NCBI GenBank assembly: GCA_032622095.1
Contig: CP136063.1
Span: 93,783,980-93,847,979, forward strand
Origin: Siphonodentalium dalli
Lineage: Eukaryota; Mollusca; Scaphopoda; Gadilida; Siphonodentaliidae
Reading direction: 5' to 3'
Length of the DNA: 64,000 nt
Part shown: positions 1-64,000 of the stretch, one piece after another
How the letters are laid out: every line of letters starts with the position of its first letter
Position numbering within the stretch: the stretch's first letter is position 1
Notes under the pieces: model-generated
Seen by the model: the letters and a program-made list of their open reading frames with translations, nothing else
Told to the model about the DNA's origin: nothing
Database searches by the model: none
Made by a program: the position numbers and the translations under genes

Positions 1-404
1 TATGAACAATAGCTGGGCCACTCTTGAAGATTTTATGGCCGGAACACAATGCAATATAACAGCTAAAAACTTTGCTGATGAAGTATGAGACTGTAGAGAC
101 ATGTCTCAGTTGGAATGTATAGACTAAATGTATTGCGAAGTATCGGGTGTGTATTTAATCCGTGTATTAGATGTTTGGTCCGCATTTAGAGGCTTTCTGG
201 TGTGGTGAATGAGAAACCTGCAGTGATAAGCCGTATTTTTTGTAATAATTTGAAGGATTAGCTGTTTTAACGCAATTCTGATGCGGTCATTCATGAAACC
301 AATATATTTTATATCATAATTTCTGACTATGGTTTTCTTGTTATCCAATGAATTACAATTTTATCGCTCACTTTTGCGAAATAGGACAAACCTGCGTGTG
401 AACT
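1..404. other. No recognisable feature
   Basis: AT-rich DNA with no coding, RNA or repeat signal I could support. Confidence 0.5.
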
Positions 405-410
405 ACCCCT

Positions 411-2355
411 GAGTCGTTATTTCGTGGGAAAATCCGGATTCAGATTACGGATTAGACCCCGTACGACGTGGTTCGGTAAACGAACAGACCAGAATCAGTA
501 AACGAACAGACCGTAATCGTAGTTAATCGTTATTTGGTCGTAATCTGGATTCAGATTCTGATTCCGATTACGGACTCAAACGTTCGTAATGTAAACAAAC
601 CGATATGTCGCCACCTCGCAGTTTAAACACACAATAAAACATAAGAATCCGTCTCTTGTGTACGAATTATTGCAGAATATAAACGATCTATATCAAAGAA
701 TTTTAAATTCGGAGACGAATTTGTGTTATCGAGTGTAAACAGGGAGAATATTACTGAAATTAGCCAAATAATAATGTTATTGATAGTAACGCTGGGGGAG
801 CACTTCGGTTGATGGCAAACTTGGAGCAAATCATTGTCAATTTCATTGTCACTTTCATCATGTTCATTTCATAATTCCGTCCATAAAATACCGCCCGAAC
901 GCATGTCGATTTCAAATTCGGCGGATACGTCACCATTGACCGAATTCACGTGAACATGCATGGATGTGTCTTCTGGTTTGTTCGTTATTATATGTTCCTT
1001 CTTATTCAAGAAATGGTATGATTATATGATATCGATGGATTATCAGATACACGTATATACTATCTAGTCTTATAGCAATCATATTAAAATGTTTTGTTTC
1101 GTTACATGCAGTCGTTTTGCACACTAGTCTCTGTATAGTGCAGTTAATCATTTTTTTTGGCCAAAGTGCTGTACATTAGTTGGAAAATAAAGCTTTGCCC
1201 ATGAAGCTATTGTTGTGGTCTTGTGATCGCACGTGAACTGCGCGTGGCTAGAGGTTTCCCATGGGAGTGCTACATCAAATTTTCGGCCAACTGCACCCCC
1301 ACCCCCTTTCAACCAAACATCAAACTCACAGGTTCGCAGAATTCCATTTGCACCCCCTTGGAGGAAATATCCAACTTGACACACTCTAAGATTGGAAAAT
1401 TACCAACTTTTACAAGTTGAAAAATCAAACAATGAGAACAATTCCAACCTATATATAGTGTCAAATTAATTTCCAACTAATGTTGTGTCAGGCATGAAAT
1501 TTCCAACTGCTGTAAATATACCAAAGTTAAGTTTAAACATATTTATTTGTTAAATTTAGATAACACGTACATGATATATAACACATACATTTGTTTATAC
1601 AGGCAATGTGATTGGAGGACAAGTGCTAGCTGACTCACTTAAGTGTACCCCCTCTCCCATATGTTATTACACTGAAAAATAAATAATTAGTAATGGCAAA
1701 GCAACATGACTACCAAAACAAGTTGAACATATATAAAGATCACCGGTCGATCACCCCTTCCCCTGAGTTAGTCATAATTAAGTTTGTATATGTATTTGTT
1801 TAAAATCGGGTTTGTTTGTTGCGTTTGCTGGCTTGTACGTAACATTATTTGGAATAGTCAAAAGAATCATGATTTGCCTCACGTATGAATGACTGTACAG
1901 CTAAACAAATTGTCAAAGTTCGGGGGGGTCGAGACACCCCAACCAACCCCTGTCGACACGTCCCTGTACAACTGACAAGTTTCGTGTGTTCTCCACACCG
2001 TCTTCGGAATTTGATCTAGAGCTGTTAGAAATGCTTGCCCTCATCAATAAACACACTTTAACTTGAAAAAAAGATGCGACTAAGTCGGATAGGCAGCTAA
2101 TTAGATGCATTGTATATACGCATAGAAGAAAAAGCATGACTTTTACAACAAACATGAACATTATAAATATAAGATACAAATGATACTTGTGTCATATGCA
2201 TGAGCCATGTTTGACGCTGGGAGTACATTAAACATAGTATCGGAGACCACGTGGGTTTCAAAATCTGACCTAGAATCCGTGTAATCTCGATTTACCCCCG
2301 CCCCGTAATCGGTTTAGGATTCTGAATCCAGATTCTCCCACCAAATAACGACTCT
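411..2355. repeat. Segment bounded by inverted repeats (411-450 / 2305-2355)
   Basis: GAGTCGTTATTTCGTGGGA at 411 is mirrored by the complement at about 2337-2355, and the adjoining GGATTCAGAT...TTACGG blocks also pair. A further partial copy is at about 535-580. The enclosed DNA includes a cluster of TTCCAACT/AGTTGGAA motifs (1175-1510). It could be a non-autonomous element of about 1.9 kb; no transposase frame is present. Confidence 0.35.
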
Positions 2356-2360
2356 GCTGA

Positions 2361-3860
2361 CGATTTGGTTCTCTGCAGAGTTTCGAAGTTATTTTTGAGG
2401 GACGCTTCTTTTTCTCTATTGATGATATCCGCGGCATAAATCGTCAACAACAACAACGCTAGAACAGTGTTTCGTGATTTCCATAGTGCTATCGTGAAAT
2501 TATAGTCGCTGGCCATCAATTGATATGCTTTATTTCTCTTATCAAATTTCACATGATATTGAGATATGAGTGTATATACAAAAGATATGTACAGATCAGT
2601 GTGTATAAAACACATAAAGTTAAAAATAATAGTCCCGAGATCAGTGCCGAGATATACAGAAATCGACTTTTTATTATCCTACTCCGATTCTGTGCCGAGG
2701 GCTCCAATCATCTGCCTAGTGCTCGGTTCTCTGCAAATAACTTTATTATCTGCCTTATATAAAGTAGTGCATGTCATCAGCTTGACTTCTACCAACGTGG
2801 CTACACAAGAAAACTAAGATGTATGCATCAGGTCGCCCATAAACTATTTAGCATACAATATTTCAGCTCTGTGAAAATTGTCCTGCAATTTTGATTGGCG
2901 TTTGACACATTAGAAGACACTCAAGGTTAAAATTATTTCAAACGAGAGAAATCTAGCCAATACGCAGCGTTGGTTGACCAATGAATAGCTTCTTGCAAAT
3001 CCAATTAATATTCACTTATCCATACAAACCACACCCGCAGCATTTGACTGCAATCTCATGAAGTTATCATATACACGACACGTTAGTGTCGCGTATCTTA
3101 AGTGACCAAACGTCGTATGTTCAAAATCACAACTAGCGTAACTAACGTACGTTTATTCATAATTGGGAAATGTTCAGACGGAATAAGTATACATAACAGA
3201 ATTGTATTTGCAAAGATATTCAAATAAATACGATTTTCTCCTAACCTACGGATATTACGTCACGTGCCAAATATGGATAAATGTACAACTTCGTAGTAAT
3301 TCCAACGCCGTATTCTAAACAAGGAGATGATGCAACATGACCGCGATAAAATTTATATTGCGTACTTACCGCTATATTGTCATTACTTCGTTCTTTATTT
3401 TATAGCATGTGAATTGCTAGACTTGTATTCTGCATGTACAGTAAAGCAATTAGCATTGAGAGCATTTTATTGCACGGAAGAACAGTGACGACTCTTAAAT
3501 GTTTACATGACTTCGGGCGCACGTGTGTAGATCTATGTGTGTATCGTAATGCCTTATGAATATTAATGAGTTTTTACAAAAAAGGGAATTTCCCCTTCAT
3601 CTCTGAAATCAGATTGACTGCCAGTGTCTTCAGACCGTAAGTTGATTGAAATGAAACACGGTCTCGTTTTTATTAGACTGCTTTGAGACATATATTCGAT
3701 CGATATATAGTTTCATCATTGTGCGGTCTTTTTTCAATCCCGAAATTTGTACTCAATTTCGATCTATACACCAGATTTCTCGATGTTTTAATGACATTTG
3801 GCAAGTTATCTCCCTTTTTGCTGCATTCTATACATAAAAATGCAAAACCAGAAAAGTAGA
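2361..3860. other. No recognisable feature
   Basis: AT-rich intergenic DNA. A small palindrome around ACGACACGTTAGTGTCGCG near 3075 is the only structure noted. Confidence 0.45.
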
Positions 3861-3877
3861 TTTTTGTAAGACTGCTC

Positions 3878-4005
3878 GGGGGGGGGAACTGCAGACACAG
3901 GGTGGAAAAAACTGTTTTCTTCGGTTTGGGTACCCCCCCCCCCCCCCAAAACAGCAAAAACTGCAGTTTTTTTCCACTGACCATTTGCCTCCCCCCCCCC
4001 CCCCA
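3878..4005. repeat. G/C homopolymer-rich patch
   Basis: A G-run (about 3879-3888), a C-run (about 3933-3947) and another C-run (about 3991-4003) lie within 130 bases, separated by short A-rich blocks. Homopolymer lengths may be assembly-sensitive. Confidence 0.7.
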
Positions 4006-4175
4006 GAAAAAAATCAAATCTACCCCAGCCGGACAACAACTCGGTTTGACCGGAAACCGAAAAAAACACCAGAGCATACAATTCACGAGAAGGTGCTTGG
4101 TAACTTAGTTTAGATTATTATGACTAAAATGGTCATTGTCTACCAGTAGAACGCAGATTTGTACCTCGTGATGTC

Positions 4176-4505
4176 ATGACATGTACAAACATGTATATTG
4201 GTGATCGCAACGCTTTGTATGCACTTAAAAAAATGACAACTAGTCATTACCTCGACTTTGAAAAAGATGCAGATGAGATGAGTGAGATACCAGCATATAA
4301 CTGTTTTCTGATACCATTGGAGGAGAAATTGTTTAATACATGGGATAGTTCTGCAGTAAAAATTTGCCAGATAAGCGATCGCAGGGTAGAATTCTGCATT
4401 CGACTGGTAGACACTGACATAGTCGGCATTATTAAGAGGGTTAATGGGGTCAATATCACATGTAAACCAAGACAGTGGTTATCCAAAATTGTTTTAGGTG
4501 GATAA
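4176..4505 (+). CDS. Open frame of 109 codons, unrecognised
   Basis: The frame starts at an ATG after a C/G-homopolymer tract and ends where a dispersed repeat (4500-4690) begins. I see no known domain, signal peptide or repeat in the product, and no splice context or neighbour supports it. It could be a decayed exon, a transposon fragment or chance. It is listed because it is longer than most frames here and does not lie in an obvious tandem repeat. Confidence 0.12.
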   Translation: MTCTNMYIGDRNALYALKKMTTSHYLDFEKDADEMSEIPAYNCFLIPLEEKLFNTWDSSAVKICQISDRRVEFCIRLVDTDIVGIIKRVNGVNITCKPRQWLSKIVLGG

Positions 4506-4690
4506 GCGAGTTGCCAATCTCGACCGGAAGCGCCGCCATTTTGATATGATTTGGCTCGAGTGTATTCACAATTTGAACGTAGAGAGTATTGATTTGGACA
4601 CCCCGCTCTCAGTCTATGTACGCCCAGTTGTTTAAGTTGGTGATCACTAGTTGCCAAAAATATGTACGCCAAGTTGTGATGATGGGATTT
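4500..4690. repeat. Dispersed repeat, intact copy
   Basis: The first part (about 4505-4548) is repeated inverted at 9779-9832. The second part (about 4545-4660) is repeated inverted at about 6558-6662. This copy is uninterrupted and shows what the split copy looked like before insertion of 6663-9778. Confidence 0.7.
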
Positions 4691-4989
4691 ATGTGCAAAG
4701 ACGAACCCATGAATTAGGTTTCCATGTTAGAGATACTCGGCCTCCCGATGGTCATTATTAACCTTCAATCACAAGAGAAAGGTACTGTTCAGCTCCATAT
4801 CCGTTTTCCGAATCTGGGATAGGGACCCACCCCATCCAAACTGTTTCAAATGACTATTTTACTCAGTTTTCCTGATTTATCTTTTCTTATCAATGTTCCG
4901 TATCATGATTATAGAAGCATTCATACTTTTATATACCAACAGCACTGTAAAGTTTCAAACCAGTTCTCCAATAAATGTGGCCTGTACGG

Positions 4990-5460
4990 TATGCTGATGG
5001 ATTGACATTTAAAATCCAAGATGGCTTCAGGTGCCCATGTTTGTTTTAAACAAATTTTGCGGAACAATGGAGGCTCCCATCTAGAGGTCACGTCGAAGAT
5101 CCATGTGGAGTTCGGTGACGATTGGATGAGAAATGTGACTTGTAAGGTGTGCTAAAGGATTTGGTCATACAAAGAGTGAAATCCAAGATGGCCAAAATGG
5201 CAGCCATTTATTTTACAAAATTTGGGGAAAAATCGAAGGCACCCATCGAGAGGTCACAACGAAGATCCATATACAGATTGGTGATGATCGGATGAGGGAT
5301 AAGATATGCATTTTGTGTTAAAGGATTTAGTGATGCAAAGAGTAATATCCAAGATGGCTGCCAGTGGCCATATCTTTCATAAAAAATCATTCAAATTTGA
5401 CAGGTCCCATATATAGGTGATCCTCGACCCATATACCGAATAACGTTGAAATCGGTCAAA
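4990..5460. repeat. Three tandem units of about 167 bp
   Basis: AATCCAAGATGGC recurs at about 5013, 5180 and 5347. Each is followed by a stretch around GAGGTCAC and GAAGATCCAT and then GATGATCGGATGAG. Related sequence in the opposite orientation occurs at 14940-16300. Confidence 0.65.
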
Positions 5461-5525
5461 GTTTGTTTTAACACATTTGTTTTATTTTATTACAGTTTTT
5501 TAATAGTCTATTTTTATTTGAAGAG

Positions 5526-5942
5526 TTAAAAGTACTCAATCCGAAATGTCGCTCGCAAATCTGCGCAAATTACTATTTCCGTGGCATCGGCGGTAAAAGA
5601 TATTTGATTCGAGTCGCGGAACCGACCCATCGAAGCTCAGAGTGATCAGATCTCGATGTTTTAATTATATTATTTTAATTTTAGGTGGCCCAGTAAATAG
5701 TCGATGAGAAGACTTTTCTGAACAAATTGCGGATGAAGATGGATAACTCTAAAAACAAGTGACTTTTTTGTGTCAGATATTTGATAATAACATGTTTTGG
5801 GCAATTTTATACTATAGTTGACTGTGATTAACATTAGTTTTGGGCAATTACTCGATTCTTATAACTGAAGCGGCGTTTCCAAAAAAAAATGTTGTTGGAA
5901 TCTGATGATATCGGTACCATCGAATCGGATTGAGTACATTTA
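5526..5942. mobile_element. TTAA MITE family A, copy 1
   Basis: It begins TTAAAAGTACTCAATCCG and ends CGGATTGAGTACATTTA. Internal blocks such as TTTGATTCGAGTCG and GGATAACTCTAAAA are shared with the copies at 11570, 22382 and 40363. Confidence 0.65.
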
Positions 5943-6557
5943 CGTGAAGAGTTTAGATTTATTTGAAGAATCTATTATTGTGTTATGCTTTCATTTACAC
6001 CAGGTTCAATAAATGATTTTAATAGAACTATTTAAATATGAACCTTTCCATGCCAATGTGTATTGATAGATCCTTGAGCATTTAGCAAGCTGACATTTTT
6101 ATTACCCCTTGGTGTCATTCCTCAGTATTAACTGCTGGTGAATTCAAACCCCATACCAAGGGTTAAGTGCATACATATTACATAATAGAAGCATTCTTAA
6201 AACCTTCTGTCCCATTATTTTGAAGAAAAATGACTCTAGGAACAAAATTACAGGGCCAGGAAAATTGTGTAAGCAGGGCTACAGAACCAACCACCGCCCC
6301 GCCTAGTGTTCGGAAAACAATTGCAGACCCCACCCCTGACCTATACACAATTTCATCACAGAATACAACATATTTCCTCAACCCCCAAATACAGTTTTGT
6401 TACATGCGGAGTCAAATAAAAGTAGCTAAATAGTATCGGAATACCTTGTTTAATACAGGCAGAGTCTATAAGTTCAATGACGTGACATTTCGAAGACATA
6501 GTTATGTTTAAGTGGATCGAAAGGAACATATCATTACTGTACGATTCCTGTATAACA
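5943..6557. other. No recognisable feature
   Basis: AT-rich DNA. A weak hairpin, CCCTTGGT...ACCAAGGG, lies at about 6106-6163. Confidence 0.4.
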
Positions 6558-7034
6558 TCGCAACTAGTAGTGTCGTCGTACACAACTAGGCGTACATAGA
6601 CTGACGAGTGGGGTGTCCGAATAAATACTCTCTACTTTTAAATTGTGAATACACTCGAGCCAAGGGCATGTCCATATATGTTGCACACATAACGGCCTTT
6701 CCGTTGCAATATAGTGGGGTTTCCGACAGATGCTGGATATGTGTTAAAATGACATTTGAAGAGGGAATTTTTGCGAGAAATTTTTTTTCTGAAGTGATCA
6801 AAGGCCGCTTTTATCTATTAAACAGAGTCCTTCGCTCAAATGGCCCCCGCTTACGATAGGCAAATGTGTATATACAATTTATAATTACGTTAATAGATGT
6901 GGTGCAACCGTGTGTCCGTCTGAAACCTGTATGTTGTGGTGTTGTTGTGATATTTATGTCACATTTACGTTCTAAAAATAGCATTTTTCGTCTTTTCGAA
7001 AACAACTTCCGATTTAATGTTTGTACGGTTTATA

Positions 7035-9415
7035 CACTGTGAATACGGGAACTGTGTTATGTTCTGAAGGTGAACTAATTCATAGCATTCAACACACAAA
7101 GCAGGGAATATATTTCTTTGTTCCTTAATAATCTATTTCACAGTAGGGGCCATGGTACCAATTCCAGATTACATGAGTTTTGCCACGTTTGTGAGTCGAT
7201 ATCGAAATAAACGTTGCATTGCATGATTACCCGGAAGAAATTCCACGACTGTAAGCTAGGGAAGGAAATCAGACTTGACTCAATAATTTGATATAGTTCA
7301 TGCATGCCATCTCGAGCCGTGACCTACACTTACTGTGGAATACCGGTACACTATTATTACCGATGAACACTTATATTACTAAGAAATATATTATAGCTGC
7401 AATGTTTTATCAATGTTATAAACTTCCCTGTCAGAACATGAACATGATTTTAACTTGTGAATTATTATCTCTATACGGACGTATTCAGAGTAGAGATTCA
7501 TTACATGCAATGATCTAGCCAAATATATAACCTCCCTGGCAAGGGGGGGGTCTGCATATTTTTTCCAGACACAAGGCGGGTGGGTGTGTGTCGGGGCCGG
7601 AAAAGGTGAGTAGTGCAATTTTGTTCCTACGCTAAAATTTACTCATGCTGTTTACTCATAGACTTTTATATACATGAATATTTATCATTTAGAGGCATAT
7701 TAACTGCAAGTTGGAGGTCTATATACATGGTCTGAGGATCTAATAGCGGTACAAATGCAAGTATTCTGGCAAATATAACTCGAAATTGCCAATGGAATTC
7801 ACATCAGATCCATTCCTTGGGTGTGAAATAATATTGTAGGTGTGTATTGTGTAGCAATGTGGTGACTGATTGGAGGTCCAGGGCCTGTCGGTATGCGGCT
7901 AGAAACTATGGTTTGATGTCTGGAAATACGAGTTGTTATATACTACATGGATTAAACCCCATGTTTGCATTTTACATTATAATTATAATTACTCCGTGTG
8001 TCTATAGTACGCCTGTCGCTCACATGCGGGCTAATAGTTTTACGGGGCTGAAGCCTTTTTTTGGCTGAAGGGGTCACTCTCACCAAAAAAGGTGCCGAAT
8101 GGTACACAGGGTTTGTAAATGTGCTGAAGGGCACACACGGGTATATATACACAGGATTCTGGTCTGCACTAACACCGTTCATTAAACTGTGTTTCTGAAA
8201 GTCTGGCGGCCATCATATTTGTTTTCAATTGATTTTAATGTTCATTGGAACGTAACAATTAATTACAGAACTCATGACAGTCACGAAAACTAAACGTCAT
8301 TTAGAACGAGATTTAAAAACATGTATTCTTCAGCACAATTTCAAAATCTGTGTACCCTTCATTATCGCCAGTTAAAATATATATAAGAACAAGTTAGGTA
8401 ATCTATTGAATATAGAGGTATCAATTCGACCCCATAATTCGCCGCCACGTATAACTTACTCAATAAAACGTTCACTCATTCTGACTCGTGTTTGAATTTT
8501 CGATCTGCCCGAAATCTTCCCATGAATGTTGACCACGATATCGAGTTTTAATGAGGTAAACCCTCCAATTAACACCGAAACAGGTTCGACACATTGCCAT
8601 GAGCACCGTACATGACCTAACTGTAATCTTACTATAAAAAGTGGTGTATAAAAAAAAAAAAAATTGTGTAATCATTGAGTCCAACGACTGACTGACATAC
8701 ATATATAGATACGATAATGTCGACATAATATTGCTAGCACAAACTTGGCAACATCGAGTTATGTTTGGCAGAATGCTTGCATTTATACCGCTATTGGAAA
8801 TTCAGACCATATAGGCCCCGGCCCACATGGAGTTAAATGTGTTCTAAATGATATATAGATGTGAGTCTATATATATAAGATTAATAAAGGACAACGTCAG
8901 TAAATTTCAGTGTAGGAAAAAAAATCATTACCCATTTTCCGGCCCCGACACACCCATATTCACCCCCCCCCCCCACATTGTGTCTGATAAAATGCATGTC
9001 ATGAATCTCTACTCTGATTATGTCCATATAGAGATCATAATCCACCACCTCAAATAATGGGAACGTGTTCATGTCCTGTCAGGGAAGTTTATATTAAATA
9101 TTGACACAAACATTGCAGCTATAATATATTTCTTGAGTAATACCTGTTCCTCGGTAATAACTATGTACCGATATTGAAGGATATTCCACAGTAAGTGTAT
9201 AGGTCCCAGCTCGAGATTGCATGCATGAACTATGTCAAATTGCCAAGTCTGATTTGCATCCCTTACAGTCGTGGAATTTATTCCGGGTACCATGGCCCCT
9301 ACTGTGAATTAGATTATTAAGGAACATGTGCACTAACAAAGAAATATATTGCCTGTTTTGTGTGTTGAATGCTATGAAGTTCCCCGTCAGAACACAACAC
9401 AGTTCACACATTTCA
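7035..9415. mobile_element. Foldback element, arms of about 0.7 kb
   Basis: The left arm (about 7035-7830) and right arm (about 8700-9415) are complementary over nearly their whole length, for example AGCATTCAACACACAAA, GGGGCCATGGTACC, GTCGTGGAAT and GAATCTCTACTC on the right. Parts of the arms match the MITEs at 27495-28015 and 62965-63345. There is no coding capacity in the 0.9-kb loop. Confidence 0.7.
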
Positions 9416-9573
9416 AACGGGTAGAAATTATCGACAGGGACTAATAGTGGTCAACCATTCCTATATTATATGAGAGATACATATATTCAGCACATGCTTT
9501 GGAAACAGACAATCGTACATTTTAATACCGTATATAGGCTTGAAATACATAGGCATTTCAACATAATTAGTTA

Positions 9574-9609
9574 TTATATTATTATTATTATTATTATTAT
9601 TATCATTAT
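9574..9609. repeat. ATT microsatellite
   Basis: Run of ATT triplets. Confidence 0.9.
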
Positions 9610-10004
9610 GTTCCTGTCTAAACCCCCTTGTACTATAGATGCAATTATAAAATAACCACCAAATCATTGTCAACACGCTGGGACCATTGTTCTGACAGGG
9701 ACATATAAGATAAAACAGAAACGCAGGCATCGCGAATCGAAACTAGATAACGACGCTGGAAAAACATGCGGGGACAAATACGTCATATCAAAATGGCGGC
9801 GCTTCCGGTCGAGATTGGCAACTCGCTTATTGTACTACTCATGTATATATGATTTGGATATTAAGGTTAATCCATATTCTATAAAATGAGAGAAAATTGA
9901 AGTTGTGAGTCTGAAAATATATATTTGGAAAAAAATTACATGCAAATTTTTTCCGACAACGAGTGGGCCCGTTTCCGACACCTTCCTTAATTTGCAGCAG
10001 GTAT

Positions 10005-10385
10005 CCGTTTGTGCGTAGTTTAATTTAGAAAGTTCCCCAATTAATATCGTAAATAGAGCGACTGTATTTGACAGAGAATGTCTCTGTTATTGATTATCAA
10101 GTTGCTATACATTAAAAAACGACAAATGCACATGCCCGTTCAAGCGCTGTAGTCTATTTTCCCCATGTTAAACGACATCCGCAAATACCAAATAACGCTA
10201 ACCTACTGCAAATGTTTTACATGACAACTGTTAATATATTTGGGCTAAATTCATCTGATGTGGTATGATTCCTCAAAATAAACAACAAAACAATCGTTAC
10301 TTGGACATGTAGTTTGGGCTAACATTTACAGAAATCCTCCACCTCATTTATTCCGACACACACATCAGATGAAAAACCACCATAA
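10005..10385. repeat. Left arm of an inverted pair (with 14003-14375)
   Basis: It matches the complement of 14003-14375 over about 370 bases, including TAGTTTAATTTAGAA, GTTGCTATACATTAAAAA and GGGCTAACATTTACA. The 3.6 kb between the arms has no transposase-like frame but contains MITE copy A2 and a promoter-like segment. Confidence 0.7.
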
Positions 10386-10470
10386 ATAATTAGTTATAAA
10401 CCTGACGTTTGGTGAGAGGCGGCATTGACAAATAGGTATCCAGGTCCATTAGCACGTCCGATAGAATGTA

Positions 10471-10624
10471 CTGGGTCAAAGAGAACTTAATTAGTTCACA
10501 TTCAAACAAAGTTTAAAAATGTAAACCATGTTACTCACTGTAAATAGCGTCAAAGAGAACTTAATTAGTTCACATTCAAACAAAGTTTTAAAATTTAAAC
10601 CATGTTACTCACTCTAAATAGCGT
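10471..10624. repeat. Tandem duplication of about 77 bp
   Basis: GTCAAAGAGAACTTAATTAG starts both units (10473 and 10551), and both end with AAATAGCGT. Only a few differences separate them. Confidence 0.85.
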
Positions 10625-11569
10625 AATATAATGGTCCTAATATTAAATCCACTTGGCGGTTTGCGCTCCAAAATACACTTAATAATATTCGCTTTTGAAT
10701 CTGTCCCGGTATCAAAATATGTCGATAAATACTTGAACTACCTTTCTACGAACAGTATTTGTCACAGAAAGACCCATTGAAGTCATAAAAATACAACTTT
10801 GAACAATTTGGATCAGAAAAGAGTGTTCCGTGTTAATCTATTCCTATTAATGTAAAAATAAAGAGCGTTTACACGTTTAACTTCTATGCGAAACTTAAAG
10901 CAGCTGGAATATGCAAAGCCTATGTAGCCGGTATATAAAATGGTGTATTTGTCACCCTATCGTATACCTCCTTTCCGTATACAACATTTCGAAGCTAGAA
11001 TGAGCTTAACGGTGCCCGATCTCTTCGCGAAAATACTTACAACAACATCATTTATCATTATAAACATCATCAGCAATAACAAGAAAAAAAATGCTATTAA
11101 AATCGGTGGAATACGTATTTGCATCACATGATAAACTCATAGTGTTACAACCCTATTTTCTTAAAAGCATCATTAATTAAAATTGCTATCAAAAATGTTA
11201 CAGTTCTTATAATAGTCACAATTAATTCCTGTCCCAGTTTGTAAGGAAAAATAAGACAACACATTTATTTCCCAATGACATAAGTTAAATGTATAATCCC
11301 TTTGGCTAAAACGTCTTATCCTTCAAATTATTACAACTATATACGGCTTATCACTGAAGGTTTCTCGTGCATCTCACCAGAATTCCCAACTACACCTTTT
11401 ACCGGACTCGGCCTCCGGATCTCAGTTCGACTTTTAATCCGTCCCAAAAATTCACATTTCTATAAATAAAACGGCCATGGCCCATGTATACCAAGAATCA
11501 GCGAAACGTTATACACGCGGAGCGCGAAATAATCATATATACAACACTCTAATGCATTATGTATGCCCC
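10625..11569. other. No recognisable feature
   Basis: AT-rich intergenic DNA without coding or repeat signal I can support. Confidence 0.45.
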
Positions 11570-11955
11570 TTAAATGTACTCAACCCGATTTAATGGTCCC
11601 CATAACATCAGAATCCAACAACAACAACATTTTTTTAAATGGCGCTCCAGTTATCAGAATCGATTAATTGCCAAAACAATAATGCTAACCACAGTCGACT
11701 ATAGAATAAAATTGCCCAAAACGTGTTATTTGTCAACATTTTGTTCAACAAACTTTGACCGGATTGTCAAATATCTAACACCAAAGCCACTTGATTTTAG
11801 AGTTATCCATCTCCATCCGCGATTTAGTCCGATGTCGTCGGCTTGACGAATATTTGCCAGGCCGCCAAAAATTACATATCTCGGGAAATAACAAATTTCA
11901 AAAATCGATATCTGATCACTCTGAGCTTTGATGGGTGGATTCCTCGACTCGAATG
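11570..11955. mobile_element. TTAA MITE family A, copy 2 (right end lost)
   Basis: It begins TTAAATGTACTCAACCCG and carries the family blocks around CAACAACAACA, TTTTAGAGTTATCCATC and GAGCTTTGATGGGT, then breaks off near GACTCGAATGC without the right terminal repeat. Confidence 0.6.
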
Positions 11956-12196
11956 CATCTCTAATTCCGAATTGAACCACTGTAAACATTAGTGCAAGTT
12001 TCCGTTGACGTAAATCATGCATCTAGTGAAATCGGTAGTGATTGTTACTGCCAGTATCTAGCTGATTTAAATCCAAAGGAAACTGGAACTATGTAAACAA
12101 TTAACGAATTACCTAATATCTTAACAACAATGTGTTTCAAGTATGTGAATGTCGCATTTATCATGGAAAAATATTGCATAACAATATGAGCGACAA

Positions 12197-12545
12197 CTCA
12201 CCTTTTATTGATAGCTCCAGCTCTCGTGGATATGTTGACTTCAGTGGAAGCACTATACTAGTAGAAGGGCATTTATACTAAATGCACGAACGAATGCATA
12301 ACTACCTTCCACGAAACCGAAGCTTTCGTTTACAATTCTGAGAAACGGATAAAAGACACCGAAACTGAAAGTTCGTGCATGAGGTCGTTTTCATTGAAAG
12401 TAAAATAGATAATACATAGCATTCGTTGTGCACCTTTCAATATTGATTATACGCTATCTATTTACTCTTGCGATCGAACTTAATTGCCAACTTGAATGTC
12501 AGTCACATGCAGTTACTGTCACAAAAGGGTTGCACCTAAACGTTA
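12197..12545 (-). promoter_or_regulatory. Homologue of the KLHL-A promoter/first-exon segment
   Basis: It aligns along its length with 39005-39380, sharing for example the stretch around CATTCGTTGTGCACCTTTCAA, the GAAACTGAAAGTTCGT block at 12361 and the GCATAACTAC block. It ends on the minus strand at AAAAG|GTGAGT (12202/12201), the equivalent of the donor at 39011. I see no KLHL coding exon between here and position 1, so it may serve a gene beyond the window, be an orphan duplicate, or be a dispersed repeat. Confidence 0.4.
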
Positions 12546-12718
12546 CATATCTAGGCGTCTAGGCCTAATGTGCATGCCTCAAACTAAAGTTGGTATAGTT
12601 GCTCACTTTGAAAGCTCATTATTTACTACAGGATAGCTCATATTCCAATTACAGCTGTATCTAGCTCCAGAAATGGCCATATGCAAATAGCTACGCGTGG
12701 TTTAGGTCCGCAAACAAG

Positions 12719-12958
<240 letters not shown>

Positions 12959-13224
12959 GTTCGCTTGCGATATTTTAGCTGCGGTTCCGTGTCGATATAA
13001 ACTTAGAATTTAGCTGTCTTGAGACTGTTCTGATCACGTTTTTATTGATTCTTTCAATCTTATGCCTATTGAACTAAAATGATACATTCTGCAGATGGGG
13101 CCTATAGCAATCGCAATTGTTATCCCTTTAAAAGAGGCCCGTCCAATATATATCATCGCTATCAGACCACTTTAAAGTAGTCTTACTCCGTGTGATTCAT
13201 ATACGTATATGGTTACCAAAATTA

Positions 13225-13795
13225 ATTTGATAACCAGGCAGGGGGGTGGGAAAAAATTTCCGGGCACGTATGCCGGGGTGGGTGGGTGGTCGATAGGACC
13301 AACAAACAATTTTTTCCGCAACTCAAAAATAGTTTTCCTGCAAGTCTTTTTGACTGTTTTTGCAATGAGTTTCGCTTAAAACACATCTATATGTCAATAT
13401 TAACATAAATGACAAATTTCATGATGATCAGACAAACAGTATATCCTGTAGCCCATGCTAATGGATTGAATTTTAAAATCCAAGATGGCTGCCTGCAGCC
13501 ATGTTTTTTTTACCAAATGACCCCAAAATGACTTGTTCCTATTTACATGTCAATGTTAACATCCATGACTAATAGTATGCATAGATATTCATATACAGCT
13601 GTTTACAGTGAATTTCCCTCCGCAAATCTCTGTTTTAGTGTTAAAGGGGGTGTCCAAAATGGTAGGAAAAAACTGCCGAAAACGGAAAACAATTTGGACG
13701 CGGGGGTGGGTGGGTCCCAACCAGGGTCGAAAGTCAAAAATCAGCATACGTGCCTGCAAAAAAATTTCCGACTCCCCCCTGAACCAGGCTTATAA
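13225..13795. mobile_element. Probable MITE with G-rich inverted ends
   Basis: The left end runs AACCAGGCAGGGGGG, AAATTTCCGGGCACGTATG, GGGTGGGTGGGT. The right end is the approximate complement (CCCACCCACC as GGGTGGGTGGGTCCC, then CATACGTGCCTGCAAAAAAA and CCCCCCTGAACCAGGC). An AAAATCCAAGATGGCTGCC block lies inside. Confidence 0.5.
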
Positions 13796-14002
13796 AAAGT
13801 GCTGAACATGCGGATGTTTGTCCCTGTTTTTGTTTATTTCAACGCTTGCGTGGATGGTAGTTAGCGATATTATTTGTGTGCATTCCTTGATTTCATATAG
13901 GACGTTATGTGGGGATTCATGGCAGTGTGTTGTTATTGGGGGACTCCGATCGTCTTATGGAGCTCTCATTTCGGCCAATTTGGCCGTTTACTTCATGGCT
14001 GC

Positions 14003-14375
14003 TTTTCATCTGACTTGTGTGTCGGGATAATTGATGTGGAGGATTTATGTAAATGTTAGCCCAAACTACATTTCCAAGTAACGATGGTTTTGTTGTTTAT
14101 TTTGAGGAATAAAAACCGCGTCAGATGAATTCAGCCCAAATATGTTAACAGTTGTCGTGTAAAACATTCGGCAGTAGGTTAGCGTTATTTAGTATTTGTG
14201 GATGTCCTTTAACATGGGGAAAATAGACTACTGCGCTTGAACGAGCATGTGAATTTGTCGTTTTTAATGTATAGCAACTTGATAATCAATAACAGAGGCA
14301 TTCTCTGTTAAATATGGTCGCTCTATTTACGGTATTAATTGCGGAACCTTCTAAATTAAACTACGCGTAAACGGA
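14003..14375. repeat. Right arm of an inverted pair (with 10005-10385)
   Basis: Complementary partner of 10005-10385. The two are either terminal inverted repeats of one large non-autonomous element or two dispersed copies in opposite orientation. Confidence 0.7.
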
Positions 14376-14601
14376 TACATACGGTAAATAATAGAAGGTG
14401 CCCTAATCGGCCTAATCGCCCCAGTGCCAACTCGCCCCAGTCGACGTGTGTCAATTCGGTACCTACTATAACATGTTATATAGCATTTGGTCCGTCGTTT
14501 CTCAATGAATATTATTGAAATTTGGTGTATATGTCCGGGCTGGGACATGGAATACAACAACGTTTGAATTGTTTTTAAATTTACAAATTTGTTGATTTTA
14601 T

Positions 14602-14905
14602 TCATAAACGAACACGAGACATACATAATTTATAAACTGTTAACAAAAGATATCAAATTCAATACATGACAAAGATGACTCAGTGGAGTTTATAAAGTGA
14701 ACACAAAAACATTGAGGTAAGAATATTTTTAAGGAATGCAACTTTATTTAATGATAATAAACACATAAATTAAAATAACAAACATGAGACATACATGATT
14801 TATAAACTGTTAACAAAAGATATCAAACTCAATACATGACAAAGATGACTCAGTGAAGTTTATAAAGTGAACATAAAAATATTAAGGTAAGAATCTTTTT
14901 AAGCA
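14602..14905. repeat. Tandem duplication of about 170 bp
   Basis: GAGACATACAT, TTTATAAACTGTTAACAAAA and ATGACAAAGATGACTCAGTG occur in both units, starting at about 14616 and 14786, with few differences. Confidence 0.85.
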
Positions 14906-14934
14906 TTACTAAACCGTTTAGCACAGACCACAGT

Positions 14935-16320
14935 CCACTTCACTCATCCGATCATCACCAAACTTCATATTTATCTTGATATTGATCTATCAGATGAGAG
15001 CTATCAAATATTTTTTTAATTTCATAGGAAAAAATGGTCGCCAGCGGCCATATTGCATTTACGTTATATGTTATCGCGTCATGTCGATATCTAGTATTAC
15101 TTATAAATTTCACCTTTCCAGACTCATAATTGCTCCATTGACTGTAACAGATGAAATTACTCCCCTCTTCGGATAGAGTGTCACTGAAACTTTATTTTGT
15201 CAGACTGTCTGTATAATCACTGATTATGTATGGCATTAATCTGTAATAAGATGTAGCACTATTTTATTTTATATTTACATGCAGTGCTGTTTTTATACAA
15301 CAATTCTACCCCCCCCCCCCCCCCTAGATCATCATGTGATCGACCATACATCGCGCGAGGACCTGGTTGAATTAAGGGGGGTTTTATGGATCACTTCTGT
15401 CCTCAAGCTAGATTATACTTATGACATTTAATGGCATGTTTCTAACGTGGGGGGTTAGATATGCTTGAGAAACAACCACTCTTTAATTCACACCAAGTTC
15501 TCAGCTGTCATGTTCGGATATTAGAACCCATAGCCATGATATATGGTTTATTTTGTGTATACTAGTAATATAGTTATTTTCAGTACCTTTATATACCAGT
15601 ACTGTGTATAACAATGCATATAAATTAATCCATGTATACATGTATATTGATTCAACGGATTCAGTGGTTTTGTCCATCAGTCTATCAAATTTGCGGGGAA
15701 AACATGGCCACAAGCAGTACACCCTGCTAAATTTCGAATTTGAATCAATTGGCGCACCCCGCAGCCAGCTTTTATTGGAGAACTTTTTCTCATGTGGATA
15801 TTTTGGGTCACCGCTAGATGTGAGCCATACTTTGTTCTCAAACTGTCCTTGTGAAGACATCACTGCCAGCGGTGATCTTCAATTTTACTATTTTTATGGC
15901 TAAATAATTTGGTTGATCCTACAGACGACACCCCTTGTCCGATCGTCACCAGATTCAACAATGATATTCTGGATAACCAGGGTGAGGGTAATCTAATTTT
16001 CCCGAATTTCGTTAAAAAACATTACCACAGGCAGCAATTTGTTATCTTACTCTTTTATCCTCTTTTGCATGACTGAATTGTTTAGCAACTGTACAGACAT
16101 ATCCCTCATCTGATAGTCACCAAACTTCATATTGATCTTCGGGCTGACAACTAGATGGGAGCTATCTAATGCTTTGAATTTTTTTGGAAAACATTGTCGC
16201 CAGCAGTTATCTTCTATTTTGGTTTTTATATACATGTATATCTCTTCATGCGGATAGCCAGTATTACGTAGGTACTTCAACTTTCCGCATTCCTGTCATC
16301 ATTTGAAATATAAAAATTTA
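14935..16320. repeat. Degenerate tandem units (about 160-170 bp)
   Basis: CACCAAACTTCATATT, GATGAGAGCTATC and GTCGCCAGC blocks recur (for example near 14953, 15945 and 16128). They are related in reverse orientation to 4990-5460. A C-run sits at about 15309-15324. Open frames here follow the repeat and are not genes. Confidence 0.5.
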
Positions 16321-16477
16321 CCTGATACATGCACCCTTCAAAATTTCGTCGTATCTATTTTAATGATCCGTATGGTAATATTGATACAGATATATTTGTC
16401 AAACATTTCTTTGTACAATATACAGGTATTTAGTTTGTAACTAAATCTAGAAATATATAATAGTAGCTGGTGGACCC

Positions 16478-17418
16478 TAGAGCTGGGACGGTTACGGGTT
16501 TTTCGTGACCGGTTATGAACGGCAAAAAACCGCGATTAACCGGCTAACCGCATATTATAGGTACTATTATTGGTGGGTAAGCCCAGTATGCAGAACGGCG
16601 ATGATTGTGATGCTCACCGACATGGTAAGTTTGAGAACGGCTCCTGACACATATTATGACACACATAATCACATACCGGTACTGTAAAAACATATTTTTC
16701 GTGTTCAGTGACAACGTAGACCTATGTGTTCCTACATGTGGCCAAACACAAAGAACTGGCCTCTTGGTTATGTAAACACACATATTCAAACACGTGCTTT
16801 TGTATACGTTTTTATACGTTTTAGCATTCGGCAAACCTCGTCAGATTCCGTCACCGTTTGCCCCCCAGAGGTCACAGGTCGAGGAGTTCAGAATGCCGTT
16901 TTAGTAGAAATACAACTGCCTTGTCAGTGCTGTTAAATAATTACACTCACTGGCTTTTGTTAAACATGCAATTAGTCGCCATGTATGTAGACAATGGATG
17001 ACGAATAAAGCGCCGGGCTTATTGTTTTCCGAATCAGTCCTAATCGGAACATTGATATAAACTATAGTCAGACTATAGATAACCCACATTGCCGCTTACA
17101 TAATACTAACCAGGGCATTCCGGACTCCAAGCATACACTTTGGGAACAAGACGGCTGTCCTTTGATGTTTCGTTTTGACGTCGGCAGGCTGTAGCCTTCA
17201 AAGAGCCGACACACCGCGTTTGATGTTGTTCCGTCAATCTCGGATTCATTTTAATTGACGGAGACAGATTAACCCTCTTATAGCCAGTTATAGCTGACCA
17301 TCACAGTGATCATACACTATAATAGTGATGTTACGGTTAACCGACCACGGCAAATCCGTGACCGGTAACGGCCATAGTTGGTGGTTAACCGGTTAACCGC
17401 ATAACCGTCCCAGCTCTA
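16478..17418. mobile_element. Non-autonomous hAT element, 941 bp, 8-bp target duplication
   Basis: The terminal inverted repeats begin TAGAGCTGGGACGGTTA at both ends. They are flanked by identical 8-bp copies of GTGGACCC (16470-16477 and 17419-17426), the target size typical of hAT. Interior GGTTAACCGG-type palindromes lie near both ends. There is no transposase frame. It sits inside the hairpin-bearing end of a Helitron-like element. Confidence 0.85.
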
Positions 17419-17426
17419 GTGGACCC

Positions 17427-17905
17427 GACTTCGTCCGGGATGTTCCCCTCTGATTTTCGGAGAATTGCGCGATTTAACCTTGAATAGACTATTTTAAAGG
17501 TGAAGGTCATGTCGGGTCACGATTTGACCCGTCCAAAACACTCCCCGGACAAAAGTCACGACAAAAGTACCCGTCGAAATCCGCCCGGCTTTACCCGATT
17601 TGACCTTGAATTGACAATTTTGAATGTCAAGATCAGGTCAGGGTCATGATTTGACCCACCCGAAACACTCCTGGGACAAAAGTAACAGTAGGTATCAAAT
17701 TTCGTTGAAATACTTCCGTTTTACCAGATTTGACCTTGAATTGATCTTTTTGAATGTCAAAGTCAGGTCGGGATCAAGATTTGACCCGTCCAAAATACTC
17801 CCTGGAAATAATTTCCCCTAGGTATCAAATTTCGTCAAATATGTCCGGCAGTTTTCCCGGCCATAGCTAACAGACAAACAGACAGACAAATGTTCAAAAT
17901 ATATA
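17427..17905 (-). mobile_element. Helitron-like element (minus orientation), end split by the hAT
   Basis: Repeated blocks of TTTGACCTTGAATTGA and GGTCAGGGTCATGATTTGAC resemble 42530-43153 in reverse. The end carries the hairpin CCGGACGAAGTCGGG and continues into 16450-16469 across the hAT insertion. The other end (AACAGACAAACAGACAGAC) abuts the next copy. Confidence 0.55.
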
Positions 17906-18290
17906 TTAAACTAGCTGATGTACTCGACTTCGTTCGGGCTAGTTAGGGATTTTTTTGTGATCGCCTCCATCTGGACAGTACCCAGTATATACAGCGTCTG
18001 GCCAAACTATTGTTCAATTGGTCCAGAAACATGCCTATATCAGCACGTTCGAGAACATGGTCCCACGTGAAATTGGACCCGTCCATATTGCTCCCGGGAT
18101 CGAAGTAGTCCTACACACAAATTTTTAGTCGGATCGATCAAGGTCCAGAAACATGCCTATGCGCGAGGTCAAGTTGACACGTTAAATACCAAATTCGAGC
18201 AGTGTTAGAGTCTATAACACATACACACATGCATTCATGCATACACACATACATACAGACAGGTGTTCCAAAATGTATAATCGATAGCTA
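17906..18290 (-). mobile_element. Second Helitron-like copy, head-to-tail with the first
   Basis: On the minus strand it ends with the hairpin-like CCGAACGAAGTCGAG and then CAGCTAG, directly joined to the start of the previous copy. Its other end has CACACATACATACAGACAGG. Tandem joining of this kind is known for Helitron-type elements. Confidence 0.45.
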
Positions 18291-18329
18291 CAACAATTCT
18301 ATGGTAGATAGTTCACGGCCGACCTGATG

Positions 18330-18940
18330 CATGCATCTTAGTTTTCTTGTGTTAATTGATGAATGATTTTCTCATAACATACCACGTTGCGACCGAAGAG
18401 ACAAGGCCAACTTGTGAGCTGGATGCGCCACCATTGCCAATAGCCACAAGCACCCCACAGAAAGTGAAGGACGTTGAATACAAGTGCACCATATGCGAAT
18501 ATTAAGTGAAGATTAAAGGTAATATATGGGTTGCTTATCGCACAAAGAAGGGATACCAACATACTAGTAAGTAGTAACTATTAACATCAGCAGTGTTTTG
18601 GCCATAGCAACCATCCGAAGAATTGATTGGCTGAGCTCGGGTGTTCATGTGTTTTTGTTCATTTTTTTATTTTTATTTCATCCATGTATCTATCATTTGT
18701 TGAAGTGTGATGTAATTGAGGATAATATATATACTATACTTCAAACGAATACAAATCCAGTGTATGTATTTTACCATCCTCTATTTCATAGTTTTCTATA
18801 TACAAATAAAACAGTGTGAGAATTGAGTTGTTTTTTTTTAAACAGTGTGAGAATTTAGTTTTTTTTTACGCAGACTCACGGAAAAGTGTTTTGGGATTCT
18901 AGACTGGATCTGTGCAAAAATGTCAATAGACACCTTTCCC
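18330..18940. other. No recognisable feature
   Basis: AT-rich DNA with a small direct repeat, AACAGTGTGAGAATT, at about 18811 and 18841. Confidence 0.4.
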
Positions 18941-18949
18941 ATAATGAAC

Positions 18950-19400
18950 GACGACAGATAATTATTATGAGTAACTATTTGTAGTCGTCCAGAAACGAGG
19001 AAAAGGGTATAGCGATATATTGCATAGTATTTTGGCAGCAGCCACGAGCATATGCTATACATTTTTTCAAACAAGCTTATATCTCATATGTGTCCAAACG
19101 CACAGTTGTTTGCTCTAACATTTTGACCAAAGTTGTCAGTCGAAAGATTCTTCCAGATGTATGGACTGGTGTATTTCACGAACCTCCGACTGGCAACTTT
19201 GGTCAGAATGTTATAGAAAACTACTGAGTATTTCTGGACAAATAAGGTATCTACTCTTTTTTTTAAATAAACTAGCATATGCTCGTCAACATGCTATATT
19301 TTGTGTCAGTTCCTCATATATTTTGTTTTTGTGCATCTGCTCATTTTGAATGCGTGGTACTCACCAACCTCGAAACCACGTGATCCCACACCTTGCAATC
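18950..19400. mobile_element. Foldback MITE family D, copy 1
   Basis: The centre is a palindrome: ACCAAAGTTGTCAGTCG (19129) and CGACTGGCAACTTTGGT (about 19186). GAGCATATGCTA flanks lie further out. It matches 37075-37640 in reverse, including the ATGCGTGGTA and AAACCACGTGAT end blocks. Confidence 0.6.
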
Positions 19401-19784
19401 GTGCTTGCCACTCGCAGTGATTGCGTATAATCAGGTCGTTGCTTAGCGCTTTGTGTTTGACAAGATTTTCGCGTTTCACGACGACCAACGATTTTATTAC
19501 CACCAATAGGTAAATATTAAGGTCATATGGGGATCACAATTTAAGGACATAATCTCAGAATCATCTCCAACATTGAGGAGCTTATAAATTTATCGGAACT
19601 TATATTACTATATGATGTATTTGTGAGTTTTGTTGAAAACCCGAAATCGTAACAACGAATAGGGAAAAACGACAACGAATAAAAAGAACACAAATTATAA
19701 TGACGTAGCACCCTATTTGTGATAATTATCTGTCATAGTTCATTATGCGAAATGTGTCTAATATCAAGACTTGAAACCTTTCTA

Positions 19785-20015
19785 AACTAAATGGATTCTT
19801 CCACTCAGTTATAAAAGTATACATAGGGAGTGTCTATTATTCATCTATATATGGATGTTCAGGCAATCAGAACAGACAGACACAAATTTAGTAAAAGTAC
19901 AGAAGGGTTCATATTCTTTGATGGGAAATGTTCAGATAATAAGTTCAACAAACGACCTATCTTATTATCTGAACAGTTCATAAGTGAACTACTCGTCAAT
20001 CAGTATGTTATATAG
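19785..20015. mobile_element. MITE family F, copy 1
   Basis: It shares TCTAAACTAAATGGA, TTATAAAAGTATACAT and GATGGGAAATGTTCA with 60510-60780, and the first block with 28086-28272. It is internally palindromic around TTATTATCTGAAC. Confidence 0.55.
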
Positions 20016-20534
20016 ACAGGGTTAAGACTACGTCCACGTGCAAACTTACCTTGCATATATTCATCGTAGATCGCTGGCTATCTATTGTACACTGTACACT
20101 ATATACTGAATAATCATGTTTTGGAATTGCACAATATGTTTCTTCCGTTGTTTATATTGTTGTCAGACCGAGGACATGCCATGATTCATTGCACGATTGA
20201 TTCTTTGCAAATATTTGAAGGCTAAACAACTTTTAAGATTACATAGATTACATAGATATAACTGCGCATGCGCAATGTATAGTTTGGTTTTGTTTATTTA
20301 AATCATGCATCAATCATGTGTTTCAATAATATGCAATGGAGGAGAATACATTTACTTTACTTCAAACGAATTGAAATATGAAACTTACCAATATATAATG
20401 AAATAGAAATGAACAAAACCAAATGCACTATACATGATGTACTTTACGCTAAGAACAATCAAGATTGTGATATATAGGGCTGTCGCGCTGATCTTTTAGT
20501 CGATTGAATTAATAAATGGTAGATTATAATACAA
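20016..20534. other. No recognisable feature
   Basis: AT-rich intergenic DNA. Confidence 0.4.
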
Positions 20535-20540
20535 TAGAAT

Positions 20541-22029
20541 TATGGAATCCTATTACGACCACTTGCTAATGGCGCTTTCGGTGCACTTTTTGTCGCTTTC
20601 GGCGCGCGCGCCGAAAGCGACAAAATGTGCGCCATTAGCGTTGTTTCGGCGCGCGCCGAAAGCGCGGAAAGCGCCGAAAGCGACAAAATATGCGCCGTTA
20701 CGGCGCACTTTTTGTCGCTTTCGGCGCTTTCGGCGCTTTCGGCGCACCGCGCCGAAAGCGACAAAATATGCGCCATTAGCGCATTCGGCGCGGTGCGCCA
20801 TTATTGCATTCGGCGCGATGCGCCATTAGCGCGGTGCGCCGAAAGCGACAAAATATGCGCCATTAGCGCATGTACAATTAAGTATGTGATCACCCCAGCA
20901 GGGGTGCCGGAAGAGGGGGGCAGTGGGGGCAGCTGACCCCCTGCCCTTGACCAAGGGGGGGGGGGCGAGTGGGGGCAGGACTTGCCCTTTTTTTGGAGAC
21001 AGAAAATGCTTTTTGTGTGTATAATCTCGTGTTTTATAGCAAAATGTTACTTTTTTGGTCCAAATACCACCAATTTCACAAGGAATATTAATTTTTTGTC
21101 AATATTATCACAAAACGGCCATAAAAACCGACAAATACCTTTAAAAATAGGGATTTTTGCCACAAGGAATTTATGTTGAACAAATAAAAAGTTTTGAGAA
21201 AATTGATACCATACATGTATATATATAGTTGGTATATATAGTGGTTATCATTATTTTGTAGAAATGCATCGATTGACCAGTAACTTAGGACCGTCTGATC
21301 GGATTGAGTACCTTTAACTGCCCACAAAGGAGGGACCAGGACCACACGGCCACAATAATTTTAAATCTGAATAATGACAAATTATAGCATTTAGAGGTCT
21401 ATCTACAGCAAAATTCAGCCCCTCCCTTTTAAAATTAATACATAGTCCTATACATTGTACATATGGCCATGTCCGATCTGCACTGGGGTGCAGGGGCACC
21501 GGAAGCGCCTACAAAATGAGCACTTTTCTGAAAAAAAGGGCATTTTCTCCGCAAACTCGGAAAACTAACCATAAATTCATTGTGGCAAAAATCCCTATTT
21601 AAAAAAATTAATATTCCTGGTGAAATTGGTGGTATTTGGACCAAAAAAGTCACATTTTGCTATAAAAACACGAGATTAAACACACAAAAAGCATTTTTTG
21701 TCTCCAGAATAAGGGCAAGTCCTGCCCCCGCTCGCCCCCCCCCCTTGGTTAAGGGCAGGGGGTCAGCTGCCCCCTCTGCCCCCCTCTTCCGGCACCCCTG
21801 CTGGGGTGATCACATACTTAATTGTACATGCGCTAATGGCGCATATTTTGTCGCTTTCGGCGCACCGCGCTAATGGCGCATCGCGCCGAATGCGCTAATG
21901 GCGCATATTTTGTCGCTTTCGGCGCGCGCCGAAACAACGCTAATGGCGCACATTTTGTCGCTTTCGGCGCATCGCGCCAAAAAGTGCGCCGAAAGCGCCA
22001 TTAGCAAGTGGCCGTAATAGGATTCCATA
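20541..22029. mobile_element. GC-rich palindrome-built foldback element, 1.5 kb, TAGAAT target duplication
   Basis: The ends are inverted (TATGGAATCCTATTACG / complement) and flanked by TAGAAT at 20535-20540 and 22030-22035. Inside each end is an array of short palindromic modules combining GGCGC, TTTTGTCGCTTTCGGCGC and GCGCCATTAGCG. Further in, the arms continue complementary through a G-run block (20890-20980 / 21715-21800), TTTTGGTCCAAATACCACC and TTTTTGCCACAAGGAATTTA to about 21180 and 21567. The loop holds a family-A MITE end (about 21285-21318). The modules give open frames in several readings of both strands; none is a gene. Confidence 0.85.
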
Positions 22030-22381
22030 TAGAATAGAATATTCATTGCAATACACCAGATATATAGGCAGTTGCATGTTATATAATGAGTTAAAACGTA
22101 AAACATGTAAATACAAATGAACATAAATTGTGTTCAATATAACAATTTGATGCAATGCATCGTCATTCAACGACCACCAATAACTTCTCATGTTTATCTC
22201 TATAATATACTAAACTTTCAAAGACCCCCTTCTGAGACGTACAGAACAACCGGATCATGGATCATGTTGAATACGGTATTTATAATCTTTGCATCACCAT
22301 TTCTCATAATCGTTTGAAATATTTTATTGTCGCTCATTTTTGAAATTCACCCTTAATCATCCATTAGAATTTATTAAAATA

Positions 22382-22864
22382 TTAAAGGTACTCAATCCGA
22401 TACAACTCCTCTCAATTACTATTTCAATGGCTTCGGGGGTCAAAAATATTTGATTCGAGTCGAGGAAGTCACCCGTCAAAGCTCAGATTTGTTAGATATC
22501 AATTTTAGAAATCTATTATTTTTCATTATCGGGAATACTTTCTGGTCCAGATCTCAGTCAAATTTGCGTTATTATTACCACTTGATTTTAGAGTTATCCA
22601 TCCTTGTCTGTTTGAATAGAGTTTTGATGTACAAATCTCGAGCAGGATACGAAATTGACGGCAATTATTATTACTCATCTCGAGAACATAACAAATTTCA
22701 AAAATCAATATCTAATAACTCTGAGCTTTGTTTGATGGGTTCCTCGAATCAAATATTTTTTACCCCCAAAGCCAAAGAAATAGTAAAATAGGACCCTCTG
22801 ATCGGATTGTTGTTGTTGGAATCTGTTGAGATGGGGACCCTCTTTACGGATTGAGTACCTTTAA
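22382..22864. mobile_element. TTAA MITE family A, copy 3
   Basis: It begins TTAAAGGTACTCAATCCG and ends CGGATTGAGTACCTTTAA, with long internal arms carrying TTTGATTCGAGTCGAGGAA and its complement. It is close to copy 4 in reverse orientation. Confidence 0.8.
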
Positions 22865-23729
22865 AATATTAATCTTTTTTTTTTGTATTGGGAATAAATA
22901 TTGTTTACACCAATCGACATCATATAATTCAAATTTTCCCGCGTTTCCTGGCATTAGCGGGAAAATTATGTATTCACAGTTCGGGCATATAGAGTTGTTT
23001 ATTATAGGCGGAGCCTATTTCGAATTGTAGCCAATGAGAATGAGATTTGTGGTAATTGTTCGGATCGCTAGAGCGGAGAATTCGTCATTCTAGCCGTGTA
23101 ACTTCACTGAGAGGGTCACATTAATTTTCAAAAAATTTTAATAAAAAATTTTCAATCAAATGAAAGAAATTATCAATGCTGTGTCCAGCTATATAGCGTT
23201 CTTCATTCTGTAATATAACTCAGCTGAAAGATGACAAATTATTCACAATGTTCAGAATATTGATACATCTATAATTATGAGTAGATTTCAATAAGGGTGC
23301 GGTCCGAACACCCGAGCTGCACATACGAGTGGGCTTCGGATTTCAGGTTTCCAGTCCCTATATAAAAGGGGTGAATGGTTTTTCCTGACCGGCTGTGCAG
23401 ACTTTCTAGGATGTATTTACATTGTGTATGTAAAATATTATAGCATGTGCCCACATATAACCTGTAAAGCATGTTACGCAATAAACGCCGTCTGTGACCA
23501 CAGCTAGCGCGGCTCAGTTGCAAATGAGTGTTTGTTTGAAATATGAGAGAATTGGGAATACTGGAGAACTCACATCATATAATTGCAACAAAGCCACATA
23601 AGGCCGCTATGGATTTCCTTACACATGCTACAAGACTGTGATATATATAGTCTAGTCTCTGTTTCACGCTGAGTACTATCAAGTTCTTGCATGAGCATTT
23701 TCTTTATTACATATATCCATCTGAAGTAT
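22865..23729. other. No recognisable feature
   Basis: AT-rich DNA between MITE A3 and the KLHL pseudogene tail. Confidence 0.4.
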
Positions 23730-23932
23730 TCATTAATCTCAGTCTGAGTAATAATAGTCATAATAATGATCTGAATCATAATACTAATCAACGTCACCAT
23801 AGCAGTACCTGGTAGACATTAATGACACTTGTTATTGTTGATGTAATATGTGTTGTAAAAACAGACATGCAATGACTCTCTGAAATCCTGTTCGAATTTT
23901 CTTTGGCACATTGTGGACAGTCGTTGTGACAG

Positions 23933-24224
23933 TTAAAGGCCCACTTAATTATATAATCACCAGATCACGTTATATACAACATATTCCATATCGTATTCTA
24001 TTTAAAAGAGGAGGCTCAAAAATTGTATTATCAACTTATCCGGTCGAATAAACTGTGACCATGTTGTTTTTGTCAAGTTACCGACGTGTGTTCTGTGCTT
24101 AATTTCGATCTGGTCTGCACTGCTAGTTTATTATTCTCGATGGAAGGAAATAACAATATCTCTTATTTTTTAATTTTGAGGCATTCTATAAAAAAAAAAT
24201 CTCGAAAATTAAGTGAGCCTTTAA
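23933..24224. mobile_element. TTAA-bounded MITE (family B) inside the KLHL pseudogene
   Basis: The ends are inverted: TTAAAGGCCCACTTAATT on the left and AATTAAGTGAGCCTTTAA on the right, 292 bp including TTAA at both ends. TTAA target use is typical of piggyBac-type elements. A related, more decayed copy lies at about 39470-39987. Confidence 0.7.
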
Positions 24225-24230
24225 AACATC

Positions 24231-25597
24231 AGGAATATCATCTGCTTGTATAACAGTCCACTTCTACGAACGGAAATCACATATACGGGCAGAGGTTACA
24301 TGCTCAGGAATATCATCTGCATGTATAAGCAGTCCACTTATACAAACGGAAATCAAATATACGGATAGAAGTGACATGCTCAGGAATATCATCTGCATGT
24401 ATAACAGTCCACTTCTACGAACGGAAATCAAATATACGGATATAAGTTACATGCTCAGGAATATCATCTGCATGTATAAGCAGTCCACTTATACGAACAG
24501 ACATCACATATACGGGCAGAAGTTACATGCTCAGGAATATCATCTGCTTGTATAGCAGTCCACTTCTACGAACGGAAATCACATATACGGGCAGAAGTTA
24601 CATGCTCAGGAATATCATCTGCATGTATAAGCAGTCCACTTCTACGAACGGAAATCAAATATACGGGCAGAAGTTACATACTCAGGAATATCATCTGCAT
24701 GTATAAGCAGTCCACTTCTACGAACGGAAATCAAATATACGGATAGAAGTGACATGCTCAGGAATATCATCTGCATGTATAACAGTCAACTTCTACGAAC
24801 GGAAATCAAATATACGGATATAAGTTACATGCTCAGGAATATCATCTGCTTGTATAGCAGTCCACTTCTACGAACGGAAATCAAATATACGGGCAGAAGT
24901 TACATGCTCAGGAATATCATCTGCTTGTATAGCAGTCCACTTCTACGAACGGAAATCAAATAAACGGATAGAAGTTACATGCTCAGGAATATCATCTGCA
25001 TGTATAACAGTCCACTTCTACGAACGGAAATCAAATATACGGGCAGAAGTTACATACTCAGGAATATCATCTGCATGTATAGCAGTCCACGTCTACGAAC
25101 GGAAATCACATATACGGGCAGAAGTGACATGCTCAGGAATATCATCTGCTATATATATATATAGCTTGTATAGCAGTCCACTTCTACGAACGGAAATCAA
25201 ATATACGGATAGAAGTAACATGCTCAGGAATATCAGCTGCGTGTATAACAGTCCACTTATACGAACAGAAATAACATATACGGGCAGAAGTAACATGCTC
25301 AGGAATATCATCTGCATGTATAGCAGTCCACTTCTACGAACGGAAATCAAATATACGGATAGAAGTTACATCCTCAGGAATATCATCTGCATGTATAACA
25401 GTCCACTTCTACGAACGGAAATCAAATATACGGATAGAAGTGACATGCTCAGGAATATCATCTGCATGTATAACAGTCCACTTATACGAACGGAAATCAA
25501 ATATACGGATAGAAGTGACATGCTCAGGAATATCATCTGCATGTATAACAGTCCACTTCTACGAACGGGAATCGCATATACGGGCAGAAGTGACATG
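24231..25597 (-). repeat. Kelch-blade-derived minisatellite, 18 units of about 75 bp
   Basis: AGGAATATCATCTGC recurs at 24231, 24306, 24382, 24457, 24533, 24608, 24684, 24760, 24835, 24910, 24985, 25060, 25135, 25227, 25301, 25377, 25451 and 25527. The period is 75-76 bp, except one unit enlarged by an AT run near 25150. Minus-strand translation gives EHVTSIRIFDFRS, then a stop or Tyr, then KWTVIHADDIP. This aligns with RHVTSACRFDFHSCAWSDI + DDIP of KLHL-A and ATSVCRFDFLSGKWSDVGDI + PE of KLHL-B. Because 75 is divisible by three, long open frames appear on both strands; these are not genes. Many units carry an in-frame TAG where others have TAT. Confidence 0.9.
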
Positions 25598-25645
25598 GTC
25601 ACGATCTTTCAAGTTCCCCAAAGATCCACACAGCTAGATTAGTCA

Positions 25646-27393
25646 TCAATCTGAGTCTGAAGAATAATAGCCATCGAATCCATTATAATCATCATAAAGT
25701 TGCTGATCATAGACGTTTCCGGTGAGTAACTGTAACATTCGTTCTTCTTGTTCGTGTTGGTGTTGTTGAAATGATTCGCATGCGAGGGCTCTCTCAATTG
25801 CCGTCAGTTCAACTTTAACTTTGCGGGCGCAGTGCCGACAATCGATGTGACATTTCAATCGCTGAGATGGAACTTCTGTTACAACATTGTTGTCGCAGCC
25901 AGTTAAGCCGGCAGGAATATCATCTATATCAGACCATGCACATGAGTGGAAATCAAATCTGCATGCGGAAGTGACGTGTCTATCATAATCCCTGGGGTCG
26001 ATTCCCCCGAAAATATATAATGAATCCCCACAACTAGCGTGACAGAACTCTTTTCGTTGGGGTTTGGTTTCTGGCCTGGGAATCTTAAGTGCTTTTGAAT
26101 TATTCCCTCTCGAAGCTTCTTCTGTATAATCCCCATCAAGTCGAGCTGTTTTCATTTTTCCATTGTACTTGAACCACATCGCATCAAGAAATCCGGCACG
26201 AGATGCAGCTTCCCCAGTTTCGACATTATGCATACTTAGACGGGCCTTCTCTGATTTTCCATCCGCAGCTGCCGCTGCAATTTGGGCTATCACACAAATG
26301 TACTTTCCAACAACAGAGGAACACAGAGTGAGAGACCCTGTGCCATGCCATGTGCCAGCCGTCTTTATGAACAGAACTTGACCGTCAGATATCTCGTAAA
26401 TATTATATTGTACAACTTTTCTGAACCTGCCGCAGAAACCTTTAAAGAATGGACGAGGTAGCGCAACAATGATTAGTTTATCATGAGAGCAGTGCATTCC
26501 CTTAATTTGATCGGGCTTTAGATTTGATCTACCTATAAATGTAAGTTCTGAACTGGACCACTCATCTTTCTCCATATCAAATATATGTAACGAACTCAGC
26601 TTGTCATCTCCGTCAATCGCAAACAAATTCTTACCGTTGCAGGCAAGCTTTGGTATCGGCATTATTTTTGGAAGAGATGTGAAAAATGTCCATCTGGACT
26701 CAGAGGGTATGTATGCGTAAACAAGATTCCCTCCCTCGCGGCCTGCATTCAAAACGCTGGAAATATGTTTGCGGCCTACAAGTAAGATGACTTCTTTCGT
26801 GCCCGTCACTTCGCCCAGATCATATCGCATTATGATGTCACGGACATGGATCTCGCAAGCTTTATTTTCTTGAACAAAGGGGTGTTGATCTATTTTCTCC
26901 AGATAAGAGCGGGGAACCGCTTCCAAGTCCAGCTCACAAAAAAGATCACCAAAGCTTGATTCTCGATTTTCCTTACCATGTTCCACCCATCGGACAATGA
27001 ATTCAAAGAATTTCTCTCGAGGCACATGGTTCAATGTTGGGTCAGTGATTAATCCTCTGACCATGTCGGCAGTTACGCCAAATGCCACATCTTTCTCTAA
27101 GATCTCTTGCAGATGCTCATGCAAGAATCGTACGATTCGTAGTGCTCCGCATTCCTGACATTCAGCGCTATACTTGTCGCACATGATCCACAATTCAACA
27201 CAGTTTGTTGTAGTAATCTCGCATTCTGAAAGATATTCTACGCAGTGTTTCTTCAGAGAGTCAATCTGAAGATAGTCAGCGCAATCAAGCAGTTCTCGAG
27301 CAGCTTCAAATGAGAGCTTCACAGAACCCAAGTATAGAAACTCAATAGCTGTCTTCATCGCAGTGGGAGCCCCGTACTTTAGTTTAACCACAG
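25646..27393 (-). CDS. KLHL-A coding exon 3 (end of BTB, BACK, Kelch region, tail)
   Basis: The acceptor is TTTTGCAG|CTGTGG; the split codon with exon 2 gives Ala before VVKLKYGAP. The exon is a single open frame to a stop at 25646. It holds the BTB C-terminus, BACK, the Kelch region and a tail about 25 residues longer than that of KLHL-B. A short poly-Ala stretch sits in the middle of the Kelch part. The stop lies only about 10 bases from the remains of a second exon 3 in the same orientation. Confidence 0.92.
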
Positions 27394-30300
27394 CTGCAAA
27401 ACAATGAAGTAAAAACAATTAGAACTTTCTGTCACTTTTTATCAAAGCCACATATCTGTCTTTTGTGACACGGTGATCGTTATGTAACTCTATACTAGAT
27501 CATGCCATGAATCTCTACTCTGTCTAACGCCCGTAGAGATCATATTCCACCAGTACAAAACCTGGGAACTTTTTGAAGGTTTGACAGTGAACTTTATAAA
27601 GTCGAAATATATAATAACACGGGGAACATATTTCTTAGTTATTACCTGTTCCTTAATAACGTACTTTACTGTAGGTGAAGATCCAACCTCGAAACAACAT
27701 CCTTTTCTGCGACGTCTGCGAGTCAATATCGCAATAAGCATTGAATTAATTACCTAGGAAAAGTTCTATAATTGTAAGCGATGCAAAGCATAATCGCTCA
27801 CAAAGTCAATTAAATCGTAAAATTTCGAGTTGGGACTTTCACCTACAGTGAAGTACATTATTAAGGAACAGATAATAACTAAGAAATGTATTCCCATCGT
27901 TATTTTTTCGACTTTATAAGGTTTCCTATCAAAACTTCAAAAAGTTCCCTGGTTTTGTACTTGTAGAATATGATCTCTATACGGGCGTTAGCCAGAGTAG
28001 AGATTCATGACATGATCAGACTCGATACATGATAACAAATATGTAGCTACTTGATTCTCATGTATTCATTTATAGGGATTTAGCTTAACCCTTTCTATAC
28101 TAAATGGACTCTCCCAGTCAGTTAAAAAGAGTACATCAGAATGGTCTATTATTCATTTGAAGGTGACCTTCATATTGAGGTGACCTATATACGGTCGTTT
28201 GTTGAACTTATTATCTAATCATTTCCTATGGGATAACTAATCACCAATGCTGATTTAGTATAGTAAGGGTTATCTCTTCCCAATACGTTTCAGATAGTTA
28301 CCGGGTATAAAATAATAAATATGAGTCAAAAGCCAATGTCCGGAAATGCTTCTATCAATTAATATTGATTTTATAACGATATTTTCGTATATAATGCGAT
28401 AATCGATTAGGACAATTTGTCGTGACTATTTTAGAACAGACCGCCATGCAACGCGATCTGAGATAGAGACAGAGTTATCCCGCTTGCTACGCACCCGGCG
28501 TTTCCGCGAGCAATAAAATATCCCGAATTGATTGTATGTATTACATGTATACCAGAAAATTCAGAATAAAATTAATATTAATTGACAGAAGCTTTTACGG
28601 ACAAATGCCTTAGATTCGTATTTAATTGTTTATTTGATCTGAATATCATACAGAATAAATTATACCTAATAGCAATGTATACTCTTAGAACTGAATAGGA
28701 TATAGAAGATGTACAACTCGTCCCCATGCAGTTTATATCGGAATTTACAAAACGAGTTCAGTACATTAGGTCTGGACCGAGCCTTTAGCAAGGGCCATAC
28801 CTAACTTACTGGACTCGTTTTGTAAATTCCGCTATAAACTGGGCACGAATTTTAGATTATATTTATTACATGATCCAAAACATGGTCAAAACATACTTAA
28901 ATCAACAAATTGGACGCGAAATTAATATCGGCTTCTATAAGGCATGCGATGGCGTTTCGATTATTTATGTGTAGTTCGTCAGCGTAAAGAAATTAAATTT
29001 AAAATAGACCCATATACATAAAGACGCTTTGGCCTATTTATTGGCGTATATTTAATGACATAACTTTTCAAACTCTTCATTCATCATAGTTTGTTGGAAA
29101 AATGTTGGAAGCCATAGTAGTTTGAGAGAGTATGGAATGTAAACAGACGACAAACCGGAAGTCAAAGGTCACCTGGCACTATTTCCTGTTATTAAACGAA
29201 CGTTTAATATCACAATTTATAGAATGGGTTTATTGAATGGAATAAGGCTAGTATCATGTAATAAAATACGTTACGCGTGAGTTAATAGTGTCTGTAATAT
29301 GTTTAAACTATATTTAAAAACACAGGAAGATAAATCCTATATTAATCTGGAAAACTTTCTCCGAGGATATAAAGCTCGTATAGGCTAGGGGCTGAATAGA
29401 TATGCCAGACATCTGATATATTATATCCCAACGTGACGAGTTCAAGATATTTTATGGCACATGAAAAAAAAACAAGAGCTTTATACCTTTTTATACGCCC
29501 TTTTGAAAAAAAGGCCGTATTATAGTATTGGTCTGTCCGTCCGGGCGTCCGGGCGTCCGTTAACCTGTTGTCCGGATGATAACTTTAGTTAGAGTGAACC
29601 AAAATTAGTAAAATTTGGTATGTGGGTTTATTAGCCGAAAAGTAAGTTCAAGTTCGAATTTGGGTTCCGCCCGCCAAATTTCGCTGGAGTTATGCCCCTT
29701 ATTTAACGTTTTTTTACTTAGAAAATCCTTGAAATTTGTTGTCCGGATGATAACTTTAGTATAGTTTATCGGAATGAATCAAAATTTGGTATATTTCTTT
29801 CTCCCACCAAAACACAGGTCAAGTTCGAACTTGGGTTCTGTCCGACCATTTTTGGCAGAGTTATGCCCCTTTTTCGACTCAGAAAATTCAGTTTTTCTTA
29901 TGTTTTTTGGTTTCCGGATGATAACTCGATTTTGGAATTTTTATACGCAAAACCCGTTATTTTGTGGATTACATATATCGAAATACAGCTCAAGTCCGAA
30001 TTTAGTTTTAATCCGATAATTTTTGCGAGAGTTATGGCCCCTTTTTTGACGTAATTTGACTTAGAAAATCCCTGAAATTTGTTGTCCGGATGATAACTTT
30101 AGTTAGAGTGAACCGATTTTAATCAAATTTGGTGTGTGGGTTTATTAGCAGAAAAGACAGCTCAAGTTTGAATTTGGGTTCCGTCTGCCAATTTTCACCG
30201 GAGTTATGCCCCTTATTTGACGTAATTTGACTTAGAAAATCCCTGAAATTTGTTGTCCGCATGATAACTTTACTAGAGCTTATCGGATTCAATGATAATT

Positions 30301-33300
30301 TGGTATATTACTTTCTCCCACCAAAACACAGGTCAAGTTCAAATTTGAGTTCCGTCCGCCAATTTTTACCAGAGTTATGCCCCTTTTTGATCAGTTTCCG
30401 CCGACCCAAGAGAGGGCGTATATTGCACGCCCAGCGTAGCTCTTGTTAACAAATAAAAATCCTCAAAAGCAGCTGCAAAATGCATACATTTACAGCGTTG
30501 GCGCAACGAAACTGGATAAGAATTTAACTTTAATGAACAAAGCAATCATTTTTGCATTGTCTGGTGCTTGTGTCATGCACGGTTTTTCGAAATAGTATTA
30601 ATCCGTCTGAATCAATATGTAAGGATGCGGCGCGGACATTTTGTTTAGCGAGATGCCAAGTTATATGTAGCAGGCGCCAATTCACAACTATACATGTATA
30701 TAGGGAGATATAAGGAAATATGTAATGTTTTTTTTTTACTGATATATAATACGGGTTTCATATGATATATTTGAATGAAATAATATAGTTTGGTACTGTG
30801 CTTACCTGTTGCATCATTTCTCAGTATATGACGAGGGTGACTTCCATTCCTTATTCCGTATTCGTTGTTCAAATTTCAGAAGACAAAGGCCAAGTTTGAA
30901 TTTGGTCACGGTCTGATGAGTTAAATAAAATCTATCCTTACTTTAAAAAAAGCCACTTTTTCTGGGGTTAAATGACGCGTGGTCGGCGACCTTTTATTTC
31001 ACCTAAATCGGTCAATGGACCGAGAAATGACATGGGTGCCCTATTTGAACTCATCTGGACGGAGGCCATTTTGGTTCGGGGTGGGTGTGATGGGTGAATA
31101 TTTTGAATCTCTTGGGAGCCACCATAGAACACCCTTTGTTTGACCTAAATCGTGGTGCCCCATTTGAATCCCTCTGACGGCGGCCATTTTGGATCGGGAT
31201 GGGGTGTTGGGGTGTGTGGAAAGGGTGCATGGGGGCCACCCTAAAACAGCCTTTGTTTTACCTAAATATATATTTGTTTTCGAATAAGGAACAAGGAATG
31301 GAAGTCACCTTCGTTATGATATGCCCTTATTATATAGTGACTGGAGAACGATGTATGCATCACCAAGTTGGACACTCATGAAATACTGGCATACCATGTT
31401 TTGAAATTCTGATGTAAATTAAAGTTAACACGACTGTGTAGAAATGTCGCCATAAGACCCACCTGTTTCTTTTTCCTTGAAGCTACAGTTATACAATGAA
31501 CGGAAGTAAGGGCACATGACCAAAACAGACCAATGGGCTGCCAGTTCCTGAAATGAGAGTAGGATCAAATCTTAAAGCCTCGCGTGGCAAGTGTACACTA
31601 TTTTATTCATGGTTGACAAACATACCTTTTCCTCATACGCAATTAGACGGTTGCACCCCTGGTCAAGTGGTCCTGCAGAAATGCTATGAAGTTGGTGGGT
31701 CCTGCTGTGATGCGGTTAGTACAAAGCGATGCTGGTGACCGCGTGATAATCTCACATCGAGAGTTTAGACGTAATTTGAGTAATTTAAAATGGCGTATTG
31801 TTGATTCAAGTGGTGAAATCGTCTGCTGGAATGCTTCTGCAATCACACTAACGTTTTTTGGGGGCTTAAATAGAAATTAAATAGGTCATTTTAATCCAAT
31901 TTGTGACATTCCTGTTATTTCGCCATTTATATCCAAATAATAGCAATAATGTATAAACATGACATGTAGAGAGGTACAAACAAGCATACTGAAGGCTTTA
32001 GGCAGTGACAAGTATTTGGACATTTCATACGGCACAAGCAGGTGACAAATAAATTGATGGATCCAAAGCGATGTTGTTGAGGATCCGCTATGAAGCTGTT
32101 AAATATACAAACCGATGTTGGTGGGCGTACAACATGATGTTGTTTGTGAAACAACATTCCATTGTTTCGGTCGCTATTTAGGTTAGTTATGGCCATCGCA
32201 CGGTCGTGTGACAAATATTCAAGAACGAATGAACACCTCTACTCATCGAATGTCCTTCTTCGCGCTCAAGTGTGTTGGTCGCATAAACAGAAGAATTATC
32301 GTTTTCCAGCTTTTTCTGGAAATGGTATCCCTAAATGTATTTTTATATATGTGTAGGCATATTGCACAGGTCCCTAGAACAATAATTGACCCCATCCAAT
32401 AGTACTTGATCATATTAGTACTATTGGGGTGGGTAAATTTTTGTTCTGTGAACTGTGTCATATATGCGCCTACTATAGGACGTATAATTCCGCCATATTA
32501 AGGCGGATATGCATGTATATACACAGTATTGTGATGTATAAGTACAGCTGATATATGCCGTGCCATTAGGCGTAAGTACGTGGTACTACATTGTGTTATT
32601 ACGCCGTACAAAATGGCGTAATTACGCCATATTACGGCGAATATATGTCGTACTGAGACGTAATTACGCCGTATTACAGATAATATACACCACATTATAG
32701 GGCGTATGTACGTCGTGCTCGACTTAATTGCGGCGTATATGTGTCGTATTAGTAGGGCGAAAGTACGCCGCACCATGGTGTAATTACGCCATGCTAGCGC
32801 TATAGGTGTTTAATTCATTCAGAAATGAAACTCGGTAAAATATTTTGGTCTTCAAAATACAACGATGTAGAATTAAAATAGAATGTGACTACAGTGAATG
32901 GCATTAGAATATCAACACAATTCTTCTAATACCACTTTTATATAATGAATGGGTACCCGTGTTAAATCATGTGGTCAAGATTAAACGATAGAAAAACCGA
33001 AAACCACACACCGATTGTGCCAAAATAAACGGTGCGGTATGGTAGCCCACCTCAATTTACATTTAGTAAAACCGAAAACCGAATCCCTCCAGCCAGTGCG
33101 GTTGGCCCAGAAGGTGGCAAAACGCGGATATCCAATGCCGTTTCGGTATTTATGGACCAATTTTGACAAAATAAACGGCGCAGTAGGGTGGCCCACACCA
33201 AATTATACTATAAAACAAAGGTGGCAAAAAGGGCACCGGCCCATTGCCGTTTCGACATGTGTGGATCGATTGGGCCAAAATAAACGGTGAGGTATGGTAG

Positions 33301-36300
33301 CCCACCTCAAATTATGTTTGGAAAACCGAAACCACACCATTCTAGCCCGTGTGGTTGCCACAGGAGGTGGCGAAACGGATACCCAATGCCGTTTCGGTAT
33401 TTATTGACCAATTTTGACAAAATAAACGGCGCAGTAGGTGGCCCACCCAAAATTATACTATAAAAACCGAAAACCGCACCCATCTAGCCCGTGCATGTGG
33501 TTGCCACAGGAGGTGGCAAAAAGGGTACCCATTGACGTTTCGACATTTATGGAACGATTGTGACAAAATAAACGGTGCGGCATGGTAGCCCACCTAAAGT
33601 TATGTTACAAAGAACAAAAACCACTCCCCGCTAGCCCGTGCGGTTGACACAGGAGGTGACAAACTGGACACCCATTGCCGTTTCGATATTTATGTGGACC
33701 GATTTTGACAAAATAAATGATAGTGTGGCCCACCCCGAGTTATACTATAAAAACCGAAAACCACACCATCTGTCCCGTTTGGTTGCCACACGAAGTGGCA
33801 AAAATGACACCCATCATTGCCGTTAACGAAATTTCGGTATATATAGACAGATTTTGACCAAATAAACCGTGCGACAGTGTGGTCCATTCCAAGTTATACT
33901 ATAAAAACCGCACCCTTCTATCCCGTGTGGTTGCCACATGAGGTGACACCCATTGTCGTTTCAGTATTTAGGGCAAACGCACGGGCTAGAAGGTTGCGGT
34001 TTTCGGTTTTTCTAACATAATGTTGGATGGGCCACGCTACCACACCGATTATTTGGGCTCAATCGGTCCATAAACACAGAAACGGCGTTGGATGCCCTTT
34101 TTGCGACCTCCGGTGGCAACCACACGCGCTAAAGAGGTGCGGTTTTCAGTTTTTCTAGTATAGTTTGGGTGGGCCACCCCACTACACCATTTATTTTGTC
34201 AAAATCGGCCAACAAATACCGAAACGACAATGGGTCTCCTGTTTGCCACCCACTGTAGCAACCGCGCGGTCTAGAGGGTGCGGTTTTCGGTTTTTCTAAC
34301 ATAACTTGAGGTGAGCCACCCTATCGCAGCGTTAATTTGGTAAAGTTTGCATGCTTCCGAATAAGAAATAAGTAACTGAGAATAAGTAACCAATGTCACG
34401 GTATAGTCCAATTTGTGATATTAGGGTCATTGTTCTCGATTCTAAAGATGTTTCTGCCTTCACGGTGTACTGTATTTTCTCTCCTTGTGGTGTTTAAAAT
34501 CGATTTGTTCATGGTTTGGGTTCAGTAATATGGAAGAAAAATATTTCAACAACATCAGAGTGGATCCTCACCAACATCAGTGTGGATTCTCACCGGCATC
34601 ACATTGGTCCCACACCAACATCAGTGTGGACCCTAAAATACCAAATCGGGCTTGTCTCAAGCGTACGCTGTATATCTTTTGAATGAATGTGTATCTTTGT
34701 TATTAAAATCATCATTCCCGTCATATGGGATGATTTCAGCCGTGTAACGCGACAAAACGTGGGTATTTGGGCATAACAATAACTATGTTAATACTCGCCA
34801 AAGAACGCCATTCTTAAGTCGTCCGCGGAGTTGCAGAATGTATGTATGTCGGAGGTTTTAGTACATTCGTGTGTGATCATCAGAATGCTTAGATCGTGTT
34901 GTAATTGCTTAGTTTCGATGTAAACACGAGGCGGAACGCGCGCGCGGTCACCATAATTGCAGCATCGCTTTGTACTAACCGCAAAATAGCAAAACAGCAG
35001 GACCCACCAACATCATAGCATTTCTGCAAGACCACTTGACCAGGGGTGGGTTGACCTGTTTATATACCATAATGTTTGGCGTGGCACGACCAACGCACAG
35101 ATACTATAATGGTACGCACATGTTCACACGCTGACACTACTCTATTGTTTATTGGTCATAGCTGATACTAGAAGAACCATGATGAATGATACATCCATGT
35201 TGGTTTCTGTTCTGTTCCAACCACGACATGCTAGTACAAGAAGCCACAATCATTCCACGCATATTTATGCCTGCACAGTAGTGATCGGTCATTCAATAAG
35301 CACAAGATTTGGTTATTCTTTTCGCTACATATGCACGGTTCGTGCAGCTAGACATTTGGCACAAAACTTCTGAACGGTTTGACTAGTACGTGTCGGCGGC
35401 ATGGTCCGGTGACTTCGTTGGCAATGACAACATAAGTTACACGTACGTGTGTCAGATCCTGGCTTTTGCTGAGCTGATAACAATATATTATGAATACTGC
35501 GCGGGTTTGAATTATTATCTATAAACTTTGAATCACACAAGAAGATTCCATATATCATATTTATAGATATAACGGAGATGACTATGGGGCGCAATCCCTG
35601 CAAATATTCGTTTTCGGAGATATCTCCTTGGATCCAAGCAGATATCTGCTCGCATTATGGAGATATCTCATCGGTTTCAAGGAGATATCTGCTTGGAATA
35701 TGGAGATATCTCCTCGGAAATATTTTCAAGGAGATATCTCCTTGAAACCGAGGAGATATCTCCATAATGCGAGCAGATATCTGCTTGGATCCAAGGAGAT
35801 ATCTCCTTGAATCAGAGCAGATATCTGCTTGGATTGTGGAGATATCTCCTCTGTTTCAAGGAGATATCTCGTTGGAAATATTTCAAGCAGATATCTCGTA
35901 GTTGCGAGGAGATATCTCCTAGGATCCAAGGAGATATCTCCATAATCCAAGCAGATATCTCCTTGGATCCAAGGAGATATCTCCATAATGGACCATATTC
36001 CAAGCAGATATCTGCTAGGAATTGCAATTCCAAGGAGATATCTCCGCGAAACCGAGGAGATATCTCCGAATTACGAGGGGATATCTCCGAAAACGAATAT
36101 TTGCAGGGATGGCGCCCCATAGATGACTAAATATAAGTTATGCGGAAATCAGCGACAGATACCACTCCCCATTCCACCCCTGACAGCGTCACTTTTTTTT
36201 TAACCTGCACTACATTCTTGTTCGTGAAAGATTGCACTTGTAGATTTGGAGCCCTCTACATTGTTCCCCGGTAATGTCTACAGCGGACAGGCAGACTGAC

Positions 36301-38084
36301 CATTGCAAGATTTGGAATATATATATTTCATTTATATATATACATCAATATAAATGTTTTAGATTATTCGAAATGCAGACATCGACAATAATTGCTACTG
36401 GCCTCGATCGTCGTGAACAATGATATACAGCCGTACGCAATGCGAGCACGTGCTGGTCGACAACCGACAACACGACCATTGGGCATGCATATCAAAATGC
36501 TAGTTTTCCAGACAAACCTTCCAGTGTGTGAACGTGCACTAAGTGTATTGAAGACAAATATTTGTTAATCACAAAATTTATCACTTAAAAACATATTATA
36601 GACTTGTTCAGATGCCTGTAACTGATAAGTTAGTATTCAGGGGCTATGTCAACTGGAGAAATGTAGCATTCTACTAACATCGCCGAAAATTTCAAGCAAA
36701 TCGACCTTACCACTCCATGGGAAACATCGTCTCAACTGTGCTCAATTGTAAATATTTACTTCTCGATTCGGGACGCAACTATTGGTGATAAAATAAGTTT
36801 TACTAACGAAAACGATTTCGCAACCAATAGTCACTGCGTTTAATTAATATACAAGAATGACGGCGTGCGTTGTCAACTTGGATATGATAATTGTGAAAAA
36901 TAACTAGTTTGAGCAAGATATTCTCCATTTCTATTTGATCACCATACCGGAGTGTTTCACATCACTTTAATGTCGGGCAATGATTAATAGCCATACGAAA
37001 AAATCATGGAAATATGCCTGTACTTTTAACAGTTGTGTGAGCTTAGCCCAATATATCATGTGTACGTGGCCGGAAAATCCGCCCAACAGTAGTTGAAGTG
37101 ACAGCAGGTGCCACTTGCACGGTGGTGAATCACGTGGTTTCGACGTTGGTGCGTACCACACATTCAAAATGGTCGAGGCTAATGCAAACGCACACAAACA
37201 TAATATATGAAGAACTGACACAAAACATATCATTTTGACTGTTATACGAGCATATGCTAGTTTATTTTAAAAACAAGATGATACATTATTTGTTCGGAAG
37301 TATTCAGTATAATTTTCTATAACATTCAGACCAAAGTTGCCAGTCGGAGGTTCGTGGAATACACCAGTCCATACATCTTGGAGAATCATTCGACTGACAA
37401 CTTTGGTCAGAATGTTAGAGCAAACAACTGGGAGTTTGGACACACACATGAGGTATCAGCTTGTTTGAAAACTAGTACAGCATATGCCCGTAGCTACCAA
37501 AATACTATGTAATATATTACTATCCTAAATTATTACCTTTTTCCTCGTTTCAGGTCGTGTTTGCGAACGCTTCGGCCATTTTGAATGCGTGGTATACTCA
37601 TCAATTCGAAACCACGTGATTCCCCACCGTGATTCGGGACTCTAAATACATTTATTGCTAAGTTATTTCAGCTAACATTTGTCATTATTTTAATTGTCCA
37701 CAGCCCCGACCCAGGACATATGGAGGCTCAAAGTCCCACGGGAGTGCATGTAGGATACTCCTCAAATGGTAGTTGTTGACCCGGTGGGTAAATGAAAATA
37801 AAAACCAATGAATGTATAATACGGAAAGAAACAAATCAAACGCCAACGAAAAGCTCACTTCCTATACAACATGTCATGATCACATATTCGTGCATTGATA
37901 CACTACACAGGTTCACCTTGATTCACATATGGTTCATGTTGGCACTTACCATCTCTCCCATTACTATGGTTACATCGCAAATTTCTGATTTTTCCTGCGT
38001 TTGTTTGTACAAATGTTCCTGAAGTGCTGTGACCCCTTCGTACTTCGATCCAATAACTGTTTTCGCCTGCGAATCGCTTTGCAT
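25646..38084 (-). CDS. KLHL-A: BTB-BACK-Kelch protein, three coding exons (gene span)
   Basis: Coding exons are 38084-37950, 31547-31463 and 27393-25646; joined in frame they give about 655 residues, the usual KLHL length. The BTB domain covers about residues 20-130 (CDVTIVMGEM, then ELAAHWSVL, CPYFRSLYNC and LQIDSLKKHCVEYL), BACK about 135-245 (including ADMVRGLITDPTLN and FFEFIVRWVEHG), and a poorly conserved Kelch region about 255-560, where LYIFGG and the CRFDFHSCAWSDI blade are clearest. The C-terminus has a Cys knuckle (CHIDCRHC), a Gln/Glu-rich stretch and an acidic Tyr-rich tail ending YYSSDSD. KLHL proteins usually recruit substrates to Cullin-3 ubiquitin ligases in the cytosol; that role is inferred from the family. 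KLHL-B is its paralogue in the same orientation. Introns of about 6.4 and 4.1 kb are full of transposons. A non-coding first exon probably lies near 39011. Exon structure is inferred from splice signals and paralogue agreement. Confidence 0.88.
27495..28020. mobile_element. Foldback MITE family C in KLHL-A intron 2
   Basis: The ends are complementary: ATGAATCTCTACTCTG, then TAACGCCCGTAGAGATCATA, against TATGATCTCTATACGGGCGT, then CAGAGTAGAGATTCAT. Arms extend about 250 bases each (TAATAACACGGGGAA, CTGTTCCTTAATAA). Relatives are in the arms of 7035-9415 and at 62965-63345. Confidence 0.75.
28086..28272. mobile_element. MITE family F, copy 2
   Basis: The inverted ends are TTAACCCTTTCTATACTAAA and TTTAGTATAGTAAGGGTTA. 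It lies in KLHL-A intron 2. Confidence 0.65.
28708..28847. mobile_element. Near-perfect hairpin MITE, about 140 bp
   Basis: Arms of about 55 bases pair (GGAATTTACAAAACGAGT with ACTCGTTTTGTAAATTCC; CAGTTTATA with TATAAACTG) around a loop of about 30 bases. It lies in KLHL-A intron 2. Confidence 0.75.
29471..30447. mobile_element. Element with AACAAGAGCT ends and five internal units of about 171 bp
   Basis: The ends are AACAAGAGCT and AGCTCTTGTT, with inner TTATACGCCC and GGGCGTATA also inverted. Units start at TGTCCGGATGATAAC-type blocks near 29567, 29738, 29911, 30081 and 30252, each with GAGTTATGCCCCTT. No protein-coding frame spans the units. It lies in KLHL-A intron 2. Confidence 0.75.
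30800..31370. mobile_element. Repeat with inverted flanks and two units of about 125 bp
   Basis: The flanks GGTGACTTCCATTCCTTATT (about 30837) and AATAAGGAACAAGGAATGGA (about 31284) are complementary. Between them, GGCCATTTTGG and CCTTTGTTTGACCTAAATC-type blocks occur twice (30990-31140 and 31145-31265). Confidence 0.55.
31463..31547 (-). CDS. KLHL-A coding exon 2 (middle of BTB)
   Basis: This 85-base exon encodes ELAAHWSVLVMCPYFRSLYN followed by CSFKEKET. Its acceptor is TTTCAG|GAACTG and its donor is ACAG|GTGGGT, in phase 1. With this donor the spacing from the PYF motif to the FLYL strand (38 residues) matches the usual BTB fold. Confidence 0.85.
31645..31750. repeat. Inverted repeat partner of 34943-35052
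   Basis: CCCCTGGTCAAGTGGTC, AGAAATGCTATGA, TTGGTGGGTCCTGCTGT and GGTTAGTACAAAGCGATGCT all recur in complement at 34943-35052. It lies just upstream (on the minus strand) of KLHL-A exon 2. Confidence 0.7.
32466..32810. repeat. Array of short TACGCC/GGCGTA palindromic modules
   Basis: TACGCCGTA, GGCGTAATTACGCC, TACGGCG and TACGTCG-type motifs repeat in both orientations about every 15-30 bases. It resembles in design the arrays at 20541-22029 and 35584-36120. Terminal repeats are not clear. Confidence 0.65.
32985..34345. repeat. Tandem array of about 105-150-bp units that flips orientation
   Basis: AAAATAAACGG-type blocks at about 33024, 33168, 33275, 33420, 33566, 33712 and 33862 mark forward units with GAAAACCGAAAACC, CCGTTTCG and GTGGCAAA. 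From about 33960 the same unit appears inverted (GCGGTTTTCGGTTTTTCTA at about 33998, 34140 and 34281), giving three reverse units. Confidence 0.8.
34346..34942. other. No gene; short repeated blocks
   Basis: At 34555-34630 CACCAACATCAG and GTGTGGA(T/C)CCTCACC-type blocks recur three times. Otherwise I see nothing. Confidence 0.4.
34943..35052. repeat. Inverted repeat partner of 31645-31750
   Basis: It is complementary to 31645-31750 with two short insertions. The 3.2 kb between the pair is filled with other elements, so this may be the footprint of one large composite element in KLHL-A intron 1. Confidence 0.65.
35053..35575. other. No recognisable feature
   Basis: Intronic AT-rich DNA of KLHL-A. 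Confidence 0.4.
35584..36120. mobile_element. AGATATCT-palindrome foldback element, 537 bp, 8-bp target duplication
   Basis: Terminal inverted repeats of about 44 bp begin ATGGGGCGC and run through CCCTGCAAATATTCGTTTTC with about one mismatch in the first 40. Flanks are identical 8-bp copies of AGATGACT (35576-35583 and 36121-36128). The interior is about 20 copies of a 10-12-bp palindrome, (G)GAGATATCTCC or GCAGATATCTGC, spaced by 10-20 bases of CTTGGATCCAAG-like or CATAATGG-like linkers. Open frames (KEISPR..., DISL...) are products of the repeat. It lies in KLHL-A intron 1. Confidence 0.9.
36129..36790. other. No recognisable feature
   Basis: AT-rich intronic DNA with a short AT tract at about 36315-36345. 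Confidence 0.4.
36795..36975. repeat. Dispersed repeat, copy 1
   Basis: Direct match to 56838-57015: GAAAACGATTTC, AGTCACTGC, TTTAATTAAT, AGAATGACGG and GAGTGTTTCACATCACTTTA. A weaker relative lies around 42090-42170. Confidence 0.65.
37075..37640. mobile_element. Foldback MITE family D, copy 2, in KLHL-A intron 1
   Basis: The outer arms pair (GGTGGTGAATCACGTGGTTTC at about 37121, written here as part of the arm, with AAACCACGTGATTCCCCACC at about 37610). The inner arms pair at ACCAAAGTTGCCAGTCG and CGACTGACAACTTTGGT. It matches 18950-19400. Confidence 0.65.
37950..38084 (-). CDS. KLHL-A coding exon 1 (start of BTB)
   Basis: This exon encodes 45 residues from ATG at 38084 and carries LQEHLYKQTQEKSEICDVTI of the BTB domain. 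It ends at a strong donor, ATG|GTAAGT, in phase 0. The paralogous exon at 62748-62617 is nearly the same length and ends at the same GTAAGTGCC donor. A pyrimidine-rich AG acceptor just upstream (exon would begin at 38092) implies a preceding non-coding exon. Confidence 0.85.
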
Positions 38085-38092
38085 TTTGATGC

Positions 38093-38400
38093 CTAAAATG
38101 AGTAAAACATCCTGATTACAACGGCGAACAGCCGAACACCCTTGTTAACTGGTTATATTGTAAGGTTGTCGTGTTGAGGGTCACCATAGACCAAGTCCCG
38201 TCCCGTCCTGTCCAATGGCTCTTTTATAAGCGACTTACATTTAAAAGACGAGATACGTGTAGCCGTGGAACCGCGGGCATGCACGTAAACATCTGAATAT
38301 TATTAATCTTCTGACATGTCAGCGATTAATATGTCTTTTAAATGATATAGTATTTACCATGATAGACACATATATTTAAAGGTATGTGGCACGAGCTCAG
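38093..38400. other. Putative 5'-UTR intron of KLHL-A, no internal feature
   Basis: This lies between the acceptor before coding exon 1 and the candidate non-coding exon at 39011. I see no repeat in this part. Confidence 0.3.
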
Positions 38401-38424
38401 TGGAATAAATCACTTCTTTCTTTC

Positions 38425-38736
38425 ACTTTGCGTATAATATATATATAAAGAGTATGATCTGACTGTCTAGCCGTCTGTATGTCCGTCTGTATGTTCGGAT
38501 TTCTCTCACAGACCCCTGGACCTATTTCAACCAAATTTGGTAAAATATTTGATATATTGAAGTAGCATAATAATATTATCAATATATATAAAAGAATAGG
38601 ATTTGTCTGTCAAGCGCGCTGAGCACACACATGTAGGGCTGCAGGCCTCTTTGTGCAGGGGCCGGGGGCCCCTCCGTTTTCAGTATATTTTGTATTTCTA
38701 AAGATATTATATTCTCAGTTTGATACAAATTGGCGA

Positions 38737-38768
<32 letters not shown>

Positions 38769-38770
38769 AT
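38425..38770. repeat. Helitron-like start fragments and poly-T tract
   Basis: Two AT-rich starts, TATATATATAAAGAGTATGA (38440) and CAATATATATAAAAGAATAG (38580), each run into TCTGTCTG/CTGACTGTC-type stretches resembling the start of 42530-43153. A run of about 28 T lies at 38737-38764. Confidence 0.45.
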
Positions 38771-39011
38771 TGATCACTCCGCCCCAGAATACCCAAACCT
38801 GATCCTGATCCGAAACTTGGCTCGATTCATGTCCCCGCGTTCCTTAACACAACCCTATATTATATACGCCACAACTACCGAATGTTTCGGAGGAGATTTT
38901 GTTATCTCCGACGTATACCAACGAAAACAAATGCAGGAGATTGTCATATATACGACGGTATTACCTGAAAATTTTACAATAAAATATGCCACATAAAAAG
39001 GACAACTTACC

Positions 39012-39380
39012 TGTGATTGTTAGCTCGATCTCTCGTAGATTCGCTCTCAAGTTTTGGTTTCTTTAAATTAAGCACCAGGAACGCCTATAACGTGTGAACG
39101 AGAGATTGCATAACTACTGGTACATTCCACGAAACCAATGCTATGTTGTAATTCTGAGAAACAAATCAAAGAAACTGAAGTGAAACTGAAACTGACAGTG
39201 AAAGTGAAACTGAAAGTTCGTACCAAATGTCGTTTTCATACAAAGTTCGTGGAGAGTATAGATCATTCGTTGTGCACCTTTCAATGGGGATTATTCGCTA
39301 TATAATTACTTGATAAGTTATCAAACTTAATTGACAATGTCAGTCAGCAACCGTCACAAACGCGTTGCACCTAAAATGGT
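39012..39380 (-). promoter_or_regulatory. Candidate promoter and non-coding first exon of KLHL-A, with ISRE/IRF-like cluster
   Basis: On the minus strand this segment ends at a strong donor, CACAG|GTAAGT (39011/39010), about 0.9 kb upstream of KLHL-A coding exon 1, which itself begins after an AG acceptor. Positions 39171-39216 hold repeated GAAACT, GTGAAA and GAAACTGAAAG; read on the minus strand this includes AGTTTCACTTTCAC, which fits the ISRE/IRF consensus (GAAANNGAAA). A homologous segment with its own donor lies at 12197-12545 and keeps GAAACTGAAAG, so the pair could be a duplicated promoter. A dispersed repeat carrying a chance donor is the alternative. No transcription start could be read. 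Confidence 0.5.
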
Positions 39381-39469
39381 ACCTTTAATATGCCTAATAT
39401 TCTAAATCATTCCACGAATCTCTACTCTTATCTATGCACGTAAACCGGAGTAGATATCCAAGGCCAACT

Positions 39470-39987
39470 TAATTTTCGAACCCCCAGATCAAACTCCAGG
39501 CAGAGTTATCTCCCATCGCTCCGCTGAGATATATCGCAGTGATAACGTAGAGGGCGCTGCATGGAGTTTGATAAAGTTTATGCCATAGTATATACCATTT
39601 GAAAGAGGAAGTTCCAAAATATTGTATCACCAACTTATCCGTTGTAATTAACTGTGAACATCTTGTTTTTGTTGGGTTACTGACTTGTTTTTTTCATCTG
39701 GATTGTAGTTCAGATTGTATTATTTTCAATGGAGGGGGAATAACTCTAAATCTTAAAGATAGAGTTATTCCCCTTCAATTGAAAATACATTTTTAGTTTG
39801 AATTCTGATGCATTCTGGGAGTAAAAACGAGGGTAATCTTTCAATGATTTCAGCTGTTTTCTATTTCTCTATTGGCATCTTCTGAGACACAGACGTTTCA
39901 AATGGTGATGAATTATAGTATTTTAATCATATTTTATGGCATAGATTGTTATTAAAACAGTATATAAAAAAATCAGTGGGCCTTTCA
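39470..39987. mobile_element. Decayed family-B MITE copy
   Basis: It shares internal sequence with 23933-24224 (for example the region around AACTTATCCG and CTTGTTTTTG) and ends with a GTGGGCCTTT remnant. It contains a strong hairpin at about 39719-39785 around GGGGAATAACTCTA and its complement, plus a separate inverted repeat at 39488-39563. Confidence 0.5.
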
Positions 39988-40079
39988 TGACACGATCTAC
40001 TGATATAAATGAATCAAATTGAAAGCTAATCTTCAAAGTGGTCTAACATGGGTAACTTTTTACGAGAAAGATAATGGTG

Positions 40080-41290
40080 CGGGTTAAATTTGTCTAAAGT
40101 GACGCTGTCGGAGACAGAGAATTGGGAGGGACACCAAAATCGATGAAAATGTTTTGTCGCTGATTTCCACCAAACTTATATATATTCATCTATATAATGT
40201 GAGGAGTCTAATTGTGTGGTTAAAAATGACAAAAGTGGCACCTTTAGAGTCAGGGTTGGAGAAGGGGGGCATAAAATTGATAAAGATATATTTAGCGCCG
40301 ATTTCCACCAAATTGATACATATTTTTCTCCATGATACGATCGAGTCATCTAATCATGTTGTTTAAAGGTACTCAACCCGTAAAGAGGGTCCCCATCTCA
40401 ACAGATTCCAACAACAACAATCCGATCAGAGGGTCCTATATTACTATTGATTTGGCTTTGGGGGTAAAAAATATTTGATTCGAGTCGAGGAACCCATCAA
40501 ACAAAGCTCAGAGTTATTAGATATTGATTTTTGAAATTTGTTATTATTCTCGAGATAAGTACTAATAACTGCCGTAATCTGCTCTGGATGTGTACTCAAA
40601 ATCTAGTCAAACAGACAAGGATGGATAACTCTAAAATCAAGTGGTAATTTTAACGCAATATTGACTGAGTTCTGGGCCAGATAGTATTCCCGATAATGAA
40701 AAATAATAGATTTCTAAAATCGATATCTAACAAATCTGAGCTTTGATGGGTGACTTCCTCGACTCGAATCAAATATTTTTGACCCCCGAAGCCATTGAAA
40801 TAGTAATTGAGAGGAGTTTTATCGGGTTGAGTACCTTTAAAGACGCCAAATTGATGACGTTTGGGTTAGATATGTGGAGGTGCACTACATTTGATAAGAA
40901 TACATATGTTTAGTCGCCGATCTCCACCAAACTCATATATATATAGTCATCTCCGTTATTCTAATTGTATGGTCTAAACCCGTTCATTGCCGGAGCTGCG
41001 CTGGTGCATCAGTAAAGATCATGTGCCAGTGCATATTCCTATATATGCGAGTATCCCATAGCGAGCCCGCATATATAAGAGAATGCACTGGCTTACCAAG
41101 GTCGAGGTACATATTGTTAGACCAATGCATTCTCTTATAAATGTGAGGCTCCCTATATTAAGAGAATGCATTGGCACAGATGTTTCGCAAAATTTCAGGA
41201 AGTTCCAGTCATAGAAGGGTAAAAGATATCAAAAGTGTCGCCGCACAAGTCAGGGGTCGAGGGGGGCACCAAGAGCAGCATGTTTGTATA
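40080..41290. repeat. Degenerate tandem units of about 143 bp, interrupted by MITE A4
   Basis: GATTTCCACCAAACTTATA-type blocks lie at about 40160, 40300 and 40920, with GGGGGGCA blocks following. The array is split by the 40363-40840 insertion. At 41028-41180 there is a separate palindromic group around GAGAATGCACTGG / CCAATGCATTCTCTTATA. Confidence 0.6.
40363..40840. mobile_element. TTAA MITE family A, copy 4, with sister empty site
   Basis: It begins TTAAAGGTACTCAACCCG and ends CGGGTTGAGTACCTTTAA. The neighbouring tandem unit shows the unfilled site (GTGTGGTTAAAAATGACAAA at about 40214), equivalent to TTGT-TTAA / TTAA-AGACGCCAAA here, which shows insertion at TTAA. Confidence 0.85.
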
Positions 41291-42529
41291 TATGGACTAA
41301 TGAGCTCTCGCAATAACTCATCGCAAAATTGATATAGAACAGATTCGTTTTAAGGATATTGTGGCGTTAAAACTGCGCAACCTTGAACAATGGTGACCGA
41401 ATTAAGTCACCACTTAAACACTTATATCTTCTCAACTGTCATATTTATTTATATATGAGGACGGGAATCACGACATTCATTGTGAGCTAGAAAAAACTGA
41501 TAGATAGCTCATTTGGTTGAGTTAGTTATATAGACGAAGAAAACGACGAACACTCACTTCGATGTGGCTCATCTTGCTGCCAGTTTCGATCAATACATGT
41601 AGGCATTTACATAATACGTCGAGGAATCAATACTGGTGTGGTGTGGCACCATCTGAGTTATGGCCTGGTCGCGGCACCCAAATTGACAAAACGAAATTGT
41701 CAATAGAAAAGTTACCATAGAGAATGTTTAAAGGCAAACTGTGTGTCATTTAAGTGAATCAGCACAGCATGATCAGTGAGAACTTAGGCATTATCCAATA
41801 TGGAAGAATGTGGCAATCTTCTATAATACGTGCATGTATATATTGCCAAGAATTCGAGCCACGTCGATTGTGCAATATACAAAAAAGATAAGGTCTGAAG
41901 TATACTGTCAGACAATTACGCGCAGTTGTAATAAATAACTAAATACTCCTTTATAATCGCGGGACGAATTAATCGCGACAAACAAATACAATCATTCTTA
42001 TCGACATGAAGGTGCATGAGTCACGGCTTATAATCTATAGATCGGACTGACGTTTTCTAATGCCCATTGTTTGGTATACAATTTATGAGAATAACACTTT
42101 GAGCAACAGCATTCTCTATTTCCACCAAAAGTCCACATCGATTGTGCATGTCACTTTAACATGTGCACCGCCAGTACGTCAATAAACACCGCTGTTTTTT
42201 TAAAGATGTCCTATTTTGCCACTAAATGAAGAACAGTAACTATATTTGGTGAAAATTGCAGTATACATTAGTCGACCGCTGTCGATGGGGAGACATTGAG
42301 ATTTGTACCCGCCCGAGAACGGAATGTCTCCCGGGGAGATCAGTACATAATAACACTTTAAAAGTATCAACTTAAAAGTTCGAATATTAGTGTTCACTAA
42401 ATATATGCAATTAGCAAACACCACAATTATTATTATTTTATTTTTTTTTGTGAATCCGTGAGGCATATACGATTTATGATTATGGTACGTATTGGTGATG
42501 TGAAATTGCTGAGTATGTGTTGTGTATTA
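41290..42529. other. No gene recognised
   Basis: AT-rich DNA; around 42090-42170 it weakly resembles the dispersed repeat at 36795-36975. Confidence 0.4.
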
Positions 42530-43153
42530 TCTATACTATATATTTTGGAAGATCTGTCTGTGTGTCTGTCTGTGTGTGTGTGTGTCTGTCTGTTTCCAAT
42601 GGACTCGAAAACGACCGAGCCGATTTCGATGAAACTTGGTATGTGGGGGTATTTTCGGCAGGGGAGTGACATAGGCCTATTAATTTGTCCGTGCGACGTG
42701 ACCTTGACCTTGAAATCGGGTAATTTCAAGGTCAAACGCACGAATATCACGGGATTTCGATGAAACTTGGTATGTGGGGGTATTTTCGGCCGGGGAGTGA
42801 CATAGGCATATTAATTTGCCCGTGCGACGTGACCTTGACCTTGAAATCGGGTCAATTCAAGGTCAAATCGCGAATTTTGATGGGATTTCGACGAAATTTG
42901 ATACGTAGGGTTACTTTTGTCCAATGAGTGTAATGGACGGATCGAGTCGTGACCCCGACCTGACCTTGACCTTCAAAATTATCAATTCCAGGTCAAATCG
43001 GGTAAAACCGGATGGATTTCGACGGGTACTTTTGTCGGGTACTTTTGTCCGGGCAGTGTTTTTGGACGGGTCAAATCATTACCCCACCTGACCTTGACCT
43101 TCAAAATGATCAATTCAAGGTCAAAGTCCGGACGAAGTCGGGTCACCTTCTAG
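42530..43153 (+). mobile_element. Complete Helitron-like non-autonomous element, 624 bp
   Basis: It starts TCTATACTATATATTTTGG after an A. It ends with the hairpin CCGGACGAAGTCGGG followed by CACCTTCTAG and then T, matching the TC...CTRR ends, subterminal hairpin and A/T insertion point of Helitrons. Internal blocks repeat: GAAACTTGGTATGTGGGGGT (twice), GACCTTGACCTTGAAATCGG (twice) and GTGCGACGTGACCTTGACC. No Rep/helicase is encoded. Confidence 0.7.
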
Positions 43154-44314
43154 TATAGATATATTCTTGCAGCATAACATCGGGTGGGCGACAAAAAACA
43201 ATGTCAGCGGGCGACCGTGTGATTTGTCGCACGGCACGTCTCAGGTCTAGGACCAATCAGAAGCGGGTACAATGGACAGGATGATCATAATCAGACATGA
43301 GGAGATGCTTGTTAACTCGTTCGTAGCTATGCTCAGATCACTCTATCATATTTGTTTTTGGAAAATATTACTTGCAAAGTTGTATATAAATACGATCACA
43401 GTTGGTATATAGGCATATACGTACTAAATTTGAAGTATAATAGTTTCTCAAAGTTGGGAAGGGAGCGCGTGTTCGGGATCGAAAGAAAGCAAACGCACCC
43501 ACCAACACGCGAATCAATTCCTGAGTTTCAGACTGTCCGTTGAATGACGGGTCGCAAACCACGCCCATCCCAGTTATGTTGAAGTAAGATATCCATTTTT
43601 TAAAGAAAAATTGTCGATATTAATTCGAACGTTTCGAACGATGGTCAACAGATTCATGGCATGATCTACATCGAACCCACCATTCTTGAAGAATCAAGTA
43701 ATCATTAACGTCATGCACGATACGCGTGTCCGTCTGCTGATAGACCATTATAATTTACAAACATATTGGAAATCATCGTGCAGTATGTACATGTATGTAT
43801 GATTGTATGTGTTGTACATTTTACATGTTATTTTCAACGCTATCGCGTCTTGGCGAATGCTCAAGTCGTGGATTCTGCATAATATGACACCTTAACAAAG
43901 GACATGAAAAAGTGTTTTATGTGACTTCTGCTGTACAGGATGTCATTTATCGGACTTTCGTGAAAATATTTATGCATTGGATCAATATGATTCTGAAGAC
44001 ATACGGATTTACAGGAAGCGTTGTAGCTCACCTTTGTAGTTTTTAGCAAACAAGACAAAGATGAAAGGTTAAGATCATTAGCCCAACGACAACGAAACCA
44101 AATACAATGCGCGGCAGCTAAACGTGTCCATCGGTAAATAAGTATGTTGACGACGGAGTTGACTGGTGATATAAGGGATGTGTATGGGTTAGCGTGGACG
44201 TACCGTGAAGCTTTCATTCTCAAATATAGTGGAAATGTATACAGCCACATGCAGGTTATGACTTATATAACCAGAAGTTGTTTGACCGCAGTCGTCTGTC
44301 TGTTATCTTTGGAG
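43154..44314. other. No recognisable feature
   Basis: Intergenic DNA; open frames here lack recognisable domains. Confidence 0.4.
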
Positions 44315-44966
44315 TTAAAGGGGTACTGTACACAGAGATAGGCAATTTTTTTTTTACTCCCATTGAAATAACTTTCAAGTTAGATTGTGTTCGTGTTATA
44401 TGAGTTTCGTATAAACCTAATTTAGCTAAGAAAATATTGATCTTGGAAAGAAAAATATTACGATTTCAAACTACGCGCCATGTTTTTGACCTTCACCGGA
44501 GAAGACGCAGGTCTCAGGAAGAACCGGAAGTTCATTGCTCACAGCTTCGATTGATGCATTCAATCTCTTCCATCGAACAATCTCACTCCCTATAAAAGTA
44601 CTTGACACTTTATGACTCTTGTTTCTTTCTCCTTTTTTCCGAATCGGTTATAACGGGCCTTCCTTTTGCAGGTAACATGTTTTGTTTTCAACTCAATAAT
44701 GTTCGCGAACGGTCGTCAATAAAAGACACGCAGCAGATGCGATTTCAAGAACGGTAACTCGTAATGGCATAATTCGCCATTTTATGACTCCAGCCATAAA
44801 TGAATTTATATTAAATAATTAATTTTTACTTTTACGATAGCCTGTTAACCGGAACGTTTTGAGTAGACATCGTCGACTCAAATTAGTTAATTTATAATAT
44901 AATATTCATATTAGATCGCTAATGTCACCGGGAATGTATTGAAATTGGTGTACAGTACCCCTTTAA
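44315..44966. mobile_element. TTAA-bounded MITE, 650 bp (family G)
   Basis: The ends are TTAAAGGGGTACTGTACAC and GTGTACAGTACCCCTTTAA, perfectly inverted for about 18 bases and including TTAA. There is no coding frame. Confidence 0.85.
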
Positions 44967-45089
44967 ACGCATGGGAAGTGTTCATCTCCAACACGGAGAA
45001 CCATCGTAGGTGTCGTAAAATGTGCATGTACCAAATTGCATGCAGTCGTATGAATTTCAGAAACAAAGGGTGAGTTGGTTATAACCTCC

Positions 45090-45560
45090 AATCGGGGACA
45101 CACACGGGAAAATCAACACACGAAACGGGGACACTTGCCAAACGGGGACGTCCCCGGTCGTAATGGGTACTGATTTGGCGTTCTGGGACCCTTATTGACC
45201 AATCCAAATTGATATCTTGAAAAGTCCCCTCTTCCGAACATTCTGAGAGGATGTGTATAAAATATATTTTTAGTAACATCCTACATGCACATAACTTGTG
45301 TGTCGGTGTCCAACATTCTCATTAAAAATGTTTACTTTATTGTGTGTTTTCCAATAAGGGACATAATGTTTTTTTCGTGTGTTTTCAAAATGTGGACATC
45401 AAAATAATCCCAGACTGCGGACATAATTTTCTAAAAATAGAATCACACTGCTTAACGATTGGGGGACATTTTTATGTTTAAGGTCCTGTGCATTGCATGT
45501 ATGTGTGTTTCCGGACTGATTACGACTGGGGACATAATATTGGAAAAATATAGAAACACA
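45090..45560. repeat. Array of GGGGACA-type motifs
   Basis: GGGGACA or (G/A)GGACATAAT recurs about ten times with GTGTGTTTTC-type linkers. A reverse-orientation relative is at 55490-55870, directly upstream of the C-type-lectin-like exon. Confidence 0.6.
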
Positions 45561-45774
45561 CTGATGGCATTCTCGTCGGCCATATGCATGTCACAAGAGC
45601 GAAAAGTCTGATTGAATATGCATGCATTTACACTTGAATTTATGTTACCAAGTATGAAATAAATAAGGTGAATATCAGTTACCGAATTGTCCATGACCTG
45701 TCAAAATTGAAGTTTAACTATGAATAATAAAAATATATATATGTTAATATATTTTGTCATAAATAGATCATTTT

Positions 45775-46050
45775 TAGCTCAACTTGACAAAATCAAGATG
45801 AGCTATTGCCGTCAGTTGTCGTCCGTCCGTCTGTACGGCGTCAACTGTTGGCTTTGGCACACCTACTGGTCACATTTATGAACCGATTTTCTCGAAAACT
45901 TGGTACACATAATGTCGGCATCTGGGTTGTCGAGTCGTCGCGTGTCCCGGCGTATGTCCGTCTTGTCTGTCCATCCGTCTGAGTTAATATTTGCGGTTTA
46001 GGAGCTAAAATAGTCGCCCATCCCAGGTTTATGGGCTTTTTTTAATTATC
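45775..46050. repeat. Leader of the compound repeat region
   Basis: TTTTTAGCTCAACTTGACAA, then GATGAGCTATTGCCGTCAG and a run of GTCCGTC motifs. The block GGCACACCTACTGGTCACAT + TTATGAACCGATTTTCTCG recurs near 54660, 54800 and 54950. Confidence 0.55.
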
Positions 46051-46379
46051 CTTCGGAAGTAGTGCTCATTTTAAATTAATCCTTGGGGTGGGGGTTAGAA
46101 GTTGAAAAAAAGTGATTTGGAAAATAGCCCTCAAGCAGTTGTATATGTTTTATTCGGACTGTCATTGGACTGTCACCGGTTTGGGGGCTACAATTTAGGT
46201 ATTATGATATAAAATTGGGAGTCCTGGCCGGTTTTCGACATATTTATGGGCTATTGAGCCCATTATAATGGAAAACAAATTACATGGACACAGTAAATAG
46301 CCCATTATCCTTACATGGACACAGGGGATAGTCCACCATCCTTGGACAAAAAGTAGCCCTTAGTTGTTGTACCCCATAA

Positions 46380-47450
46380 ACCTCTAATGTCGGTAGTACC
46401 GTCCGGGCTCCATCGGTATCCGATAACTTGAAAATGCTTTGAGATATCAACTTCAAATTTTACATATGGATAAAACTCATCAATAGGCCGATTGAGTTCG
46501 AAAATGAGGCCCGCTCGTCAATTAGGGGGTTATGGGGGGATTTTGTAGGTAAAATGTTAATTTTCATTGTTCAGTATGCTATCAACTCAAGACAGCTTTG
46601 AGATATCAATTCCAAATTTTAAATATGAATAAAACTTTATTAATAAGCCGATTGAGTTCGAAAATGGGGCCCGCCCGCCAATTAGGGGGCGAGGGTGGGG
46701 GTCTTTGTGTGTATAATGTTCCTTTTCGTACTTATGAAATGTATACCTGAAGAATGGTTATAAAGGTATCAATTCTAATTTTGTTATGTGTATGATACTT
46801 GGCAATAGGTCAATATCATCACATGGGGTCGGCCCGCCAATTAGGGGCCGAAATGTGGGAGGTACATTGGTCTTCTAGACACTTATTATAACTCAAAATG
46901 GTATCAAGGTATCAACTCAATAGTTTAAATATGGATAAACTCATCAGCGGATTGAGTTCATCCATGGGACCTGTCCGCCAACCAATTAGTGGCAGATGGG
47001 TGGGGTTTGTTGTGTGTAAAATAATTTTCATTCTTTAATTGGTACAAGGATGGTGTGAGATACCAATTTCAAATTCTACCTGTGGACAATACTCATGAAT
47101 ATGTTGCTCTATTTCTCGCATGTGACTGGCTCACCAATTAGTGGCTATAAGGGGAGGTGAGGTCTTTTGGGTCAATTTTTCTTCAAGTGGCTTCACAAAA
47201 ACCCCATGGTCGATTTAGCTCAAATTTTATCTACAGGTTTGTTATATGATGGAGGGATTTAATTCACTGCCTATATGCTAATCAGGGGTGGATAAGGAGC
47301 TTAGTTTCTTCTGCCAGTTTATTTCCCCCCCCCCCCCTCAAAATATACTTGGCCCTTTAATTCAAATTCAGTGAGCAAGTTTCCTTGGTGACGGGGAGTA
47401 AAATGTGTTGAAAAGGTCCCAATATGTTGATTAGGGGTGAACTTATGGTG
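46380..47450. repeat. Degenerate tandem array, about 150-175 bp, about seven units
   Basis: Units share CCAATTAGGGG, CCGATTGAGTTCGAAAATG, AATATGGATAAAACTCAT and TAAAATGTTAATTTTCATT-type blocks (near 46490, 46665, 46830, 46960, 47130, 47270, 47430), decaying to the right. Confidence 0.6.
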
Positions 47451-48295
47451 CATTGAACCATCTTGAACAGACAAATATGCACTTCTCCAGTTGCTATAAT
47501 AACCCTTATTTTTTAATACCTATGAATGGTGTAGCTAGCATCTAGCTCTGATAATGGCATTATTGTTTATAGCAGTAATCAATTGGCACAGAGGTCATTA
47601 ATCATCTCCTGGCAAGGCATTTATCTGGTTTGTTTACTTTTAATGACTGTTCCTTTTGTAACATAGGGCAAATGTCATTAGCAAGATTAAATAAATAAAA
47701 AGAGCATTCAGTTCTACATCAATGAATTTTGTTATTAGCTCTCTTGATTTTAGAACCAGAATTATTATAGAACACTATAAGAAACATATTGAACAGTGAT
47801 TCACTATAGTTGTAGATATGTGCCATTTGAGTTTATTCCCTGTTCAGAGAATGACAATAATTTCATGTGATATGAGTATGAGCAACCATTATGCAGAGGG
47901 TATTGAAATACACCAGTTTTAACCCACAAGGCTCCAACATCCTTTTTTCAGCATGATACATGTCAAGTCTGATAGTGGCAATATAGGTAGAAATCAGACT
48001 TAAGTAGATTTTGCTTCGATGCTCTTTTGAGCTGAACCTATAACTGTTCATGAAACATTTTGTTTTTATTAAATTTATTTGAAACCTTGACCATATACAT
48101 ATATTCAGCGTACTGTTGAGCTAATACTATGGATGCATTTACCTGCATTATTGGTGAATTTGGTTTTAGGATCAAATATATTAATTAGGGGCCAGAGTAT
48201 GGGGGTTCATATAGTTTTGGTTACTTGGTTTTGAAAAATAGCTTATTCTCTAGAGCCACCTGGTGAATCCTTTCAAATTTGACTTGAAGCATTAT
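47451..48295. other. No recognisable feature
   Basis: AT-rich DNA inside the compound repeat region. Confidence 0.4.
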
Positions 48296-48339
48296 AGTGC
48301 AGCGGCCAAATCGAAAAAGAGCTCTAGTTTTCGAGATAC

Positions 48340-49765
48340 CCCTACCCACGGTAGAACAAGTTAAAACCAACTTTTTTTAAAGGAGAAATATATACTCTTT
48401 ACGAAAATGATAGTGAAAAATAACGGAATTGGTGGTGGCTATTCTCAAATTGACGATGAACGATACCCACCAGTGACTTTTCCCAGAAATTAACGATTTT
48501 GGTAAAGTGAGCCCTGCGGCTATGTCCTTAGTAATTTGCCCACAATGTTGGTGTTAAAATGACTACAGCATACCATATTTGTACCCGATATGCAAGAAGT
48601 GTTGGTTAATTTGGATTTTCGTGCCATTTGGAGCCGAAACATTTATTTTTTGTCGAAAAATCGCTCTTTTTCAAAAAAATTATATTTTTCGAACATTATC
48701 ATTCAGTCGTATATTGCAATAGTATTGAAATATTTAGTTCATATGGTGTAGTAGTTATCTAACAAGCATATGAAGAAAGAAGTTAACAAAAATTTTGAAC
48801 GGTCTGCGAGATATTGGATTTTAGCTACCCCTCCCCCAAACACGTTTTTGGTCGAAAAAAATACATATTTTTGATAATGACATTACAAACATTTTCGAAT
48901 TGATCTGAATGGGACCAATATGAATCTTGTACCGAAAGTGTTGTCCAGAGATGCCGTTTAATCGATTACAGATGTGTTCAGGCTTTCAAACCCCCAGTTA
49001 CAACAACAACAATTATTTTATTGATGACAGGTAATTTTGCATGCATTAACATCGATGTTAAGTACTAAAACCTTTGTTATAAACAACACGTGACCAACTA
49101 TATAACTCATATGGCTCATTAGTTATCTGGACATCACAAGTAGAAAGAATTTGACAGAAATTGAAAAATAACGGAATAGGTGGTGGCTATTGTCAAATCG
49201 ACGATGAGCGATACCCTCCAGTGACTTTTTCCAGAAATTAACGATTTTGGTAAAGCGAGCCCTGTGGCTATGTCCTAGCCTATTTGCCCATATTTTTGGG
49301 GTTAAAATTACTACATCATACCATACCTCTACCTGATATGAAAAAAGTGTTGGTTAATTTAGATTTTCCTGCCATTTGGAGCCAAAACATTTATTTTTTG
49401 CTAAAAAATCGCACTTTTTCACAAAAATATTATTTTTCGAATATTATCATTGAAATGGATATTGTTATAATGCCCAAATATTTATTTCTTATGGTGATGC
49501 AGTTATCTGCCAAGCATATGCAGGAAGAAGTTAACAGAAATTTAGAACAATTTGCGAAATAATGGATTTTAGCTACACCTCCCCAAACACATTTTTGGTC
49601 TAAAAATTACATATTTTTGTTCAGAACTTTATCAAATTTCCCAATTGATCATACTGGGACCCAACATAATTCTTTTGCTGAAAATTGAGCCCGGGGACAT
49701 TGCTTAAGTGATTAAAGACGTGTCCAGGCTTCCAGACCCCAAATTACAACAACAACGCATTGTAT
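48340..49765. repeat. Left arm of large foldback: two diverged tandem units
   Basis: The units at 48340-49015 and about 49150-49765 share AAAATAACGGAAT, GGTGGTGGCTATT, ATTAACGATTTTGGTAAAG and GAAGTGTTGGTTAATTT-type blocks and end near ACAACAACAA. Both are complementary to 53095-54105. Confidence 0.8.
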
Positions 49766-50339
49766 TTGCTATTACATACAATAAGTGTCGCATATCAATA
49801 AACCAATCAATAGTTTATTCTCAAAAAAACAATAATGGTATACAGAGATTACCAGCATGTCCGACGTATAGATGCACAAGTACTCCATTCGCGTTTAAGA
49901 TTGAAATGCAGTAGTTTGAACTATGGCCAATTGAGTAATCACATTAAAACGTCCCCTCTCTGTCATTGTGGCAAATAGAAAAGGCATATCATTACTTTTT
50001 GGAAAACAGTGGTCCTAAGACTGAACTTCTAATTATATCAGAAATACTATTTTTATGTACAGCAACTCAAGTCATCGCGAAAATATTAAAATAGTTGACG
50101 GGGTTCAGACAAAGCGATTTCCATAATGCTGCCATTTGTTAAAACTTCGTGAAAAGCATTGAAACCCTGCTGAGCGCGAAATTTACCACCACCAGATCGT
50201 CTGCAATCTCACGGCGACGGGCGTATCAATGACGAAAACAACATTATCTGTGTAGCATTGCGTCCAATCAGCTCCAACGAAACTATGTGTATATCATTGT
50301 ATCCAATCAGTTCCAACTGGATTACATCCTAATTTTCCC

Positions 50340-52985
50340 CATCCAACTCTCTCCCAGATAAATTGTTTACCTCCGGATAGAACTACCACATACTTATATA
50401 TCGCATAGTTTCGGCCACAATATATGTTGATATTGAATTCATAATCCCTTCAGTACATGATGTGTTCAAGACTTCAAATAGGGTAGGGGTACATACAACA
50501 GTGAACATTTGCCAGCCGCTTGTTGTGGAGTGCCACATGATGCAGACTTTCGGGAACCAACACATATGTATATTCTGATAAAAACTAACATTTGGTCAAG
50601 CCCTCAATTAATATTGGGGTCATATCATTTCACCATGTGGTGTCTTTCAAGACTTCAAATAAAGTAGGGGTCCTCAAAATTTTGCCTTTCTTATTTTCCA
50701 GTCACTTTTCGCTAAGTGCTCATTCTTTCAGAACCCAAATCCATCTATTTACATTGTTTACGTCCTTGTACAATTAACTCGCCATTGTCCATACACGCAG
50801 TCAATGATGATATCGTTCCAGTCCGTGGGGTGTTCTAGTCTTCAAATTGGGAAGGGGGTAATACAAACATTGAAAAATCGCATTATTTATTTTTCAGTCG
50901 CTTTTTGTAAAGTGTCCCTGACTGTCGGGTATTAACCCATCTATAACAATTGTGTATTTCTTAAAAGAATAGCCATTTGTCCAGATCGTCGTTTCCACCC
51001 TGAGGGCACATCCATTCAGTTCGTGGTAGGTTCAATGGTTTACATGGGGTAGGGGTCCCTTAAAATTCGCCTTCATCGTTTGCCATCTGCTTTGTGTAAG
51101 GTACCACTGTGTTCTCGCGAACGGCGGGCTCGCGAGACCATTGCATCTTTTCTGACAGAACAGCCATTCGGCCACAATCTCGGGTAATATGGATAGCTTA
51201 TGCCTTGAGCTTGTGGTGTGTTCAAGACTTCAAATAGGGATGGAGTCCCCTGAGAGTAAAATTTAGCTCTTTCATTTCCTGACCATTTGTTGTAAAGTGA
51301 CATAGGCTTTCGGGAACCATCTCATCCATAACAGATTCGTATTGCCAGATAATAATCCCATTTGTGCACAACTTCAGTTAACATTGAGAGAATATCATTT
51401 TGTTAAGACTTCAAGTTGGATAATGGGGTCCTAAAGACATAGAGAATTCGCCTTCTTGTTTGCCAGCCGCTTTTTGTAAACTGTTCCAGGATTTCGGGGG
51501 ACCCAAATCACCCATATATCAATTAATAATTCCATGATAGCAATACCTTTCGATCACGCACTCAGCTAAGTATGAGAGAATATAATTTCAGTTCATGCTC
51601 TGATCAAGATATTAAATTGGTTAATGGGGTCCCCCCCCCCCCCAAAACAGTTGAGTATTCGCCTTTCTCTTTCATCAACAACTTTTTGTAAAGTGACCCA
51701 GACATTCAAGACCCTGGTATACTATACTCTTTATATAGCGTCCATTTCTCTACACACGCAGTTAATAATGGGAGCACATCCTTTCGGTTCATTGTGTGTC
51801 CCAAGACTGCAAATGGGGCAGTGTGTCCTAACACATTACATTTCGTATTTGCCAGCCGCCTTTTGTAAAGTGTTCCAGGATTTCGAGAACAAAACCACCC
51901 ATACAAATTGTAAATAATACATGAGAGCATATAGATTCGGTTCAGTGTGTGCTAACGAGTTTAGAAGGGTTATGGGTACCCAAAACAGTGAGATTTCGCC
52001 TTCTCTTTGCTAGCTATTTTTGTAAAGTGACCTAGACATTGGGAAGCCAGCCAACCCACCCATCGTGCCATGAAGAGGTATATTTCCTGAATTACATACC
52101 ATTTGTCCACAGCCCAGTTAATATTGAGAACATGTCCATCCATTAGTGTGTTTAAGACTTTTAATGGGGTAGGGTGCTCAAAGAAAATATTCAGCTTTGG
52201 TTTTTGCCAGCCGCCTTTTGTAAAGTACCCTAGGATTTTGGGAACCAAACTACCCATATAACGTGTATATTCCCTCATAGCACTACCTTTCGTTCACACT
52301 GTGATTTAATAATAAAAGCATGAATATTCGGCGCATGGTGTGTTCAAGAGTTTAAATGGACATATAAAGGGGTCCCACAAAAAAAAATATTCGCCTTTGG
52401 AGTTTGCCATCCGATTTTCGTAAAGTGCTAAAGGCTTTCGGGATCCAACCAACCCATCCATCAACACCATGTATGCGCCCCGATATGACTATTTGTTGCC
52501 CACATCCTCAGTTAATATTTACATCAATCATTTCAGTTCGTGAGTTGTTCAACTTTAACACTTCAATTGTGTAGGGGGCCTAAAACAGCAAATTCGTCTT
52601 TCTTATTTATCAGCCACTTTGTGTAAAGCGACACATGCACAACCCATCCATACAAATTATGTATTCTTTGATAGAACTACATTCCTGTCACATTCTCGGT
52701 TAATATAGAGAATTAGAGATCATATAGATTAATTTCGTATTGCTTTGAAGTCTTTAAATTGGGTAGAGTGTTCTTGAAAATATATAGCAAATTCGCCCTT
52801 CATATTTGCCTAGCAAGGTGCCACGCTGTTTCGGGAACAAACCCATCCATAAACATTGTATATTTCCTTATGTAACTGTCCTTTATAATTACATGATTCT
52901 TAATATTGAAATAATATTTTATTCAGTTCGTGGTGTGTTCAGGACGTCTAATAGGGCGGGGGAGCCACAATAATTTTGTTCTGTA
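50340..52985. repeat. Satellite array of about 14 units, about 190 bp each
   Basis: The marker TGTTCAAGACTTCAAAT and its variants recurs near 50460, 50645, 50833, 51026, 51220, 51404, 51598, 51797, 51945, 52145, 52335, 52540, 52735 and 52935. It is followed by GGGTAGGGGTCC, CGCCTTT, TTTGCCAGCCGC and TTTTGTAAAGTG blocks. Units are diverged. Short frames inside are not genes. Confidence 0.85.
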
Positions 52986-53094
52986 TGATTATGTTATTCT
53001 ATATTATGTGTCCTTTAGAACAAATACTTCAGTTGCTCAAAGTCGATATGTGTTAATATAAAATTACATGTCATAAAAAACAATATTGTGTTGT

Positions 53095-54105
53095 TGTTGT
53101 AACTGGGGGTTTAATTGGAAACCTTAGGTCATCTAAAACCAGGCTCGCGGTGTCTACGGATCAGGTTTTCATCACACGAATAATGATTAGATGCTCGTTA
53201 GAATAATTTAGAAAGGTCTGTCTTGTTATCATAAATATGTAGTTTTTCTACCAAATCGAGTCCGGGGGAGCGGTACCTAATTCCAATATCTTGAAAACCG
53301 TTGACAATTTCTGTCAAATTCTTTCTACTTGTGATGTCCAGATAACTACTGAGCCATATGAATTATATAGTTGGTCACGTATTATTTATAACAAAGGTTT
53401 TAGTACTTAACATCGATGTTAATGCATGCAAAATTACCTGTTATCAATAAAATAATTGTTGTTGTTATAACTGGGGTCTGAAAGCCTGAACACATCTGTA
53501 ATCGATTAAACGGCATCTCTGGACAACACTTTCAGTACAAGATTCATATTGGGTCCCATTCAGATCAATTCGAAAATGTTTGTAATGTCATTTACAAAAA
53601 TATGTATTTTTTTCGACCAAAAACGTGTTTGGGGGAGGGGTAGCTCAAATCCAATATCTCGCAAACCGTTCAAAATTTTTGTTAACTTCTTTCTTCATAT
53701 GCTTGTTAGATAACTATAATTTTTTTGAAAAAGAGCGTTTTTTCAACAAAAAATAAATGTTTCGGCTCCAAATGGCACGAAAATCCAAATTAACCAACAC
53801 TTCTTGCATATCAGGTACATATATGGTATGCTGTAGTCATTTTAACGCCTACAATGTGGGCTAATAACTTAGGACATAGCCGCAGGGCTCACTTTACCAA
53901 AATCGTTAATTTCTGGGAAAAGTCACTGGTGGGTATCGTTCATCGTCGATTTGAGAATAGCCACCACCAATTCCGTTATTTTTCACTATCGTTTTCGTCT
54001 ACAGTATATATTTCTCCTTCAAAAAAGTTGGTTTTAACTTGTTCTACCGTGGGTAGGGGTACCCGACCACTTTTGGCGTTTGGCCGCTGTACTATTTTTG
54101 GAACC
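53095..54105. repeat. Right arm of large foldback
   Basis: Complement of 48340-49765: TTGTTGTTGTAACTGGGG, AATAAATGTTTCGGCTCC, ACATAGCCGCAGGGCTCAC, TTACCAAAATCGTTAATTTC and GAATAGCCACCACCAATTCC. With the left arm it encloses the 190-bp satellite. Confidence 0.85.
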
Positions 54106-54579
54106 TTCTGTTCCAGATTAGTTCAAGGTGTCTAGCTTGACTGGTTTTTAGGGAGGCTATTGGTCAAATACAGTATAATATGACAAATTTGGAAACTTTA
54201 TGCATGATTGGGAAGTTCAAGACAATTCTGATCAAGAACCATTTGTGGATTCTTTCCAAATTTGGTTTTGAGCATCATAGGGATAACTACTTTCATATTT
54301 GTTTAAGGCCAACACTTTAATGAGTTATAGGGCCTACAAATCAGTATCAGACCCTTCCAGAAATTGGTGGCCCACTCAAAGGGCCACTGCTATTTGTTTC
54401 AGAGGTTCTGTTTACTGAATATTCTGTGTACAAGGCGATTTATTATCAATGGCAATGCAGTGGCCATTTATTTCTCGAATGCTATGTTTGCTTATGAATT
54501 GATATGTGCATCATTTGAAATATAGAATGACTCATCTCAATGGGTTCACATCTGCCCATGTAGTGGGCCTATTTTTACT

Positions 54580-55010
54580 TAGTACCATGAGCAGATGAGA
54601 ATGTCCTATTTTTAGTTTGTTCCGAAATCCAAGATGGCCGCCATCTTGAATTTCTTTGGCACACCCTACAGGTCGCATTTATGAACGGATTTTCTCGAAA
54701 CTTGAGCTAGGAGTACTTAATACCATGAGTAGATGAGAACGTCCTATTTTTGGGTCGTTCCAAAATGGCCGCCATGGCAGCCATCTTGAATTTCTTTTGC
54801 ACCCTACAGGTCCCATTTATGAACGGATTTTCTTTGCTAGGATTACTTAGTACCATGAGTTGACGAGAACGTCCTATTTTGAGTCCGTTCCGAAATCCAA
54901 AATGGCGTCATGGCAGCCATCTTGAATTTCTTCGGCACTCCCTACAGGTCGCATTTATGAACCGATTTTCTCGAAACTTGCTAGTGCAATGAGCCAATGA
55001 GAACATCAAG
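54580..55010. repeat. Three tandem units of about 140 bp
   Basis: TACCATGAG, GAGAACGTCCTATTTT, CAGCCATCTTGAATTTCTT and CATTTATGAACGGATTTTCT recur three times (near 54590, 54735, 54855), matching part of the leader at 45840-45900. Confidence 0.75.
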
Positions 55011-55489
55011 TTGATTCAGTGTCAGGGACACTCATTCGTATCATCATGAATTTTGTCATGGAGGTTGACAAGGTTGAATTCAATTCATAGTCATTGTCGC
55101 AAGTTAAGCTACTGTGTCATTGACACTTTCATTATATGCTATCTACAGTCTAAAGCATCTAGCTACAATGCAAGGTAATGTTTGTTTTTATTCCCAATAC
55201 AGTTTACATACATGATAGATCAGTTAGTATAACAATTAAATAAGATATTTAGAACAAAAGGGATTTGGCCAATCTTGAGACGACGTCGTGTCTGGATATT
55301 GCCCGTATATTCGTATACAGATCCCCGTTATTCAGATATAAAATTTTGGTGCATCGTGCACGCAAAGGAAAATATATTGTCAACAAATCGCGTGAATTTT
55401 GATTCTCCCTCTTTGTAACTCGAAATGTCTTTATATCTATATAAATGTTTATATACCTGTCCACTGTGAGAAAGTTATCCTTGTCCACT

Positions 55490-55870
55490 GTGACAACTTT
55501 CTGACTTCGAAGTTTATGAATCTCTTTGTCCCACTTTGTCACACTTCAATATTTTGATGTCCGTATTTTGAAAACACAAGGGAAAAATATTATGTCCCCA
55601 CTTCGAAAACACAGATCGTGTATTTTCCTGTCCCCTATTAACAAATTTCAAACCCATGGGTTTATGTCCCCTTTTCTCACACTCGAGAAAACACACGTGT
55701 ATCCACCCTGTCCACCATTAGTATGTAAAACACCCGACTTTCTATTTTGAGATTCGGTGGAGGATTTCGTGTTTTAGTTTGCTCGTGACGATTTTATGTT
55801 CATTGGGACATAACTCTATCAGTTTGAAGGCTGTGACATAAAGATTTGAGGTGTCCCCGATTGGAGGTCT
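55490..55870. repeat. Reverse-orientation GGGGACA-type motif array
   Basis: TGTCCCC, TGTCCACT and TATGTCCCC motifs with GAAAACAC linkers recur; this is the complement of 45090-45560. It directly precedes the C-type-lectin-like exon. Confidence 0.55.
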
Positions 55871-55975
55871 GTAACACTTGTCCCCTATTCGACACTCATG
55901 CGAGTAAGGGTGTATTTTAATGTGACCCCGAAAGTAACCATGGCGATATCGTGAACACACCGGAAATATTCGGAA

Positions 55976-56479
55976 ATGAGGTCTGTGAGGATGATGATAT
56001 GTGTTTCGACGGGAGTTGCTGTGCCAAGATACAGACGTGAGATTGTGTTGGGTGTAAATTTGATCGGATTGAAGGGATACAGAATTTACGCAAAGGGTCG
56101 TAAATTCGACGGAGCCGTGCAGTATTACGAAGATCAAGGGGGACAACTCTTCGTGGTGGAAAATCACACCCATGCAGTGGCAGACGATAGCTCATCTGGC
56201 CATATAGCACACGACCTTCTGAATGGAACAAACTTGGCCGGATTCTGGGTCAACGGAAACGACAGATCGTTAAACGGAAGTTTCGTCACAACATCCGGGG
56301 AACCGATGCCATTTGTGAAGTGGGGACCAAACGAACCAGATTACTACTCAGGCGCCAAAAACACGATTACCGACTGCATAGAACTAAGGGAGGACGATGC
56401 CTTTCAAACGAATGATGCGCGCTGTTGGTTGAAAATTAGAGGATTTATCTGCGACCTGACTGCCTCGATATCAATTTGA
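55976..56479 (+). CDS. C-type-lectin-like domain exon (partial or single-exon, possibly decaying)
   Basis: The 167-residue frame carries a C-type lectin fold from about residue 33 to the end: GYRIYAKGRKFDGAVQYYED, then QGGQLFVVENHTHA, GFWVNGNDRSLNGSF, FVKWGPNEPD, DCIELREDDAF, TNDARC and GFICD. Such domains bind carbohydrate or protein ligands outside the cell, often with Ca2+. Here the Ca2+-site motif reads EPD instead of EPN or QPD, and WND is TND. The first conserved Cys, expected in the AVQYY stretch, is Tyr, so the last Cys (FICD) has no obvious partner. No signal peptide is visible, so upstream exons are likely or the gene is degenerate. The overlapping frame just upstream (55921-56037) reads as Cys-rich (EVCEDDDMCFDGSCCAK) before a TGA, suggesting a frameshift or missed splice. 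The start codon is uncertain. Confidence 0.6.
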   Translation: MRSVRMMICVSTGVAVPRYRREIVLGVNLIGLKGYRIYAKGRKFDGAVQYYEDQGGQLFVVENHTHAVADDSSSGHIAHDLLNGTNLAGFWVNGNDRSLNGSFVTTSGEPMPFVKWGPNEPDYYSGAKNTITDCIELREDDAFQTNDARCWLKIRGFICDLTASISI

Positions 56480-56837
56480 AAAAGGGGTGACGTTGCTTAA
56501 CGCGCCGCTTCAATAACAGTTTGAATTTTGTGTTTCCCGACAGGTTAGACAGTGCCGTCCGCCTCCCCCAAGCCCACCCACCCTAAAAGTGATTTTTCCT
56601 ATAGTGTTTTTGAAACGTGTCTCTTTGTGGTGTCATTCTTTTGGTATGATTTTTTACTAAATAACGGGTATATTAGAGTTACATTTCTTTGAATTTTACA
56701 ATCGAAACATATTCGCATGCGATGCTGAGTCACGCGGGACACGGCAAACTAAATCGCGCGCAAATTGGCTTGCGATTTTTCAGCATCCCACCCCATTTGG
56801 CATGCGATAGCGTTTGTACTAGGTGATCTATCGGCAA
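56480..56837. other. No recognisable feature
   Basis: Region 3' of the lectin-like exon; no clear polyadenylation signal was found close to the stop. Confidence 0.35.
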
Positions 56838-57015
56838 TACACTAATGAAAACGATTTCACCATCGAGAGTCACTGCATTTAATTAATAATTAGAATGACG
56901 GTGTGTGTTGTCAATTTAGATATACTATTGTAAAAATTACTACTTTGAACAAGATTATTTTCCATTTCTATATTTGATCACCCAACCTGAGTGTTTCACA
57001 TCACTTTAACACTCC
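56838..57015. repeat. Dispersed repeat, copy 2
   Basis: Direct match to 36795-36975 (GAGTGTTTCACATCACTTTA and other blocks). Confidence 0.65.
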
Positions 57016-57046
57016 AATCAGACCTGAAAATATGGTGCCAGACATT

Positions 57047-57430
57047 TGCAGAATGAGATCCACAGAAGGTGAATTCAGTGACGCTACCCCACACAACGGG
57101 CTATCATCACTAAATTCACCTTCATGGGACCTCATTCTGCTTAGGCCTCGTCTTCTCTGGAATATATCCTTATTTATATCAAATTAACAAGTTTTTTAGT
57201 TTCAGTAGAAATTCTTTTTTTTAGTTCAGTTTCTCTCTATCCATAAATTGTCAGATCACAAAATGCATCATCGAGGTGTCCAATGGATGCACGTCACCAT
57301 CTGGGAACTTTAATCTGCTAGCAGATGAGGTCATGCAGAATGAGGTCCACATGGGATGAGTTGGTGACGCTAGCCCGCTGTGCGCATCGAGTAGCGTCAC
57401 TAAATTCACCCTCTGTTGACCTTATTACAT
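57047..57430. mobile_element. Two related hairpin MITEs
   Basis: The first (57047-57142) pairs GCAGAATGAGATCCA and AAGGTGAATTCAGTGA with TCACTAAATTCACCTT and CCTCATTCTGC. The second (about 57333-57425) is a diverged form starting GCAGAATGAGGTCCA and carrying GCGTCACTAAATTCACC. Confidence 0.7.
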
Positions 57431-57555
57431 TTTAGTTTTGACGCCAAAAATAGTTGAAAAATATGAAGGAAAATTACTTTCTGACCCTCTTGACAACCCA
57501 TGCATGTATCCCCTAATAGGTGTTCGGAGAAAAAAATGTTTGACTCCCACCCAAA

Positions 57556-58386
57556 TTAAGAAGGCACCCCGTTAGTGATTTTTCAAGAAATCTCAATTTC
57601 AAACTATCAATTTGAAGGAAAATATCATTATCATTTATAACCAATGTATGACATAGTACTATAACAACACCTGTTCAACCTCACAATATGAGAGATATGT
57701 TCTAATTATGATAACGAGGTACATGTATTATAGGTCGATAGAGAGTTTGACAGGATATATTTACAGAGAACGCATCTGAAATCATTGCTCTTTGTGAGAA
57801 AATAAATCCAATATTTTTCATTGAATATTTTTTTTTAGCCATTTCCAGAACTATTTAATGGAGGAAAATCACCACAAAACAACATAATATCTGAAAATAT
57901 GTAACAGTATTGAGTGTTTATGTCTGGTGGCAGATTATTGCAAACGTGGTTGACTAATGTTTATATTGTTTTTTATTGTTTTAGTCCTTCACACGATAAA
58001 AAGTAGTTCTGCATATGGCAACCAAAAAAAATGAAATATGCAATGAAAAATATTTTATTTATTTTCTCGAGTAGAGTAATGATTTTAGACGGTAGACTGG
58101 TTGTATACACTAGTTGGGTTCATATAAGCTCGATAATGAAGTATAGTTTTTGTTAATATTTCCTGTCAAACTCTCTATCGACCTACCAAATAAAAGGTGT
58201 TTTTTTTTTTAATCGTTTTTTTTTTTTACATAATTAGAACATATCTCTCATAGAGAGGATGAGGGGTGAGGGTGAACAGGTGTTGATATAGTACTATAGC
58301 ATACATTGGTATAGTGGATAATGATTTCCCCTTCAAGTCGATAGTTTGAAATTGAGATTTTTTAAAAATTCACGAATTCTCCTTAA
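57556..58386. mobile_element. TTAA-bounded foldback, about 830 bp
   Basis: TTAA at 57556-57559 and 58383-58386 begin and end complementary arms of about 250-300 bases. These include AATCTCAATTTCAAACTATC / GATAGTTTGAAATTGAGATT, ACACCTGTTCA / TGAACAGGTGT, GAGAGATATGTTCTAATTA and GTCGATAGAGAGTTTGACAGG with their complements. Confidence 0.75.
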
Positions 58387-58557
58387 GTATTAAATATTTA
58401 CAATTGTGCGTAGTTCAAACGTTGTTTTTTCCCGAAATGGTACGATTGGTGTGTGTGGAATTTTCGGCAATATTAGTTAAACAGTTCTTCAACGGGTAAG
58501 GTTCATGGGTAATCATTTATCGCTTGTATTCAGGGAAATGAGACCATTATATATGTC

Positions 58558-58563
58558 TTTATT
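58558..58563 (-). terminator. Possible polyadenylation signal of KLHL-B
   Basis: AATAAA on the minus strand about 150 bases after the KLHL-B stop codon. Position and motif fit; there is no other support. Confidence 0.35.
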
Positions 58564-58708
58564 TAAGTATACCATGTAGGATTATGACTAAAATATTTCA
58601 AACGACCTAAATTTATGTAATCTGGTCTTCATTCCATGCTGATTGCTGTCCTGTTCTTGTAACTTGTATCCGCATTGTTCTTGGTTATTTCTCCATCTAG
58701 ATTATTCA

Positions 58709-60336
58709 TCAATCCGAGTCTCCATAGAAATAAGATTCCTCCGAATCGGATTGATAATAGACCTCTGAGTCAGAAAAGTCGTTTTCAGCTTTTATTTTTC
58801 TGGCGCAGTGTGGACAGTCGATGTGACATTTCAATCGTTGGGATGGAACTTCTGCCACTGTAGTGTCGCAGGAAACTAACATCTCAGGAATATCACCCAC
58901 ATCAGACCACTTCCCGGAAAGGAAATCAAATCTACAAACAGAAGTGGCGCGCTCACATTCTTTCAAGTTCCCACCGAAGATATACAATAAATCCCCACAG
59001 CTCGTATGACATTCTGTTATAGACATAGTTACTGGTCTGGGAATATTGACGGCATTTGAATCTGTCAACTTCCATGCTTCTCCCGTGTAACCTTCGTTTG
59101 CCAGACGAACTGTTTTTATTAATCCTTTGTGAGTGAACAATATCTCATCGAAATATCCCTCACGAGATTCGATGGTACCAGTGTCGACGTTATACATAAG
59201 AAGCCGCGCCTTCTCTGATTGTTTATCCTCACCCACAAGCACACAGATGTAACTCCCAACAACAGAAGATTTTACCTTAGTAGGCTCAAGCCCTTCACCA
59301 ATTGTCTTTAGGGTCGAAACTTGAAGGCCAGCGATGTCGTAGACATTATATTTCACATTCTTTTGAAGTTTGTCAGAGGAGCCTTTGAAGAATGGGCGGG
59401 ACAGCGCAACAATGATTAGTTTATCATGAGAGCAGTGCATTCCCACAATTTTGTCGGGTTTTAAATCTGAACCACCTGTATATGTCAGTTCTGAACAGGA
59501 CCACTCATCTTTCTCCATATCAAATATATATAACGAACTCAGCTTATCATCTGCATCAATCGCAAACAAGTTTTTACCTCGATAGGCAAACTTTGATTTC
59601 TCCATTATTTCGGGAAGAAAAGTGAACAGTGTCCATCTGGACTCCGATGGTATGTATGCGTAAACACGATTCCCTCCCTCACCTTCACGACTTCCAATCA
59701 AGTTCCTATAATCGGAATTAGTGTTGCGGCCAACAAGTAAGATCACTTCTTTCATTCCCGTCACTTCACCCAGAGCATATCGCATTATAACGTTACTGAC
59801 GTGGATCTCACAAACTTCATTTTCTTTAACAAGAGGGTGTTGTTCTATTTTCTCAAGAAAAGAGCGGGAAACCGCTTCAAAGTCCATTTCACAAAAAAGA
59901 TCCCCAAAGCTTGATTCTCGATTTTCCTTATCATCTTCCACCCATCGGACAATGAATTCAAAGAATATTTCTCGGGGCACATAGTTCAATGTTGGGTCGG
60001 CGATTAATCCTCTGACCATATCGGTAGTTAATCCCAGGGCAGCATTTTTTTCTAAGACCTCTGGTAAATTACCACGCACGAACTGTAGCGCCTCCTTGTG
60101 AAATTCAGCGGCATACGTCTTGCCCGTTATCCACAATTGTACACAGTTTTCTGCAGTAATGTCGAAATTTGAAAGATAAACTACACAGTGTTTCTTCAGA
60201 GAGTCAATCTGGAGAAAGTCAGCGCAATCGAGAATTTCCAGAGCAGATTCAAAGGAAACTTCCGCAGATCCCAAATATAGATACTCAATAGCTGTCTTCA
60301 TTGCGACCGGAGCCCCGTGCTGAAGTTGAACCACAG
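58709..60336 (-). CDS. KLHL-B coding exon 3 (end of BTB, BACK, Kelch region, tail)
   Basis: The acceptor is TTTTCGCAG|CTGTGG; the split codon gives Ser before VVQLQHGAP. One uninterrupted frame runs to the stop at 58709. It is clearly homologous to KLHL-A exon 3 throughout, and differs mainly by the shorter tail and the lack of the poly-Ala insert. An AATAAA lies about 150 bases downstream (58563-58558, minus strand) and could be the polyadenylation signal. Confidence 0.93.
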
Positions 60337-62748
60337 CTGCGAAAAAATATGATGTAATTGATGATAATTGTTTACAACGTCACTATTAATAACAATTATT
60401 AATACCATCAAATTTCCAACTACCCGCAGTCTTTATATTCACTGAATTGTGTATTATTTATATGGTACCTCGGAATCCATGCAGAGAGATCAAGGAAGGG
60501 GTGCAACATTTTAACCCTTTCTATACTAAATGGACTCTCCCACCCAGCTATAAAAGTATACATTGAAACGGCCCATCATTCATTTGGAGAGGTTTGCAGG
60601 TAATACAAGCAAACAACCGATAAAAAACAAACATATAATAAAAGAGCAAAATGGTTCATTTCCATTGATGGGAAATGTTCATATAATAATTTCAACAAAC
60701 AACGTTTGTTGAACTTATTATATGAACATATCCTATGTGATAGCTACTCGTCAATGATGATTTAGTGTAGAACGGGATAACACATATAAACTTGACCAAT
60801 CTGAATTTCAGCACTGAACTCACACGTTTCTTTTTCCTTGAGGCCACAGTTGTACATCGACTGGAAGTAAGGACATCTGAGCAAAACAGACCAATGAGCT
60901 GAGAGTTCCTGAAAAAGAAACAGGTCTGATTCATCTTTATACCATGTGGTTAGGGACGTGGCTATATGATCTCCATTGGCGCGAGTGTCCACGTTAGATT
61001 TCCCAACTCCACCGCTATACAGTATTCCATTTTCACCCTCACCTCCTGGTTAGAATTATCATCAGGTGGTATTCCAACTATTGGAACCTGGAAATTCTAT
61101 AAGAGTGGAATGTTTCCAAATATTGGTAATTTCGGTTCTACATTTTAACTAATCAGAACAATTTCAACTTATTTTTGAAGTGATATATCCAACTGATTAT
61201 TTAAATTTTCTGTTGAAAACTTTTACCAACATTGGCGGGCGTACTAGTTGGAAAAGTTCGACCCAATGGGCGGCTCAAATTAAATTGGAACTGGTTCAAA
61301 GGTTGTAGTAGTTGAACATTCGAAGTTGTATACCATATGCCAACGAAGGCCCTCAAACCACGTCACTGAAACCACTGAATTGCATCAGCTTTCCGGACAA
61401 AAGTGAAACAATCGCTCTTTTTATTTACCAAGTATATAGCAAATTATTTGTTAATCATTTCACGATATATGTAAATTTCATGATCAAATGATAATTGACT
61501 CATTAATTTTGGTGGTCGTATCACAGGAAATAATGACCACTAATGTTGTTTAAGGGACGTGGGTACGGGGTTGGGTTCCAGGTTTTCACTTAGCGATCAG
61601 GTGACCCATATTTTTTTGCTTGGAATTTAATCGTGCAATCTTTTGATGCTTTGCAAAGTTCACATGATGTTTTCGACTGTTGGAATGTGTGATGAGCCAG
61701 TAATTCGAAAATTCCAACCTAATGGCGTGAAGCATATGAAATTTACCGATTTCGAATTCGTGGGGGTTGTAAATGAGAAATTCAAAGTTGAAGATTTCTA
61801 AATCATCACTAAATATAACGTCCATGCGATTCTAATATATTTAGCTTTTGCTCCAGATATTCGCTTGGAAGTACCGATTCAGAATTTGTCACTTCTTTTG
61901 GGACGTGACTGTATATAGGATCCCATTGCATGGGGTGTCCACCTGGAAATTTCCAACTGCACCTCTTGAATCAGTCCAAACTTCCATCATCGCGAAATTA
62001 TAAAAGCTAATAGCAGTCGTCAATGTTTTCGGACTGTCCACGATACGGTTTTTGAGAAAATTGTGCACTTCAAACTCATTGACACTCACAATAAGGTGAT
62101 GTGGTCCTGTTTGTCGTGATTATTAGTGCTTATTTATGTTGTTGTCAGGTCATATTCATGCAGTAGTAGGCTCGATGGTTGCACGCAAAGCACGCATGTC
62201 CAAGCTTGGTTTCTCGAAACCGTAATCGTAACTACTGATATGACAAAAGCACAACTGATAGAAAGAACTTGAATTACCATTAGCATAAATTAAACAGGAA
62301 TATCAATCTTCATCCGATTTGATTTGTGGCTTAACTAGGTCCAATGAAATATGATCTCCAAATTATTTCACCACATATAGGTAGTATAATACATATAACA
62401 AATGTAATGACTATGTGTTGGTCCGGCTAAGGATAATCGGTGATGTAACAGAAAGTAAAATAAAACAAACATTACATATACATGTAGGGTCATGTATATT
62501 GTCTCGAAAATTGATCAGAAACAGCTTCACATTACTCGTTGAAACGTGCAGCTTGGTTACGTTGAGGTACGAAACTAATGGTCATTCTGATTTACACGTT
62601 TCGTGGTGGCACTTACCATATCTCCCATCACTATGGTTACATCACAAAATTCTGATTTGTCCTGCGTCTGTTTGTACAAATGTTGCTGGAGGTCTGTGCC
62701 CCCTTGGTACTTCGATCCAACTGTGTGCGTGTGGTATTCGCTTTGCAT
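58709..62748 (-). CDS. KLHL-B: BTB-BACK-Kelch protein, three coding exons (gene span)
   Basis: Coding exons are 62748-62617, 60908-60824 and 60336-58709; joined in frame they give about 614 residues. The domain order is as in KLHL-A: BTB about residues 20-128 (FCDVTIVMGDM, ELSAHWSVLLRCPYFQSMYN, LQIDSLKKHCVVYL), BACK about 135-245 (FFEFIVRWVEDDKENRESSF), then a degenerate Kelch region with LYIFGG and CRFDFLSGKWSDVGDIPE. It ends with CHIDCPHCARK and an acidic tail (SDSEESYFYGDSD). The expected role, from the family, is a Cullin-3 substrate receptor. Introns are compact (about 1.7 and 0.5 kb), unlike those of KLHL-A; intron 2 carries a MITE. An AG acceptor 13 bases upstream of the ATG (exon would start at 62761) suggests a non-coding first exon, which I could not place with confidence inside the window. 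Confidence 0.9.
60510..60780. mobile_element. MITE family F, copy 3, in KLHL-B intron 2
   Basis: It begins AACCCTTTCTATACTAAATG and contains a palindrome around CAACAAACAACGTTTGTTG. It ends near GATTTAGTGTAGAACGGG, matching the inverted end of 28086-28272. Confidence 0.6.
60824..60908 (-). CDS. KLHL-B coding exon 2 (middle of BTB)
   Basis: This 85-base exon is the same length as in KLHL-A. The acceptor is CTTTTTCAG|GAACTC and the donor is ACGT|GTGAGT, in phase 1. The frame stays open beyond this donor, but the GTGAGT site restores normal BTB spacing and agrees with KLHL-A. Confidence 0.85.
60995..61990. repeat. Region dense in TTCCAAC / GTTGGAA motifs (KLHL-B intron 1)
   Basis: TTCCAAC, CCAACT, TTGGAAC and AGTTGGAAA occur repeatedly in both orientations, as in 1175-1510. 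No clean unit length or terminal repeats were found. Confidence 0.35.
62617..62748 (-). CDS. KLHL-B coding exon 1 (start of BTB)
   Basis: This exon encodes 44 residues from ATG at 62748 (MQSEYHTHTVGSKYQ...), aligned with KLHL-A exon 1 (MQSDSQAKTVIGSKYE...). It ends at ATG|GTAAGT in phase 0. A TTG nine bases upstream also extends the open frame, but ATG at 62748 matches the KLHL-A start. Confidence 0.87.
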
Positions 62749-62964
62749 CTTGCTCAACTAACTGAAATTAATCAAACATGCTGTCAGAGTACAATGTTGA
62801 AGATCAATCCTCACCTGAAGCATTGATAAAGGTGGGGATCGAAATTCAATCAAATTATGTTTTATTAGACCGATTATCAGACTATAGTGTCATGACAAAA
62901 CAGTATGTGCCAAAAACACGTTAATCGTTAAAGGGGTCCAATGCATTCGCAGTGTGTATTATAT

Positions 62965-63345
62965 CATTCCAATGAAGCTCTACTCTGGCTAACGTATTCC
63001 ACCAGTACAAAACCTGGATTTTTTTTGAATTTTGACAGGGAACCTTATGAAATCTAAACAATAACACGGGGAATATATTTCTTAGTTGGTATATGTTCCT
63101 TTAATAATGTACTTCACCGTACACGTGAAACTCCAACTCGAAATTTCACGATCTAAGTGACTTTGTGATCGATTTTGCTTTGCGTCGCTTACAATTAATT
63201 CATGCTTATTGCGATATCTGTTCACAAAAGTCACAGAAAAGCATGCAACTTCGATTTGGGACCTTCACCTGCAGTGAAGTACATTTTAAGGGACAGATAA
63301 TAACCAAGAAATATATTCCCCGTGTTATTTTTTAATGATAAATAA
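62965..63345. mobile_element. Foldback MITE family C, copy upstream of KLHL-B
   Basis: It shares GCTCTACTCTGGCTAACG, CCACCAGTACAAAACCTGG, AATAACACGGGGAA and GTGAAGTACATT with 27495-28020; the right end is lost. Confidence 0.65.
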
Positions 63346-64000
63346 TGACTACTGTATACAGTATACTATAATTATTTTAAATGTCCAGGCTTATAAACTG
63401 GACCAAAATAGAGCATTACTCAAGAGAAGGGTGCTCCTAGTTTCAATATTTATAGTCCAGGCACATCAGACATGAAAGTGGAAAAGTAAGGAAATAAATC
63501 GGGGAAAGCTGATTTTTTTTATATTACTTAGGCCATAGAGTCTAAGGCATAACATCGCGAAAGCGTCACAAAAAGTCCTCTAAAATCGGAGCTGAGCTTT
63601 CGGAGTTACATCATTTTTTCCATATAATTTAAAAAAAATATATTTTTTACAATCATGGAAATAATTGGATGGAATGGATGCTGTAATATTTCAGCCGAAA
63701 CATATACAAAATGCACTCAATATTGTTCGATACACAATTCTCGAACCAAAGACATCAACTCAAAGGGAAACTTCGAATTAATTTCCCAGAAATGCCCAAA
63801 TGGGTATGAAATAAAACATTGAGCCAAAACAATGACGATTTTGAAGGCAAACTGTTGTATTCGATGTCGGATTTCTCGGGCTTCTCAAAACATGGACGCA
63901 AGCTATCTATTTTAAAAACTGCTCAGACACCATTCCGTCGGTTTATTACACACTTAGCCGTGATTTATAAGGATTTCTTGATGAATTAAAATTGATAATG
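63346..64000. other. No recognisable feature
   Basis: AT-rich DNA upstream of KLHL-B; I found no segment like the KLHL-A promoter here. Confidence 0.4.

What the first reader, a model, noticed from the sequence alone, without database searches (positions are those of the whole stretch)
24231..25597. A single Kelch blade amplified into an 18-unit minisatellite
The 75-bp unit is not arbitrary satellite DNA. On the minus strand it reads as one Kelch blade (EHVTSIRIFDFRS..KWTVIHADDIP) homologous to the last blade of the two neighbouring KLHL genes. It keeps a period of 25 codons and sits in sense orientation about 40 bases beyond the KLHL-A stop, so a KLHL-A transcript that read through would carry 18 blade-like copies in its 3' region. 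Blade amplification by unequal exchange is how propeller repeats could grow; here it seems caught in DNA that no longer codes.
Basis: partly seen in the sequence, partly recalled or inferred. Interest (0 to 1): 0.85.

Follow-up and report, generated by a model that had tools for sequence, protein, structure and literature searches.

The report
Minisatellite grown from broken KLHL gene
Half of a protein-repeat segment, in the worn-down remains of an extra gene lying right behind an intact gene of the same family, was copied head-to-tail 18 times, most likely after it had stopped coding: a clear but basically ordinary birth of a short tandem repeat.

Summary
The array is real: 18 head-to-tail units at 24231-25600 (13 of 75 bp, 4 of 76, 1 of 91), starting 45 bp past the KLHL-A stop. 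The unit consensus is homologous to the last Kelch repeat of the KLHL cluster genes (0 of 2000 shuffles reach the score for each of four cluster paralogs), and one own-genome DNA search found the array only here, plus a single blade of a KLHL pseudogene 45 kb away. Three corrections. (1) The unit is the second half of a Kelch repeat (Kelch_1 positions 26-41 of 46), not a blade. (2) It probably did not grow from KLHL-A. It sits inside remains of another KLHL 3' exon ("psi"): homology continues upstream of unit 1 and resumes below the last unit (CHNDCPQCAK, acidic tail with stop, some 3' UTR), interrupted by a TTAA-flanked insert. (3) Amplification most likely came after sense coding was lost: TAG stands in 14 of 18 units and its G matches four of five paralogs; five units shift frame; variable sites show no third-codon-position excess. 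KLHL-A looks intact and shows no poly(A) hexamer before the array's far end, so its 3' UTR probably carries the array (no RNA data). Best reading: neutral minisatellite birth in a pseudogene fragment.

The parts
24231..25600 (-). 18-unit minisatellite (13 units of 75, 4 of 76, 1 of 91 bp), unit consensus EHVTSARIFDFRS*KWTVIHADDIP
25601..25635 (-). upstream flank of the KLHL remnant psi (reads CGSLGNLKDR, like CGDLLYIFGGNLKECER of KLHL-B with a 15-bp gap)
24221..24230 (-). downstream flank of the last unit, continuing the exon for about ten bases (DIP-DVL, like DIPDVLEGG of paralog C); a short stretch, not tested alone
23937..24220 (-). 284-bp insert in psi with near-perfect terminal inverted repeats and TTAA on both sides (MITE-like, inferred); its 3' half matches window 39579-39691 (77%) and L033:1308-1462 (80%)
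23902..23931 (-). psi remnant coding CHNDCPQCAK (paralog B: CHIDCPHCARK)
23739..23780 (-). psi acidic C-terminal tail YDSDHYYDYYYSD and stop codon (paralog C: NYDSDHSQYYSSDSE)
23641..23738 (-). psi 3' UTR, weakly similar to that of KLHL-B, with AATAAA at 23708
25646..27393 (-). KLHL-A exon 3 (rest of BTB, BACK, Kelch match, acidic tail, TGA at 25646-25648)
31463..31547 (-). KLHL-A exon 2 (BTB, inferred), AG/GT splice sites
37950..38084 (-). KLHL-A exon 1 with ATG (BTB start, inferred), GT donor
58709..60341 (-). KLHL-B last exon, open relative used for comparison (upper end approximate)

Best explanation
A KLHL cluster holds KLHL-A, two neighbours with open last exons (B and C) and a pseudogene (P). 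A further copy, perhaps B-like, lost most of its body and survives as a 3'-exon fragment fused about 10 bp behind the stop of KLHL-A. After this fragment had acquired a stop codon (TAG), a 75-bp piece of it, the second half of its last Kelch repeat, was duplicated in tandem, perhaps through a 3-bp TGA match at its two ends. Unequal exchange or replication slippage then raised it to 18 copies, leaving a weak five-unit pattern. A small TTAA-flanked element inserted just below it. The array probably codes for nothing and probably lies in KLHL-A's 3' UTR as a passive minisatellite. Shown: homology, its continuation on both sides, absence of an open sense frame and of third-position excess, single locus in the search done. 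Inferred: order of events, duplication mechanism, 3' UTR membership, neutrality.
For: Unit consensus against shuffles, 0 of 2000 for A, B, C and P. Upstream of unit 1 psi shares the run GGGAACTTGAAAGA with KLHL-B, and downstream pieces match A, B and C in order (B 82.5% over 40 bp, E 7e-6; A 82.9% over 35 bp, E 4e-5; C 73% over 67 bp, E 3e-5; tail and 3' UTR to B 67% over 113 bp, E 0.001). Shuffle control: CHNDCPQC piece 0 of 2000 for B and C, 5 of 2000 for A; tail + UTR piece 0 of 2000 for A and B, 1 of 2000 for C. TAG in 14 of 18 units, 5 of 18 units shift the frame; variable sites 6/9/6 by codon position. Third base of the stop codon is G in B, C, P and D, T only in A (alignment). Own-genome DNA search: 6 matches, 5 in this array and 1 in P. 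Mean unit differences 4.38 at lag 5 and 4.88 at lag 10, against 5.21-5.69 at lags 1-4. KLHL-A 655-aa three-exon frame open; none of 11 poly(A) hexamers in 24231-25645, first AATAAA/ATTAAA after the stop at 24174, 24132, 23708.
Against: The unit consensus scores better against P and C than against B, while the flanks favour B; the tree of the 3' ends gives psi a long branch and weak support (79 and 38), and no downstream hit of psi to P was found, so 'B-like' is tentative. The frame of unit 1 is in the frame of the KLHL-A ORF, expected by chance one time in three but also if the array had once been coding. That TAG is ancestral rests on one site, with A dissenting and 4 of 18 units TAT. On the opposite strand part of the array is open for 272 codons stop to stop (24824-25642 +), longest ATG frame 140 aa. 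That frame scores 42.3 bits (cut-off 27, E 7e-11) with Pfam LAMB4, but its best stretch is 17 residues; two periods give 23.3 bits (below cut-off, E 6e-5) and one period nothing. I take this as a short resemblance added up over repeats; it is not explained further. The genome search scores only its best candidates.
Confidence: 0.8

Rival explanations
1. A disrupted, recently amplified beta-propeller: the array once coded for extra Kelch-type repeats and later decayed by stop codons and frameshifts.
For: Disrupted propellers with blades beyond a stop codon, a Kelch-like one among them, are described (PMC9218822, passages). The period is 25 codons, unit 1 is in the frame of KLHL-A, and 4 of 18 units have TAT, not TAG.
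Against: The unit is only half a Kelch repeat. TAG looks ancestral (alignment). No third-position excess among variable sites. KLHL-A's own C-terminal tail and stop lie upstream of the array.
Confidence: 0.08
2. A local tandem duplication of KLHL-A's own 3' end, followed by amplification.
For: psi lies directly behind the KLHL-A stop, and its tail piece matches A at 82.9% over 35 bp.
Against: The unit consensus matches A worst of the four cluster paralogs (30 against 43-64), though single units vary (unit 15 scores 26 with A, 21 with B). The GNLK flank and the 3' UTR match B.
Confidence: 0.08
3. An unrelated satellite that resembles a Kelch repeat by chance or landed beside KLHL-A.
For: Tandem repeats of this unit size are common (recalled).
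Against: 0 of 2000 shuffles for four paralogs; homology continues beyond both array edges; no KLHL-free locus in the own-genome DNA search.
Confidence: 0.02
4. The array codes for a repetitive protein on the opposite (plus) strand.
For: 272 codons open stop to stop, ATG frame of 140 aa, Pfam LAMB4 at 42.3 bits for the whole frame.
Against: Best stretch 17 residues; two periods fall below the cut-off, one gives no match; the frame spans only about 11 of 18 units; the sense strand explains the origin of the unit.
Confidence: 0.02

Closest known systems
Minisatellites / satellites seeded from other sequence
   Same: Short tandem array, 75-bp unit, indel and block-duplication pattern; a review says satellite repeats could in theory be generated from any sequence, and names rDNA spacers and transposable elements as seeds (PMC5615363, passages)
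   Different: The seed here is an identifiable half Kelch repeat in its decayed exon; single locus in the search done, not a genome-wide satellite
Disrupted highly repetitive beta-propellers (Pereira and Lupas 2022, PMC9218822; abstract and passages)
   Same: Near-identical propeller-derived repeats directly downstream of a stop codon, sense orientation
   Different: There whole blades amplified in coding genes and then decayed; here a 25-residue half repeat, in a fragment that most likely no longer coded
KLHL (BTB-BACK-Kelch) family; nearest solved chains Kelch-like 11 and Kelch-like 3
   Same: The last exons of KLHL-A and -B match BTB, BACK and Kelch_1 above Pfam cut-offs
   Different: Psi and its array are non-coding remains, not a member protein

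Membership tests
Minisatellite (tandem array, unit of tens of bp) | head-to-tail copies of a 10-100 bp unit at one locus | tested here: met
   18 units, 75-bp period
Minisatellite | length variation among individuals | not testable with these tools
   one assembly only
Satellite DNA family | the repeat occurs in large or many arrays in the genome | tested here: not met
   6 matches: 5 in this array, 1 in P (counts are lower bounds by the tool's design)
Kelch motif (PF01344) for the unit | match to the motif above the curated cut-off | tested here: not met
   three-unit peptide with Y at the stop: 15.6 bits against 20.1, positions 26-41 of 46; single unit with X: no family; control KLHL-B repeat 21.7 bits. 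Homology of the DNA to a Kelch-coding exon is met
Disrupted repetitive beta-propeller | complete blades amplified within a once-open reading frame | tested here: not met
   half repeat; TAG in 14 of 18 units and most likely ancestral, 5 frame-shifting units. Whether the frame was ever open is inferred from one site
KLHL family, for KLHL-A | BTB, BACK and Kelch domains in an intact spliced frame | tested here: met
   domains of exon 3; 655-aa joined frame; splice sites by sequence and similarity to B, no RNA evidence; the joined protein was not scanned
KLHL pseudogene, for psi | colinear homology to the paralogs with disabling changes | tested here: met
   colinear pieces on both sides of the array, stops, frameshifts, 284-bp insert

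The most novel reading that the evidence does not exclude
The pseudogene-born array is part of KLHL-A's transcript and, as a length-variable 3' UTR repeat in sense orientation to paralogous exons, changes expression of KLHL-A or its cluster; the fused pseudogene fragment would have given KLHL-A a new, variable 3' UTR.
Probability: 0.1. Interest if true: 0.5.

Novelty: new member of a known kind. Interest (0 to 1): 0.3.

Why it matters
It is an unusually legible case: seed exon, flanks, edge units, stop codon and later insert can still be read, so the order gene copy, nonsense, tandem amplification can be argued. It also warns that repeat-domain-like arrays behind a gene need not be growing domains; here a piece of a dead exon seems to have multiplied.

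Tried and rejected
RNA structure as a function of the units: two 2-unit stretches fold no better than shuffles (z 0.61 and -0.10). Other such arrays in the cluster: TRF on L031 (P) and L032 (C) shows none, and the window's TRF list shows none at KLHL-B; L033-L035 were searched with the unit consensus only, where the hits outside the array were the blades of B, P and C. BTB start of KLHL-A by Pfam on 9 kb of translated upstream DNA gave nothing at E 0.1; the exons were instead found by A-B similarity. One search compared C and P in the wrong orientation; one search repeated it correctly. A first alignment of the insert's ends failed to show the inverted repeats; they were compared directly. Papers: Kelch with minisatellite, 2 papers, listing only, neither on this by title and start of abstract; other searches (listings, capped). 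The tree of psi did not settle its nearest relative. No relatives of this genome are held, so orthologs, array-length variation and expression were not looked at.

Full report
What was checked. Tandem Repeats Finder reports a 75-bp array at 24229-25601. On the minus strand it divides into 18 units at 24231-25600: 13 of 75 bp, 4 of 76 bp and one of 91 bp, the last with a palindromic AT insertion. Mean pairwise identity is 92.8%, range 85.3-100%. 45 bp lie between the KLHL-A stop codon (25646-25648) and the first unit.

The units descend from a Kelch-coding exon. The unit consensus aligned with the last-repeat DNA of five KLHL genes scores 30 (A), 43 (B), 54 (C), 64 (P) and 24 (D); 0 of 2000 dinucleotide shuffles reach the score for A, B, C and P, and 4 of 2000 for the distant paralog D. 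With unit 1 and its edges as query the counts are 1 (A), 0 (B), 0 (C), 0 (P) and 10 (D) of 2000. The best identities are about 80% to P and 77% to C, against about 70% to A. The last exons of A and B are in the window; C (C3:93768136-93769851, open) and pseudogene P (C3:93762776-93764358, with stops) lie 14-21 kb to its left; D is on C6.

Half a repeat, not a blade. Three joined consensus units with Y at the stop reach 15.6 bits with Kelch_1 (cut-off 20.1) and cover profile positions 26-41 of 46; one unit with X at the stop matches no family. A KLHL-B last repeat, given as control, passes Kelch_1 at 21.7 and Kelch_6 at 30.2 bits. The unit is the second half of the repeat and lacks the first half with the GG doublet (that the doublet is diagnostic is recalled).

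The array sits in a decayed KLHL exon. Upstream of unit 1 the DNA goes on as KLHL: it reads CGSLGNLKDRDHV against CGDLLYIFGGNLKECERA in KLHL-B, with GGGAACTTGAAAGA identical and a 15-bp gap. Below the last unit the exon goes on for about ten bases (DIP-DVL). A 284-bp insert follows (23937-24220), with terminal inverted repeats (14 of 15 positions including flanking bases) and TTAA on both sides; its 3' half matches window 39579-39691 (77%) and L033:1308-1462 (80%). That it is a MITE-like element is an inference. Then KLHL homology resumes in order: CHNDCPQCAK at 23902-23931, the acidic tail YDSDHYYDYYYSD with a stop at 23739-23780, and weak 3' UTR similarity to about 23641. BLAST values include 82.5% over 40 bp to B (E 7e-6), 82.9% over 35 bp to A (E 4e-5), 73% over 67 bp to C (E 3e-5) and 67% over 113 bp of tail and UTR to B (E 0.001); no downstream hit to P was listed. 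Shuffle control: CHNDCPQC piece, 0 of 2000 for B and C and 5 of 2000 for A; tail and UTR piece, 0 of 2000 for A and B and 1 of 2000 for C. I call this remnant psi. Its nearest relative is not settled: flanks and UTR favour B, units favour P and C, and the tree places it on a long branch with support 79 and 38.

Amplified, most likely, after coding was lost. TAG stands in 14 of 18 units and TAT in 4. In the alignment the third base of this codon is G in B, C, P and D and T only in A, so TAG is the simpler ancestral state; this rests on a single site. Five of the 18 units change the frame. The 21 variable positions fall 6/9/6 on codon positions 1/2/3 (those with a second state in two or more units: 3/4/3), without the third-position excess expected of constrained coding repeats. 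Unit differences average 4.38 at lag 5 and 4.88 at lag 10, against 5.21-5.69 at lags 1-4, 5.30-5.56 at lags 6-9 and 6.33-6.43 at lags 11-12, a weak sign of block duplication. The repeat junction CCTGA/GCATG lies where upstream GTGACCATG and downstream CCTGATG share TGA; a microhomology origin is inferred from this.

The opposite strand. On the plus strand 24824-25642 is open for 272 codons stop to stop; the longest frame from an ATG is 140 aa. The 272-aa frame scores 42.3 bits (cut-off 27) with Pfam LAMB4, with a best stretch of 17 residues; the other 8 listed families are below their cut-offs. Two periods score 23.3 bits (E 6e-5, below the cut-off) and one period matches nothing. I read this as a short resemblance added up over repeats.

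KLHL-A. Three exons with canonical splice sites (38084-37950, 31547-31463, 27393-25646) give a 655-aa frame. Exon 3 matches BTB, BACK and Kelch_1 above cut-off. Pairwise dN/dS of the last-exon frames (a few intron codons included) is 0.41 (A-B), 0.50 (A-C) and 0.48 (B-C); for the three pairs with D synonymous change is saturated and no ratio was obtained. In 24231-25645 none of 11 poly(A)-type hexamers occurs; the first AATAAA/ATTAAA after the stop are at 24174, 24132 and 23708. The transcript of KLHL-A therefore probably runs through the array; there are no RNA data here. Two 2-unit stretches fold no better than shuffles.

Known context. Pereira and Lupas (PMC9218822; abstract and passages seen) describe propellers amplified from single blades and decayed ones with blades after a stop codon, including a Kelch-like case in a Verrucomicrobia bacterium. 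The present array looks like that at first sight, but differs in its half-repeat unit and in the likely order of events. A satellite review (PMC5615363; passages) says satellite repeats could in theory be generated from any sequence. A search for Kelch with minisatellite gave 2 papers, seen as listing only, neither on this subject by title. The finding is a well-preserved but ordinary kind of event, with a testable, low-probability 3' UTR role.

Noticed in passing
window 24824-25642 (+): Opposite strand of the array is open for 272 codons; the frame scores above the Pfam cut-off for LAMB4 through a 17-residue stretch repeated along it.
   Followed up: partly
L031:1740-4810: KLHL pseudogene P has its C-terminal tail split off by an insert of about 3 kb with inverted ends (AGGGCCAC...GTGGCCCT), read by eye.
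   Followed up: partly
window 25148-25165: One unit carries a 16-bp AT insertion that makes the palindrome GCTATATATATATATAGC.
   Followed up: no
window 25526-25648 (-): The frame of unit 1 is in the reading frame of KLHL-A, separated from it by stop codons; chance is one in three.
   Followed up: partly
window 35616-36093: Tandem array built on the palindrome GGAGATATCTCC, period 21-22 with multiples of 43 and 65.
   Followed up: no
window 20540-21100 and 21530-22130: Two neighbouring stretches rich in GCGCCATTAGCG / GCGCCGAAAGCG-type repeats, with similar translated sequence in opposite orientation.
   Followed up: no
window 55955-56479 (+): Open frame resembling a C-type lectin domain; Pfam Lectin_C 15.1 bits, below the cut-off of 22.6.
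   Followed up: partly
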